DNA from: Sphagnum magellanicum
Taxonomy: Eukaryota > Streptophyta > Sphagnopsida > Sphagnales > Sphagnaceae
Direction of reading: 5' to 3'
Assembly: GCA_021904315.1 (NCBI GenBank)
Contig: CM038912.1
Location: 21,674,949-21,738,948 of the forward strand
Length of the DNA: 64,000 bases
Positions within the stretch are counted from its first letter, which is position 1, and every line of letters starts with the position of its first letter. Shown here in pieces: positions 1 through 64,000 of this stretch. The notes under the pieces were generated by a model, which worked only from the letters and a program-made list of their open reading frames with translations, was not told the DNA's origin and searched no databases. A program made the position numbers and the translations under genes.

Positions 1-7
1 GGAGCCA

Positions 8-1713
8 GTGCCCGATCCATTGAGGCAGATTGATCCTGAGGATGAGTTTGGAGATAATGGCTTGGAGAAGCTGATAGCGTCAGAAGGACCGCTAGGGATT
101 CTGCAACTAACATTTCAGGAGCAGGCTGACGATTTCATGAATGAAGAAATCACGGATGCGGATGATTATGCAAATTGGTTGAGATGGGTTGCTGATGCTG
201 AGCAAGGAAAACGAACCCGGCGTGAAAGCGCGCCTGATGTTGTTACGACACTTATGTTGCAGCAAACCTACCCAACGGACATTTCATTAATTCCGACGTT
301 GCTGCAAGTTATTCAGGTAAAAGATGACGACTTTAGTTGCACAACTACTGGGCTTTCAAGCTCAGCTTGTCATGACGAGATGGGTGATAGATGGAGGGAG
401 GTCTCTCAACGAATTAAGATAGATAGTGGCTTGGATGAGAAAGCACAGCGGCAACTTTGGGACGTTTTGGAACGATACCAGGATGTATTTGCTTGGAACA
501 AGGGTGAGTTGGGTTGCTATACTATGGGGGAACATGTTGTGGATATGCAAGGATTCCCACCTTGCAGAGCATCCCCTGGGAGACTGTCCTATTGGGAGGA
601 GGCCGAAGTGAAGAGGCAAATTGACGCTTTGGTGGAATTGGGCAAGATGAGGCCCAGCAGTTCCGAATATGCCTGTCGTGTTACTTTGCTAGCGAAGAAA
701 GATGGGAGCAGGTAATTCTGTGGAGACTACCGGCCACTCAATGCATAAACAAGGCGTGACGCATTCCCGATGCCGCTCGTGGAAGATGTCATTGATCAGC
801 TGGGGAATTCAACATGGTTTACTGCTCTAGATACAATCCGGGTTCTGGCAGATTCGAATGGTTCCAGAAGATGTGAAGAAGACTGCCTTGATCACCAAGA
901 CTGGATTGTATGACTGGACGGTCATGCCATTTGGATTGAAGAATGCAACAAGCACGTTCACCAGAACTATGTCTGAGGTCTTCAAGGATTTTTGGCAGCA
1001 AGTTTTTGAAGGTGTTTGTGGATGACCTCAACGTCCACAGCGGGAGTTGGATAGAGCACCTTCAGCATCTGGATATGGTTCTGTGTAAACTAAGGGAAGT
1101 AAATCTCAAGCTGAACCCGAAAAAGTGTTGCTTTGCTACGAAGAGTATTACATTCCTGGGCCATGTTGTTAGTGAGGATGGCACCAGACCAGATCCCGGT
1201 AAGGTCGAGGCAGTTCTACATTTTCCCCAGCCAAGGACGGTCACTAACATCAGATCGTTCTTAGGGCTGACAGGGTATTACCGAAAGTACATCAAAGGCT
1301 ATGTGCGACTGGCAGCTCCTCTGTTCGAGCTAACCAGAAAGGATGTTGATATTCTGTGGGATGCGGGTTGTCAACAAGCATTCCAAGCTTTAAGAACGGC
1401 GCTGGTCGAAGCACCCATCCTTATACGACCTGATTTCAAGAGGTCATTCTATTTGGATGTTGATTGGTCACCCAAGGGGGTCGGAGCCATTTTGTCCCAG
1501 AGAGAAGGGAAGTTGGAGAAGGTGGTAGCTTATGCCAGCAAGAGTCCGACAGAGGCACAAAAGAAGTTCCATCCCATGGAAGGAGAGTGCTATGCACTCA
1601 TATGGGGCGTCATGCATTTTAGGCAGTACCTGTATGAGAATCATTTTGTTTTGCGTACTGATCACAAGCCACTCGAGTGGTTGGCAATTGTATCTGACGC
1701 ACATGGAAGGTGA
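8..1713 (+). pseudogene. gypsy-1 reverse transcriptase-RNase H, broken
   Basis: The first open segment (to 715) holds the pre-RT linker and the start of RT, with a KKDGSR finger motif. It ends in a stop at 713-715, just before FCGDYRPLN, and a second in-frame stop follows a few codons on, where CAA to TAA is the simplest explanation. YDWTVMPFGLKNA is readable around 907-950. The frame then shifts, and 943-1713 gives the palm motif VFVDDL (the usual form is YxDD), the thumb and the connection, then RNase H with the DVDWSPKGVGA, ECYAL and RTDHKPLEWL motifs. At least two stops and one frameshift make it non-functional. The family assignment is secure. Confidence 0.9.
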
Positions 1714-1793
1714 GGCAGATGGATCGACATGCTACAGGACTTTAGTTTAAGATTCTGCACCGACCTGGTCTTAGACACACTAACGTTGATGCC

Positions 1794-3572
1794 TTGAGTA
1801 GAAACCCAACTGGACCAACCAAGGAAGATGATGATTTCTATGAGGAAATCCAAGACATTGGAGATGCTCAAGCTGGCACACACATCGAAGAAAGAAGGCT
1901 CCTTGTTGTCCGGAATGGCACAGAGATGGAATGGCTCGGGATTCGAAAAAAGGGTAGGGTGTCAGTACAACATCATGCCTGTTGTTTTGGGATCAACCAC
2001 TCTATGCGATTCAGTGACCACCATCTGTATATGATTGATATTATATCTGAAGATGATCAGCCTCAAGAGGTCATTATGTGTGAAGATGGAGAAAAAGGGA
2101 AGGATGAGACTGCGCAAAGCAGCACTGCTGGGATGACTCGGCTGAGGAAGAGACCTCACTACTATGACAAGCAACAGCAACTGGAGCTGGTCTTGGCAGC
2201 TCAACAGCTATTGGAGGCAGGTGAACATGATCTTCAATATGGAGATCTAGATGAAGAGGAGGAATGTGAAGCAGACTTGAGGAGCAGTGACATATGGGAA
2301 GATGTCAACTATCTGGAATTGTTGCAAGGGAGAACACTACCTGACACTATTGATCATCTGGAATCAAAAAAGGCGAGGAAGAGGATGCTCAATTATCATT
2401 GGCAAGGGCAGTCACTGTACTTCAAGGGACTGTTGGTACCAAAACCAGCAGATCGTATGGTACTGGTGGTTCTGATGCATGAAGACCTGGGGCATTTTGG
2501 AGAAGAATGGATTCTGGCTGAGGTGTGCAGAAGGTATTTCTGGCACAACCGAACTCAGGATGTCAAGGCTATAGTGAGGGTGTGCCAACATTGTCAAATG
2601 GTGAAAAGAACGGGGAGTATACGCTCTGAAGATGAAGAACTAAAGAGCATAGCCGTTTGTGACCTGTTCTACAGAGTGGCCATGGATACTACAGGGCCGC
2701 TGCCTGAGACCAAGTCAGGCAACAAATACATCCTAGTGGCCATTGACCACTATTCAAAATGGTGTGAAGCAAGAGCTGTGGCCGACCATGGAGCAAAGAC
2801 AGCAGCCAAGTTTTTGGAGGATGACCTAATCTACAGGTACGGGGTACCCAAGTTTGTGTTGACCGACAATGGAGGAGAATGGGCAGCAGAATTTGATGCC
2901 ATGTGTAAGGATTACGGGATTCATCATCAACACACGGCGTCTCAATGGCCACAATGCAATGGTATGGCTGAACGTTTGATCAAGACGATCAAACATGGTA
3001 TGATGGTATTGTCTATAGCACCCAATAATACCAATTGCTGGGATGAGCAATTGGCAAAGGTTATGTTTGGATACCGATGCGAAATCCAATCCAGCACAAA
3101 GTTCTCTCCTTTCATGATTCTAACTGGGCGTACACCACGCCTTAGGGCTGACAACTATTTGCACTCGTTGACTGTCGAGGTTGATGACACTGCAGATGTG
3201 GAAACTACTGCAGAGCAGTTCATGCAGAAGGTTAGATTGATCGCTAGCATCCATGAGAAGGTTCTGGCCAATGTGGGGCAGGCACAACAGAAGCAGAAAA
3301 CGACCTATGCAACTAGGAAGGGAAAACAGGCTTTTGAAGGCCTGGTTGTTGGTGAAACCATGGTCAAAATGAAGAAGCCCGGAAGGAAGAAGGCACTGGT
3401 TGCCAGCTGGGAAGGTCCCTACCTGTTCGTTGCGCATGCTGATGGGATAAGCAATCTGGATTTCGAAGAAGGGAGCCGCATATGCATTATTCGAGACGCT
3501 AATGGAAACCAATGGGAAAGACCACGGAAGGATCTTCAAGTGGATCACACTCCACAAAGCCTGCAGAGCTGA
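1794..3572 (+). CDS. gypsy-1 integrase (open 592-codon segment)
   Basis: This segment continues the RNase H-integrase linker (HTNVDALSRNP just upstream in the same frame), so 1794 is not a real start codon. It would be part of a pol polyprotein. Visible are the HHCC zinc finger (H-x3-H in HEDLGHFGEEW, then CQHC), the catalytic core with the first Asp in AMDTTGP, the second in LTDNGGEW and the Glu in GMAERLIKTIK (DD35E-like), and the C-terminal GPYLF region. No chromodomain is recognisable at the end, which closes with RPRKDLQV. The integrase frame is intact although the upstream RT is broken, so the copy is probably not very old. It is expected to insert element cDNA in the nucleus. Confidence 0.88.
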   Translation: MSRNPTGPTKEDDDFYEEIQDIGDAQAGTHIEERRLLVVRNGTEMEWLGIRKKGRVSVQHHACCFGINHSMRFSDHHLYMIDIISEDDQPQEVIMCEDGEKGKDETAQSSTAGMTRLRKRPHYYDKQQQLELVLAAQQLLEAGEHDLQYGDLDEEEECEADLRSSDIWEDVNYLELLQGRTLPDTIDHLESKKARKRMLNYHWQGQSLYFKGLLVPKPADRMVLVVLMHEDLGHFGEEWILAEVCRRYFWHNRTQDVKAIVRVCQHCQMVKRTGSIRSEDEELKSIAVCDLFYRVAMDTTGPLPETKSGNKYILVAIDHYSKWCEARAVADHGAKTAAKFLEDDLIYRYGVPKFVLTDNGGEWAAEFDAMCKDYGIHHQHTASQWPQCNGMAERLIKTIKHGMMVLSIAPNNTNCWDEQLAKVMFGYRCEIQSSTKFSPFMILTGRTPRLRADNYLHSLTVEVDDTADVETTAEQFMQKVRLIASIHEKVLANVGQAQQKQKTTYATRKGKQAFEGLVVGETMVKMKKPGRKKALVASWEGPYLFVAHADGISNLDFEEGSRICIIRDANGNQWERPRKDLQVDHTPQSLQS

Positions 3573-3601
3573 TGGACTCAGCTTTTTGAGGAACGGAGGG
3601 G

Positions 3602-4478
3602 TGACATATGTAACCGAACATGGGGTGACCAGACAACATTACTGTTCTGATCCAGATCCTGATTTTGTTTGCACCAGCACTTGATTGGCGACGCCATCAC
3701 TTTTCATCACTGAGGCAATGCATGGCGACTGCTTTGCTTTGATCATGGAAACTCACCACTTGAGGAGAACGGCACGGGATCACGGCACAGAGGTACTGGC
3801 CTTTATGGCTTGAGGCGGCATGACGGCGCCGAAATGGGCATTCATGATGGAGGTGAGTGGCAATTGAAGGTAAGATCCTGGGGGTTGGAGATGGGAAGGT
3901 AGATACTTTGGGAGGAACGCAGCGAAAACGGGTGACTAGGAAGGAGGAGAAAAAAAACAAGGTAGGGGATTTTTGGCAGGAGAGAATTCGGGAGAGGGAG
4001 GAATTTTGGCAGAGGAGCTCAAAGCTTTGTGGCTAGTTTTCACTGATTTTCTTCCGCTGCATTAGTGATTAGGAAGGAGCTAGCTCCTGAGTATGGGAAG
4101 AATCGGATTCAGTAAAGAATGAGGTTGTAGCACAGAGCAGTTTGGGGGAGAAGTGCAGGAGATCAATAGTTTGGAGGGATCTGTTTCTGGAGGAGAGTGT
4201 GAGAGTAGACAGATAGGAGTCAGGACTTTGTTCGATGTTCTAGGAGGTTGGACGCTTGTGTTGGCGGAGACTTTTTGTGCAAGTCTAAATTATGAAATTC
4301 CATCCTGAAAGCCCTGTGTAGAGAGTGTGTTTGTAGGAGGTTCCGATGATTCTGGGTTGGTGAAAGTTGTTGTGCATGCTCTGTTGATGTGTGAATGCTG
4401 AATGCTACATCAATCACAAGAAATGCAGTAGCGTCAGAGGGGTCTGGTTGTTGCCTGGGTCCCTCCTTTTTGGTGACA
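3602..4478 (+). repeat. Putative 3' LTR of gypsy-1
   Basis: Directly after the integrase stop is a purine-rich stretch (ggaacggagggg) that could be the polypurine tract. It is followed by TGACATATG, with TG as the conventional LTR start. The right edge is placed at the CA of TTTTTGGTGACA (4478). No second copy exists in the window to confirm the borders, and the host-like kinase relic begins soon after, so the right border is an estimate. Confidence 0.55.
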
Positions 4479-4555
4479 TAGCAAAGAATTCAAGTAGCCA
4501 AGGCCAAAGAGAAATATTGTTTCTATCTTCCTTTAAGGCTCTAGAATTGATTCTA

Positions 4556-5245
4556 AATAATTGGTAGTGGTGATGGGTTTTACTCACTATGGGCTTTCAA
4601 GTAACATTGGACCTCATATTACATTGGATATAGGGGAACCAATAGTGGAAACAAAGTGGTTGTGAAAATCTTGGAAATATAAGAAAACAACATAAAGAAA
4701 TTAATGGTGATGGAATCAACAATTGCCAAAGAAGTAATGATGCTTGTAACCATGAAGCATCGAAATGTTATATGGTTTGTTGGGGCATATCAAAAACCTC
4801 TTGTCTAGTGCATTGTAACCAAGTATGCAAAGGGTTGATTGGTGAGGTCATTTTTCAATAAACAACAGTCATGGATTATCCCTTTTAAACTTGTTATATA
4901 ATAAACCTTAGACATTACTAGGGCATATAACTTGCATAGCTTAAACAAAATTCACATAGATTTTAACTTTGACAACCTATCATTACAACTGACAAGTCCA
5001 TCAAAATCATTGATTTTGGAGCTACAAGGATTGAGGTGCAGGTTGAGGGAATGACTCCAAAAATAGGAACTTATTAGTGGATGGCTCCATGAGACTTTGA
5101 CCTCATACTTTAGGACTTACTGATGAATGGTTCCCTAAGGCTTTAACCTCATCCTCTAATCAGGATATGTTTTGCTTCTTTTATCTTATATTCTATCTTT
5201 TGCTTGGGTGCAGTCACAATAACACATACCATAGCAAGTATAATG
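4556..5245 (+). pseudogene. Raf-like (MAPKKK-type) protein kinase, intronless pseudogene
   Basis: No long ORF is left, but the kinase subdomains can be read in order. They are a glycine-loop relic (IGSGDG), VVVKIL with the ATP-binding Lys (~4654), KEVMMLVTMKHRNV (alpha-C Glu), HIDFNFDNL in place of HRDLKSx[24 protein letters not shown] (DFG at 5012-5020), a stop, then WMAP (about 5078), and a D-x-Y-S-F-G-like stretch (DMFCFFYL). The spacing from VVVK to DFG is about 120 codons, normal for a kinase without introns, so a processed copy is likely. The DFG...GTYxWMAP stretch is typical of plant Raf-like kinases. Several stops and the altered HRD make it dead. An imperfect ~48-bp duplication lies at 5079-5170. 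Confidence 0.8.
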
Positions 5246-7084
5246 CTTGCTTGTTTTTTTCATGTTTTAAAGTCATAATTTAATTTGATGTTGAAATTGT
5301 AAGATTTGTTTATATAATTGTATTTTTAATATATCACAAAAACATGTGAATTAATTTGAAATGAATTCAATGAGTAAAAGATTAACAAAAAACATTCATT
5401 AAACACTATAATGCTTATTTTAAGTAGTACAAGGACTTGTAAATGGATGTGAATTTTTTTGAAAATGACATTTTTTGCCAATTTTTTAACATAAACCTTA
5501 ATAAAATAGTATGAATTTTTTTACAAATATCAAAAACTTTTTTGAAGACTTTTTCAAGAATATTTCAAGAATATTCTAAGAATATTTCCCACAAAGTAGT
5601 CATAAAAGTAGTCAAAAAGTAGGTGGGTGTGGCTCATGTTATCTCGTTTGCACCCACTTGCTTTACAAGTTAACAACTAACTTTTCAATTTTTTCTATAA
5701 GCCCTAGAAGTACAAGCTTTTAAAAACCAATGGCAAGTCTAAGTTCATATTTCTTTAGTTGGCAAATGCAACCAAAAATGTTTGGAGGCTCTCACAACAT
5801 AACCACCTAAAGTAATATGTTGTAAATGTTTGAATTGCCTTGTGTATTAAGGAAAGGCTTTGAGTTTTGTGAATGCCTCCATAATTATACTCAACAATGA
5901 AATTATAACCAACCACCACACAAAAGCATGAGGATTATCAAGTCTTAACCTAAACAACTATTCATTGTCATGAAACAAAAATGGTTATATGTCGAATCAA
6001 GTATCTACAATGAACTTAACACCACATATGGAAAGGTTAAGACAGTTCTCTTATTCATGTAACAAAAAGATGACAAACAAGGAGAGAGTGCATTCCTAGT
6101 AGGGAACACCCATTTTGTCAAGATATCTACCAAAACCCAACTTGGTTATTTCCACAAAGCTTTATTTAAATCATGAAAGTTTCACTCCAAGATCCACTTG
6201 TAATACCTAATACAAAATTTCATAATTCTTTTGTAGCTTTCCCCAAGGATGCAATGAGCCTTGCAAATGTTTTGACAAAGGTTATATCATAATCACAAAA
6301 AAAAACTACAAACCATTGAACAATTTGCAATTCTATTCCTTGAATTCCATCAGATTATCCAAATCATATTGTTCACATATTCAAATCAATACATCCAATT
6401 ACAAATCTACAACAAATCCACTCCTACTTGGTTGGTTATGTATAGAGAATTCAAAACAATTTTTGAAATTGATTCAAGCATAAATAGGAAGGAATGATTA
6501 TACCCATCCCCCCTTTCCTTTCCCACCCAAGTGTCAACAAGACAATCAACTTGTAGTATTAATGGTTTCCTTTCCTTTATCCCTCTAAAAAGATTGTATC
6601 CTTTTGCACTACATTTATAACAAACATTTGCAACTAGCCAATAAAGCATTATAACACATCCTTGGTTAGTAAGTACTAAACCTCGAATCCCTAACTTTTA
6701 TATAAAAAGAGGTCATGCACAAAACAATTGTTCCCCATAAAGGAAATTGGATTTCATAATAAATTTACTCGTAAACACCTACTTATTGTGCGTTGTGGAT
6801 CATTAAATCCACATCTAATTTTCCATTAAGATTTTTTTCAACCCTTGTTAAAACCTTACCAAAAGCATCAACCTAATGTCCCTTGAACCAAATGCAAACT
6901 ATGCTTAAAAACTTTGTCCCTTAAAAATTTGTAAAATTACCAAAAGATTCTCCTTATTGAATATGCTCCATATGGAACTTTAAAAATCATGACACAAAAG
7001 ATAAACCAAGCAAGTATTCCCCATAACCATATGATGAGAAAAAAAAAAAAAAGGCTAGCTGAAAAATCATTCAACTACAAACAT
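5246..7084. other. AT-rich stretch with no recognisable gene
   Basis: Both strands were read. I see only short stop-rich frames, poly-A/poly-T runs and no transposon termini. It is probably decayed repeat DNA. Confidence 0.5.
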
Positions 7085-7800
7085 CACAACACAAAAATTC
7101 CAAAGAATTATTTATACCACTAGAAAGCTCTTGAAACTTAAATGTCTAAAATGAGCTTGCATGACCCATTTGAATACTTTAAAAACAAGTTATGGCCTAA
7201 AGAAGGGTTAGACGTCAAAGTGCCAATTTGACTCCTGACCACTAAAAGTCAGTAATCACCCTGAAATATGTGTGCGCAAGTGGCGTGTCATATATCATTG
7301 GAAAGCTCTTGATGACAGCTACAACTTTGCTTCAAACATCACCTCAATCGAAGTTTACACAAAAAATTATGGCCCTCCAAAGTGTCAAGAATCCCAATTT
7401 TGGGAGTTTCAGGACTCCCAACTTGGGAGTCCCGAGACAAAATGACATTTGGATGCAGCCCCCATGGCTAATCATAAAGGATACTATAAGGGGGAAGGTG
7501 GTGGCTTCCCCCAAATTCGAACCGTGGTGAGTCTTGTGAGTTTGTGTATGCTTGTGGTTCATCTATTCACCAAAAATGCTCCAACCACACATTAACTAAC
7601 TTATTGCTTGGTTTGTGCAAGTTTGTGTGAATAATTAACCCGCTTGTCACTCGTCTTAGTCCCCATTCTGGAGTTTTAACATGCCCCTCTATCCCCAAAG
7701 TGTTGCAAACTAAAGAGCATATTTCAACTCCTACTTCTTCCGATGTTTTCACTTTTAGACTCGCATTTCAGTCTTTTTCAAGGAGTGTGGGGGTGCATCA
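7085..7800 (+). repeat. LTR family A, 5'-truncated copy
   Basis: This is homologous over its length to 58100-58817 (same strand) and to 29590-30300 (opposite strand). Shared landmarks are ctaaaagtcagtaatc, the gactccca..tgggagtc hairpin (7410-7435), the TATA-like actataaggggga followed by ggtggtggcttccccc, and the end gggggtgcatca (GGGGTGCGTCA in the 58-kb copy). The first ~270 bp of the LTR are missing. CpGs of the 58-kb copy are mostly TpG/CpA here, so this copy is older. Confidence 0.85.
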
Positions 7801-8330
7801 TTTTGCTTATGTCAAAGTTGTCTACCAAGCACATACACCTCCCACTTAGTCCTTTGGAAATAATCACTAGATATATGAAGTATTTCAACATCAAAACAAG
7901 GATATAAAACCTTTTTCCAAGCACAATTTACTTATCTCAAAGTCTGTAAAACACATACAACCCCCACATAGTCCTTTGGAAGCAGTTGTTGGATTTAGGA
8001 AAATACTTCAACATTAAAATATGGATACAAAGCCCTTTTCTAAACACATTTTACTTATCTCAAAGTTTGCCAACCACATACACTTCACATTTAGTCCTTT
8101 GGAAGTGGTTAATAATGCTATGAAGGTTATTTCAATACTAAAGTAAGGACTTCAGACCCTTTCCAACCACATTTTGCTTATGTGAAGGTCTGCTAAGCAC
8201 CTACACCTCCCATTTAACCACTTGGAAGCAGTCACTAAATTTATGATAGTAAATAAAAAGGTGGAATCAATGATTCCAAACCTATTTTAAGCACATTTTC
8301 CTAATGTTAAGGTTTGCTAAATAATTTCCT
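7801..8330. repeat. ~124-bp tandem repeat, about 4.3 copies
   Basis: The marker cttat[gc]t[cg]aa(g/a)gt recurs at 7806, 7931, 8054 and 8177, with a decayed fifth start near 8301, giving periods of 125, 123, 123 and 124 bp. Each unit also carries a CACATACACCTCC-like block, TTTAGTCCTTTGGAAG, and an AAGTATTTCAACAT-like block. The array starts exactly at the end of the family-A LTR. The period is not a multiple of three, so a coding repeat is unlikely. Confidence 0.88.
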
Positions 8331-8852
8331 CATTCAACATGACTTTATCATCACATTTCCATCTTTTAGATATCCTTAAGAATAGGAATTATGCTAATTA
8401 ACTCTTATAACACCAAAAATTTCATTAGATTTAGCAAATACTTTCATTCAAGTCACTTGCACCTAAATTGAATAATTCAATTAAATCACTAATTATCTCC
8501 CTTTGAAGTACTTATAATGTAGAGGGTTTTGAACTTACCTCATACCAAGTCCACAAACTTGGTTGAAAAACAAAAACACAAAATCAACTCATTGACTTCT
8601 ACATTCACTTTGAAAGAAATAGGATCAACATTTTTTTATTAAATTGTAATAATGTAGAGCAAATTGAAACACAACTACAACATAAAATAGATAGGGCATG
8701 AAAATGAATCAACAACTACTTTGGATACTTGGAGGTAGTGTATTAGATGCACTTGAAACTATTTCACAGAGGTCTTCAACCTTGTGACATCCTTTTGGTT
8801 TGGGAAGATGGTGGTTTCTATTTTCCACCACTTCATCACCAACTCCACAACG
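8331..8852. other. AT-rich stretch, nothing recognised
   Basis: This lies between the tandem repeat and the truncated copia LTR. No motif or long frame is visible on either strand. Confidence 0.5.
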
Positions 8853-9865
8853 TGTTATTGAAAATTGAAGTTCAATTAATTAGGTTTTCATTAGTTACTC
8901 GAGTAGGAAAATAGTTAGGTTACTTTCACAAGGTTGAATAACTTTTTTAATTTAAATTAATTTGGTTATTTAGATTAGTTTGGTTATTTTTGGTTTTGTC
9001 TTAATTAAATACCTTGGTGTTAATGGTTTGGCTTTTTTTCTTCATTGCACAAGTTTGTATCTTTGATGTGACAAGAACTTTGAAGAGTTTTTGATGTTAT
9101 GTTTCATGTTGTGAACATCATGTTTTAGTTTCCTTTCGATAAATATTTATGTTTGCACTTGATTAAATTCCCTATTTGTTAACATGGTATCAAAGCTTAA
9201 ATTATTCGGTGAGAAAATTGAAATAGATGTAGAATTAGAAAGTCTTTAGAATTAAAGCTTGAGAGTCTCTAGTAACATCATAGGAATTTGTCAAGTCCAG
9301 GAAAGAAAAGAAGAAAAGAAAGAGTGTGAAGAAAAATAAAAAATAAAATTTTTGATATGTAATTATGTACTTAATACCATACAAAATATTATACAAGATA
9401 CGTACATATATTTTAAACTTATGTATAATATAGAACTTCATATAATACTCAAAACATACGTATGTATGCAAGGTTCGTTTTATTCAACCCTAACCCTAAC
9501 CTTAATCCTAGAAACCTAAAGAAGGAAAACTTTAACTTTAACCTTAGAAACCCAAGGAAGGAAAAGAAAATCATTTCCTGAAACAAATTGTTTGTGAAAC
9601 CTTAAGAAGACATTGAGTGTTGTCTTGAGAGATGGCGATTGGTCTTTCTCAAATTACAATCGAAAAATTATACAAGAACAATTTCCAAGTGTGAAAATTT
9701 AAAATTATGAATTTTTTTATGGAGAAAAACAATTGAGAGTTCATAAACAGTGAAAAGAAAGAACCTCCTCTCCTAAAAAACCCCACATAATAACAAATTC
9801 AAGCTACAAAACTTGGCATGAGAAAATTTAAAAAAAATTGTATTGGCATTCTATGAATGTGTCCA
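8853..9865 (+). mobile_element. Truncated Ty1/copia copy (copia-3): 5' LTR, PBS, leader and gag start
   Basis: The LTR at 8853-9184 (TGTTATTGAAAATT...ATTTGTTAACA) matches the LTRs of the two complete copia elements here. It is followed by a primer-binding site, TGGTATCAAAGC (9185-9196), close to the initiator-Met complement. The ~450-bp leader includes CCCTAACCCTAAC (9487-9501). A gag start reads ATGGCGATTGG (9632), encoding MAIGLSQITIEKLYKNNFQV and then a stop. Similarity to copia-2 ends near 9865. There is no pol and no 3' LTR. Confidence 0.88.
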
Positions 9866-12169
9866 TGTTAACTAGAATGTTTTGTGAATTGGTACATTAA
9901 TCAGTAGTAATTGAACCGGTGACACCTATTGAACTTGTGACATTTGTTAAACTGATAATGATAGTATAATCGATAGTAACTGAATTAATGACACATGTTG
10001 AACTGGTGACACCCGTTGAACAAGTAGTTTGCAAAACTTGTAGTCAACATAACAAGTAGTTGGTAGAATAAGTGGTTAGCAAAACATGTAGTAGATTTTG
10101 AAAATTTTGATTGTTTATAACAATTTTACTAACTAGTTTTTACTAATTGATTAGAACAAGGAGTTTTATCAACAAGTTACTATTTAAATGATTTACACGA
10201 GGCATTTCAAAGTTCAAACTTAGAGTATAAAAGAGGGATGGTAGAACATGAAAAACATTAAATCTCTACTTTCCATACTTACTTTTTAAAATCTCTAATG
10301 TATAAACTTTGATTTCGTAATGAATTTTTTTTTTTTTCATTACAAGTTGGAGTACCTATTAGCATTGAATAGCTTGAACCTGTTCAGAATTTTGAAAAAG
10401 AAATTTGCATAAAGTAAGAAACTTTTTTATGTTAATTTGGTTTTGTGTTCACTACACCAAAATGTGTTTTAGTTATTTTGGTTTTCATTAGATTAAATGA
10501 ATTTGGACATTTTTACCATGGTGAAACTAATCAACCCTTTAGTGAACAGGGACTAGTTGTTACAAATAATGAATTGGTCCATTAGTACCTAGTGAAATAC
10601 AAAATTATCAAGCCATTTCACTTCTTAGTTAATTAACTAAGCAGCATGGAAATCAATTAAATTTAAATTATTTAATATTCAATGTAGTATTTAATATTAT
10701 TGTTAATTTCATGACTTTCAGATTATTAACACATGTCACTATCTATGTTAGATAAAAAACCTAGCCTAAGTGCATAAGCCATTTAATCAACCTAAGTACG
10801 CACATACTCTAGGGAATTACATTAGAGAATATTTAATCAACTTTCCACTATTGATCACAAACACACTATTTGTGAAGTTTGATCCCTTAATTTCTAATAT
10901 ATAAAGAAACACCCCTACCATTAAACCACCACACTTGTTGTAATAAAATGTTACATTACAATATATTTATCAAATACTTGATTTTTAAACATTACAAAAA
11001 TATAAACTTTGAAAATTCATATTTTATTAAGATTTTGTGCAAATGAAATGATTAAAGTTTAATTTATTTTTTTTTTCAATAATGTACATAATTACATTTA
11101 TTTCCTTTGAAAAGTGTAAAATCATTTGAATAATTTTGTAAAATATCACTATTCAATAACATTTCAATGACCATTCTTTTTTAAAAAAAGTTTAATAAAT
11201 AGATAAGATTTTTCCTAATATAATAATACTACCAATGTTAGGCCACTTTTAATTATTCTAGGGCTATTTTTCATTGTTTTTAATTATTTCACCCTACATT
11301 ATTTATGGTTATTTATGGTTATTCTCTTTTTTTTACTATTTTTAATTATTTCACCTTAAGTTATTTATGGTTATTCATTTTTTTTACTATTTTTAATCAT
11401 TTCACCTTAAATTATTTTTGGTTATTTTAAGTTACTTTTGGTTATTTTAAGCTATTGTAAGTTATTTTTGGCTTTTCTAAGCTATTTCAACTTAGGTTAT
11501 TTTCGATTATGGGAGGTTATTATTGGTCATTTTTTACTATTGAAGGTTATTTGACCTTATGCTATTATTGACTAATTTAGGTTATATTACCATAGGCTAT
11601 TGGTGGCTATTAGTGGCTATTCTATGAATGGTTATTTTATTAATAGCTATTGGTGGCTTAATGACTATTAGTGGCTATTCTATTTGTGGTTATTATTGGC
11701 TATTTTATTGTAGGCCATTGGTGGTTATTTTATTCGTGGCTATTAATGGTTAATCTATTGGTGACTACGATATTAATGGCTATTGGTGGCTATTATATTA
11801 TAAGTTATTGTTGAATATTTTAAGTTATATTATCATAGGCTATTGGTATTTATTTTATTTTAAGCTATTTTAGATTATTTTTCATAAGCTATTATTGGTT
11901 ATCCTAAGGTTATTTTACTTTAGGTCATTATATTTTATTTTAGATTATTTTGAATTGTTACATTTAGGCTAAAATAATTTATAATAACTTAAATTATAAC
12001 TTGAAATAACATATATGAATTTAAAATAAAATAACTTAAGGTATAGCCCAAGGTTAGTTGATTGATTTAATTTTAAATATTTAAAAGTAAAAAACCTATA
12101 ATAAGTTAACTATGATACCTTCAAGTAAAATAACATATAATAGTTTAGGGTATAACATGCTGGAATAGG
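9866..12169. other. AT-rich region with a TATA-like site and degenerate GGCTATT repeats
   Basis: No gene was found. 9880-10090 has short internal repeats (ttgaac(t/c)ggtgacac, aacaagtagtt). A TATA-like gtataaaagaggg lies at 10224-10236, and the area could be part of an unrecognised LTR. From 11230 to about 11960 the sequence is dominated by variants of GG(C/T)TATT(GGT)GGCTATT, a decayed simple repeat. The 5' LTR of gypsy-2 should lie here but cannot be delimited. Confidence 0.5.
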
Positions 12170-12539
12170 ATTTATTCAATCATTTAATGCAAGTATAACA
12201 ACCACATGAGTGGAAATGGTTATTAAGCCCAACATAAATGTTATCAAAAGGGGAATACTAAATGGATCTATAAGAAAATTAAGTAGCAGATCAAATGGAG
12301 TCTTAGCAAGAAGGAATTTGAGTCGAAGTTCGACGCTACCAACAGTTACTACTACAATTGTTAGCATACCTTAAATGTTGTTTACTAGATGATAACGGCT
12401 ATTCATGGGAACAAGATTGTAGACCGACCACTCATGAGCTCAATGGCTATTGGAGGGTGCAAAAATGCAAATGATGTGCATTCAAAAGGCAAATATCGAT
12501 AACCAATTATTATAATCATACCAATTCTTGATCACAGAG

Positions 12540-13620
12540 ATGGCAATTATGTTAGGCCAAATAAGGTAGCTCTTAAGTATCTTGATTTCAAAAAAGATGT
12601 TGATCTAGATGTTCATGTCAAAGTATGTAATTATGTAATAAAAGCAAATGCAAAGACTTCTGAAGAGTATATCATTAATGCGTTTAGCTATACTCTAAGA
12701 GATACGACATCGGATTGGTGCCATAATTAGATGTTAGAATTTCTTTATTGTATTTTTTTGGAGCTTACTCAGGCATTTTGCAAATGTCATTGAAAGATTT
12801 AGAATGATGAGGCAATATACATGGAATTAAAGAACATGAAGCAAGAGGAGATTAAAAAGGTGGAGGTTTATTTTGAATAGATTCAAAACTAGCTCATGAT
12901 TTACAAGTACCAACCACAAACATTTTTCTAACTATTGTGTTTAGAGTGGGTTTGTAATCATACCTCAAAATTGCGATTGCAAGAATGAAGCAATCCACAT
13001 TTCATTAGCATAAGGAGGTGGTATTGTTGTGTGAAGAAGGTACGACTATTATAGGAGCAAGGAGTGCACTACCAATACCATAGAGTATTAAACAGGTAAT
13101 ACCAAAAAAAACACAAAGTAACATAGGGAAGATTGACAAACATTGCACAAATTATGGGATGACAAATCACAATGTGGAGACATGCAGAAAGAAGAAAGAA
13201 CAGACCATGATGGCAACTATAGAGGCGACACAACCAAGTCAAAAAACATAGAAAACATCTTCATATACATGTCACACCTATGGTTTCAATGGCCATAAAA
13301 TGACAGATTGTCCAAAATTTGTTGAGATGCACAAAATGTTTCATGGGAATTCTATGACAGTAGCAAAAGTTCAATTTGTTGCTAAAACACAAATAGTCAT
13401 TGCGGATGTGAATGTGGTGGATATTAATGTTACCATAAGAAGTAAAGTGACTGAAGAACAAGTGTTCAAGGTTAAAGAGCCAAGAAAAGCAAAGAGTGTT
13501 ATTGACTAGGAGAAAGAAGAATGGTTGAATTAGTCTATGGTGGAGACAATTCAACAGATTCGAAAAACACAAACCCAGATTAAAGGGCCATCCACATCCA
13601 TTGAAGGTTGGAACACAACC
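12540..13620 (+). pseudogene. gypsy-2 gag with two zinc knuckles
   Basis: Readable fragments include VALKYLDFKKDVDLDVHVK and AFSYTLRDTTSDWCHN (capsid-like; the W/C stretch resembles the conserved gag region before the nucleocapsid). Then come CTNYGMTNHNVETC (13143-13184) and CHTYGFNGHKMTDCPKF (~13271-13321). Both are CCHC knuckles whose second Cys is now Tyr (TGT to TAT). The longest open piece is 13300-13509. This is the nucleic-acid-binding structural protein of the particle, broken by many stops. Confidence 0.8.
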
Positions 13621-14459
13621 TAACTAGGTATGCCAAATACTAGTCCTGTGGATGCATAGAAATTTTAGGAAGTAGTGAACTCACAAGGAAAACTGATCAT
13701 AGTAGAAGAGATTTTTCTGGACATTAGTTAGTAGATGTTAGAAATAAGTTATATTTTGAACTTAAGATAGTTGCTTAAAATAGCTCCTGAGCTAAAAAGA
13801 TATCTTTGGAAAAAGTTGAAACTAAAGAAAATTTAGGATGTAAGTAAAATAACCATAGAGAAACAAGTTGGTTATTCAATACCAAAGTAGGGATAACTAT
13901 TGTAGTAATAGATTATCATATGGTAGTTATCCAAGTACAAATAAAAAAGAACACAATAAAAGATGTGTTACTAGATGGAGGTTTTGAAGTTAATATTATC
14001 ATAGAACAATTGAGATTGTGAAGCCTAAACCTACACCATATAACACTAGAGGAAAAACATGTATTTTCGACTGCTCTTTGTGACTAAATTTTAGTCGCAA
14101 GAGACATTTTGCAACTGAAATCCTTTTGGTCGCCTAAGACAAGTCGCATGTGATAAATTAGTCGCAAATGACAAAGAGTATTGTATGAAAGAAAAAGTCA
14201 ACAAATACATTTCATCCTTTGACTCCATTGTATATGTATTGTCACATGTGACTAATATGCAACTATTTTGGTCACAATTGAAAGCAAATCCTGTGTTGCC
14301 ACGTGTTTTAATACATGATTATTATTATTATTATTATTTTGAAATAATCTAAGACGTTCAATTCAAAGACTTGGATGATCTTATATTATGACACATGGCC
14401 CAATGTAAATATGCCACATGACATTTAAAAATTAATTTAATAAAAATATTAATACTAAG

Positions 14460-14660
14460 TTGGTAGGTACATAAATAGGTGCCTACAATCTTTATCTACC
14501 TACCTACCTACCTACCTACCTAGGTAAATAAATAAATAGGTAGGTTTTACTTTCTTAGGCTAAATACCTACTCATATAGGTAGGTACTTAAGTAGGTAGG
14601 TACATAGGCTAACCTAGATGGGTAGGTCAAACTAGGTACTTACCTAGTTAAATAGATAAG
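14460..14660. repeat. TAGG/CCTA tetranucleotide-rich tract
   Basis: It consists of runs of TACC (14499-14520) followed by taggtaggt blocks in opposite sense, so parts can pair as a hairpin. It lies inside the CACTA-like element. Confidence 0.8.
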
Positions 14661-15879
14661 TAGGTTGGGGAGGTATGTACTTTAGAATTGTGCATTATTT
14701 GTTTTTCTGTTTTGGGTTGAGTTTTTTTATTAGCTCATCCCATGTGCACAAACTTCTTAATGTGAAATTACATAGGCACACCCTTTTGTTTATATAGTGT
14801 TCAAAATAGGAATGGAAAACAAACAATATGGGATAAGTTTCGAAGTTACAACTTCCTTATAAATTAAATTGTAATTCCAAAACTTTCTTTATCCCTTATT
14901 TTTAAGGTTTTTAGATTTTTAAGCAATTCAAGTACTAGATAATTAAATAATCATTTAATTCATAATGATGAAATTTACATATATTTAAATTATAAACTTG
15001 ACACTACAAATATTCAATATTCATTATCAATTACTTCAATAAGTAATACCTTCTTCATATTTGACAAACTAGCTATCTAGTTACTCACAAGTTATCAATA
15101 CATAACTCATAAATAATAAAATATTTAAAAATATTTAATTACTTTTCAAAATCTGATCGAGCTCTATATAATATAATTAATATGAGATTAATTTAATGAC
15201 TATAATTTTAAATTAAATATTTTAAATATTTATTTTAAAATTATATATCATGAATTAACAATTGTTATTAGAAAGTAAATTCTTACACAAAATTTTATAG
15301 AATTATTATTCAACTAATTACATTATTTATTTTATAATAAAATTTATTGTTGTAAAAATTATTATAAGTCAAATAAATAATTTTTCTTGGTAATTATTAA
15401 CTATTAATACAATAATTTGTTAAACATAACATTAATTTTCATAATTACTATAAAATTACTATAAAATATTTATCATAGATGATTAATCACAAAAAAATTT
15501 AAGATAATATTACTGTATAATAATTCGTGAAATTAAAATCAGTGAATAATTATTCTAAATACACTATAATTTTTCCAAATTTTTAATTCAGGTTTGAAGT
15601 TATAAATTAAAGAGTGTGAATAATTATGTTCAATTAGAAAATAATTATGCACATACTAATTAATTCTTATATGAAGTAATTACAATGATTTTAAAGAAAT
15701 GTCACATTAATTTAATTAACTAATTTCTTCTAATATAAGAATATAAATTATATAATATACAAATCTATGTTATAACAATAATTATTTAGTGTCACTTAGA
15801 TTTAATAAACATAATCATTTATAATTATTTATAAAAGTGATTTATTATGGACAGCACTAGTAGAAAAAATTCTTCAAAA

Positions 15880-16900
15880 TTCAATCAATAATTTTTTGAA
15901 TTCAAAAATATATTTAAGATTCCAAAATAGTAATTCAAAATTCAAATATAAGTTTTTAGAAGTTTTTAGAAGTTAAATAACAAATTTCAGAATTTAAATG
16001 TTAACTTTCAGATTCAAATAATAATATTCAAAATTAAAATTTACATTTGGAGACTCAATTAATAATTTTCTGAATTGAAATATTAATTTTGAAAATCCAA
16101 AATAATAATTTGGAATTCCAATTTCAACTTTCAAGTCAGATAATTTCTTAAAATTTAAATTTTAAACTTCAAAATTCAAATATGAAATTTCAAGTTCAAA
16201 TAAAAATATTTAAAATCAGGTTGCCAATTTTTAGAGTCAAGAAAGTTTTTAAAATTGAAATAAGAATTTTTAGATTCAAAAATAGTAATTTAGAATTCAA
16301 ATATCAGTTTTTAGATCAAATAAGTTTTTTGAATTTAAATAACAATTTTGAAAATTGAAATGTTAATTTTCATATTCAAATAATAATATTCAAAATTGAA
16401 ATGTCCATTTTTAGACTCAATTACTAATTTTTAGACTTGAAGTTTAATTTTGAAAATCTAAAATAATAATTTGGAATCTAAATTTCAGGTTTGAATTAAA
16501 TGATTATTTAAAATATAAATGAAAAATTTTCATAGCTGAAATATTAATTTTCATATTCACATAAAAATATTCAAAATTGAATGGAATATTCAAAATATTC
16601 CATTTTTATGATCAATTATAATTTTCTGAATTGAAAGACTAATTTTTGGATTCAAAAATATTAATTTAAAATTCAAAATCTATTTTTAGATCAAATCAGT
16701 CTTTTTGAATTGAAAATATCATATTCAAATCAAGATTTTCAAATTGAAATAATGTTTTAAACAATCAAAATAACAATTTTCAGATTCAAATATCACCTTT
16801 CAAATTTTAATAATTTTTTTAAAAAATTAAAATAACAATTTTTCATAATTGAAATATCAATTTTCAGATTTGAATAAAAAAATTCAATGTTCAAATATTA
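15880..16900. repeat. Degenerate AT-rich repeat with ~20-bp periodicity
   Basis: Many variants of aattttcagattcaaataataa and aattcaaatatcaatttt alternate for about 1 kb. No unit is well conserved. It is the interior of the CACTA-like element, and no coding frame survives. Confidence 0.65.
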
Positions 16901-18089
16901 ATTTTGTGATGCATTATATGAACAATATACATATGTATGCATATTATATATATACATATATAATTTTAATACATACATTAAAATATAGCCCTATGTCGTT
17001 GTAGAATACCTTTAGATGCAATTAATTTGATGACTATTGCGATTAATGGGACATATCAACCTATTAATGGATGAAAATAAATGTAAAATTGATGCAACCA
17101 ATAAGATGAAATTTTCTAATAGTTGCATCATAGTTGTGAAAATGATCAAAATAGTTGAAAGTTGGTCTTGTAGTTGCAAATATTCTCAAATCTAGTCGCA
17201 AACGACTATAAATCGCATGTAGTCGTAAATTGAATGGTTACATTTTATCTGATTTATACTAGTGTAATCTAAAGATGGTAGATCAAACAACCACAAAACC
17301 AGTGGGGTTGATCAGAGATTTGAAGATATATGTTCATGGAATTCTTTACATAACTATGTTTATTGTATTTCAAAATAGTGTGGTAGATTCTAGTTATTCC
17401 ATGTTGTTGGGGAAACCATGGTTAAGGGATGCTAAAGTGGCACATGATTGGGGAAGTAACACTATTACCATACAAGGGAATTAGACAATTTGAATTATTA
17501 CAGTTACCAAACATTTGGGAAGTGAAGTAAAGTGATTAGAGGTGTTATTGTGCTACGATTATCAAAATGGCATCATAGATGAAAAAGAAGATATCATCTT
17601 TGCTATAGAGCTAGAATTGTTCTCCATAGGTTACCTTAGACAATTCAATCTATGAAAGCCACAGATGTGGGGATCATGGATATAAATGTGAAAGCAAGTA
17701 TTTCAAAACAAGGATCTAAAGTACAAAGCATAAAGAAGAAGACACTTGGAAAAAATTTGAGCAAGAAGTAGCTATGGAAGATAAGGTGTATCCAAAGACG
17801 TACTACAGGCATCAACTAAGGAGTGTTGTAATGCATGAAACTATAGCAAACATCAAAGCACAAGGATTGCAAATAGGTGGATGGACGTTAACTGAAGATC
17901 AACAATTGATGAAGCTCAATCTGGGAACTAATGTAGAACCATAGATAGTAAAGATTAATGCATATTTGGAAATAGGCAAGGTGTTAGAAGTGGAAAAGTT
18001 GTTGAAGGAATTCAAAGAGTTTTTTGCATGGACATACAAAGATTTGAAATGGATTCCACCAGAGCTAACATAACATAAAATTAAGTTGG

Positions 18090-19350
18090 TCACTATTATA
18101 CCGCTGCCACATCAAGCCAAGTATAGATTAAATCCAAACTATGCTAAAGTAGTTAAACAAGATATAACTAAGTTATTAGTAATTGGATTCATTGAATCTA
18201 TAGAATAATTGTCACCCATAGTAGTAGTACCCAAGAAAAATGGCAAGTTAAAAATTTGTATAAATTTCAGAAAATTAAATGCAACCACACAAAAGGATTC
18301 CTACCCATTACTTTTCATAAATGAAGTGTTGAACACAATAATAGGGTATGAGACATATTCCTTCTTAAATGGATATTTAAGATATCATCAAATATTTATA
18401 GCTCCAAAGGACAGATATAAGATTGCATGTGTTATAGACTGGGGGCTTTTATAAGGTTTGGAATTAAAGATGGACCTCCAACATATTAGAGAGTTGTGAT
18501 TAAAACATTTTGAGAGTATTTTGATAGTTTTATGAAGATATTTCTAGATGACTTTATGATGTATAGTGAAATGGAAAGTCATTTGCAAAAGCTCAAATTA
18601 TGTTTTCAAAAGTGCAGAGAATATGGCATTAGTTTGAATCCAAACAATTGTGCATTTATGGTATTTTCAAAGATGATCTTGGGTTTTATTATTTCCAAGG
18701 AAGGGAAACTATCAGATCCAAAGAAAATACAAACAATCATAAACATGCTACCACTTAAGAATCCTCAACAATAAGTATTCTATGGGATGGCATAGTTTTA
18801 CAAATGTTTTATAAAAAACTTCATTGCAATTATGGCACTTATCACTAAATTGATAAAAAGACAGAAACTTTTCTTTGGACAAAGGAATGTTAGAAGGCTT
18901 GGGAATTGATTAAACAAAAGTATGTTGAAACATTGATATTGATATCACCAAACTGGTAGGTGGAATTTTATGTTCATATAGATGCATCCTTGTTACTTAT
19001 GGGGGCTATGTTGTTTTAGAACATAATAGGGAAGAATGATCAACCAATAGTATATGCTTCTAGACTTCTGAAAAGAATAGAACAAATTATAACACAATAG
19101 AAAAAAAGACTTTAGTAATGGTTCTTTTTTACACAAGTTCAAACATTATTTGTTGAACAATAAGTTTGTCTTTTATGTAGATCATATGGCATTAGTCTAT
19201 TTGGTCAACAAACCACAAGTTTCAGGGAGAATAACTAGATGTTATTGTTCCTCAAATATGATTTCACAAACCAAACAAAATTCATGTAGTTGTAGATGCA
19301 TTGTCAAAATTATTGGATAATATAAAACCCACAAGTGTGCTTGATTAAAC
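18090..19350 (+). pseudogene. gypsy-2 reverse transcriptase-RNase H
   Basis: 18209-18454 contains SPIVVVPKKNGKLKICINFRKL (RT fingers) and SFLNGYLRYHQIFIAP. 18532-18774 contains the palm motif KIFLDDFMMYSEME and the thumb, ending GKLSDPKKIQTI. RNase H relics follow: HVHIDASLLLMGA (first Asp region, ~18971), KFVFYVDHMALVYLVNKP (~19166) and VVDALSKLL (19290). Stops and frameshifts lie between the segments. Confidence 0.85.
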
Positions 19351-19379
19351 CATAGATGCAAGTTTGTTTTATGCAAGGC

Positions 19380-20664
19380 CTAAGTGGCTGAATGATGTAA
19401 AAGAATTTTTGAAAATAGGACAAATTGAGGGCACGTTATTGATGCAGTAGAAGTAGAGATTAATTAGGAGAGTAAAACCTCATACATTGAAGAATGGTGA
19501 ATTATACAGAATGGGCCAAGATAACAGACTACGACAATTTTGACAACAACAGAAGCATAAATGGTGATGAAAGAATTACATGAAGGACTTTCAGAATGGC
19601 ATTTCATAATGAAAATAATGTAGAGGAAGATATTGGATGTTAGATATTGGTCGCCAACTATGTACAAGGATGTGCATGATTACTACAAATCTTATGATGC
19701 ATGCCAAAGAACAAGAGGTTTAGCAACTCAAAGTTTTATAAAGCTGGTCACAAGTCTTCTAGAGGAACCATTTATGAAATGGGGACTTGATTTTGTGGGG
19801 CTAATTAAGCTAGTAGGAAATATACAGAGAACAAATATATTCTTGTTGCCACAAACTATGCTACTAAGTGGGTGGAAGCAAGAACTTTGAGAACTAATAC
19901 AGTAGCAGTCATAGTAAATTTTTTATATGAGTGCATATTAACCAAGTTTGGATGTCCTTTGATTATAGTCACAAATTAGGGAGTTCATTTTATTAAGATG
20001 CCATCAAGTATTTGATAGATCATTTTTTGATGAAAAATGTGAATTTTACAACTTATTATCCTCAAGGGAATGGGCAAGCTAAGTCTACTAGCAAGGTACT
20101 TGGGACACTGTTGACCAAGTTAGTTAGTGAAAATATAATAGATTAGGATGAACATCTGCTTATAGTGTTATTTTCATATAGAATTACATACAAAGTAGCA
20201 ACAAGGTATACACCATATCAATTAGTGTATGGATTACATCCATTAATGCCCACAAAGTACATCATTTTAGTTGTTGGTGGAGATGAGAGAGAGAATATTC
20301 CGGTGAGAATTTTAATTAGTACAATTATAGAGCTCGAGAAGTTAGGAAGTTAGAATGTGGGCTGTAGAAACTACAAAAATTCAGGAGTGGAATAAGTAGC
20401 ATTATGGAGTCAATAAAAGAATTCAGAAAAAGAATTTAGTTTTGGTGATTATGTTTTATAGTTTTTAAAAGGCAATAAGTCACACCTAAGGAAGTTTATT
20501 AGGAAATGGTTTGGACCATATAGAATACAATATGTGTTGCCAAATAACACAGTGTTATTGGTGACCATTGAGAAGTTTGAAATTAACCCTGTGTTGGTCA
20601 ATGTGAATAAGCTCAAACCTTATAAATACAAGGAATCTAAAGTTCAAAAAAAAAAAACAGATGT
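19380..20664 (+). pseudogene. gypsy-2 integrase with altered catalytic residues
   Basis: The zinc-finger relic (ELHEGLSEWHF...CQRTRG, the first Cys of the last pair now Tyr) precedes the core. The core shows KWGLDFVG (Asp present), IIVTN followed by a stop (second Asp changed to Asn), and YYPQGNGQAKST (catalytic Glu changed to Lys). Both changes are G to A. The C-terminal part reads RKWFGPYRIQYVLPNNTVLL and VLVNVNKLKPYKY, with no chromodomain. Enzymatically dead. Confidence 0.85.
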
Positions 20665-21479
20665 AAATATATTGTGAATAGAGTGTAGGTGGAGTTCATG
20701 AGGCAAATTTTGGCACAGAAGAGGACAATGAAAGATGTGAAATACAAAAACCACAAATGAAAAATGAAGAAGATAAAAAATAGATCATAGATCCAATGTT
20801 GAACATAGTCTTTATTTTCGAATTACAAATGAGTAGTAATTATAGCAATGTGGGAGTGTGATACAAAGATACAATGGTAGGCATATTAGTTAAATCAGCA
20901 ATAGTATTTGCTTGGTCATTAGGAGTATTCACACAATCATCAAAATTGTGGGCAAAGTTAGTAGAAAAATTGACATAATCACTAGATGTGTTTTCATAGT
21001 TAGTAGATAAATGGGCATAATTAGTAGAAGGTGTATAGGGTGAGCAAAGTGGAGTCGGCACAAAGAATGTAAGGCAATTATGGATGTGGAGTAATCAAAA
21101 GATGAAATTTGTGATGTTCATTCATAATGATGATGCTAAGTGTTTCCATGTGGCAGTATAAAGGACACATAAACTTATAATGATGGGCCATATTAATTTC
21201 GAGGATCATGCATTAATTTAAAATAATGAGCAGATGAAAAAATGAATGTGACAAACGAGATGTTCAAGGATGAGAAAAAATAGGATAACCTTTGAAAGCA
21301 GTTTGTGTTTCTTGTTAAAAGTTGTGTGCATTTTTGAAGTTTTAGAGTTCATAGTAATATGAGTGCAAAGAGTGCAATTGAAAAACTATAGTGAATAGCA
21401 AGGGAAAAGGAAGTTTAGAGGAGTGAGCATAGATGAAGGTAGGAGGAGAGAATGGAATTTTTGAAAACAACTTAAGTAA
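20665..21479 (+). other. Region between gypsy-2 integrase and its downstream ORF
   Basis: Only short stop-rich frames are visible. It contains an acidic, Thr/Asn-rich antisense shadow frame, and I see no motif. It is probably polyprotein tail and leader of the next ORF. Confidence 0.4.
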
Positions 21480-22623
21480 AAGAAGAGTTGAAAAGAGTAA
21501 AAAAAGGAATGTTGAATATTCAGCTGTTGGATGTAAGGTCATCGTCGCATTCATCATCATCTTTAGAATGTGCAAAAGGGAAGGCATATAATGTGAAAAT
21601 ACAGTTTGTGGAGACGATAATTCAAGACATAGATATAATTGAAACATTTAAAGTTGAATTTTTGCATAGAAGCAGACAACATTAGTGTGGAAGAAAATAG
21701 ACAGGACCAAGAGTTACATCAATAGATCTAGTGTGCCTTAAGGAATTGGAGGAAAATGAAGTTGAGAAACATCATTTTGTGGAGGCACAAATGATGCAAA
21801 AGGACACAAGGGAGGAAAACGTTGTTACGCAGGAAGAATAGCTATTCACAGAAATGTAGTTGATTGTACATCAAGCCATAGAAGTGCAAGCAACGACAGA
21901 AGCACAATGAAGGTTGATGGAAATGGAGTAGCATGAAGTAGAAATGGTAGCGAAAAGAAGTTGCACAATCCTAGTTAGAGTTACACTTTTGGAGAAAGGT
22001 ATTAAAATTCCAAATCCTGAGCATTTCATGTGGACACAAAGGAAACAGAACTATGAAAAACATATAGAGCGAATGGAGAACTGGAGTGATATTGTTGCAG
22101 AAGAAGACTAGGCTTCTAAAGTAGGGCTTGCGTTTTTGTTTCTGATGGGGTGGGAAGCACCGATGCTCGATGTAATGTTGGAATTTTTGAACACATTCTT
22201 GATCAAAGGGGTAAATATTTACTTTGGGCATAAGGATAAGGTGTATGCAATCAACAAACAACTAATTGTAGATGTTTTTGGAGTGTGTGTGGAAGGGTAT
22301 GTAGAAGAACCAAAAGCACAAGTTAGTAAGTCATTAATAGTTTATACATTATAGAGTTGTAGAGTTGCACCTACAAATTCTTCTCTAGATCAATGGAATG
22401 TAAAAAGTCTAAGTTTTCCATATTCTATTAGATATCTTTCCATTATATCTATCATTCATTAGAGGTACAATATTTTTGCAACAAAAATGTTATTACATTG
22501 GTGAGAGCAAATAAAGGGTAACAAGTAGATTGGGCACAAATTATATTCAATAGTTTGTGTAATGAACTGGATAGGTAGTATAAGTATGTTAGAAAGAATA
22601 AGGGGGATAAGAAAGATAGGTTT

Positions 22624-22936
22624 TGTTAACAAATAAGAAATCTACTCAAGTGCAAACATAAATCTTTATTGAAAGGAAATTACAACATGTTGTTCACAAC
22701 ACGAAATATAACTTCAAGAACACTTCAAGGTTCTTGTCACATGAAATACACAAACTTATGCAATGAAGAAAAGAGAACCAAACCATCAACACCAAGGTAT
22801 TTAACTAAAAGACCAAATCACAAATAACCAAACTAATATAAGTAAAGAAAATAATTCAACCTTGTGAAAGTAACTTAATTACTTTCTTACTCTAGTAACT
22901 AATGAAACCTTACTAGTTGAGGTTGAATTCTCAACA
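22624..22936 (-). repeat. copia-1 3' LTR
   Basis: On the plus strand it runs from TGTTAACAAATAAG to GAATTCTCAACA. It is the same length as the partner LTR (28404-28716), with scattered substitutions. TATA and polyadenylation sites were not assigned. Confidence 0.95.
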
Positions 22937-22951
22937 TTCCCCCTCAAGCTC
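22937..22951 (-). other. copia-1 polypurine tract
   Basis: On the minus strand it reads GAGCTTGAGGGGGAA, immediately before the LTR TGTTGAG. This is the primer site for plus-strand DNA synthesis. Confidence 0.9.
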
Positions 22952-25900
22952 AAATCCACTTCTAGTACACAAAGCATTTTTCTAAACCTCTTTAACTTGT
23001 CTATACCTAAAGCCTTTGTGAAAATGTCAACAACTTGATCTTTAGTATTGACATGAATAAGGTTAATTTCTCTTATTACAACTTTTTCTCTAATAAAATG
23101 GTAGTGCATTCCAATGTGCTTTATCCTAGCATGATAGACTAGGTTGTTAACAAGTACTATGCTACTGATGTTATCACAATAAATGACAATAGAAGTATCC
23201 ACTAACTATCCCAAATCTAAGAGTAGTTTTTGTAACCAAAAGATTTCACATGCAACAATTGTTGCACCTCTATATTTTGCCTCCATGCTTGATAGTGCAA
23301 ATGTTAATTGTTTCTTACTATTCCAACTAACAGCACCATTTCCAAAAGAAAACATGAAACCATTAGTCGATCTTCTATCTGAAACATTACCAGCCCAATC
23401 AGCATCCGTGTATCCATGTACTTGTAACTAGCTCTTGGCTTCATAAAAAATTCCACACTGTAAAGTATGTTTTATGTACCTTAGTATGCACCTCACTGCA
23501 TCCAAATGTGGCTTTCGTAATGTTTGCATGAATTGACTTACCACTCCAACTGCATAACTCAAATCTGGCCTTGTGATGGTCATGTAAATCAAACTCCCCA
23601 TTATGCGTCTGTACATAGTGGTATCCTCCACAAGGTCTCTTTCATCTACACTTAGCTTCACATTTTGCTCCAATGGAATTGAAATGGGTTTGTAACCTGT
23701 CATCCCATATTCGGATAATTTGTTCAAGGCATATTGCTTTTGTAGTAACCATATCCCTTTAGGGGACTGGATTACGTTAATGTCGAAGAATTAATGCAAC
23801 TCTCCCAAATCTTTCATCTCAAACTTTTGCTTCAAAAGCTTCTTCAAATCAAAGATGTCTACATCACTATTTCTTTTGATAATCAAACCATCAACATAGA
23901 TGACTATGATTATAATCCCATGATCTATTTTTTCCACATATAGTGAAAAATTTGCATTGGATGTTTGAAATCCACTTGTGACAAGATATTGACCTATTTT
24001 GTCTAACCAAGCTTTAGGTGCTTGCTTCAAGCCGTACAAAGTTTTTCTCAACCTACAAACCAAACTAGGATGTATTTGGTCCACATAACCTGATGGTTGT
24101 TCCATGTACACTTCTTCCTGTAAATCTCCATGAAGAAAAACATTCTTTACATCCATTTGATGTAAAGACCATCCTTTTGCTGCTATCATAGCAATGATTG
24201 CTCTTATAGTGGTCATTTTGGCAACTGGACTATAGGTCTCCTCATAATCTATGCCATAAGTTTGGGCATAACCTTTGGCAACCAATCTTGCTTTGTATTT
24301 GCTCACAGATCCATTTGCATTGTGTTTGATTTTGAACACCCATTTGCACCCAATTACTTTCTTATCCTCTTATAAAGCCACCAATTCCCAAGTAGCATTA
24401 GCATCCAATGTCGCCATCTCTTCATCCATGGCATTATCCCATTTTGGGTTTCTAACCGCTTGTTCAAAACAAGTGGGTTTAACCTCATGTATAACTTGCA
24501 CCATGTATGCATAATGATGAGCTACAAAACCATCATACGTGAATCTTTGTACAGGGTATTTGACTTGTGTGGATTTTCGTACTCCATTGTTGTTGTCAGG
24601 TGTTTTCAAAGCTTTCTCGGCCATCCGAGCTCTAGGAGTAGTAACTGAAGGGATTCTTGATTCTTCATCCACACTCTTCTCTGAATCACTTAACTCATCA
24701 TCTACATTAAGATTTCTAGATGATGTTTGAAAACTACCATGTATAATGTTTGCAAATCTTAATTTTCCTTTCCATGGAATGCTATTGGACCCATTAATTG
24801 AAAACTTTAGTGGTCCATTAATTAATTGTGATTCTTGTTCCACATTTGATGAAACATCACCATTTCTAGCCTTTCCATCTTCTGTTATTTTTAGCGCTGA
24901 ATACTAGTTAACCATCTCATCAAACACAACATCTCTACTCACTTGTAACTTCCGAGTGGAAGGGTTGAAGCATCTATATCCTTTTTATTTTGAGGAATAT
25001 CCAATGAAGATACATTTCTCAACTTTTGGGTCTAGTTTTGATTTCTTTTTGTCAGGAACATGCACATATGCGATGCAACCAAACACTTTGAAGTGTGAGA
25101 CATCGAGTTTCTTACTTGTGAATTTTTCTTCAAGTGTCATGCCATGAACTACCACTATGGGTGTTTGATTCATGATATAGACTATAGTTGTTACCGCTTC
25201 AGCCCAAAAATAATTTGACAAATTTTTCTCATTCAACATGGCACGTGCTATTTTTATAATGTGCTTGTTTTTCGTTTTAGCACCTCCATTTTGCTATGGG
25301 GAATAACTACATGAGTATTGCCTTTGAATTCCATGCTCCTTCAAGTACTCATTGAATTCATTTGAAAAATACTCTCCCCTTCCATCGGACTTTAAACACT
25401 TGCTATTCACACCTTTCTCTTTTTCCACCATTACTTTGAAATTCAAAAAATGTTGAAACATTTCACCTTTGTGTTTCATGAAGTAGACCCACACCTTCCT
25501 TGTGTGGTCATCAATAAAACTCACATAATACTTGTATCCTCTAATGGAATTTTTGTGGTCCACACATCTGAGTGGACCATTTCCAAAGGTTTGGAATTTA
25601 CATGAGTTGTTTGAGCTGGGAATGGATGCCTAGCTTGCTTCCCTAATTGGCATGTTTCACAAACTTTTGACATCACCTCTTCTATTCCAAATTTGGGAAG
25701 ACTTCTAACAAGATTTTGTTTCCCCATTAGTTTAAGACATTGGAAATTAACATGGCCAACCCGCTTGTGCCAAATTCCAATGTCTCCAGCTCCTTTTCCA
25801 TGTGTGAATAACATGGAATTCACCTCAGGCATGTTCACATCCAAGGTGAACATTTGTCCATATCTTTCCCTTTTTGCAATCAATTTGCCTTGGTTCTTCA

Positions 25901-26250
25901 TGTCTTTCACAAAACATCCATTTGGGTTGAATGTCACCTATAAACCTTGTTCCACCATCTGGCCTACAAAGACCAAATTTTTTGTTATGGTTAGAACATG
26001 AAGTATATTTTTCAAGTACTATGTTTGCCCATCTTGCATGGACAATGGCACCTTGCCAATTTGTGTGATAGGATGTGTAGTGTCATCACCAGTTTCCACA
26101 ATCCCTGGTGTCTTCAAATCCTTTATGTTTCTAAACCATTCTCCATGACCAAACATGTGGTTTGAAGCTCCAGAATCCACATACTAAACATCGTTATTTG
26201 ATTCACCTTTTATCATTGAATTTGCCATGTGTTGCATCACAAATAGTTGT
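22952..26250 (-). pseudogene. copia-1 pol (protease-integrase-RT-RNase H), broken
   Basis: From the 5' end, 25521-25937 carries the end of protease and the integrase zinc finger (HKRVGHVNFQCL..CETCQLGKQ). 25294-25563 carries integrase core residues (YYVSFIDDHTRKVWVYFMK; CLKSDGRGEYFSNEF) and 24985-25239 the integrase C-terminal part. 23791-24339 is RT, with DYEETYSPVAK, SLHQMDVKNVFLHGDL, LYGLKQAPKAW and the active-site box reading YVDG rather than YVDD. 23428-23727 continues RT, and 22960-23202 is RNase H (HYHFIREKVV, FTKALG). Several stops and the lost Asp make it inactive. Confidence 0.92.
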
Positions 26251-26265
26251 TCATCACCTTGATTG

Positions 26266-27199
26266 CTATTGATGCATAATTCCCTTGTTACAGCTTTCCA
26301 TTTCGTGCATCGTGCTCCTTTTGATAATAATTTTTTGCCATGTGCCCAGGTTTCTTATAGTAGTAGCAATTTGAGTCGCTATTTGGTTGGTGACCTTGAT
26401 GATTTCCACCATGACCTCCATGATTTCCTCGACTTCTTCTTCCTCTAAAGTTTCTTCGTCCACCTCCATGAACTTGACCTTCATTTTGATGATGTCCACC
26501 ATGCACATTTCTGTGTCATCCTCGAAATGAAGTTTTACCACCTCTACCTTCACTTCTATTTGTATTTGAGTAGAAAACACTTTCTTGTGATCGTCCATTG
26601 GATGAAATACTAACAATTCTCATATCTTCACTTATAAGTAATGTTATTAAGTCTTGGAAATCAGGAAATGTTTCTCGAATTGTAATTGAAGTACAAAACT
26701 GGCTATAATATTTTCCAAGTCCATTCAAGGTGATGGCCATTAGATCTTCATCATCTATAGGGGCTCCTATAGATGCAAGAACATCTGCAAGGTTTTTCAC
26801 CTTTATAGAATAGTCACTGATGTTCATCTTGTTTTTTTGTAGATTATGTACCTCTTGTTTGAACTACATTTTGTAGGCTTGTGTATTGGTGTTATACATC
26901 TTCATCAATGTATCCCAAGCTTACTTGGGTGATTTTGCATCTTGAATATGCACAATTATGGAATTCGACACATTCATATAAAGCTAATATAAGACTTTCC
27001 TTGCTTTTTCATGCCAAGTTTTATTGGCTTAAATTTGTTGTTGTGTGGGGTTTTTTGGGAGAGGAGATTCTTTTTCATCACCGGTTATGAATTCCCAATA
27101 GCCTTTTCGCATCAAGAAATTCATAATCCAAAATTTGCACACTTGGAAATTGTTCTTGTTTAGTTTCTCAATTGTAATTTGAGAAAGGCCATCCGCCAT
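26266..27199 (-). pseudogene. copia-1 gag
   Basis: The start codon at 27197-27199 begins MADGLSQITIEKL, aligned with copia-2 and copia-3. MNISDYSIKVKNLADVLASI (26827 downward) is the capsid region. The zinc knuckle reads CYYYKKPGHMAKNYYQ, with two Cys changed to Tyr, and is preceded by a Gly/Arg/His-rich stretch (RGRRSRGNHGGHGG). Frames change at least twice. Confidence 0.85.
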
Positions 27200-28390
27200 C
27201 TCTCAAGGCAGCACTCAATTTCTTTTTGGGGTTTCACAAATGATTTGAATTCCTTCTTTGGGTTTCTAGGATTAGGATTAGGGTTAGGGTTAAAGTTAGG
27301 ATTGAACAACATGGACGTTGCATATGTATGTATGTCTTGAGTATTTAATGAAATTCTATACTATACATGGGTTTTACGTATATGTACATATTTCCTATAA
27401 TATTTTGTATGGTATTAAGTACATGATTACATACCACACTTTTGTATGAAGGTCTTGATAATGTATTTACGCTTCCCAATCTTCAAACTCCTTCCTTCAA
27501 GTTCTCTCAAGTTGTATTTGTTCCATTTCAAAAATTTGTTTTGATGTCTTTTCAAAACAAACTTCTATCATAACAACTTTGCAAAGCTACACCACTCACA
27601 TATGACCTTGGATCGATCTAAAATTTTGATGAAACATGAATAACTATGTCTACTATCATTTCTAAAACTTTTAGCTCATTTAATTTCATAAAATGAGAGA
27701 TCTTGCTACTTCCTTGAAATCACCTCAAATTGGAACTTGAACACAAAATGACTTAAAACTCGCTCTCAGCAACTCCAAACTCCTTGAAAATTTGGGAGAC
27801 ACATTAGATATATATAATATATATCTGATCAAAATTTCAGCTCTATTAATGATGATCACAAAGAGTTATCACTTTAAAAAAAAACTAACTTTAAAATTGA
27901 GATTGAAACTTTAGATGCTCGGATCTCTTTTAATACAAATCAAATGACATGAAATTTGTCTCACATATATATTCATTTACGATTTGTAAGATCCCAAAAT
28001 TACAGATCCAAAAATGCTTAAACAAAGGAGATATGACCAAAAAATCAAATCTAACACAAAGTCTTCAAAGGCTCATAACTTTCACAAAACATATTTTTTT
28101 CTTTTGAAAATTTGAGAATAGAAGCATCTTATAGTCTTCAATAATGATTCTGAGATTCACTTTAAGATCTTTACATTGTAAATCTAGATCTAGATTTAAA
28201 GATTTGACTTCCACAACCTTTGATATGTTGATCTCCTTTCACCTTTTTTCTTTTCTTTTCTTTCTCTTCACATGCTTTCCTTTCCCCGTTTCTTTTTTGC
28301 ACTCGACAGATATTACTAGAAACTGTCAAGCTCTAATTCTAGAGACGTTCTAGTTTTAAATCTCTTTCAACTTTCTCATTCAACAACCTA

Positions 28391-28403
28391 AGCTCTGATA
28401 CCA
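28391..28403 (-). other. copia-1 primer-binding site
   Basis: On the minus strand it reads TGGTATCAGAGCT directly after the LTR end. It is complementary to the 3' end of plant initiator tRNA-Met, the usual copia primer. Confidence 0.92.
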
Positions 28404-28716
28404 TGTTAACAAATAAAAGATCTACTCAAGTGCAAACATAAATCTTTATTGAAAGGAAACTATAACATGATGTTCACAACACGAAACATAACATCAAGAA
28501 CACTTCGAGGTTTTTGTCACATGAAATACACAAACTTGTGCAATGAAGAAAAGAAAACCAAACCATCAACACCAAGGTATTTAACTAAAAGACCAAACCA
28601 CAAATAACCAAACTAATATAAATAAAGAAAGTAATTCAACCTTGTGAAAGTAGCCTAATTACTTTCCTATTCTAATAACTAATGAAACCTAACTAGTTGA
28701 GCTTGAATTTTTAACA
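28404..28716 (-). repeat. copia-1 5' LTR
   Basis: It is 313 bp, TGTTAACAAATAAAAG...GAATTTTTAACA on the plus strand, and pairs with 22624-22936. Confidence 0.95.
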
Positions 28717-29589
28717 AGTTTACGATAAATCATCCATGGTATCGGCAAAAATCTTTTAGTATTTGTTTATGCATCAAAAGGACAATCCACACAAATAACC
28801 AGCCAAGGTTAAAAGAATTAGGGAAGAGATGCTGAGAGCATTGGAGAATATAAAGAAAATTGTAGTAGATTCTTCAAGAAATGCTCTTAAGAGGAAAAAC
28901 AAAGTTGAGGAAGGAAGAGTTTTAGGTTCAAGAATGAAGAGGGAATAAGAGAGCAAAAATTTGAAGGCATAGAAAATGATGAGGGGCAAAGTGGAACCAT
29001 TTGTAATACTGACAGTGGTAAGGATAGTGCCATTAGTGGTTTAGGCAATTAAATAGAATCCAACAGTACTGTAGATGACATCTCCATAAAAGAGACAACT
29101 AAGGGAGTAGAGGTAATAGATACCACAAGTGACATTGCCACATGAGAAATAATTGCAAGAGTAGAGCTATGGAGTTAAGAAGGAGCATGACATACGATTT
29201 CCAGAGGGTGAAAAACATCTGCATTTTGAAGAGGATGTATGTGAAGATTAGATAGAGACCATTACAAGTCTAAAACATTTTCAACATTTATAACAACATT
29301 TGTAACAACAATAACAACAAAGACAAGAAGGTCTATAAGCGATTGAACAACTAACAGAGAGAGTGGTGACACAACCTACTTTTGAAAAATTTAGATTAAC
29401 AAAACTATAAGTACCACCTAGTAGGCCAAAATCTATAGAGGGATTCCCATTTGAATTTGAATTAGGGAGAAGAATGGTATAGGAGTTAGGATCATCTGTA
29501 GAAGGATTTAAGAATCCTACAACACGGATAAGTACACAAAAATTTGTGGAGGAGGTAGCTATAGAAGTAATGAAAGTAAATAAAGTAGT

Positions 29590-30591
29590 TGACGCACACA
29601 CATGCTCCTTAATGGATTTAAATGAGAGTCTAGACTAAAGATAGCGAAAAAGCAAGGAGTCGGAGCACGTTCCCTAACTCACAGCACTTTGGGGGTAGAG
29701 GGGTGCTAGAGCTCTAGGATGGGATTAAGAAGAATGACAAGCTTTTAATCACTCACTCGAATTTGCACAAAACCAAACAACAAGTTGGTTAGTGCATAGT
29801 TGAAGCACTTTTGGTGCTAGGATGAACCACGAGCAAACTCGGACTCACAAGACTCACCACGGCCCGAACTTGGGGGAAGCCACCACTTCCCCCTTATAGT
29901 ATACTTTGTGCCTCTCCACAAGGCCCACATCCAAATGGCTTTTTGTCCTGGGACTCCCAAGTGGGAGTCCCGAAATTGTCAAAGTCGAGACTTTTGCAAC
30001 GTTAGCGCCCCATAACTTTGTGTGAAGACGTCTGATTGCAATGAGCTCCAAAGAAAAGTTATAGCCCTTGTCAAGATCTTTCCAACGGTATGTCGCACGC
30101 CACCTACACACACGAAAATCAGGTTGATTCCTGACTTTTAGTGGTCAGGAGTTAAATTGCCAATTTGATTCCCGACCTTTTTTTTGGCCATAACTTGTGT
30201 TTCAGATGTCCAAATGGGTGATGCAAGCTCATTTTAAACATCTGTATTTCAATAGTTTTCTAATGATATAATTTTTTTTTAAACCGATGGGTTTTGACCC
30301 TTGCAATCACCTCATGAAGATTTGGGGGTCTTTCGGGACTTGAACTCCCCAAGTGGGAGTTGCCTTGGGAGTGTGAAGGCTCATTCTCTCACACTCTCTT
30401 GCACTTTCAGGAATATAAGATGTGCTTCCCAGGTCTCCGTCTTGTTTTGCCTTTTTACAAACCCTTGCTTTGGTTGTGAGCTTAAGGTTAGGGTTACGAC
30501 ATATAAACTATGCCTCGTGGGTCTCCCTCTTATCTCACCCTTTTGCAAGCCCTTGCCTTGGTCGCGAGCCCAAGGTTTGGGTTGCGACACA
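29590..30591 (-). repeat. LTR family A, near-complete copy in reverse orientation
   Basis: On the plus strand it starts TGACGCACAC and ends GGGTTGCGACA(CA), the reverse complement of the 57835-58817 LTR. Shared blocks are the hairpin (29952-29977, gggactcccaagtgggagtcccg), the TATA-like block gggggaag...ctatagtat, and the gtgtgag-rich stretch. No internal retroelement sequence adjoins it. No matching 5-bp flanks were found: gtagt on the left, with caata or atagg on the right. It is either a solo LTR whose right flank was lost to the tetranucleotide array, or a rearranged copy. Confidence 0.85.
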
Positions 30592-30742
30592 ATAGGTAGG
30601 TGGGTGGGTGGGTAGATAGGTTATAGTAGGTAGGTAAATACGAAGGTATGTAAGTAAGTAGGTTGGTAGGTTGTAGGTAGATAGGTAGGTAGGTACATAA
30701 AAAGGTTATAAAATATGGTAGATAGGTAGGTAGGATGCCCCA
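30592..30742. repeat. TAGG-type tetranucleotide array
   Basis: Imperfect taggtaggtgggtgggt and gataggtaggtagg runs begin right at the LTR end. Confidence 0.85.
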
Positions 30743-33700
30743 TTTGACTATAATAACATTGGCCATTTTAATTAAATGTTTTATTTGATTAAAACCCCAT
30801 TAGCCATTTTGACCAAATGTGTCATTTGTTTATTTCCAACTTGATTAAATGTTCCAATTGACTAAACGTAATTGGCCATTTTGACCAAGGCGGTGGTTTT
30901 TTCCCAATTTGACTAGATGTCCAAATTAACAAATAGTCAAATAGGTCATTTCAACCAAGTGGATTGGTCAAAAGATACACATGTCATTCAAGCCCTTAGC
31001 CTTTAGTCAAAATGTACATGTTCACTAATCAAGAAAGACCAATTAGTTAACTTGAACTGTTTGAAAAACTAAAATTTTTAGTAATGAGAGCATGAAGTTT
31101 CTTTTATTTCTACAAATGAAGAACTATTCAACATGGAAACAACCTATTATGGAAATGAAAATGGTCATGAAACGAAACTTACTTTTAAAACTAGCTTGTA
31201 AATAAAACACCAATTGTCTAATTGAATACAACTCCTTACACGTCCATAGAAAAACAATCTCAATTGATGTTTAGCGTCAACCTTTGCAAACCTTGAAAAG
31301 AAAAAAAAACGAAGAAACATACAAAAAGATTGATACAAACATGAGCCCAAAACTACAAAAAAATAAAAGTCCAACAAAAAACTTATTTTAGCACTTACCT
31401 TATCTTGTTAGAAGCAAAATGGTGACCTTTTACAAACTTTTTGCAACTTGTTAGGACTCACCTTTAGACTCCTTATGCGTGCGGTTAAGCAATCATTCCA
31501 TGCATCAAATGTTCATTAACAATCTATGGGAATGCAATCTTCTTGATTAGTGAGAATCAATCTTCAAGCAACAAGTGACATGACTTTGAGTTCAAACTGT
31601 TCAATAACATGCAAAGAGTTTGCGTTGTAACTAATTAGGGTGTCGCATCGTGTTATAACATTATATTCATCGATATTGACATTTATTTAAGGTGTTGTAA
31701 TTTGTTTGTTGATAATTGCCAAGTATTAATTAAGGTATGTAGCCCCACCTTCCCCACATATATTAACTACAAACCTAGGTCGGAAGAACTTAGGTTGCAC
31801 ATCATTTCAGAAAGTTCATGAAATTTAGAACCTTGCAACTATTTTACTTTAGTGGAAAAAGTAGGTGGCCAACTTTAGATTGTTTAAAATATAGAATCTA
31901 TACTTCACCAAACATTACATTTTTTTGCCTAAAATATACCACCATAATGTGCTTTCACCCATCAACCTTGAGAAATTATAACACATTGAACTAGGCACTG
32001 TGATCATTCAAAAAATCTCTAGACATTGTCATCATCTCCTTTGATCTAGCCCTGAATTGTAGGAGAAAATATTCTATTCCAACCTTGAAGCTTATATGTA
32101 GCGGAAGTGTTTGCAACAAGCTAAAACACCAAAGATCTACAATGAAGCGTTCTTCCCCAACTGCACCACAAAGACAATGATAACTACTATGCAAACCCAC
32201 AATTCATCGCTTAAACATATAAAACTTAGTTCTTCGCGTCTTTGCCCCTTTATATTCCTAGCAAGGCTTTCTTCTTATCTTTGTGTTGCATCCTATTCTT
32301 GCCATTTTTGAAGCATTGGCACCAACCATTTTTCCATCGTGATTCACATTTCCTCCTAGAATAAACACCAAGCAATTAAGAATTCACTCCATCGAAAGAA
32401 CTAGCTCAGTAATGCCACTCTTACTGAATAACAAACATTAAACACACTTACCTGCAAACAAACAAACAACACCAAAATGTAGAAAATAACAATAGACATT
32501 GGACTCTTGGCGTCCACAACACTTCATGATGAGTGATTGTTTGGTAGATTGGCAGCTTCTACCAGTCACCCATCAGAAATTAGGGTTATCCCTTTTTCCA
32601 TCCATTCACCTTCATTCCCTCGCACAGAAGATTCTAGACACTGGTTTTAGGTTATTGATGATGGTTCTCAAAATCACAGAACTGGTTTTGACCCTTGAGG
32701 GGGTTGTAGAAGGGGGGGGGGAGAATCACAATTCCAGGTTCGACATTTAACTGAGGTTCTAAAGAATCCAAAGAACTGGGTTAAAGAACCTACCCTAAAC
32801 TGTTGATTCTTTGTTGATTTCTTCATGAGAACCACTAGGGATTTTGGGAAAAAATTCAAAAACCTAGATACGGAGGCTTTTTTAATTCTAAAATATTAAA
32901 GAACTGGAACCAAAGGTTCTGCAATTCTATTTTTTTCCATAAAACTGGAATTGGAAGTTCTGCAATTCTATTGTTTTTCATAAAACTGGATTTGGAGGTT
33001 CTTTTATTTCTAAAATTCATGAGAATCACTAGGTTTTTTATGACAATTTTCAAAACCCTGGAATGGGAGGTTTTCTTAATTTAAAAAATATTAAAGAACT
33101 TGAATTGGACATTCTGGAATTCTGAAAATTTCCATAAAATCGAAACTGGAGATTCTTAACAAAATAAAAAAACCTCCCAACATAACATCATATTTCTCAC
33201 ACATTTAATAAGTACAGTTAGGAGGACTCCTGGTTCCTACCAGTTCTGTTCAAGTGCCTGATTTGGTGGCTTTGAATCATCAATTCTGGTTTTAGTTAGT
33301 AAAAATCGAATTGTAGGTGTGTCTGATTATTGAAACTAGAACTATAACCATTTAAAAATCAAACCCGAAACTAGGTTCCGGGTTCTATTTATTTGTGGAA
33401 CCAGGGTCAAAACTGAAACTTTCCCAAAGAAAAAAGAAGTAAAAGAACCAAGGGCTAACCAGAAATTAACCACCATTTTGAATTTGGGTTACTTAAAACA
33501 GGACAAGAACTGGGTCTAATTTTCAAAACCGAAGTCAAAAATAATTTATTAAATGAACAGAATTTTGAGAAAAATTTACTCTTTAGAATTGGAACAGGAG
33601 GTTCTTCATAAGAGTAAACAATGGCCCAACATTTATTCCTACCTTAAGGCGCAAATTACCTACTTTCAAAATGAGGAAGTGACCTGTTGGCCCTCTGCCA

Positions 33701-36411
33701 ATGAGCTTGAGTTGGGGATGCAAATGGCTTGTCAGGTTGGGTCTGCTGTTGTGTTTCAAAAGAACAAAAAGAGAAAGACAAAGTGGGTGAGAAATACTGG
33801 TGGGGTTTTTGGGGTTGCCTCTATCCTTCAAATCTGATCAAACTAGGTTCGCAACAATAAAGAAGGTCCTCATTTGATAAAAACTTGTAAGTTCTTTTCA
33901 CTTAATGAATAAATCGGCAAAATGACCTTCCACTTTGGTAGTTAGTTCTTATTGGGTTCAAAAGTGCAACCAATAATTGGTTTGTATCGGAAGTGGAAGG
34001 TTACTTTCTCATTCTTTTCATTGGGCAAAAGAAACTGATAAGTTGTGGAAGGTTGTTTCAAATTGAACTTGCAATTTGGAACCCTTTACAAACAAAACTT
34101 TGTTGCAATGGATCTTTAGTTTCAAAAGTTCCCAATCCAAATTAGGAACACATATTAAAACAACAAAGGCACCTATTGGGATTTCCACCAGAACACTTGT
34201 CTAGATCATCTATGCCACTCTTTGATGGGTATTGGTTTTCTTAAAACCCAAGGACAAGGTGTAGAAACATTACATATTTTATGGGCTCCAAGGCATGCCC
34301 TCTGAATCGAGAACTCTTTTATGATAAAATGTGGAGCATGTGCTTTATAGTTGTTGAAATGGGACATCATTGTATCTTTGTTGAGTTGTTAAAAGGAACA
34401 AACACCTTGTACACATATCAACTTCAATAGTCCGTAAAGTACTTTATTATTTTTTAAAAAATCTTTGTATTTGAAAGCACCCTCCCACACAAAAGATGCT
34501 TTCATCAATGGAAGGAAACTGGCACAATTTGATTGAAGGACTTTTTGTACTTAATGCTGAGAGCAACTTCGGCCTGTCAACCTCCCTTAGTTTTCACCTA
34601 TCCCCTTGGGAAATTAGACCGGGCCCTGGGAAGAAAGGCCTTACCCTATACACATAACTACTTAACATGGCGCTGACCTTCCAAGTGTTTTAAGTTTTAA
34701 TGTTTTAACCATGCACTATTCGCTCTCCGTTTAGTGGTTTATTATAGAGTTTTGTTCCCTAATGTAGGTAGTCAACTGACCTAGAATCTCCAATTTGCAG
34801 AATATTAGCTATTTTGGGTTTACTTGAAGATACAACCATGGACTTTTTATACAATCAAAAAAAGTATATAGTTTGGAAGGCCTATCATTAATGTTCCTGC
34901 CACATAGAAAGCTCCAGGCAAAAATTTTCCCTCCACATTGTTTGTTGTCCTTCCATTTGTATTAAAGGCTTACAGAATTTAACTTGAAGTGAAGGGTCAT
35001 GATGGTGGAGAGGAAAGCCAATCCATAATTGAGGAGTCCCATTTATGGCCTTACGATCACATGATTCTGATGGATTTAAGTTAATGTCACATGCTAAGCT
35101 TCGTCCCCTCTTGGGCATTAAATGAGCATGCCATGGCAGCCACTTGCATGTCCTAGTTGTATGTGGGTTAAGCTAGCTTACAGCCAAACAATTAATGAGT
35201 GTCAGATGATCCCTTTCAAACAGGTCATGAGGTGATATCAAATTGAATATAGTTTGGTAACTTCGTCCCTTCTTAGGCTCTAAGTGAACATGTCATGTCA
35301 ACTCCTTCCATGTCCAAGCTGTATGTGAGGTTAGTTTCCTCTTGGGCTTTAAGTGAGCATGTTGTGTACACTACTTGCTGGCCCAACAATCTATGGAGCT
35401 AAACAATCCCTTTCACTTAGGTCATGGGTTCATATCAAACTGAATATAGATTGTTACCTTACTCCCACTTGCATATATACTTGCCCAACTCTTATCCATT
35501 TGTAGGGTTTGGTGTCAAAGTGAAAAGTAAAATTTAGGGAATGATTTGACGTACACTACACTGATGTTTGAGTGTAAAAAGTAAATAGTAATTAATAGGA
35601 CATCATTTTACATACACCATGCAATGATGTTTGAGACAGTGGATTGTGAAGCAGGGGCCTTCCTTGAAGTGATTATTTTGGTAACAAAGTTTTGTCCTTA
35701 TAAATCTGATTTCGACCTAGATGTATGTACAAAGGTTTTTTAATGGAAAGAAAATGGTCCAAGTTTTCAAGATTTTGAAAGAAAGAAAGGAAAGTTTCCA
35801 GATATCTATAATAGGTTCTAGTAGGTAGCCAAAAGTACGGAAGGATGCTTAAATGTTGTTTACTTTGTCATCTAGTTTATAAGCAAAATCTGGCTAAACC
35901 GTCTTAGGGACAATTGCCACTTCCTGCACAGCACAAAAATAAGGGAAAAAAGCGAAAGTACTTTCTAAGCATTTCCAACTCCACTTACAATCAAATCAAT
36001 TCAAATTTTCTTCTGTTATGTCTAAGATGAGCACATCCTTTGAAACGTGTGAAAAGGTGTGTGCTGATAGGTATAATTGCTCAAGCACAATTTTACAAGT
36101 TTGGCCATAATTTTCAATTAATAGACATTTCAATTACAATGGACATAATTTAGAGAAAGAACCATGTAATGAGGTTTGTAAGGAGAGAAGAGTAAGTTTG
36201 TAAGGAGATAAGGGCAAGTATGTACTTAGAGATAGAATAAGTCTGAAATTACAGGTTCAAAGGACCCTCACACAAACAAGGAGCTCATCGTGTAATGACT
36301 CTGCCCTTTTATGGCAAGTTAAAACGTATAGACCTTTAGTGTAATCGGAGGGTACCTTAGATCCAACATATTTCTTCCAGCGCTGTTTGGGTGAGGACAG
36401 TTTGTAGTTTG
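30743..36411. other. Long intergenic stretch, no gene supported
   Basis: 30750-31030 has loose repeats of (g)gccattttgaccaaatg and ttgactaaatg. 32898-33030 holds a ~42-bp minisatellite. 35095-35450 has an imperfect duplication around cttcgtcccctcttgggc and ccctttca..aggtcatg. An open frame at 33553-33837 (about 94 codons) shows no recognisable domain. No RNA gene or transposon ends were seen. Confidence 0.5.
32890..33170. repeat. 41-43-bp minisatellite of GGTTCTGCAATTCTA-type units
   Basis: The units aaagaactggaaccaaaggttc, ataaaactggaattggaagttc and ataaaactggatttggaggttc start at 32898, 32940 and 32981, and decayed units continue to about 33160. Related text recurs at 44.5-45.1 kb. Confidence 0.65.
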
Positions 36412-37370
36412 CAGGTTTTGGAGTTCTAGCTTTTTCTATGCACACATCTATTTTGTAAGAACTCGTGAACGTTTTTTCTTCCTGTATTTCTAAGTTGTTC
36501 TTGTAAGAAAAATTGTGCCGGCATACACATGATGCTCTGATTGTGTCCAAAAGGTTTCATGATCCAAACGGGTCTGATCCTGGAAAACAGAGGTTGCATG
36601 AAAATGTTTGAGCTCCATGTCCATAAATCACATGTATAACATATTTCTGGTGAGAGTATTCCATGTAGGACATCAACGTTCTTCCTAATTCGGTGGTGCT
36701 AGTTTTTGGAGCTTCACGCTTGAACAGATCAAGGAGGAAACCAAGTGTGAAGTTTCTTCTGAACTGTGGTCAGACTCCTAATCCCTCATCGGAAGGATCA
36801 GACCATAGCTCAGAAGATGGTGCCAAGGTAGATCGGGGATATTCCTCTGGCGGGATTGAATTATCAGCCACTAGGTTGAAGCTACGACAACATGAAGGTA
36901 TAATAAAAAAACTCTTCCCTGAAGACACCAGCTCATACAATTTGTCCCTATCTGATTCTACGAGATATCTTGTGTTGAGCTTGCTGTTGCATTCAGCTGC
37001 ATCCCTAGTTTCATCACATGCTGTTACCTCCTCCTCCTCCTGTTCTTCCCTATAATTTTAGGATTTAGGGTTTAACGATGGCTGAATACTTCTTCTTCAA
37101 GTAATAACTATTTCTTTTTTCCCAGGTCTAATATGCAGACTCTACGCTTGAACAGCAATCCCAAGCAGTCTACCTAAGGGGGGGGGGACTCATTGCATAA
37201 TCAACAGAAGATCCATCAGGACCAGGAGGAGGGCGAGATCAAGACGTGCAGCAGGCTTGTAATTACACAAGGAGTTCCTGCTAATCATCAAGCTGGAATT
37301 TCAAGAAAGTCCCAATCACTGCACGGAAGCATCTGGCAATTGATGAGGCGCCAAGGTACTGCAAATCCTG
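36412..37370 (+). repeat. Inverted-duplication arm 1 (partial copy of the minus-strand gene)
   Basis: This arm matches the reverse complement of 38318-39215, in introns as well as exons. Landmarks are gtttgcaggttttgga (36410-36425), gcacacatctat, the exon encoding SRRKPSVKFLLNCG (36706-36897), the splice context caacatgaag|gtata, and NRRSIRTRRR-type sequence (about 37198-37230). This copy has an open exon (SHLNK replaced by SRLNR) but a G-run indel and stops in the following exon, so it is probably a non-functional duplicate. Confidence 0.85.
36706..36898 (+). pseudogene. Duplicated exon, SRRKPSVKF type
   Basis: The exon is bounded by ...ggag|cttcacgc and cacatgaag|gtata-like splice contexts shared with the minus copy at 38687-38876. 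It reads ASRLNRSRRKPSVKFLLNCG and then a Ser/Glu-rich segment, ending TRLKLRQHEG. Here the reading frame reaches the donor in phase 1, compatible with the next exon (ACTCTACG). In the minus copy one extra base shifts this phase. The acceptor is GGAG instead of GCAG. Function is unknown. Confidence 0.55.
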
Positions 37371-37949
37371 TAAACTATAATTTGTAGCAGCTTAATTCAT
37401 TTTACAGATATAATTAGCAAGGCAGAGAGTGCTCTAGAGCTAAATATAATGCTCAAGGTGATTGGCAACTTAGCAGCTCATTAATTCAGACTGTTTAGAT
37501 ATACACTAATTATAACACCACCAACTAAAACTACACTAATTGGTTTCAATTGCAGCAGAGATTCTTAATTAAGAACCCAAATGTATGATCAATTCATTGC
37601 AGAGCTACACATTAGAAAGCTATTAGACCCAGGACCGGAGCTTCCAGATGAATCTCTAAATCCCTGAGAGCCTTGCAAATTGATCATGAACCTTGCAAAT
37701 GTTGCAGCAGAATGTGTAGTAAGGAAAATGGGATGTTGTAAGCATGATCATTAGTGTCAGCATGCAGCAGCAGATTTGGTAAAGAAATGTTTTTTTGGGT
37801 TGTGAAATAGAAGAGCTTCAGAGTACAGCAGACCAAGAACTTTCAAAAAGAATCTGACAGAAGAACATTGTTGTTGCACTTTGGGGTGTGATGGTCCTCC
37901 ACCTTTGGGTTCAGCATGCAGGATGATTTCAGAATATCATGCAACATCC
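37371..37949 (-). other. Downstream flank of the minus-strand gene
   Basis: This lies past the stop of the last predicted exon and probably includes the 3' UTR. No clear AATAAA was identified on the minus strand and no other gene was seen. Confidence 0.4.
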
Positions 37950-38548
37950 TCATTTGTCAGCTTGCTTCTTTGATCTTCGACCAGCTCCTGACAATGGGTG
38001 TTGTAAGGGTGGAATTGATGGCTCCCTCACATATGGGTAAGGAGGAAGTCGAGCTGCTCTTGTACTCGACCCAGCAGCTGGATCATGTGACATGTTAGAC
38101 ATATAATAAGAAGAAGAGCCGTTGTAGTTCACAAAGGATTTTCTGCACGCATTTTTGGGTCTGCTATAGGTACGATGTAGTGTTGCAGCTCCTGCAGCAG
38201 GTCCATCATCATGCTCCTCCTCCTCATCATTCTCATCATCCATTGATGCTGAATTACTGGAAGGTGGTTTTGCAGCTGCAGCAGTGATATTGGGAGGAGC
38301 TAGAATTGCAGCTGCATCATCCTTTGCAGCACGTGGTGCCTCATCAACCGCTAGAAGCTGTGATGGGAAGTCTATTGAACTTCGAGCTTGATGATGAGCA
38401 GCAGCAACTTCTGTACTTGCAGGCCCTACTGCACATTTTGAAGATCTTCCCCTCCTCCTAGTCCATATTGATCTTCTGTTGGTTGTGCAAAAACATTCTC
38501 CCTCCCTTGGCAGACTACTTGGGACTGTTGTGTGTTCAAGCACAGAGT
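37950..38548 (-). CDS. Last predicted exon, basic then Ala/acidic-rich
   Basis: It is open for about 198 codons from an acceptor at TCTGAAG|ACTCTG. It contains NRRSIWTRRRGRSSKC, an Ala-rich stretch, the acidic DDENDEEEEHDDG, then TLHRTYSRPKNACRKSF and a basic C-terminus GRRSKKQADK. The upstream part is duplicated at 37140-37370. It may be coding or, if the previous exon ends the protein, a relic. Confidence 0.5.
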
Positions 38549-41500
38549 CTTCAGATCATACAGGAAAAAATGAAAAAGTATTGATTCCAATGCATCAAGA
38601 AGCTTGACAAGATATCTTGCAGATGCATGAGATGGTGCCAAATTACATCACATGGTTTCTCCGGGAACAAAGCTTTTGTACTATACCTTCATGTTGTTGT
38701 ACCTTCAACCTTTTAGCTGATGATTTCAATCCTGGAACAAGAGTATTGCCAGTCAGGATCCACCTTTGCACTATCTTCTGAACCATAGTCTGATCCTTCT
38801 GGTGAGAGATTAGGAGTACCACAGTTCATAAGAAATTTTACGCTTGGTTTCTTCCTGGATTTGTTTAAGTGTGAAGCTGCAAAAAATAGCACACCCATTC
38901 AGGATAAACATGATGAATGGCATGATGCCAGGATCATGATAGTAGTCACAAGAACTCTGATGTTAAGGAACTTATTATAAATGTGATTTATGGACATGCA
39001 GAGATAGTTTCATCATGCAATTTCTGTTTTGGATCAGACCCCTTTGGATCTTGAAACCTTTTGGATATGATCAGAACATTTATCGCAAGTCTAAGCAATT
39101 TTTTTGCCAAGAATAACTTAGAATTTGAACTGGAAGAAAAAAGGTTCACAAACTTCTAATAGATGTGTGCATAGAAGAAGCTTGAATTCCAAAACCTGCA
39201 AACTGCAGATTTTCAAACTTATAAAACAAGCTAGAACTCGAGTAATTATAACGAAAGTAGAAATTTTAGTTGAGGATTTGAGAAGAGAAAATATTCATGA
39301 GTGAAGTGCAGATCTCAAACTTGGATCCCAAGCTACTATTAAAGCATTTGCAAGAGCTATAAAATATTGAAACATGCAGATTGGGCCACAGATCTGGAAT
39401 GCTGATAACTCACCTAATGGAGCACTGCGCTGCAATCTGCTAATTTCATCATGCTGCAGCCTGTTAATCCTGGTTCAAGCTTCCTCAACCTGCACCTCCA
39501 CAGTATAAATTGTGACCCATGATCAGCTGTTAGAAATTATTTTGCTTGACGGAATGAAAAACTCAAGTCTGAATTTTGAGCTAAATTAACTGTACGATCT
39601 CTTAGGTGGAAGTTTGGTTCATGATCAGCTGAATGCAGTCACCAATTCATCAGCAATCTCCACAGACACATGTATATATATATAACAAGTAGTAGATCAT
39701 GAGCAGCTACACTTGCATTCCTGTACATCTTGAAAAGATCTTCTTGAGAAGCTCAGGTCTTTGCAAGTCTTTTCACTGTGATCAGATGATGCCTTTCTGC
39801 CTCTTTTGTCTAGGAATGTAGGTCCAATAGTGCTAAGTCTGAACTTCTGGAAAATGAGAAACAACAATCATGCAGTTCCCATGTATAAGAACTGAAGGAA
39901 GGAAAGGTGGTCAATTGAAAATGGCAGTATTTAGTTAAAAGACATTGACAAGGAAGTTCAGTGGTACCTTATTCTTGCCTTCCTCATCATCTGAGCTAGA
40001 AAGAACTATTATGGGTATATCAGTGCTCAGTCCTGGCGATGAATCACGTGTAGAAACTGGGCAGCCTGCAGGAATGTTTCCTCTCATAGCTGCAACTTCA
40101 GCTGGATCAGTAGTACTCTCATATAACTGCAAAAGAAGAAGATCCACATTGATTATTAATTGTAAATTTGCATCTCAACTTATCTTGAACCAAACCAAGC
40201 AGAGCTGATCATTCCTAATTGCACTAATTCCTAATTCCTAGTTGCACTTGAAGATGATCAAGAAGTCCTTTTATACACAAAGGCGATCAGTAAAATAACT
40301 TATCAATAATCACAAACTTACTGGACCAAAAAAATTGTTAAATGATATCTCCTGATTAATTTTTATTGATGGGTGACTCTTGAAATCTTAATTATTTGAC
40401 TTTCCAAATCTCAACTGAAATTTTTTGTGGGTTGAGTTTGCACATGCAGGTAGCTAGGTGCATATATAAGCAGAAGACAAGTTATTAACTACTTTTTTTA
40501 TTGGAACACAGTTATGTACTATGGATTAAAGATCATGAGTTATATATATTATCAAGCTATCAAGCTCTTGGATAATAATAAATATATAACTAATTGTACT
40601 AACTTCTGCAAGTCTGCTTACATCTTAATAAGTTTTCAGTGCATTTGATGTCTTGACATAATTTCTTGACTTTGAAGCTTCTGTAAAACCTACTACTACT
40701 TGCTGCTGCTGAGCTGCAAGTCATAAAATTTCAAAGACATCTCACAACTGTTCAGAAAAAAATAATTTCCCAGAAAACATCATTTCTGCATGACTATTAT
40801 AAGCATCCTAATTTCACCACATCCACATTTGTATGACATTATAATCCTAATTCTGGATATAAATTGTGTGATTGTAATAGATCGGCACTTGTAGTGGTGA
40901 ACACATGATACAATAATTAAGTATTTATCCTAATTACAATAATAGTTACTTAAGTATAACATAATTACAGCTGTTCATTCCAGGGTAATTATTAATGATC
41001 CAAGAGCTATATGCTTCCTTCTGATTTTGTAACAGGTGAAGTTTTTGTGCGGGGGAAAAACTAGATCTGTTTCTGCAGCAGTGGTGCAATTTTTCATTTC
41101 TGATTTTTGCTAAGAGATCTGATCTGGTAGAGCTCTAATTACCTCAATGGAATTTGCTCTTGGAGCTGGACGTGGTCTTGTGGCAGAGCATTTGGTTCTC
41201 AAGGGGATCATGGATCTTATGCAGCGCTCATGTGCCTGCTGCGCCTTGGACACATAATGGACTTCTGCGGCTGCTTTTCGTTGCGGTGATCCTGGATAGC
41301 ACATTGCAGAAAAAAGGGATCAAGAACTTAGAACATGATTCAATGGACTTGCTGCAGACTCAGAATTGATTCTTAAGTATGTGAGTGTATGCATGCATAC
41401 AGAAAGTGCACATGCATGAGATCGTCAGTCACTGCATTTCATCATGTGCATGTTTGACATTAGATGCAGATCCAGACGACTTGAAGACAATTGTTTTACC

Positions 41501-42994
41501 TGTAGCTGCTGGAGCAACAGGAGTGTCGATGTCATTCGCATCGATGATGAAGTTCATTGGTATCATGATATGGTTCATGGGTAAGTCTATGAGCTGCAGG
41601 AGAGTTGATGAGATTGACCGGCGCTGCAGCCCGCAACACGAAACAACTGTTGTTCATGTTCTTCTTCTGCTGGTTCATCCACATGATCATGGGGTGATGC
41701 AGCCTCCGGATTCATATGGATTAAGGATGTTTCCAAGCTTTCCAGCACTCTGGTGGTAGGAGCTACTACAGCTTCTTCTTCTGCCAGATTCATGAGGTCA
41801 GCCATTAGTCTCATCTTGGGTTAGCGCTAGGCCTCATGAAGCTGGGTGACAACAAAGTTTCTCCCTGCTGCTGCTGCAACTGTATGTATATCGACGCCAG
41901 CGGCTAAAACCAACTCTTGACGGGTAGCTGAGGCCGACTGCACTTCCAGAGACCTTTCCGATCCGGCCGCCTCATGAAGCTCGAGAACAAAGTTACTCTC
42001 TTCTGCTGCAACTGTATTTACATCGATGCGGACAGCAACAACCTCTTGATGGGTATCTGAGGCCAACTGGAAAGCTTCGAGAGAGGTCTCCGATCCGGCC
42101 GCCTCATGAAACTGGACAACAAAGTTGCTCTCTTCTGCTGCAACTGTATTTATATCGATGCGGCCAGCGACAACCTCTTGATGGGTATCTGAGGCCAACT
42201 GGAAAGCTTCGAGAGAGGTCTCCGATCCGGTCGTCTCATGAAGCTGGACAACAAAGATTGTATCGATGCAGGCGGCGACAATCTCTTGATGGGTAGACGC
42301 CGCCTGCACAGCTCTAAGAGAGCTCTCTGATCTGGCCGCCTCATAAAGCTGGACAACAAAGTTTCTATCTGCAGTAACTGTGTTTATATTGATGCCCCGG
42401 GCGACTGGAACCTCTCGATCGCTATAGGCCAACTGTAATTCGAGAGAGCTCTCGGATGCGGCTTCCTCATGAAGCTGGATAACAAAGTTTCTCACTGCAA
42501 CTGAGTTTATACCGAAGCAGGCAACCACATCCTCTCGATGGGTAGAGGCCAAATGCAATTCGAGATCGCTCTCTGATAAGGGGGCGACTGCGACAACCTC
42601 CCCATGGGTAGAGCCGACTGCACTTGGAGAGAGCTCTCCGATCCTCTAAAGTCTGCAACGAAGTCTTCACTGCTATTAACCGCCGGAGTGGCATTCAGGT
42701 CAAGATGAAGCCTCATAGTACGCGGGAAGTGCAGATGGTATTGTGGAATCATATCGTTGCTAATCATCTGGAGGTGGTCGGGATGGAATACGGGAATATT
42801 CGAGCACGAAACTCGAGGAGCTTGTCCCGCGGAGAGTTGTCTTCTTTCCGGCTGCAGGTTATAAGAGCCTACTATATTATAATCCGCACTCGGGCGACGC
42901 CGTCATGATTTCGACGTTGCCGGGCAAGCCTGTCGATCATGCAGTACTTGAAAGTGAGAGGCAGCTCCTCTTTTCGTCTACGTCGTGGAGCCAT
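37950..42994 (-). CDS. Multi-exon plant gene of unknown function: EAR-type motif, tandem peptide repeats, SUMO-interaction-like motif
   Basis: The model starts at ATG 42994 (MAPRRRRKEELPLTFKYC) and runs leftward. It has a Leu-rich LHLDLNATP segment (both LxLxL and DLNxxP EAR types), 6-7 tandem repeats of ~42-46 residues, then exons at 41291-41143, 40126-39968, 39846-39713, 39469-39414, 38876-38687 and 38548-37950. GT..AG junctions whose phases agree link the exons from about 41.5 kb to 38.88 kb, strong evidence that this was a real gene. Problems are a likely 1-bp deletion near 42614, a frame change near 42885, two stops near 41850, and one extra base in exon 38876-38687. It could be two genes or a recent pseudogene. 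I do not recognise the family. A nuclear regulator is an inference from the EAR and SUMO-interaction-like motifs and basic stretches. Confidence 0.55.
38318..39215 (-). repeat. Inverted-duplication arm 2
   Basis: This is the partner of 36412-37370, with ~0.95 kb between the arms. Homology covers two exons and the flanking introns. Confidence 0.85.
38687..38876 (-). CDS. Internal exon, KPSVKFLMNCG type
   Basis: The acceptor is TTTTTTGCAG|CTTCAC. It encodes ASHLNKSRKKPSVKFLMNCG followed by a Ser/Glu/Asp-rich stretch. The frame hits TAA after IEIIS because of one extra base compared with the duplicate at 36706-36898. Either the protein ends here, an earlier donor (TGTG|GTACTC, phase 1) is used, or the gene is broken. 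Confidence 0.5.
39414..39469 (-). CDS. Short internal exon, helix-like
   Basis: The acceptor is GAACCAG|GATTAAC and the donor CATTAG|GTGAGT. With the phase-2 codon from upstream it encodes KINRLQHDEISRLQRSAPL, then exits in phase 1, matching the next exon (A-SHLNKSRKK). Confidence 0.55.
39713..39846 (-). CDS. Internal exon, basic Ser-rich
   Basis: The acceptor is TTTTCCAG|AAGTTC and the donor GCAA|GTGTAG. It encodes KFRLSTIGPTFLDKRGRK and then a Ser/Lys-rich tail ending FQDVQEC, leaving in phase 2. It joins cleanly to the exon at 39469-39414. Confidence 0.55.
39968..40126 (-). CDS. Internal exon with SUMO-interaction-like motif
   Basis: The acceptor is TTTTGCAG|TTATATG and the donor AATAAG|GTACCA. 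Its 159 nt are phase 0 at both ends and encode LYESTTDPAEVAAMRG...DIPIIVLSSSDDEEGKNK. A hydrophobic core IIVL followed by serines and acidic residues is the textbook SUMO-interacting motif; binding is inferred. Confidence 0.65.
41143..41291 (-). CDS. Internal exon, basic C-rich peptide
   Basis: The acceptor is GCTATCCAG|GATCACC and the donor ATTGAG|GTAATT. Its 149 nt continue phase 1 from the upstream exon, which ends APAAT with donor ACAG|GTAAAAC at 41500. It encodes SPQRKAAAEVHYVSKAQQAH, then a basic stretch ending PRPAPRANSIE, and leaves in phase 0. Confidence 0.6.
41830..42800 (-). CDS. N-terminal exon: EAR-type motif and tandem 42-46-residue repeats
   Basis: MRLHLDLNATPAVNSSEDFV is read from 42710. 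Repeats of the pattern NFVVQLHEAAGSExSLE-(Q/F)-LAS-xTHQEVVA-xxIDINTVAAEE follow. The LHEA marker recurs at plus coordinates 41831, 41969, 42101, 42233, 42338 and 42464. Spacings are 138, 132, 132, 105 and 126 bp, all multiples of three, which argues for selection on the reading frame. The frame between the EAR segment and the repeats is broken by one base near 42614 (gctct where gcctct would restore it). Acidic and amphipathic; no known domain is recognised. Confidence 0.6.
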
Positions 42995-43179
42995 AATTTC
43001 CTGTGTGTGTAAAGGACGTATTCGAAAGTAATATACCTGAAATTTTGCAACCGTATCCGGGGATCCTCTCAACTCCTCTCGATTTTCTCCTAAGTCGAGC
43101 AACAGGTGACCTGAAATCCACAACCTTCTTCTTGTCAGCCAAATAATCCCAACACCACAAATACATATCAACATATCAT

Positions 43180-43620
43180 CATGTGCTTATTAAGGAGTCC
43201 TGATTTGATTTCATAAGTAGTCGTAGCTGCCATATTCCTCTGTCCAAACTCTCAACAAAACAAAGGAGTAGTGAATGTCGAACTTGCTCTCTCTCTCTCT
43301 CGGAGAAACAAGCAAAACTATAAACTGGGCCCAAAACCCTTATAAAACCGTAGGACTTTGGAATGAGGCTCTAGAATGCAACAAACAAAGTACAAGCACA
43401 GAGAGCGAGGAGAGAGAAAGAGTGGGAGAGACGAGAGACAGACCGTAGAAACGACGTTGGAGCAAAAGGGTTGTTGCTGTAGGACGAGGACATAACCTTA
43501 GGACATTAACTAAGGAACCGTCGCAACAGACAAAGAAAGGGAGATCGTAGATAAGCTGTTGCACGACTGTTTATATCTCCCGGGAGTGTGAGCACATGAG
43601 ATTTCGTTTTGCAACTGAGA
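43180..43620 (-). promoter_or_regulatory. Likely promoter and CT/GA-rich 5' leader of the minus-strand gene
   Basis: Upstream of the ATG are a GA repeat (minus strand GAGAGAGAGAGAGAG, 43287-43301) and a CT-rich leader with TCTCTC blocks. TATA-like boxes are GAGATATAAACAG (near 43570) and TTTTATAAGGG (near 43345). CpG is plentiful, unlike in the flanking repeats. The position is inferred from composition only. Confidence 0.4.
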
Positions 43621-44479
43621 AGTAGTAGTTCTATATATGTGTACAACAACATTAGAGCTTAAAACATATGAATCTCTTTGTCTATCTACAACACCACCAG
43701 TACAGGTCGCCTATACACAACATGAACGAGCTTAGCAGCTTCTTCACCTGTCCAAGCAACGGGTCCAATCCAAAAGAGCAAGTTACGAACACATGAGGCT
43801 TGTCTCGTACGCACAATCGAGAGCGAAAACACAACACAGTTCGCTAAACTAACAGAAAATCTCTAAAACTACACAGCAAAAATTTATATATCCTAATACG
43901 TTGGACGTCTCCAAGACTTGCACGTCCAAAACACTAATTCCAGGGGGGCATGCAACACTTCTCCTACAAGACTGAAAAAAAACAATTGAAAACCAGAGAT
44001 GGCTCGACCAGAAGAGAAAAAAACACTTGTAGAGAGAGATTTAAAGGGAATGTAGGATTACATACTTCCACACTGCAAAGCCACAGACAGAGCGACACGA
44101 ACCGCAGCCATAAAAACACACGTACAGAGATTATATCGTGTGATAACAAAATACTGTGCAAAGAGGGAGAGTACAAGTACACGAGCCTTGTTTTGCAAAG
44201 AGGAGTGTGTGTGTGAGAGAGAGATGTTTCGCCTCAAAAAAAAAGTGCGGAAATGTGAGCTTGCGGGGATGCGCTCTAAGAACAAGCCTCCAAAACAAAA
44301 CAAAACAAAACACACTGAGCAATGAGGAAAAGGAAGGAATGAAGGAAGAGAGAGAGAAGAGCACAGAAGAGCACGAAGAGGAAGAAAAGGACACTTTTGA
44401 AATTTTCTTTTTGTAGGAAGGTCCTTTTTATTTTTTCTTTTGGATAGCCAACTATTTTCTTAAAGAAGCCAAAGAGTAG

Positions 44480-45110
44480 GTATGTTTACCAGTGTTGTCC
44501 GGTTCCGGTTTTGCAATTCCATATCTCTACTAGATACCTGGACCATTGGTTGTAAATTTTGAGCAAAAAAATCTGAAACCATAACTGGAACCAGCCTCAG
44601 AACCAAAATCGAGAACTGACCTTCGGATAGAACTGGACCTGGAACCAGAATTGACCCCAAAACTTAGTTTATATAGGTTTTGGTTCTTCATTTTATTTTA
44701 TTTTTATATACCAATTGAGGTTAGACATGTTGTTAATTTGAAAAACACATTGGGTATGCAATTTTTTGAATAGTAAATTTAGTGTGGGATGGGGAAGGGG
44801 AGGAGGGGAGGTAGTTGATATAAGTAATAATTATTTTTGGTTGCACAATGCTAGTAACTACAAAATTTTCAGTTTCGGGCTACAGACGTAGACATGTAAA
44901 ACTAGACCCAATTAAGAATTTCTTTTGAAGAATTAGGTCCGAAACAGGACTGAAGGTTCTATCATAAAAAAATCCTTGAACAAAAACTGGATGTTCTTTT
45001 AATTCTAAACTATCATTTTCATGAACAATTTTTGTTTTTCTGGATGCAGGTTCAAGCACCCTAGATGTTGTAGTTGATTTTTTAGTTTTCAATAAAAAAA
45101 ATTTAAACAA
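44480..45110. repeat. Degenerate GGTTCC/GGAACC-rich repeat region
   Basis: Blocks such as ggttccggtttt, tggaaccagcc, gaactggacctggaacc and aaaactggatgttcttttaattc resemble the minisatellite at 32.9 kb. No terminal repeats or frame were found. Confidence 0.5.
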
Positions 45111-46086
45111 TATTTCTCAATTTTCATGCCATGTCAAATCTATGCATTTTTTTATTCCAAATATTTAGTTTATTGTGATACTTTTTTTCTATATTCATTC
45201 ATGAACTTTGAATCATCTAAAACAATGGAAAATGACAATTCAGCATGTGTGTTGGCAAAAGGAACTTTGTTGTAATTTCCTTTGGGTCCAAGCCAACACA
45301 ATCATGCAATTCCTATGAATAATGCAAATACTGCTTCTTTTGTTTTTGGGTTGAACAAAGTATTATGTCAGTTTGCACCTTGTGGCAAAGTACCATATTT
45401 AATGTCTTTTATATTTATGACATGATAGTCATGTTTTTCATATTGATTATATGTATTTCAATAATATCCGATTCTTACAGAAACAGTGGTTGATGATTAA
45501 TATTTTTTTGGCAAATGTTTTTGATAAATTCAAAAATGATTATTAATAAGTTATTCATTTTTATTTGAATTTTTTTAATTTTAATTAAGAATTATTTGAT
45601 ATTTTGCTCGTTGATGCCATAAAGTTAAGTTCATTTATATATTTTTTTTGGAATTTTTTTGTTGGAACTTGCAACAATAAACAAAAAATTATAATTTACT
45701 ATATCCTAGAATAATAAATGTAAATATAACCTATGTACTTGATTACAACATATAGTTTATTAAACTTTTTATATTGTTTAGTGGATTTGTTTTTCATATC
45801 CATACTTATTTATATTCTAGATGGGAAAAAATAGTAGTAATGATATTTGAAAAATAATTATGTTTGGTTGGGTTCAAAATATGTCTAAAATAAATTTTAA
45901 ATTTCTTCCCCACCCCCCCCCCCCCCTTTTCCCCCCTTCCTACCTTCCCTTCCCTTAAATAAATAATTGTTTTGGACATGGCACAGACAATCATAACTCT
46001 ACTTCAAAGTTCTGCAACATTCTTATCAATAAAAACAAGTGTTCATTACTTTTGAAAGTCTAGGTCATTTTCAATTTCACTATGTA
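45111..46086. other. AT-rich stretch with an interrupted poly-C run
   Basis: There is nothing coding. A C-rich run (about 45908-45936) is the only conspicuous feature. Confidence 0.5.
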
Positions 46087-46395
46087 TTGGATTTCTCTTT
46101 CACTTCTAGCATTCTATAGTAGTTGAGAATATCAATGTGAGGAAAAAAATAATCATCAGGACTACCAACATTCTATAGCTGTTGAGAGTAAAAAGGTAAT
46201 GAAAAAACTAATCATCAAGACTACTAGGATTCTATAGTAATTGAGAGTAGAAACATGATGAAAAAAGTAAGCATTAGGACTACTAGCACTCTATAATACC
46301 TGAGAGTAGAAAGGTGATAAAAAAATAAGCATTGGGACTATTGGCATTCTATAGTAGCTAAGAGTAAAAAGGTGATGAAAAAAATAAATGTATGT
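46087..46395. repeat. 59-bp minisatellite, five copies
   Basis: The marker attctatag (with variants) recurs at 46111, 46170, 46229, 46288 and 46346, giving periods of 59, 59, 59 and 58 bp. Units carry gactac(t/c)a, ttgagagta and aaaggtgatgaaaaaa blocks. Confidence 0.9.
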
Positions 46396-48167
46396 GCAAA
46401 ACATGTCAAGCCCTAATTGACCAACATTGAGAAAAATTTCCCCACTAATTGTAACACAACCAAAAATGCTTGAATTTAAATCCTAAAACTTGAACTAGAT
46501 GGAAAGAGAGAAAATAAAGGGAAACAAGTTGGATGGTTATGTGTACTTCATGTATGAGACAAGTTGAGATACTTGGAAAAAGCCTCCTTACTGAGAACTA
46601 CATATTTGTGAGACTACAAATATGTCTAGACTCAAATAGTTCAAAAATTGATTCACCATTCTTTGTTCTTCTTTTGTCATTGCATCCTCAAAATGCTCAT
46701 TGTATTCAACATCTTCACTACCAATTTTCTAATGTATTATTTCCTACACACACAATCAAGAGATTTTTTCACCTACACTACTTTAGCTCAAAGTATCCCA
46801 ATGTTCCATTGAAATATCCCAAAAAGGTATGTTTTTGTTTGAAAAATGTGCAAACTATTTCCTATTGTAGGGGAACTTTTATACACATTGTGAAATTAAT
46901 TTTTTTTAATTTAAAAATTGAAGATTTCCTTGGAAAGTGTTTGAAATATTAGAGAAATTTGATCTTGATCTATGAGACTTTGGGCACTAGTATGTTTGTC
47001 AAAACTAGTTGAGAGTTTGATTGTGCTTAATTTTTCTTTTCTTTTTTAATTTATAGGTGTTTGAGGTGCCTTAAAAAATCTAGATGTAAAACAAATCATC
47101 GTCAAATGTTTGTTATTGAGAATTGTGCAGCTCCAATATGGATAAATCTTTTTTTTTTTTTTTTTGTGTTTATCTATTTTGTTTTTTATTTTGCAATGGA
47201 TGATGGATTGTTATCTTTGTTGTGAATGTTGCTACTACTATTGCTACAAGTATAGAATTTTTAAAATTTTTTTTCATGATGAGCTAGATTTGATTTATGA
47301 GCTTATGTTGCTCAAATGAAGGGGGAGGGGAAGTGGGAGTTGAATTTGATGCAATGAACTTCTTTAAGAAGCAAAAGGTGCTTTGGAAGAAAAGAAAAAC
47401 TATACATATGCCATTGAAGCAACTGGAGAAGTGATTGATGTAGGAGACCCAATTGTGGATGCAACATTTTTGCATGATTGTTTCTATGTTCATGTAATTG
47501 CCCTCATTAATGTTTGATTGCATTTTTTTTGTCTTCCTTACAAATAATCAATTATAAAGGCATAAACAATTTTGTTATCTAAGAAAAAGCCCTCATGTTG
47601 TTTTTTGGTCAAAATAAAATTTTCAAATCTGGTAATTGAATTCTTTAGAAATTGAGTTGTATAAGATACTTTGAAAAAATTAGAAGATTTTTCGACACAT
47701 TTTCATTAAGTGTTTGTTGAAGAATGGAGTAGGGTGAAAGAAATCCCAAAAATATTTCATTTGAATCCATAATTTTGTTTTTGGATATGGGACTGGAACT
47801 CAGGACCCCTAGATTTATGTATACCTTAGATTGTTGGCCCTAGAGTAATTATTTATACCCACAATCTCAATCATATGATTGCAACCATTGTTGTTTAATG
47901 GTTTCACTTACACTAATACAATGGTCACCTTAAAAAATATTTTTTATGGAAGTTTTTTTGTCAATCTCATGGAAACAATATGGAATGATCTTTATCTACT
48001 ACAAAACAAAATTTTTTTTGTCTGGAAATTAGGTATGATGGATGCCCTATTGAACTCATGCATTTGGGATATATCTTCTATTGTTCAGCTTTTTGTCGAC
48101 ATTAAGCAAGTTTTGGAGGTCCAAAAGAAGAAGCTTAAAGCTTAATTCTAGTGGTATTTATACTAGT
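46396..48167. other. Intergenic, no confident gene
   Basis: An open frame at 46533-46952 has no recognisable domain. 47386-47515 reads KKNYTYAIEATGEVIDVGDP, which looks like decayed coding sequence, but I cannot assign it. The right edge is the copia-2 insertion site. Confidence 0.4.
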
Positions 48168-48470
48168 TGTTTAGAATTCAAGCTCAACTAATTAGGTCTC
48201 ATTGATTACTAGAATAGGAAATTAATTAAGTTATTTTCACAAGGTTGAATTACTTTCTTTACTTATTTTAGTTTCGTTATTTATGATTTGGTCTTTTAGT
48301 TAAATACCTTGGTGTTGATGGTTTTCTTCATTACACAAATTTGTGTATTTCATGTGACAACAACCTTGAAGACTTCTTAATGTTATGTTTCGTGTTGTGA
48401 GCATCATGTTGTAGGTCCCTTTCAATAATGATTTATGTTTGCACTTGAGTAGATCTCCTATTTGTTAACA
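48168..48470 (+). repeat. copia-2 5' LTR
   Basis: It is 303 bp, TGTTTAGAATTC...ATTTGTTAACA. It is ten bases shorter than the 3' LTR, with a small deletion in the ggtttggctctcttttc region, and has scattered substitutions. Confidence 0.95.
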
Positions 48471-48483
48471 TGGTATTAGAGCT
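48471..48483 (+). other. copia-2 primer-binding site
   Basis: TGGTATTAGAGCT follows the LTR. It is one C-to-T change away from the initiator tRNA-Met complement. Confidence 0.9.
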
Positions 48484-49678
48484 TAGGTTGTTTGATGAAA
48501 AAGTTGAAAAAGATCTAGAACTAGAAAGTTTCTAAAACTAGAGTTTGAGAATGTCTAATAATATCATAGGAGTTTGTCAAGTGCAAAAGAGAAACGGGGA
48601 AAGGAAAAAATGTGAAAAGAAAGAAAAGAAAAGAAGTGAGAGGAGATCAACATATTAAGGGTTGTGGAAGTCAGATCTTTAAATCTAGATCTAGATCTAC
48701 TGTGAAAAGATCTTGGAATGAAACTTTGAGAGATTATAGAAGATTATAAAATGCTTCTATTCTCAATTTTTCAAAAGAAAAAGATACATTTTGTGAGAGT
48801 TATGAGCCTTTGAAGACTTTGTGCAAGATCTGGTTTTTTTGTCATATTTCCTTTGTTTGAGCATTTTTGGATCTATAGCTCTGAGATTTTATAGGTTATA
48901 AAGCAATATATATGTGAAAGAAATTTCATGTCATTTGGATGTGTATTGAGAGAGATCCAAACATCTAAAGTTTCAATCTCAATTTTGAAGTCAGTTTTTT
49001 TTTAAAGTGATAACTTTTTGTGATCATCATCAATAGAACTAAAATTTTGAGCAGATATAAAAAACAAATATGTGATGTATCTCTCAAAATTTCAAGGAGT
49101 TTGAAGTTGTTAAAAGCGAGTTGTAAGTCGTTTTGTGTTTAGGTCCCAATTTGAGGTGATCTCAAGGAAGTAGCAAGATCTCTCATTTTATGAAGTTAAA
49201 TGAGTTAAAATTTTGAGAGATGGTAGTAGACATAATTGGTCATGTTTTACCAGAATTTCAGATCGATCCAAGGTCATATGTGAGAAGTGTAATTTTGCAA
49301 AGTTGCTGTGACACAAGTTTGTTTTGAAAAGACATCAAAATAAATTTTGAAGTGGAGCAAATACAACTTGGAAGAACTTGAAGGAAGGAGTTTGAAGATT
49401 GGGAAGTGCAAATACATTATTAAAACCTTCATACAAAAATGTGGTATGTAATCATGTACTTAATACCATACGAAATATGTATATATATGTAAAACTGATG
49501 TATAATATAAAATTTCGTATAATATTCAAGACATACATACATATGCAAGGTCCATCTTGTTCAACCCTAACCCTAAAAACCTAAGGAAGGAAAACCCTAA
49601 TCCTAATCTTAAAAACCCAAGAAAGGAATTAAAATCATTTGTGAAACCCCAAGAAAATATTAAGTGTTGCCTTGAGAA

Positions 49679-50690
49679 ATGGCGAACGGTCTTTCTTAAA
49701 TTATAATTGAGAAACTAGATAAGAACAATTTCCAAGTGTAAAAATTTAAGATTATGAATTTCTTGATGGGGGGAGGCTACTAGGAATTCATAACTAGTGA
49801 TGAAAAAAAATCTCTTCTCCCAGAAAACCCCACACAACAACAAATTTAAATCAATAAAACTTAGCATGAAAAAACAAGGAAAGTCTTGTATTGACTTTCT
49901 ATGAGTGTGTTTGATTCCATAATTGTGCATATTCAAGATGCAAAATCACCCAAACAAGCTTGGGATACATTGGTGAAAATGTATAACACCAATACACAAG
50001 CCCGCAAAATGTAACTCAAGTAAGAATTACATAATCTACAGAGAAAAAAAATGAACATTAATGACTATTCTACAAAGGTGAAAAACCTTGCAGATGTTCT
50101 TGCATCTATAAGAGCCCCTATAGATGATGAAAATATAATGGTCGTCACCTTAAATGGACTTGGAAAATATTATAGCCAATTTTGTATTTCAACTATAGTT
50201 TGAAAAAACATTTCCTGATTTCCAAGATTTAATAACATTACTTATAAGTGAAAAGATGAGAATTGTTAATACTTCATCCAATGGAGGATCACAAGAAAGT
50301 GTTTTCTACTCAAATACTAATAGAAGTAAAAGTAGAGGTGGTAAAACTTCATTTCAAGGTCGACACATAAATTCGCATAATGCACATCATTAACATGAAG
50401 GTCAAGCTCATGGAAGTGGACGAAGAAACTTTGGAAGAAGAGGAAGTCAAGGAAGTCGTGGAGGTTGTGGTGGAAGTCATTGAGGTCAATAACCAAATAG
50501 TGACTCAAATTGCTAATATTACGAAAAACTTGGGCATATAGCAAAGAATTGTTATCAAAAGGAGCATGATGCACAAAATGGAAAAGTACAACAAGGGAAT
50601 TATGCATCAACTAGTAATCAAGGTGATGAACAACTGTTTGTGATGCAACACATGGCAAATTCAATGATAGGAGGTGTATTAAATAATAAT
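49679..50690 (+). pseudogene. copia-2 gag
   Basis: The start ATGGCGAACGG (49679) matches the gag starts of the sister copies. MNINDYSTKVKNLADVLASI (50052 on) and LNGLGKYYSQFC correspond to the conserved capsid region. The zinc-knuckle relic YYEKLGHIAKNCYQ lies near 50513-50560 and has lost its first Cys. There are many stops. Confidence 0.85.
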
Positions 50691-50696
50691 GTCTAG

Positions 50697-53600
50697 TATG
50701 TGGATTCTAGAGCTTCAAATCACATGACTAGTCATGAAGAATGGTTTAGAAACATAAAGGATTTGAAGATAGCAGGGTTTGTGGAAATTAGTGATGACAC
50801 TATACACCCCATCACACAAATTGGGAAGGTGCCATTGTCCATGCAAGATGGGCAAACAAAATACTTGAAAGATGTACATCATGTTCCAACCATAACAAAA
50901 AATTTGGTCTCTGTAGGCCAAATGGTGCAACAAGGTTTACAAGTGACATTCAACCCAAATGGATGTTTTGTGGAAGACATGAAGAACCAAGGCAAATTGA
51001 TTGCAAAAGGGGAAAGGAATGGACAAATGTTCACCTTGGATGTGACCATGCCTAAGGTGAATTCCATGTTATTCACAATGGAAAAAGAGCTAGAGACATT
51101 GGAATTTGGCACAAGCGGGTTGGCCATGTTAATCTCCAACATCTTAAACTGATGGAAAAATAGAATCTTGTTGGAGGTCTTCCCAAATTTGGAACAGAAA
51201 AGGTGATGTCAGAAGTTTATGAAACATGTCAATTGGGGAAGCAAACTAGGCATCCATTCCTAGCTCAAATAACTCATGTAAGTTCCAAACCTTTGGAAAT
51301 GATCCACTCAGATGTGTGGACTATGAAAACAAAATCCATTGGAGGATGTAAATATTACGTGAGTTTCATTGATGACCACACAAGGAAGGTGTGGGTCTAC
51401 TTCATGAAACACAAAGGTGAAGTGTTTCAACATTTTTTGAATTTCAAAACAATGGTGGAAAAGGAGAAAGGTGTGAACATCAAGTGCCTAAGGTCCGATG
51501 GAGGGGGAGAATATTTTCCAAATGAATTTAGTGAGTACTTGAAGGAGCATGGAATTCAAAGGAAGTACTCATGTAGTTATTTCCCACATCAAAATGGAAT
51601 TGTTGAAAGGAAAAACAAGCACATTACAGGATTAGCATGTGCCATGTTGAATGAAAAGAATTTGCCAAATTACTTTTGGGCTAAAGTAGTAGCAACTATA
51701 GTCTATATCATGAATCAAACACCCACAGTGGTAGTTCATGGCATGACACCTGAAGAAAAATTCACAAGCAAGAAACTCGATGTCTCACACTTTAGAGTGT
51801 TTGGTTACATTACATACGTGGATTTTCCTAACAAGAAAAAATCAAAACTAAACCCAAAAGTTAATAAGTGTATCTTCATTGGATATTCCTTAGAACAAAA
51901 AGGATATAGATGTTTCAATCCCTCCACTTGAAAATTGCAAGTGAGTAGAGATGTTGTGTTTGATGAGATGATTAATTGGTACTCACCACTAAAGGTAACA
52001 AAAGATGGAGAGGCTAAAAATGGTGATGTTTCATCAAATGTGGAAGAAGAATCACAAATAATTAATGAACCACAAGAGTTTTCAATTAGTGGGTCCAATA
52101 GCATTCCATGGAAAGGAATATTAAGATCTTCAAACATTGTGCATGGTAATTTTCAAACATCATCTAGAAATCTTCATGTAGATGATGAGTCAAGTGATTC
52201 AAGGAGGAGTGTGGGTGAAGAATCAAAATTTCCTTCAATTATTACTCTTGGAGCTCGGATGGCCAAGAAAGCATTGAAAACACTTGACAACAACAATGGA
52301 ATACGAAGATCCACACAAGTCAAGTACCTTGTATAAAGCCACACATGTGATGGCTTTGTAGCTCATCATTATACATACATGGTGAAAGTTATACATGAGG
52401 TTAAACCCATTTGTTTTGAACAAGCGGTTGGAAACCTTAAATGAAATAATGCCATGGATGAAAACATGGCAGCTTTGGATGCTAATGCTACTTGGGAATT
52501 GGTAGCTTTACCAAAGGATAAAAAATCAATTGGTTGTAAATGGGTGTACAAAGTCAAACACAATGCAAATGGATCTGTGAGTAGATACAAAGCAAGATTG
52601 GTTGCCAAAGGTTATGCCCAAACTTATGGCATAGATTATGAGGAAACCTATAGTCCAATCGCTAAAATGATAACTATAAGAGTAATCATTGCTATGGCAG
52701 CAACAAAAGGATGGTCTTTACATCAAATGGATGTAAATAATGTTTTTTTTCATGGAATTTACATGAAAAAGTGTACATGGAACAACCACCACTTGTTTGG
52801 TTATGTGGACCAAACACACCCTAATTTGGTTTATAGGTTGAAGAAAGCTTTGTACGGCTTGAAGCAAACACCTAGAGGTTGGTAAGACAAGATAGGTCGG
52901 TGTCTTGTCACAAGTGGATTTCAAACATCAAACACCTAATGCAAATTTTTCACTATATGTGAAAAAAACAAATCATGGGATTGTAGTAATAGTCATCTAT
53001 GTTGATGACTTGATTATCATAGGAGATAGTGATGCAGACATCTTTGATTTCAAGAAGCTTTTGAAGCAAAAGTTTGAAATTAAGGATTTCGAAAAGTTAC
53101 GTTACTTCTTCAACATTGAGGTAATCCAGTCCCCTAATGGGATATGGTTACAACAAAGGCAATATGCCTTCAACAAATTATTCGAATATGGGATGACGGG
53201 TTGCAAACCCATTTGAATTCCATTGGAACAAAATGTGAAGTTAAGTGCAAATGAAGGAGACCTTGTGGAGGATACCACTATGTACATATGCATAGTGGGG
53301 AGTTTGATTTACATGCCCATCACAAGGCCAAATTTGAGTTATGCAATTGGAGTGGTAAGTCAATTCATGCAAACACCACGAAAGCCACATTTGGATGCAG
53401 TGAGGCACATACTGACGTACATAAAACATATTTTGCAATGTGGAATGTTTTATGAAACCAAAAGCCATTTACAAGTACATGGATACATGAATGCTGATTG
53501 GGCTGGCAATGTTTCAGATAGAAGATCGACTAATGGCTTCATGTTTTCTTTTGGAAATGGTGCCATTAGTTGGAGTAGTAAGAAACAACCAATAGTTGCA

Positions 53601-53945
53601 TTATCAAGCACGGAGGTAGAATACAAAAGTGCATCAATTGTTGCATGTGAAATTGTTTGGTTATAAAAATTACTATCAGATTTGGGACAGTCAGTGGATG
53701 CTCCTATTATCATTTATTGTGATAACATCAATAGCATAGTATTTGCTAACAACCCGGTTCATCATGCTAGGACAAAGCACATTGAGGTGCACTACCACTT
53801 CATTTGAGAAAAAGCTCTAGCAAGAAAAATTAACCTTATTCATGTCAGTACTGAACATCAAATTGCTAACATTTTCACAAAGGCTTTAAATACAAACAAG
53901 CTAAAAGAGGTTTTAAAAAATGCTTAGTGTACTAGAAGTGGATTT
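50697..53945 (+). pseudogene. copia-2 pol (protease-integrase-RT-RNase H)
   Basis: The protease active site reads VDSRASNHM (Gly of DSG changed to Arg), opening 50700-51152. Integrase occupies 51203-51931, with CQLGKQ, YYVSFIDDHTRKVW, LRSDGGGEYFPNEF and HQNGIVERKNKHI; the D, D and E residues are all present. RT is in 52454-53216, with DYEETYSPIAK, LHQMDVNNVFFHG, LYGLKQT and VIYVDDLIII intact. The RT tail and RNase H are in 53223-53930, with GYMNADWAGNVSDRRS, ALSSTEVEYKSAS and NIFTKAL. A few stops and frameshifts separate the blocks. Confidence 0.93.
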
Positions 53946-53960
53946 GAGCTTAAGGGGGAG
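53946..53960 (+). other. copia-2 polypurine tract
   Basis: GAGCTTAAGGGGGAG lies immediately before the 3' LTR. Confidence 0.9.
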
Positions 53961-54273
53961 TGTTGAAAATTCAAATTCAACTAGTTAGGTTTCATTAGTT
54001 ATTGGAGTAAGAAATTAATCAAGTTACTTTCACAAGGTTGAATTACTTTCTTCACTTATTTTAATTTGGTTATTTGTGGTTTGGTCTTTTAGTTAAATAC
54101 CTTGGTGTTAACGGTTTGGCTCTCTTTTCTTCATTGCACAAATTTATGTATTTCATGTGACAAGAACCTTAAAGAGTTTTTGATGTTATGTTTCGTGTTG
54201 TGAGCATCATGTTGTAGTTTCCTTTTAATAAAGATTTATGTTTACACTTGAATAGATCTCCTATTTGTTAACA
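53961..54273 (+). repeat. copia-2 3' LTR
   Basis: It is 313 bp, TGTTGAAAATTC...TTTGTTAACA, the same length as the copia-1 LTRs. Confidence 0.95.
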
Positions 54274-56980
54274 TTAGTATCTATAGGAGCGCTTGGCACC
54301 TATATTATTTGTTTGCCTCAAAAACAAGAAACAATTTTTCACACCAATATCAAGTATTCACAACCATCTATTTTTAGTAAATATTGGCACAACTTTAAGT
54401 GGTGGAATAAACAACTTTGGGTATATGCTGTAAATTAATTACCTTCCATTTATAGGTGAATATGAAGAAGAGGATGTTCAATTCCATAAAATGTATGAAG
54501 GGATTTGCTTACTTGCAAGATGTGTAGCTACAACACGAATACTAAATTGTTCATGAAACTATATGGGTTGTAAGGAAAGAAGTTAGTTGCATGAAATTGT
54601 GGGTAAAATCATCCTTCTCCCCAAGCTTTTCTACTTCCTAAGCATGCATATTGTTGTGAGATAAACTCAATTATTTATTATACTTTGTAGGTGGAGGAGC
54701 TAATGCAAACTTTACAAAATGTGCACATGGAGGTAACACAAATGGAATGGCTCAATGAATCAACCCTATCAAGCTTGCTTGCTCCTTCCTTCATAGTCAA
54801 TTTTTAAGCATTCCTAATTCCTTTAGAAGTGAGAAACAAGGGTCCAATATTGCATGGTGAATCTAGAAACAAATGTTAAATAACATGTGTGCAACAATTT
54901 CTACAATTACAAGGGCAACAAAAGGACTACATGTAAGGAATTCATCCACTGTGGGGATTGGAGAGAGTTCCCAATTTTTGTCATTAGCTAAAGTAACCAT
55001 AAGAAATGTGTTTGGCATTTGCTCAGTGCTAACATCATGTGCTCGAACTATTAATATAATTTCTAGTTTAATTTTGGATGGTCACAAGATAAGGCAAGAG
55101 AGTTTAATAGAAGAAGACTACACCGAAAAAGAAATTGAGGGTGAGTTTGCTCTAATTTCTATCTAGCTTGCTTACATGTAGTAAGCAAGTCTAGATGGTT
55201 TGCCCTTCTTACTAACTTCCAATTTATAAGTTGAAGTGCTAGATGAAATCATATGATTGGAGAATTATTCTCATGAAATGTGAATATCTAGGAAGTTAAC
55301 ACTTTCCACTTGGTAAGCACAAGTTAGTTTTTGTTTGCGTGTGACAATGTAAAGTGATGGCTTCAAAATTGTAGGAAAAAAGAATTGCCCAAGGCTATTC
55401 AAAAGTTTTCTAATGTTTGGATGGTCAACACTTTCTACTTGGTAAAGTACCTTATGGATTTATTTTGCACATTACAATCATGTATTTCTATTTGATTCCT
55501 TTAGTAATTCATCGTGGTGGAACATAAAAGTAGCCTAGTAAATGTAGTGTTGTTACACCCATGTCTAAATTGATTAACTTAGATGAGATGTCTTTGGCAC
55601 AGATGCAAGGTTGCACTGAAGAACGGTGAAAGCACATTAAGGTGGAACAAAAACAACACATTGTGATAATCTATTTTTAATCCATCATGAAATAAAATAC
55701 ACTAGGAAGGTATGATAAAAGTAGGCAAAAAAAAAAGATACTTTGAATCAAATGGGCCATGTGGCAAGGTGTTATAAGATATCTTTCCATAAGGATTTAA
55801 GCATCTCTAACTTATTTTATAATAATTTTATACTTGAAATATGAACATTTAAATCATTACTTTCAACAAATGAAAGACTTCCTTCATAAGCTTCATATTT
55901 GGTATACATTTCAAAATTTAATCATCAAATATTTGAACAAATTGTCTTATTTAATATCAATTTGCCACAATATTATATTACCATTAAGTCATAAAGGACA
56001 TTATATCAAGGTGTATTGATTCCATTTAATTTATCCTTGATTGGACACGTGTTTTTGTATAACTTTTTAAAAGTCCATAACAAATTGAATACCAATGATT
56101 TGACCATGAAATTTTAACATAGTGTTTTGATGTATGAATTCATTTTTGACATGAATCCATTTCATCATTTACACATATCAATTGGAATAAACTACCATTG
56201 AAAATTTGAAAATTGTGAAAAATGGATTCTTAACATCTAAAGTGTAACACCTTAGTGTGTTTTCACCCAAAGGTTGTTGAAAGTTACAATAGAATGTTGA
56301 AAAGGAAACCTATGGTTGTGTTATTAGTGGTAATTGCCTCAAATAATCTAATTGCAATTAGGGGGCGAAAAGACCTTTTTTATTCACTAAAGAAATCTAA
56401 CAAATTGCTAGAGAATAAGGGCCTTGGGCAAAAATTGTAGTTTGTAGACAGACTAGACCATAAACTTTCTACAAGGCAAAAAGGAGGCCATTAGCTTCAA
56501 TCAATGTTTATTGCTTCTACATTCAAATAAGCTTAGTCAAGTCAATATCATTTTGACCCTATCAATATTTCATTACTACTTAAAGCCTTTGTGCTAATTT
56601 GTCACACAATTAAGCATCACAGATATAGTCAAGTTTGGATATTTTGACTACTTTGTTTAAACATGCAATTTAAGTAAATTTGAAAGTCCTTAATTTCCTC
56701 TTAAATCTAGGGAGAAGTAAGGAACATGGACTTCTTAGATTTTTGGTTGTTTAAGCATATTATGCATGTGCCAAATTTAAACAAGTTGTGTTAGCTCTAA
56801 CATTTAGCAATTTCCCTATAGGCTTAACAATTTATTTCTTCACTAATGGAGACATTTCCAAAAAGTATAATTCCAAAAAAAATTTCACTAGCAAAGACTT
56901 TCAAAGAGTGAAATCAAATTCATGTAGGGACACATTTACATACAATGCACAAAAGGAGGCTGAAATGAAATTCTCATGTA
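54274..56980. other. Intergenic; right part probably the 3' LTR of gypsy-3
   Basis: No gene is supported. Open frames at 54873-55166 and 55834-56019 have no recognisable domain. Because the gypsy-3 polypurine tract ends at 56981, its 3' LTR should extend leftward from 56980 (minus strand TACATGAG, a decayed TG start). Its far end cannot be set without a second copy. Confidence 0.45.
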
Positions 56981-56996
56981 TCCCCCCAAACCTAAG
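56981..56996 (-). other. gypsy-3 polypurine tract
   Basis: On the minus strand CTTAGGTTTGGGGGGA directly follows the PHD-like coding end and precedes the expected LTR. The G-run fits a plus-strand primer. Confidence 0.65.
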
Positions 56997-57024
56997 CTGG
57001 GAAAAACATGGCATGGTTTGAGTA

Positions 57025-57170
57025 GAATCAAGGTACTACAAGAGAACATGATGCTGATGGGAACTTAAGTGAGCTTTGGCTTGAGGCAAAATAAATGGTA
57101 TCCACCACTATAATTATCGCAAAGCAGCATCTAATCGGCATCGTTTGTCCTTTGATGTACCTGACATGGA
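57025..57170 (-). pseudogene. PHD-like zinc finger at the end of gypsy-3 pol
   Basis: In frame with the integrase C-terminus (..CAPCHLPNLDPTIIT) the sequence reads PCQVHQRTNDAD, a stop, MLLCDNYSGGYHLFCLKPKL, a stop, VPISI and FSCST. The spacing of Cys/His positions (CxxC, then ~12 residues, CxxC, then GYHxxC, LxPxL, VP, a W position and CxxC) and the residues MLLCD, GYHLFC and LxPxL match a PHD finger (C4HC3). Three or more zinc ligands are now lost (C to H, C to Y, last C to L), as is the Trp before the final pair. PHD fingers usually read histone H3 tails; here a role in insertion-site or chromatin targeting of the integrase is inferred. Confidence 0.75.
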
Positions 57171-57829
57171 TAGTGTAGTAAAGGAATCCAAGTTGACGTG
57201 ATGATGGTAGGATCCAAGTTCGGTAGGTGGCAAGGCGCACAATTTTTGGAATGATCTTAAATTGTGCGTCCGTCAACTCCTTGCAACTCCAACACACCTA
57301 AAGGCCTAATCACTTTAATCCTCAAAATAATGTGACCAAAAGAAGTGTCCAGAGTATCATCAAGTTGCCGTTGGAGATACACAAAATCACTAACATCAAA
57401 TTGTTTCACCTTAGGTTTGTAACTGCCACTTCATGTGTGTGCATATCGTAAGGTGTTTCGATGTTATGCAATGAACAAGTTTTCCATGGCCATGGGCATA
57501 ACTCTCCTAAATAGAACATCCCTCTTTGCGATGACCCTAGCATAAATGGCTAGGGAGTCCAAGTCCACAACCTGGTCCATTTGAATAGCAATGAAAGAAG
57601 GTGGAATAGGATGTTTCCAAAAAGTAGAAAGTAAGGAAAGAAATGAGACAAAGAGGTGTGTTTGGACATCCTATAACCCATGGCGATGTCAGGTAAGGCT
57701 AGGTCCTAATCCTCTTTGTTCCTAGTGAAGCAAATCTTTCGAAGTCCTTCTTACATGTCTGAACCATCCTCTCTGAAGGCCATCAGCTTAGGGATGATCC
57801 CTTGAAGTTCGATGATAGTCAATGAGAGC
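57171..57829 (-). pseudogene. gypsy-3 integrase, distal core and C-terminal part
   Basis: This continues the core from the other side of the solo LTR. It reads ALIDYHRTSRDHP, a stop, ADGL, then the Glu-containing segment in another frame (one base lost near 57776), KICFTRNKED, LALPDIAMGYRMSKHTSLSH, PYFLLFGKHPIPPSF and RRVMPMAMENL. A second part reads YKPKVKQFDVSDFVYLQRQL and VLELQGVDGRTI, typical of the GPY/F-like C-terminal region without a chromodomain. Confidence 0.85.
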
Positions 57830-57834
57830 ATGGT

Positions 57835-58817
57835 TGTCGCAACCTTAGCTTTGGGCTCGCGACCAAGGCAAAGGGAATTGCAAGGGTGCGGGCCAAAGGA
57901 AAGCCCGGGAGTTAAGCCAAGAGGATGCCCCGGAGTTAAGGCAAGAGGAAGCCCGGGAGTCACATCACATACTCCTAGGAGTGTGAGAAAGTGTTAGAAA
58001 GTGTGAGGGAGTGAACCCTCACACTCCCAAGGCAACTCCCACTTTGGGAGATGAGTCCCGGTGGACTCCCGAAGCTTCAGAGAGCAATTGCAGGGGTCAA
58101 ACCTCAATAAATTATGGCGTTATTTATATCATTGAAAAGCTCTTGAAGCGTAGATATCTAAAATGAGCTCGCATTGCTCATTTGGACATCTGAAACACAA
58201 GTTATGGCCAAAAGAAGGGTCGGGAGTCGAATTCCCGGGAGTCTGCCAGTTTTGACTCCCAACGACTAAAAGTCGTGAATCGACCCAAAATACTTAGTTG
58301 CAGAGAACGTGCGACATACCGTTGGAAAGGTCTCGACGAGACCTACAACTTTGCTTTAGATTGCATTGCGATCCGAGGTCTGCTCGCAAAGTTATGGGGC
58401 TCCAAAGTCCCGGGAGTCCCATTTGGCGCGATTTCGGGACTCCCACTCGGGAGTCCCGGGAAAAATAGCCATTTGGATGTAGCCTCCGTGGAGAGCTGCA
58501 GAGTATACTATAAGGGGGAAGGTGGTGGCTTCCCCCAAGTCCGGGCCGTGGTGAGTCTTGTGTGTCCGTGTTGCCGGTGGCTCGTCCTAGCACCAAGGGT
58601 GTTCCAACTTTGCACTAACCACTTTGTGTGGGTTATGTGTAGGCCCGTGTGAGTGACTAAAGCTTGTCAACTCTTCCTAGTCCCATCCCGGAGCTCCAAC
58701 CCGCCCCTCTACCCCTCAAAGGGTTGTGAACTAGGGAGCGTGCTCCAACTCCTCCTTATTTCGTTGCTTTATACTTGGGCTCACATTTGAGTCCCTTGAG
58801 GAGTTAGGGGTGCGTCA
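57835..58817 (+). repeat. LTR family A, solo LTR with perfect target duplication
   Basis: This 983-bp LTR, TGTCGCAACC...GGGGTGCGTCA, is flanked on both sides by ATGGT (57830-57834 and 58818-58822). No internal retroelement sequence remains, so it arose by LTR-LTR recombination. It carries a 10-bp perfect stem with a 4-base loop (58435-58458), a TATA-like actataaggggga (58506-58518), and many CpGs. Removing it plus one ATGGT joins the two halves of the gypsy-3 integrase. Orientation is inferred from the TATA-like box. Confidence 0.95.
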
Positions 58818-58822
58818 ATGGT

Positions 58823-59330
58823 CAAGTAGGTTTTGGAATTATCCTGTGAATTTTGATCCTTGATCAATAAGGCACTTAGCATAAACCCAAACCTACTTAA
58901 GACCTGTTGTAAGAAAGCCTGGCTGGTGCTATGTGATGACTTCTCTGGCAATCCAACAAGCTTGACCCATTTTGAAAACAGTTCAATCATAATCATGATG
59001 TAAACATTACCCCTAAAGGTTTGTGGTAACTCTCCAGCTAAATCACATGACCAGTGATAGAACATGCCTTGAATAAGGAGTGGAGAAAGCGTGAGCTGTC
59101 AAGAGGAGAAGGAAATTTTCACCCTATCACATTGTTCACACCTAGCGATGACGTTTCGAACTTGAACATACATACCTCTCCAATGGTAATGAGGAGCGAG
59201 AAGACTATAAGTACGCTTAATTCCAAAATGTCCAAGCTCTGAATGTACTTTTTGAATAAAACCAAGTTATTCATGTGGTGGAGGAACCACTCTGTCACCT
59301 TGTGGTAAGCATTGGACGAGGTGATTGTCC
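58823..59330 (-). pseudogene. gypsy-3 integrase, zinc finger and proximal core
   Basis: It reads VHSELGHFGIKRTYSLLAPH, then HYHWRGMYVQV, ARCEQCDRVK (HHCC finger complete) and a stop. 58823-59065 has the core: WSCDLAGELPQTFRGNVYIM (first Asp), FSKWVKLVGLPEKSSHSTSQ, and after a frameshift LIDQGSKFTG, a stop and FQNLLDH (second Asp). The solo LTR cuts in right after LLDH. Confidence 0.88.
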
Positions 59331-59960
59331 TTCCATGAATAGCATTTGGACCGTTGTTATATGCGATCCCAATGACTTGATGTAACTTGGGGAGAGTATT
59401 CCCCATGCTGAAAAAACCTTAGTGTGTCCAAGTCCTCCCATATATCCACAATGGGATGCTCAACCAGGTTACATTGCAATAGTGCAAAATAACTAGATGC
59501 ATAAGATACATGTATTGCAGGAATCTGGTCAAAGTTTTGCCTAGCTTCTAAAAAATCTTCAAAGGTAATGAGGGGTCTTTGCGATGTGGTATCCATGTTT
59601 TGATGTGTAATACTAGTTCGGTGAATAACCTTAAACTCATACTCTTAAAGTATAAATGCCCAACGAGCTAATTTACTAATAAGCTTGTCGTTGGTCATCA
59701 ACCATTTCATAAGCTGGTGGTCGGTATATAAAATGAACTTGGTGCCATAAAGATAGGGCCTAAAATGTATAACGGCCCATACAACAATAAAACACTTCCC
59801 CTCATATGAAGAGTAATTGCTCTCAGCCTTGTCGTTGCTTCAAGATGCATAGGCGATAACATATTCTTTGCTTTCTTCATCAAGTTGGCCAAGAATAACA
59901 CCAATACCAAAAGCATTCTAGTAAATGTGTAAAATGAAAACCTTACCGAAATCAAGTTTT
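59331..59960 (-). pseudogene. gypsy-3 RNase H and linker
   Basis: Readable parts are GIGVILGQLDEESKEYVIAY, ESNYSSYEGKC (Glu region), WAVIHFRPYLYGTKFILYTD (HFRxYL..YTDH motif) and TSITHQNMDTTSQRPLITFE, followed by the linker DQIPAIHVSYASSYFALLQC. Frames change once or twice. Confidence 0.85.
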
Positions 59961-60870
59961 CTTAGAATGGGGAATTCTGAAAGCTTTTCCTTGAATGTAT
60001 CAAAAGCTTCCTGACCTCTTCACTCCATGTCCAAGTAACATCCCTCTTTAACAATGCATAGAGAAGATGAATAATAGCATTAAAGTCTTGGATATAAATG
60101 CTATAATAATTACATAGTCTGATGAAGCTCCTTAAAGTGTGAAGATCAGTAGGATTGGGCATCTCCAAAATGGCTACTACTTTGGCCCAATGAGCCATAT
60201 ATTATTTGGCAAAATTTTGTGTCCAAAGTAGACTACTAAGGCAATAGCAAACTCACATTTTTTAGGATGAATCTTCATATTGACTTCATGGAACCTCTTG
60301 AATAATTCCTTAAGATGAGCCAAGTGCTGTAGGAATCCCTTGTTATGCACTAGGACGTCATCTATGTAACACTTCAGGAAATCTACCCCTTTGAAAACCT
60401 AGTTCGTGACTCGTTGAAAAAAGATAGGTGCATTCTTCAATCCAAAAGGTATCACAAACCATTCCCACAACTTGTTGTTTCCATGGAATGTCATTTTCTT
60501 GTGATCCTTCGTAACGAGCACAATTTGGTTAAAGCCTTCCCTTAAATCCACAATTACGAAAATGTTTGAATCTCTAATGCTATCAAACAATTCTTCAAGG
60601 ATGGGCATGGGGTACATGTCTTAAGGTGTAACCAAGTTCAAAGGCCTGTAATCCCCGCACATCCTTTTTTTAATCCATAATCCAACTAAATCTTTCTTTG
60701 CTAGCATTATTGTAACGGCTACAAAATCAAAACTTGATGGCTGAATGAGACTAGCCTCATGGAGCTCTTTGCATCTTTCATCTACCAATTCCCACTAATG
60801 CTTGCTCAACCTATGCCTCCTCTGATAGATGGGTGCCTCATATGTAAGGTCTATAGATAACTGCATGGTT
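59961..60870 (-). pseudogene. gypsy-3 reverse transcriptase
   Basis: It begins with DLGRCKTMQLSIDLTYEAPI (~60860-60915) and continues with KKRMCGDYRPLNLVTP, then FVIVDLREGFNQIVLVTKDH, WFVIPFGLKNAPIFFQRV and the active-site box KCYIDDVLVHNKG (YIDDV at 60354-60368, intact). HEVNMKIHPKKCEF and LHTLRSFIRLCNYYSIYIQD (thumb/connection) follow. There are several stops. Confidence 0.9.
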
Positions 60871-61019
60871 TTACACCTACCTAAGTCTTTCATTAAGAAT
60901 GTGAACACATTCTCATATTTAATTAACAAGTCTATGACTTTGTCGTTCTCCTTCTTGGTGAGTTGGTTCCCCATAATGAAAAGGTAGTTGGAAACACATG
61001 GAATGGAGATGGAAAGTGT

Positions 61020-62280
61020 GTTTGAAAACCTAGTGATTGGGTTCTCCACTATCCAACTGCATAGATTCATAGAAGGTTATAATTATTTCTCCAAAAGTTG
61101 ATGTACTCCCAAGTGTATTAGAAACAACTTGAGTCAAATTACATGGTACTTCCTCCCCCACATCACTAAAAGTGAAATGTTGAATGTTGAAGATAGGCAA
61201 ATGTACTTGGTCGAGGTGCCATGTATTCGCATCGACAGAATTGCAAGCTAATTGAATCAGTGCTAATGTTGAGTACATTTGAAAGAGTACATAGGTTACA
61301 ACCAACCATGTAAGGGAGTTCAAGTCCATGCCTCTCCCCAGTAGAACATTACATTCCAATCTAGTCACCTTGGTGTGACTAATAGTGTTAATTTGGAACC
61401 CCATAGCCCTTTTTCTTTCTTTTGGGCTTGGTTCATCCCAAGTGGCTGAAGCATGATGATACACCAAGCCTAGTCCATTTCCTTGAAAGGCGTGTGTTCC
61501 TAGGAAGGAAACAAAGGTGGGCCAAGCACCTCTTGGTTATCCTATTATGTTCGCAAGAAACCAAGGAGGTTTTTCTTGCCTTGTAACTGGTTGGTAAGAG
61601 CTCTGATCATCTAATATATGAGAAACCTGCAAGTTAGGGTTTTTGATGGTGTATTTCAGAGACAACTATAAAACTAAAAATGCTGCAAGGTTCGTCCACT
61701 AATTGCGTAGCTGGTGTACATAGGAACCACATTGTGTCGTATCGAATAAGAACGACTCTCCAAGGTAATGCTTAATTAACGTGTAGTGTTCTTAAACTTT
61801 CTCCTTCTTATCAAGATGAGAAGGGGTGTTTTCAATTATATAACCAAGAGTAGGAGAAATGGATTGAGCCCATGTGATCAATTGTACCATGTCTATGAAG
61901 AAGTTGGATCTTGTGTCATTCCAACCTTCTCCAAATCCAATTGCTAAAAATCCTTAACACTCCCAACTTGAAATGATGAGCTCCACGGGGCCAAGTAATT
62001 CCATATGTTTCTTTTGAATTAGTTATACATCAGAGGGCAAGAAAGTGAAACTAGCCTTCCATGCGATGGTTACAAACTATTGTGGAAATCTAGCTATGAA
62101 TTCCATCATTTTTAATGTCGTCACTTGCCTTATAATAGGATCAATGTCTATGTCAAAATACCTCCAAACCACCATCCCTGACTGTAGTAGGGCTTCAAAA
62201 GTTGTACCAATACCACCAAAGAGCTTTAGTAATGTAATCCCCTCCTTAAATGGCATCCCAGTGATTAGTTGATGAAATAT
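61020..62280 (-). pseudogene. C5 cytosine DNA methyltransferase domain inside gypsy-3 pol
   Basis: One continuous frame from 62280 to about 61030, broken only by seven stops, holds the C5-methyltransferase motifs in linear order. They are I TLLKLFGGIGTTFEALLQSG (62206-62226 core, SAM binding), II YFDIDIDP, and IV GPVELIISSWEC with the catalytic Cys at 61957-61959 and a stop in the next codon. Then come VI GYIIENTP (Glu at 61831-61833), VIII QCGSYVHQLRN (61700-61733), a target-recognition stretch, IX PSPKERKRAMGF (61393-61425) and X NVLLGRGMDLNS (61318-61352). The LLGR form of motif X and the VIII region resemble DNMT3-like enzymes; EC replaces the usual PC. It lies between retropepsin and RT. 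It would transfer methyl from SAM to cytosine; this copy is inactive. Confidence 0.9.
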
Positions 62281-62985
62281 TGGTTTAATCGGTTTGCCAT
62301 GGCCCTCCATGTTTTCAAAATTAAACGGAGCTTTGACTAAAGGCTCGTGGGCTACTTTGAACCTTCGTAAAACCTCTGGTCCATGTTGAATGTTCGTAGG
62401 AACCACCCTTAAGCTTTTAGTAACTTGGGTGTAAATTGTCTCATTTTCATCTCCTTCTATCCACTTGTGGTTAGCTTGTTGGATGTAGGAAATGGTGTGT
62501 GCTTCCTTAAACATACAATGGTGAGCCATAGGACTATGGTTCCCATGTAAATCAAGGGGTATGTATCCCAGGTGGTGGCCATCAGTCTCCCAATCCACTC
62601 AGTAGTATGCATGTTCGAACCAGTTGTTAATTATGAAACATGGTGAAAACAAGGCCTCATGCCCAATGAACACATTGTAACTGGTGGCATTGGTGACTAA
62701 ACATCTTACTTGTAGGCAAAGCTCCTGATCTATACCTTCATTGAAGTTAAATGCAATCAAATCTGAGTTCTTCCAAAGTACCTCCTCTACGCTCCCACTA
62801 GTGATGTGAATTTGTCACATAAATTTTCGTAGTTTAGAATTGAGCATGCCTATCTTCTTGGCAAATTGAACTCCAAAAATCACTAGTTGGGCACCTATAT
62901 CAAGAAGTACCACTCTAGGTGTATGTCCTCCCACCTGGATTGTTGACTAAGTATTGTCAATAACAACAACTCCGGTGGCGATGGA
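62281..62985 (-). pseudogene. gypsy-3 retropepsin and linker to methyltransferase
   Basis: TIQVGGHTPRVVLLDIGAQL contains the active-site Asp (codon 62899-62901) in DIGA, from D-T-G-A by one change. VIFGVQFAKKIGML and a central region ending TSYNVFIGHEALF (flap/C-terminal half) follow. 62598 downward reads DGHHLGYIPLDLHGNHSPMA and RRFKVAHEPLVKAPFNF up to the methyltransferase. Few lesions are visible apart from stops. Confidence 0.85.
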
Positions 62986-64000
62986 AGTTCTCTCATTAAA
63001 CACCACCTTCAAAAATGAGTGAAACTTTGTGGAAAAAATGACTATCCACAACACCTTTGTTGAATAACAAATCCACAAGTGAAGTGTTTTTAGTTCCCTT
63101 TTAATATGTGAATATAAAATTAGAGGTAGGAAAGCCCACTAATTTAGCCATGTTAGAACTAGTGACCAAATCACGAACACCATCTACAACATGTGAACCA
63201 ATTGAGTGTCTTTCCAAGGTGTTGGATGGGACCCTTGTAGCATGTGGATCAAGGATCGGTAAAGGACCTGATGCAATGTTCAAGGTATCCTTTAGTACTA
63301 CAATTATGTCCTTGGTGCTTAACTTCAAATCTTGAAAACTAAACAACAATGTACTCACAAGCTTTTGTGCCACCTCACACATTTGAAGTTAGCACTCCAT
63401 AAGCTAATCAGTGGAAAATCGTGTGTTTTCCTAATGTACATGTACTTCTAGAACACAAGAATTTGATGCCCTAGCAGCTTGCGGTGTAGTAGTCTCCTCC
63501 CCCTTTGCCAACAAGATGCATTCTTCTTCCGTGTTGAAAGGACGAAAAGATTGTGGCATGACTACTTGAGCTCCTCTAGCCCTGGTAATAGGACTTGAAC
63601 CTGATGCGAGTCCATTAATCTAAATTACCTACTTAGTGGCAAAAACTCTAGGTGCCACACTAGCTTTTTGTGCCACAAACTAGGAAGGGCAAAAATAAGT
63701 GGCAAATTTTGGTGTGAGACTAAAATTGTGTGCACTAAAAAGAACATACTCCCTAACCATGGCATCGTGCGAGAGGCCATAGAACGACCTAAAAGGTCCC
63801 TCCCGTGATCTTGAACCCTATACAGGTTAAGCATGATTAGCTAGTTGGGAATACTTGCCTTTTAGATTAGTAAGTTGGGCCCTTAATGAATCGAGTTCAT
63901 TTTGCAGAGTTTGAACTTGAGCGGCATGGGCTTGAAGCACCTCCCTCTTGTCAGCATTGTGCTCCTTCTTAACATTCTCACTGGAATTACCCTTAGTGGG
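62986..64000 (-). pseudogene. gypsy-3 gag-like region (continues beyond window)
   Basis: From the right edge it reads NVKKEHNADKREVLQAHAAQ and NELDSLRAQLTNLKGKYSQL (coiled coil, 63840-63960), then FRSFYGLSHDAMVREYVLFS, ITRARGAQVVMPQSFRPFN and VRDLVTSSNMAKLVGFPTSN (63101-63382 frame). No CCHC knuckle was seen in this part. The assignment as gag or gag-pol linker rests on position upstream of protease. Confidence 0.65.

What the first reader, a model, noticed from the sequence alone, without database searches (positions are those of the whole stretch)
61020..62280. A Ty3/gypsy retrotransposon that encodes its own C5 cytosine DNA methyltransferase
Between the retropepsin and the RT of gypsy-3 lies a full-length methyltransferase fold with motifs I, II, IV (catalytic Cys in WEC), VI (ENT), VIII, IX and X in the right order and spacing. 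It shares one frame over about 400 codons, interrupted only by stops. Motif X (LLGR) and the motif VIII context look DNMT3-like. From memory, methyltransferase-bearing retrotransposons were reported in charophyte algae and dinoflagellates (de Mendoza and colleagues, Nature Communications 2018); I do not know of a described example in a vascular plant. Such an element could methylate its own cDNA or new insertions, perhaps to modulate silencing or to avoid host damage.
Basis: partly seen in the sequence, partly recalled or inferred. Interest (0 to 1): 0.96.

Follow-up and report, generated by a model that had tools for sequence, protein, structure and literature searches.

The report
Moss jumping gene carrying DNA methyltransferase
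A large family of copy-and-paste jumping genes in a peat moss carries its own DNA-methylating enzyme, apparently kept by natural selection, and the ends of its copies suggest that it inserts into the genome from DNA circles; methylase-carrying elements of this kind had been described from algae and stated to be absent from land plants.

The parts
61273..62298 (-). C5-cytosine methyltransferase domain (DNMT3-like), complete in length, 7 in-frame stops
   Evidence: 1,026 of 1,026 bases map to residues 946-1287 of open copy L009; motifs and stops
61945..61968 (-). motif IV (GWECQGFS in the family; SWEC-stop-GFL here): catalytic Cys preceded by Glu, not Pro
61816..61833 (-). motif VI (ENTPS)
61687..61719 (-). 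motif VIII, AHRLRNWWTNL in the family (VHQLRN-stop-WTNL here)
61318..61419 (-). motifs IX-X (ERERAMGF ... LLGRGMDLN in the family)
62632..62976 (-). retropepsin (LLDTGAQP in most copies, LLDIGAQL here)
   Evidence: (weak Pfam hit, E 0.0043, under the cut-off)
62977..64000 (-). 3' part of gag and gag-PR linker; the copy runs on past the window's end
   Evidence: match extends to 64289 in contig-extended coordinates
60037..60695 (-). reverse transcriptase
   Evidence: (RVT_1 5.6e-8 on one piece)
59639..60027 (-). RNase H
   Evidence: (RT_RNaseH 5e-18 on one piece)
59114..59284 (-). integrase zinc-binding H2C2
57791..59059 (-). integrase core (rve), split by a ~980-bp insertion at 57835-58817
   Evidence: (rve 2.3e-6 on one piece, under the cut-off)
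57060..57166 (-). PHD finger remnant (107 of 135 bases map)
56930..56981 (-). remnant of repeat B (U3 part of the LTR)

Best explanation
The window holds a dead copy of a family of PHD-tailed Ty3/gypsy retrotransposons in a peat moss whose polyprotein (gag-PR-MTase-RT-RH-INT-PHD) includes a DNMT3-like C5-methyltransferase kept by selection. How it works, step by step. (1) Transcription starts in repeat A about 32 nt after a TATA box; the first 12 nt of the RNA pair with the primer site just after A and self-prime reverse transcription, as in Tf1 (inferred from sequence; Tf1 recalled). (2) Plus-strand synthesis starts at the G-rich tract before B, giving linear cDNA with LTR = B-GC-A (inferred). 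(3) The cDNA ends are joined, giving circles with one or two LTRs (end joins are seen in integrated copies; the circles themselves are inferred). (4) The DDE integrase opens the circle at the palindrome CACGACA-GC-TGTCATG inside U3 and inserts it with a 4-bp duplication (the result is seen). (5) The MTase, made in the same polyprotein and so probably packaged with RT and integrase, methylates this cDNA or circle or the new insertion, so that the element looks like host DNA and escapes damage, or is born silent; the PHD finger probably reads histone H3 at the target (inferred, not shown).
Against: No expression, methylation or enzyme data. Motif IV reads ECQ, not PCQ, so catalysis is not certain. 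The Klebsormidium relative showed no activity in yeast, judged inconclusive by its authors. Circles were not seen; form (i) copies (A-int-B) could also come from recombination between B1 and B2 after insertion. Some join changes in old copies may be later mutations; in 12 of the 17 rows that count, A2 is only 71-75% like the family-A reference. The MTase and RT intervals of pN/pS overlap. Window pieces alone do not hit Pfam. One of 17 target duplications has a mismatch (L056/57).
Confidence: 0.62

Rival explanations
1. The MTase is a non-catalytic partner (like DNMT3L): it binds DNA or host DNMTs and stabilises the intasome or cDNA, but transfers no methyl group.
For: The usual Pro before the catalytic Cys is Glu in family A and in most relatives that could be read (of 142 proteins a regex gave ECQ in 81, PCQ in 20, other readings in 7, no match in 34).
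Against: Catalytic Cys, motif VI Glu, motif I and motif VIII stay: GWECQ in 13 of 14 copies and EN in 14 of 14; family B and other relatives keep PCQ, so ECQ lies inside a clade with canonical enzymes.
Confidence: 0.2
2. The MTase acts on RNA (genomic RNA or a host tRNA) rather than DNA, as DNMT2 does.
For: It could act in the particle before cDNA exists; de Mendoza et al. raise RNA methylation for the LINE-borne enzyme.
Against: Sequence and fold are nearest DNMT3, not DNMT2 (DNMT2 1.6e-4 against 8.5e-19 for DNMT3A).
Confidence: 0.1
3. The split direct repeats reflect a DIRS/PAT-type tyrosine recombinase mechanism, not circle opening by a DDE integrase.
For: The repeat order A1-int-B1-A2-B2 is the PAT order (recalled); de Mendoza et al. 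call the Klebsormidium repeats the same as in a DIRS element.
Against: rve and H2C2 integrase present and no recombinase among the Pfam hits of the polyprotein; 4-bp duplications, whereas the DIRS1 integration model leaves none.
Confidence: 0.04
4. Integration is from linear cDNA with the integrase cutting at internal sites; A2|B2 arises from cDNA concatemers or recombination, not from circles.
For: Form (i) needs no circle; one locus has B-GC-A-B-GC-A-B in tandem.
Against: Form (ii) needs joined LTR ends; join variants with lost bases and a microhomology look like end joining. Concatemers stay possible.
Confidence: 0.25
5. The MTase is a host-gene fragment caught by chance in this one copy.
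For: None.
Against: At least 110 places in this genome and relatives in other genera.
Confidence: 0.005

Closest known systems
KnitGypsy-Dnmt3 of Klebsormidium nitens (de Mendoza et al. 2018, PMC5890265; abstract and sections 9, 10, 11 read)
   Same: Intronless Dnmt3 in the Pol ORF of a Gypsy element, purifying selection, DIRS-like repeat structure with Gypsy domains
   Different: Land-plant host; PHD finger (the term does not occur in that paper's main text; its figures were not seen); ends, 4-bp TSD, self-primer and circle model worked out here. Sequences not compared, as none was at hand
SymbioDIRS-Dnmt3 and SymbioLINE-Dnmt of dinoflagellates (same paper)
   Same: Retroelement-borne DNMT, SymbioDIRS-Dnmt3 active on CG in yeast
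   Different: DIRS or LINE elements, independent captures according to the authors
DIRS/PAT elements (PMC3266345, passages read)
   Same: Split or complementary repeats, circular intermediate; DIRS1 pol also holds a methyltransferase domain
   Different: Tyrosine recombinase and no TSD there; DDE integrase, TG..CA and 4-bp TSD here
Tf1-type self-primed Ty3 elements (recalled)
   Same: RNA 5' end complementary to the primer site
   Different: Tf1 integrates at its LTR ends and has no MTase or PHD (recalled)
Plant DRM and animal DNMT3
   Same: DNMT3-type catalytic fold
   Different: DRM is permuted, this is not; ECQ where DNMT3A shows PCN; separate clade on a long branch

Membership tests
Ty3/gypsy LTR retrotransposon | gag, PR, RT, RNase H, DDE integrase in the order PR-RT-RH-INT | tested here: met
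   on an open copy; MTase inserted between PR and RT
Ty3/gypsy LTR retrotransposon | insertion bounded by two LTRs | tested here: not met
   0 of 17 copies with both ends read show LTR-int-LTR; A-int-B or A-int-B-GC-A-B instead
Ty3/gypsy LTR retrotransposon | short target duplication and TG..CA ends | tested here: met
   exact 4 bp in 16 of 17, one mismatch in 1
KnitGypsy-Dnmt3 kind | Dnmt3 in the Pol ORF of a Gypsy element | tested here: met
KnitGypsy-Dnmt3 kind | DIRS-like split repeats | tested here: met
   for form (ii); form (i) lacks them
KnitGypsy-Dnmt3 kind | common descent with the Klebsormidium element | not tested
   no K. nitens sequence among the listed named hits (one search lists 120 of 365)
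DIRS/PAT | tyrosine recombinase | tested here: not met
   none among the Pfam hits (E<=1) of the 2,379-aa frame; rve integrase instead
DIRS/PAT | no target duplication | tested here: not met
   4-bp duplications
Chromovirus | C-terminal chromodomain | tested here: not met
   PHD instead in the Pfam scans of one family-A and one family-B copy
DNMT3 catalytic domain | motifs I-X in unpermuted order, DNMT3 fold | tested here: met
DNMT3 catalytic domain | Pro-Cys in motif IV | tested here: not met
   GWECQ in 13 of 14 family-A copies; family B has GWPCQ
DNMT3 catalytic domain | methyl transfer to DNA | not testable with these tools
   needs an assay
DRM | permuted motif order | tested here: not met
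   motif I precedes IV, VI, VIII-X

The most novel reading that the evidence does not exclude
A whole lineage of green-plant Ty3-like elements has moved its integrase attachment site from the LTR ends to a palindrome inside U3, so that it must integrate from end-joined cDNA circles; the 'split direct repeats' are simply two-LTR circles cut inside the LTR. Its polyprotein carries a DNMT3 with a Glu-Cys active loop plus a histone reader and methylates the circle before or at insertion. This would be the first DDE-integrase retroelement that uses circles as the normal substrate rather than as dead ends (as far as I recall; my one search on split direct repeats with Gypsy and integrase, listed five papers of which I saw only titles and the starts of abstracts).
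Probability: 0.45. Interest if true: 0.88.

Novelty: new variant of a known kind. Interest (0 to 1): 0.77.

Why it matters
It brings retrotransposon-borne C5 DNA methyltransferases into land plants (moss and, by a protein hit, a liverwort). Morozov et al. 2019 (PMC6338049, passages read) stated that they are absent there and explained the absence by the decline of large DNA viruses. Many copies with readable ends in a moss genome make the question 'why would a parasite carry the silencing enzyme?' testable. The ends offer a concrete explanation of split direct repeats in an element with a DDE integrase and a testable route of integration from circles. The Glu-Cys motif IV is an unusual active-site variant in an apparently constrained enzyme clade.

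Tried and rejected
Chance host insertion: rejected. Vascular-plant host: rejected. Direct repeats in the window: none of 30 bp or more; the copy is truncated. Host DNMT3 as donor: the candidate L023 and a second gene (P0027) turned out to be permuted DRM genes, and C3:13555280 reads like a MET1-type gene by its motifs (not tested further); no unpermuted plant DNMT3 was at hand, so donor and sister group stay open. IMG/VR scan with the MTase profile: 12 loci at 27-47% identity over parts of the domain; flanks not examined, not used. tRNA genes in the window: none. Substitution spectrum: C-to-T singletons per site CG 0.47, CHG 0.56, CHH 0.20 against A/T transitions 0.06, consistent with methylated copies, but about half of the singletons come from the old window copy and there was no MTase-less control, so it says nothing about who methylates.

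Literature: the listings showed no paper on a land-plant case, in open-licence PMC papers only. Opened: PMC5890265 (abstract, sections 9-11, word passages), PMC6338049, PMC12344493, PMC9998398 and PMC3266345 (passages). [quoted passage not shown] its supplement was not seen and could hold further hosts. PMC9998398 found no DNMT3 in green-algal MMETSP transcriptomes, which does not fit easily with the Monoraphidium hit. PMC6338049 counts green algae and charophytes among hosts of methylase-bearing Ty3/DIRS elements, so algal occurrence is not new.

Dropped rows: TSD not scorable for L011, L012, L024, L027, L028, L054/55, L060/61, L066/67, L070, L071/72 and the window copy. P0022 (truncated) left out of tree and Mantel; P0001 out of Mantel. 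The motif IV regex takes the first match and misread at least P0005 (ACR; one search shows PCQ). Of 32 places with the exact junction 20 were fetched; 17 of these 20 show B1-GC-A2-B2, L081 has a truncated B2, L091 none, L089 is another family. Listings were capped: 120 of 365, 120 of 2,181. Genome-wide counts for the A|B, PPT|B and A|primer junctions, for family B and for RT did not complete, so the share of MTase-less relatives is unknown.

Full report
OBSERVATION. The minus strand of the window carries a decayed Ty3/gypsy copy. Its methyltransferase is complete in length (61273-62298; 1,026 of 1,026 bases map to an open copy), in one frame with 7 stops in the domain, between protease (62632-62976) and RT (60037-60695). 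The copy has lost both ends and its integrase is split by about 980 bp. Taken alone, three pieces of its MTase find nothing in Pfam and the one piece tried nothing in PDB; the proof comes from sister copies.

HOST. The genome is 439 Mb in 31 contigs. A host protein with the permuted DRM motif order is deposited as CY35_17G070500 of Sphagnum magellanicum on a contig of 19,854,503 bases, the exact length of contig C17 here. The host is therefore a peat moss, a land plant but not a vascular one.

FAMILY. A DNA_methylase search of the genome gives 124 matches. The family-A MTase gives 111 matches at 110 places, 10 of the 110 without a stop over a full-length match; only 110 of 1,138 candidates were scored. 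The longest open frame is 2,379 codons and reads gag - retropepsin (728-824) - MTase (946-1287) - RT (1487-1641) - RNase H - integrase (H2C2, rve) - PHD finger (2330-2374). The other copies read are interrupted. Eight young copies are 96.6-98.7% identical to one another's reference over the ORF, and in L010 A1 and A2 differ by about 1%, which suggests recent activity. A second family, B, has the same order; A and B share 42% identity in the MTase, 51% in RT and 60% in INT.

SELECTION. Over 8 young copies pN/pS is 0.147 for the MTase (bootstrap 0.083-0.233), 0.141 for the PHD finger, 0.183 INT, 0.249 gag, 0.352 RT (0.183-0.698), 0.463 RNase H and 0.584 (0.261-1.502) for the linker after the MTase. 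The MTase is at least as constrained as RT; the two intervals overlap. With six older copies added (including the window's) the MTase ratio rises to 0.307, as expected for dead copies.

DISTRIBUTION. Twenty-two polyproteins match the MTase; one bears an organism name, Monoraphidium neglectum, a chlorophyte. A second search (365 hits, 120 listed) adds a liverwort, Calypogeia fissa (63% identity, retropepsin followed by MTase in the same protein), Closterium, a zygnematophyte (by reading: gag knuckle, retropepsin, part of the MTase in one protein), and Sphagnum compactum. Twenty of 20 polyproteins tested (P0002-P0021) have the order RT-MTase-INT-PHD, against PR-MTase-RT-INT-PHD in the moss; the liverwort and Closterium proteins show PR-MTase. 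The MTase therefore sits at two positions. Distances of MTase and RT correlate over 22 elements (Mantel r 0.71, 0 of 999 permutations as high; RT against INT 0.74), as expected if they travelled together. On a tree of 32 proteins the 25 retroelement MTases form one clade (99/99) apart from six DRM and a partial human DNMT3A. No unpermuted plant DNMT3 and no Klebsormidium enzyme could be included.

ENDS. Repeat A (311 bp) lies at the 5' end. The 3' end is either B (178 bp) alone (form i) or B-GC-A-B (form ii). In 15 family-A copies with both ends read the insertion starts TGTCATG and ends CACGACA or a close variant, flanked by exact 4-bp duplications in 14 and by one with a single mismatch; two family-B copies agree, although their A and B differ in sequence. 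In all, 16 of 17 are exact, and none of the 17 has LTR-internal-LTR. A G-rich tract directly precedes B. TCTAGAAAAACT directly follows A in 13 of 16 copies read, with one change in the other three; its reverse complement AGTTTTTCTAGA lies in A, 32 nt after TATAAAA. Family B has the same plan with an unrelated 13-mer, 30 nt after a TATA-like TATAC. These marks define a normal self-primed LTR of B-GC-A, about 490 bp, and place the integration boundary inside its U3, at the near-palindrome CACGACA-GC-TGTCATG. This word occurs 32 times in the genome, its reversed control 0 times.

MODEL. Form (ii) equals a two-LTR circle opened at that palindrome; form (i) a one-LTR circle (or a later B1-B2 recombination). 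The A2|B2 join is then a join of LTR ends: exact in 17 of 25 copies of family A and near relatives, with bases lost or gained in 8; in family B one is exact and one lost 43 nt at a 6-nt microhomology; one locus holds B-GC-A-B-GC-A-B in tandem. This looks like end joining of linear cDNA. That the circle is the substrate is inferred; concatemers are not excluded. What the MTase does is inferred from its place in Pol, its fold and its constraint: most likely it methylates the cDNA circle or the fresh insertion. The PHD finger (closest in PDB to KMT2D, KMT2C, KDM5D and WSTF) probably binds histone H3.

COMPARISON. de Mendoza et al. 2018 (PMC5890265; abstract, sections 9, 10 and 11 and word passages read) describe KnitGypsy-Dnmt3 of a charophyte with DIRS-like repeats; the moss family looks like it and is probably kin, but no sequence was compared. 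The DIRS1 integration model leaves no target duplication (PMC3266345, passages). Morozov et al. 2019 (PMC6338049, passages) state that methylase-bearing transposons are absent from land plants. The listings of my ten searches showed no printed land-plant case, in open-licence papers only.

VERDICT. Real, multi-copy, apparently constrained; a new variant of a known kind. The end structure that points to circle opening is the most novel part.

Noticed in passing
family A copies; P0001-P0022 and P0144-P0263: Glu replaces the usual Pro before the catalytic Cys of motif IV in most readable members of this MTase clade, while other members keep PCQ.
   Followed up: partly
L070 (C4:3307700-3310200): B-GC-A-B-GC-A-B in tandem, with the same shortened A|B join twice.
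   Followed up: partly
L089 (C17:7315723-7316483): The exact end-palindrome in a stretch that matches neither family A nor most of family B: a possible third family.
   Followed up: no
window 57835-58817: About 980 bp of foreign sequence inserted in the integrase of the window copy.
   Followed up: no
P0002-P0021: MTase lies between RT and integrase instead of between protease and RT: the domain changed place or was taken up twice.
   Followed up: partly
window 2-3572: Another Ty3/gypsy element on the plus strand with RT, RNase H and integrase domains.
   Followed up: no
window 23794-24339 (-) and 51203-51928 (+): Copia-type fragments (RVT_2; integrase core with SH3-like domain).
   Followed up: no
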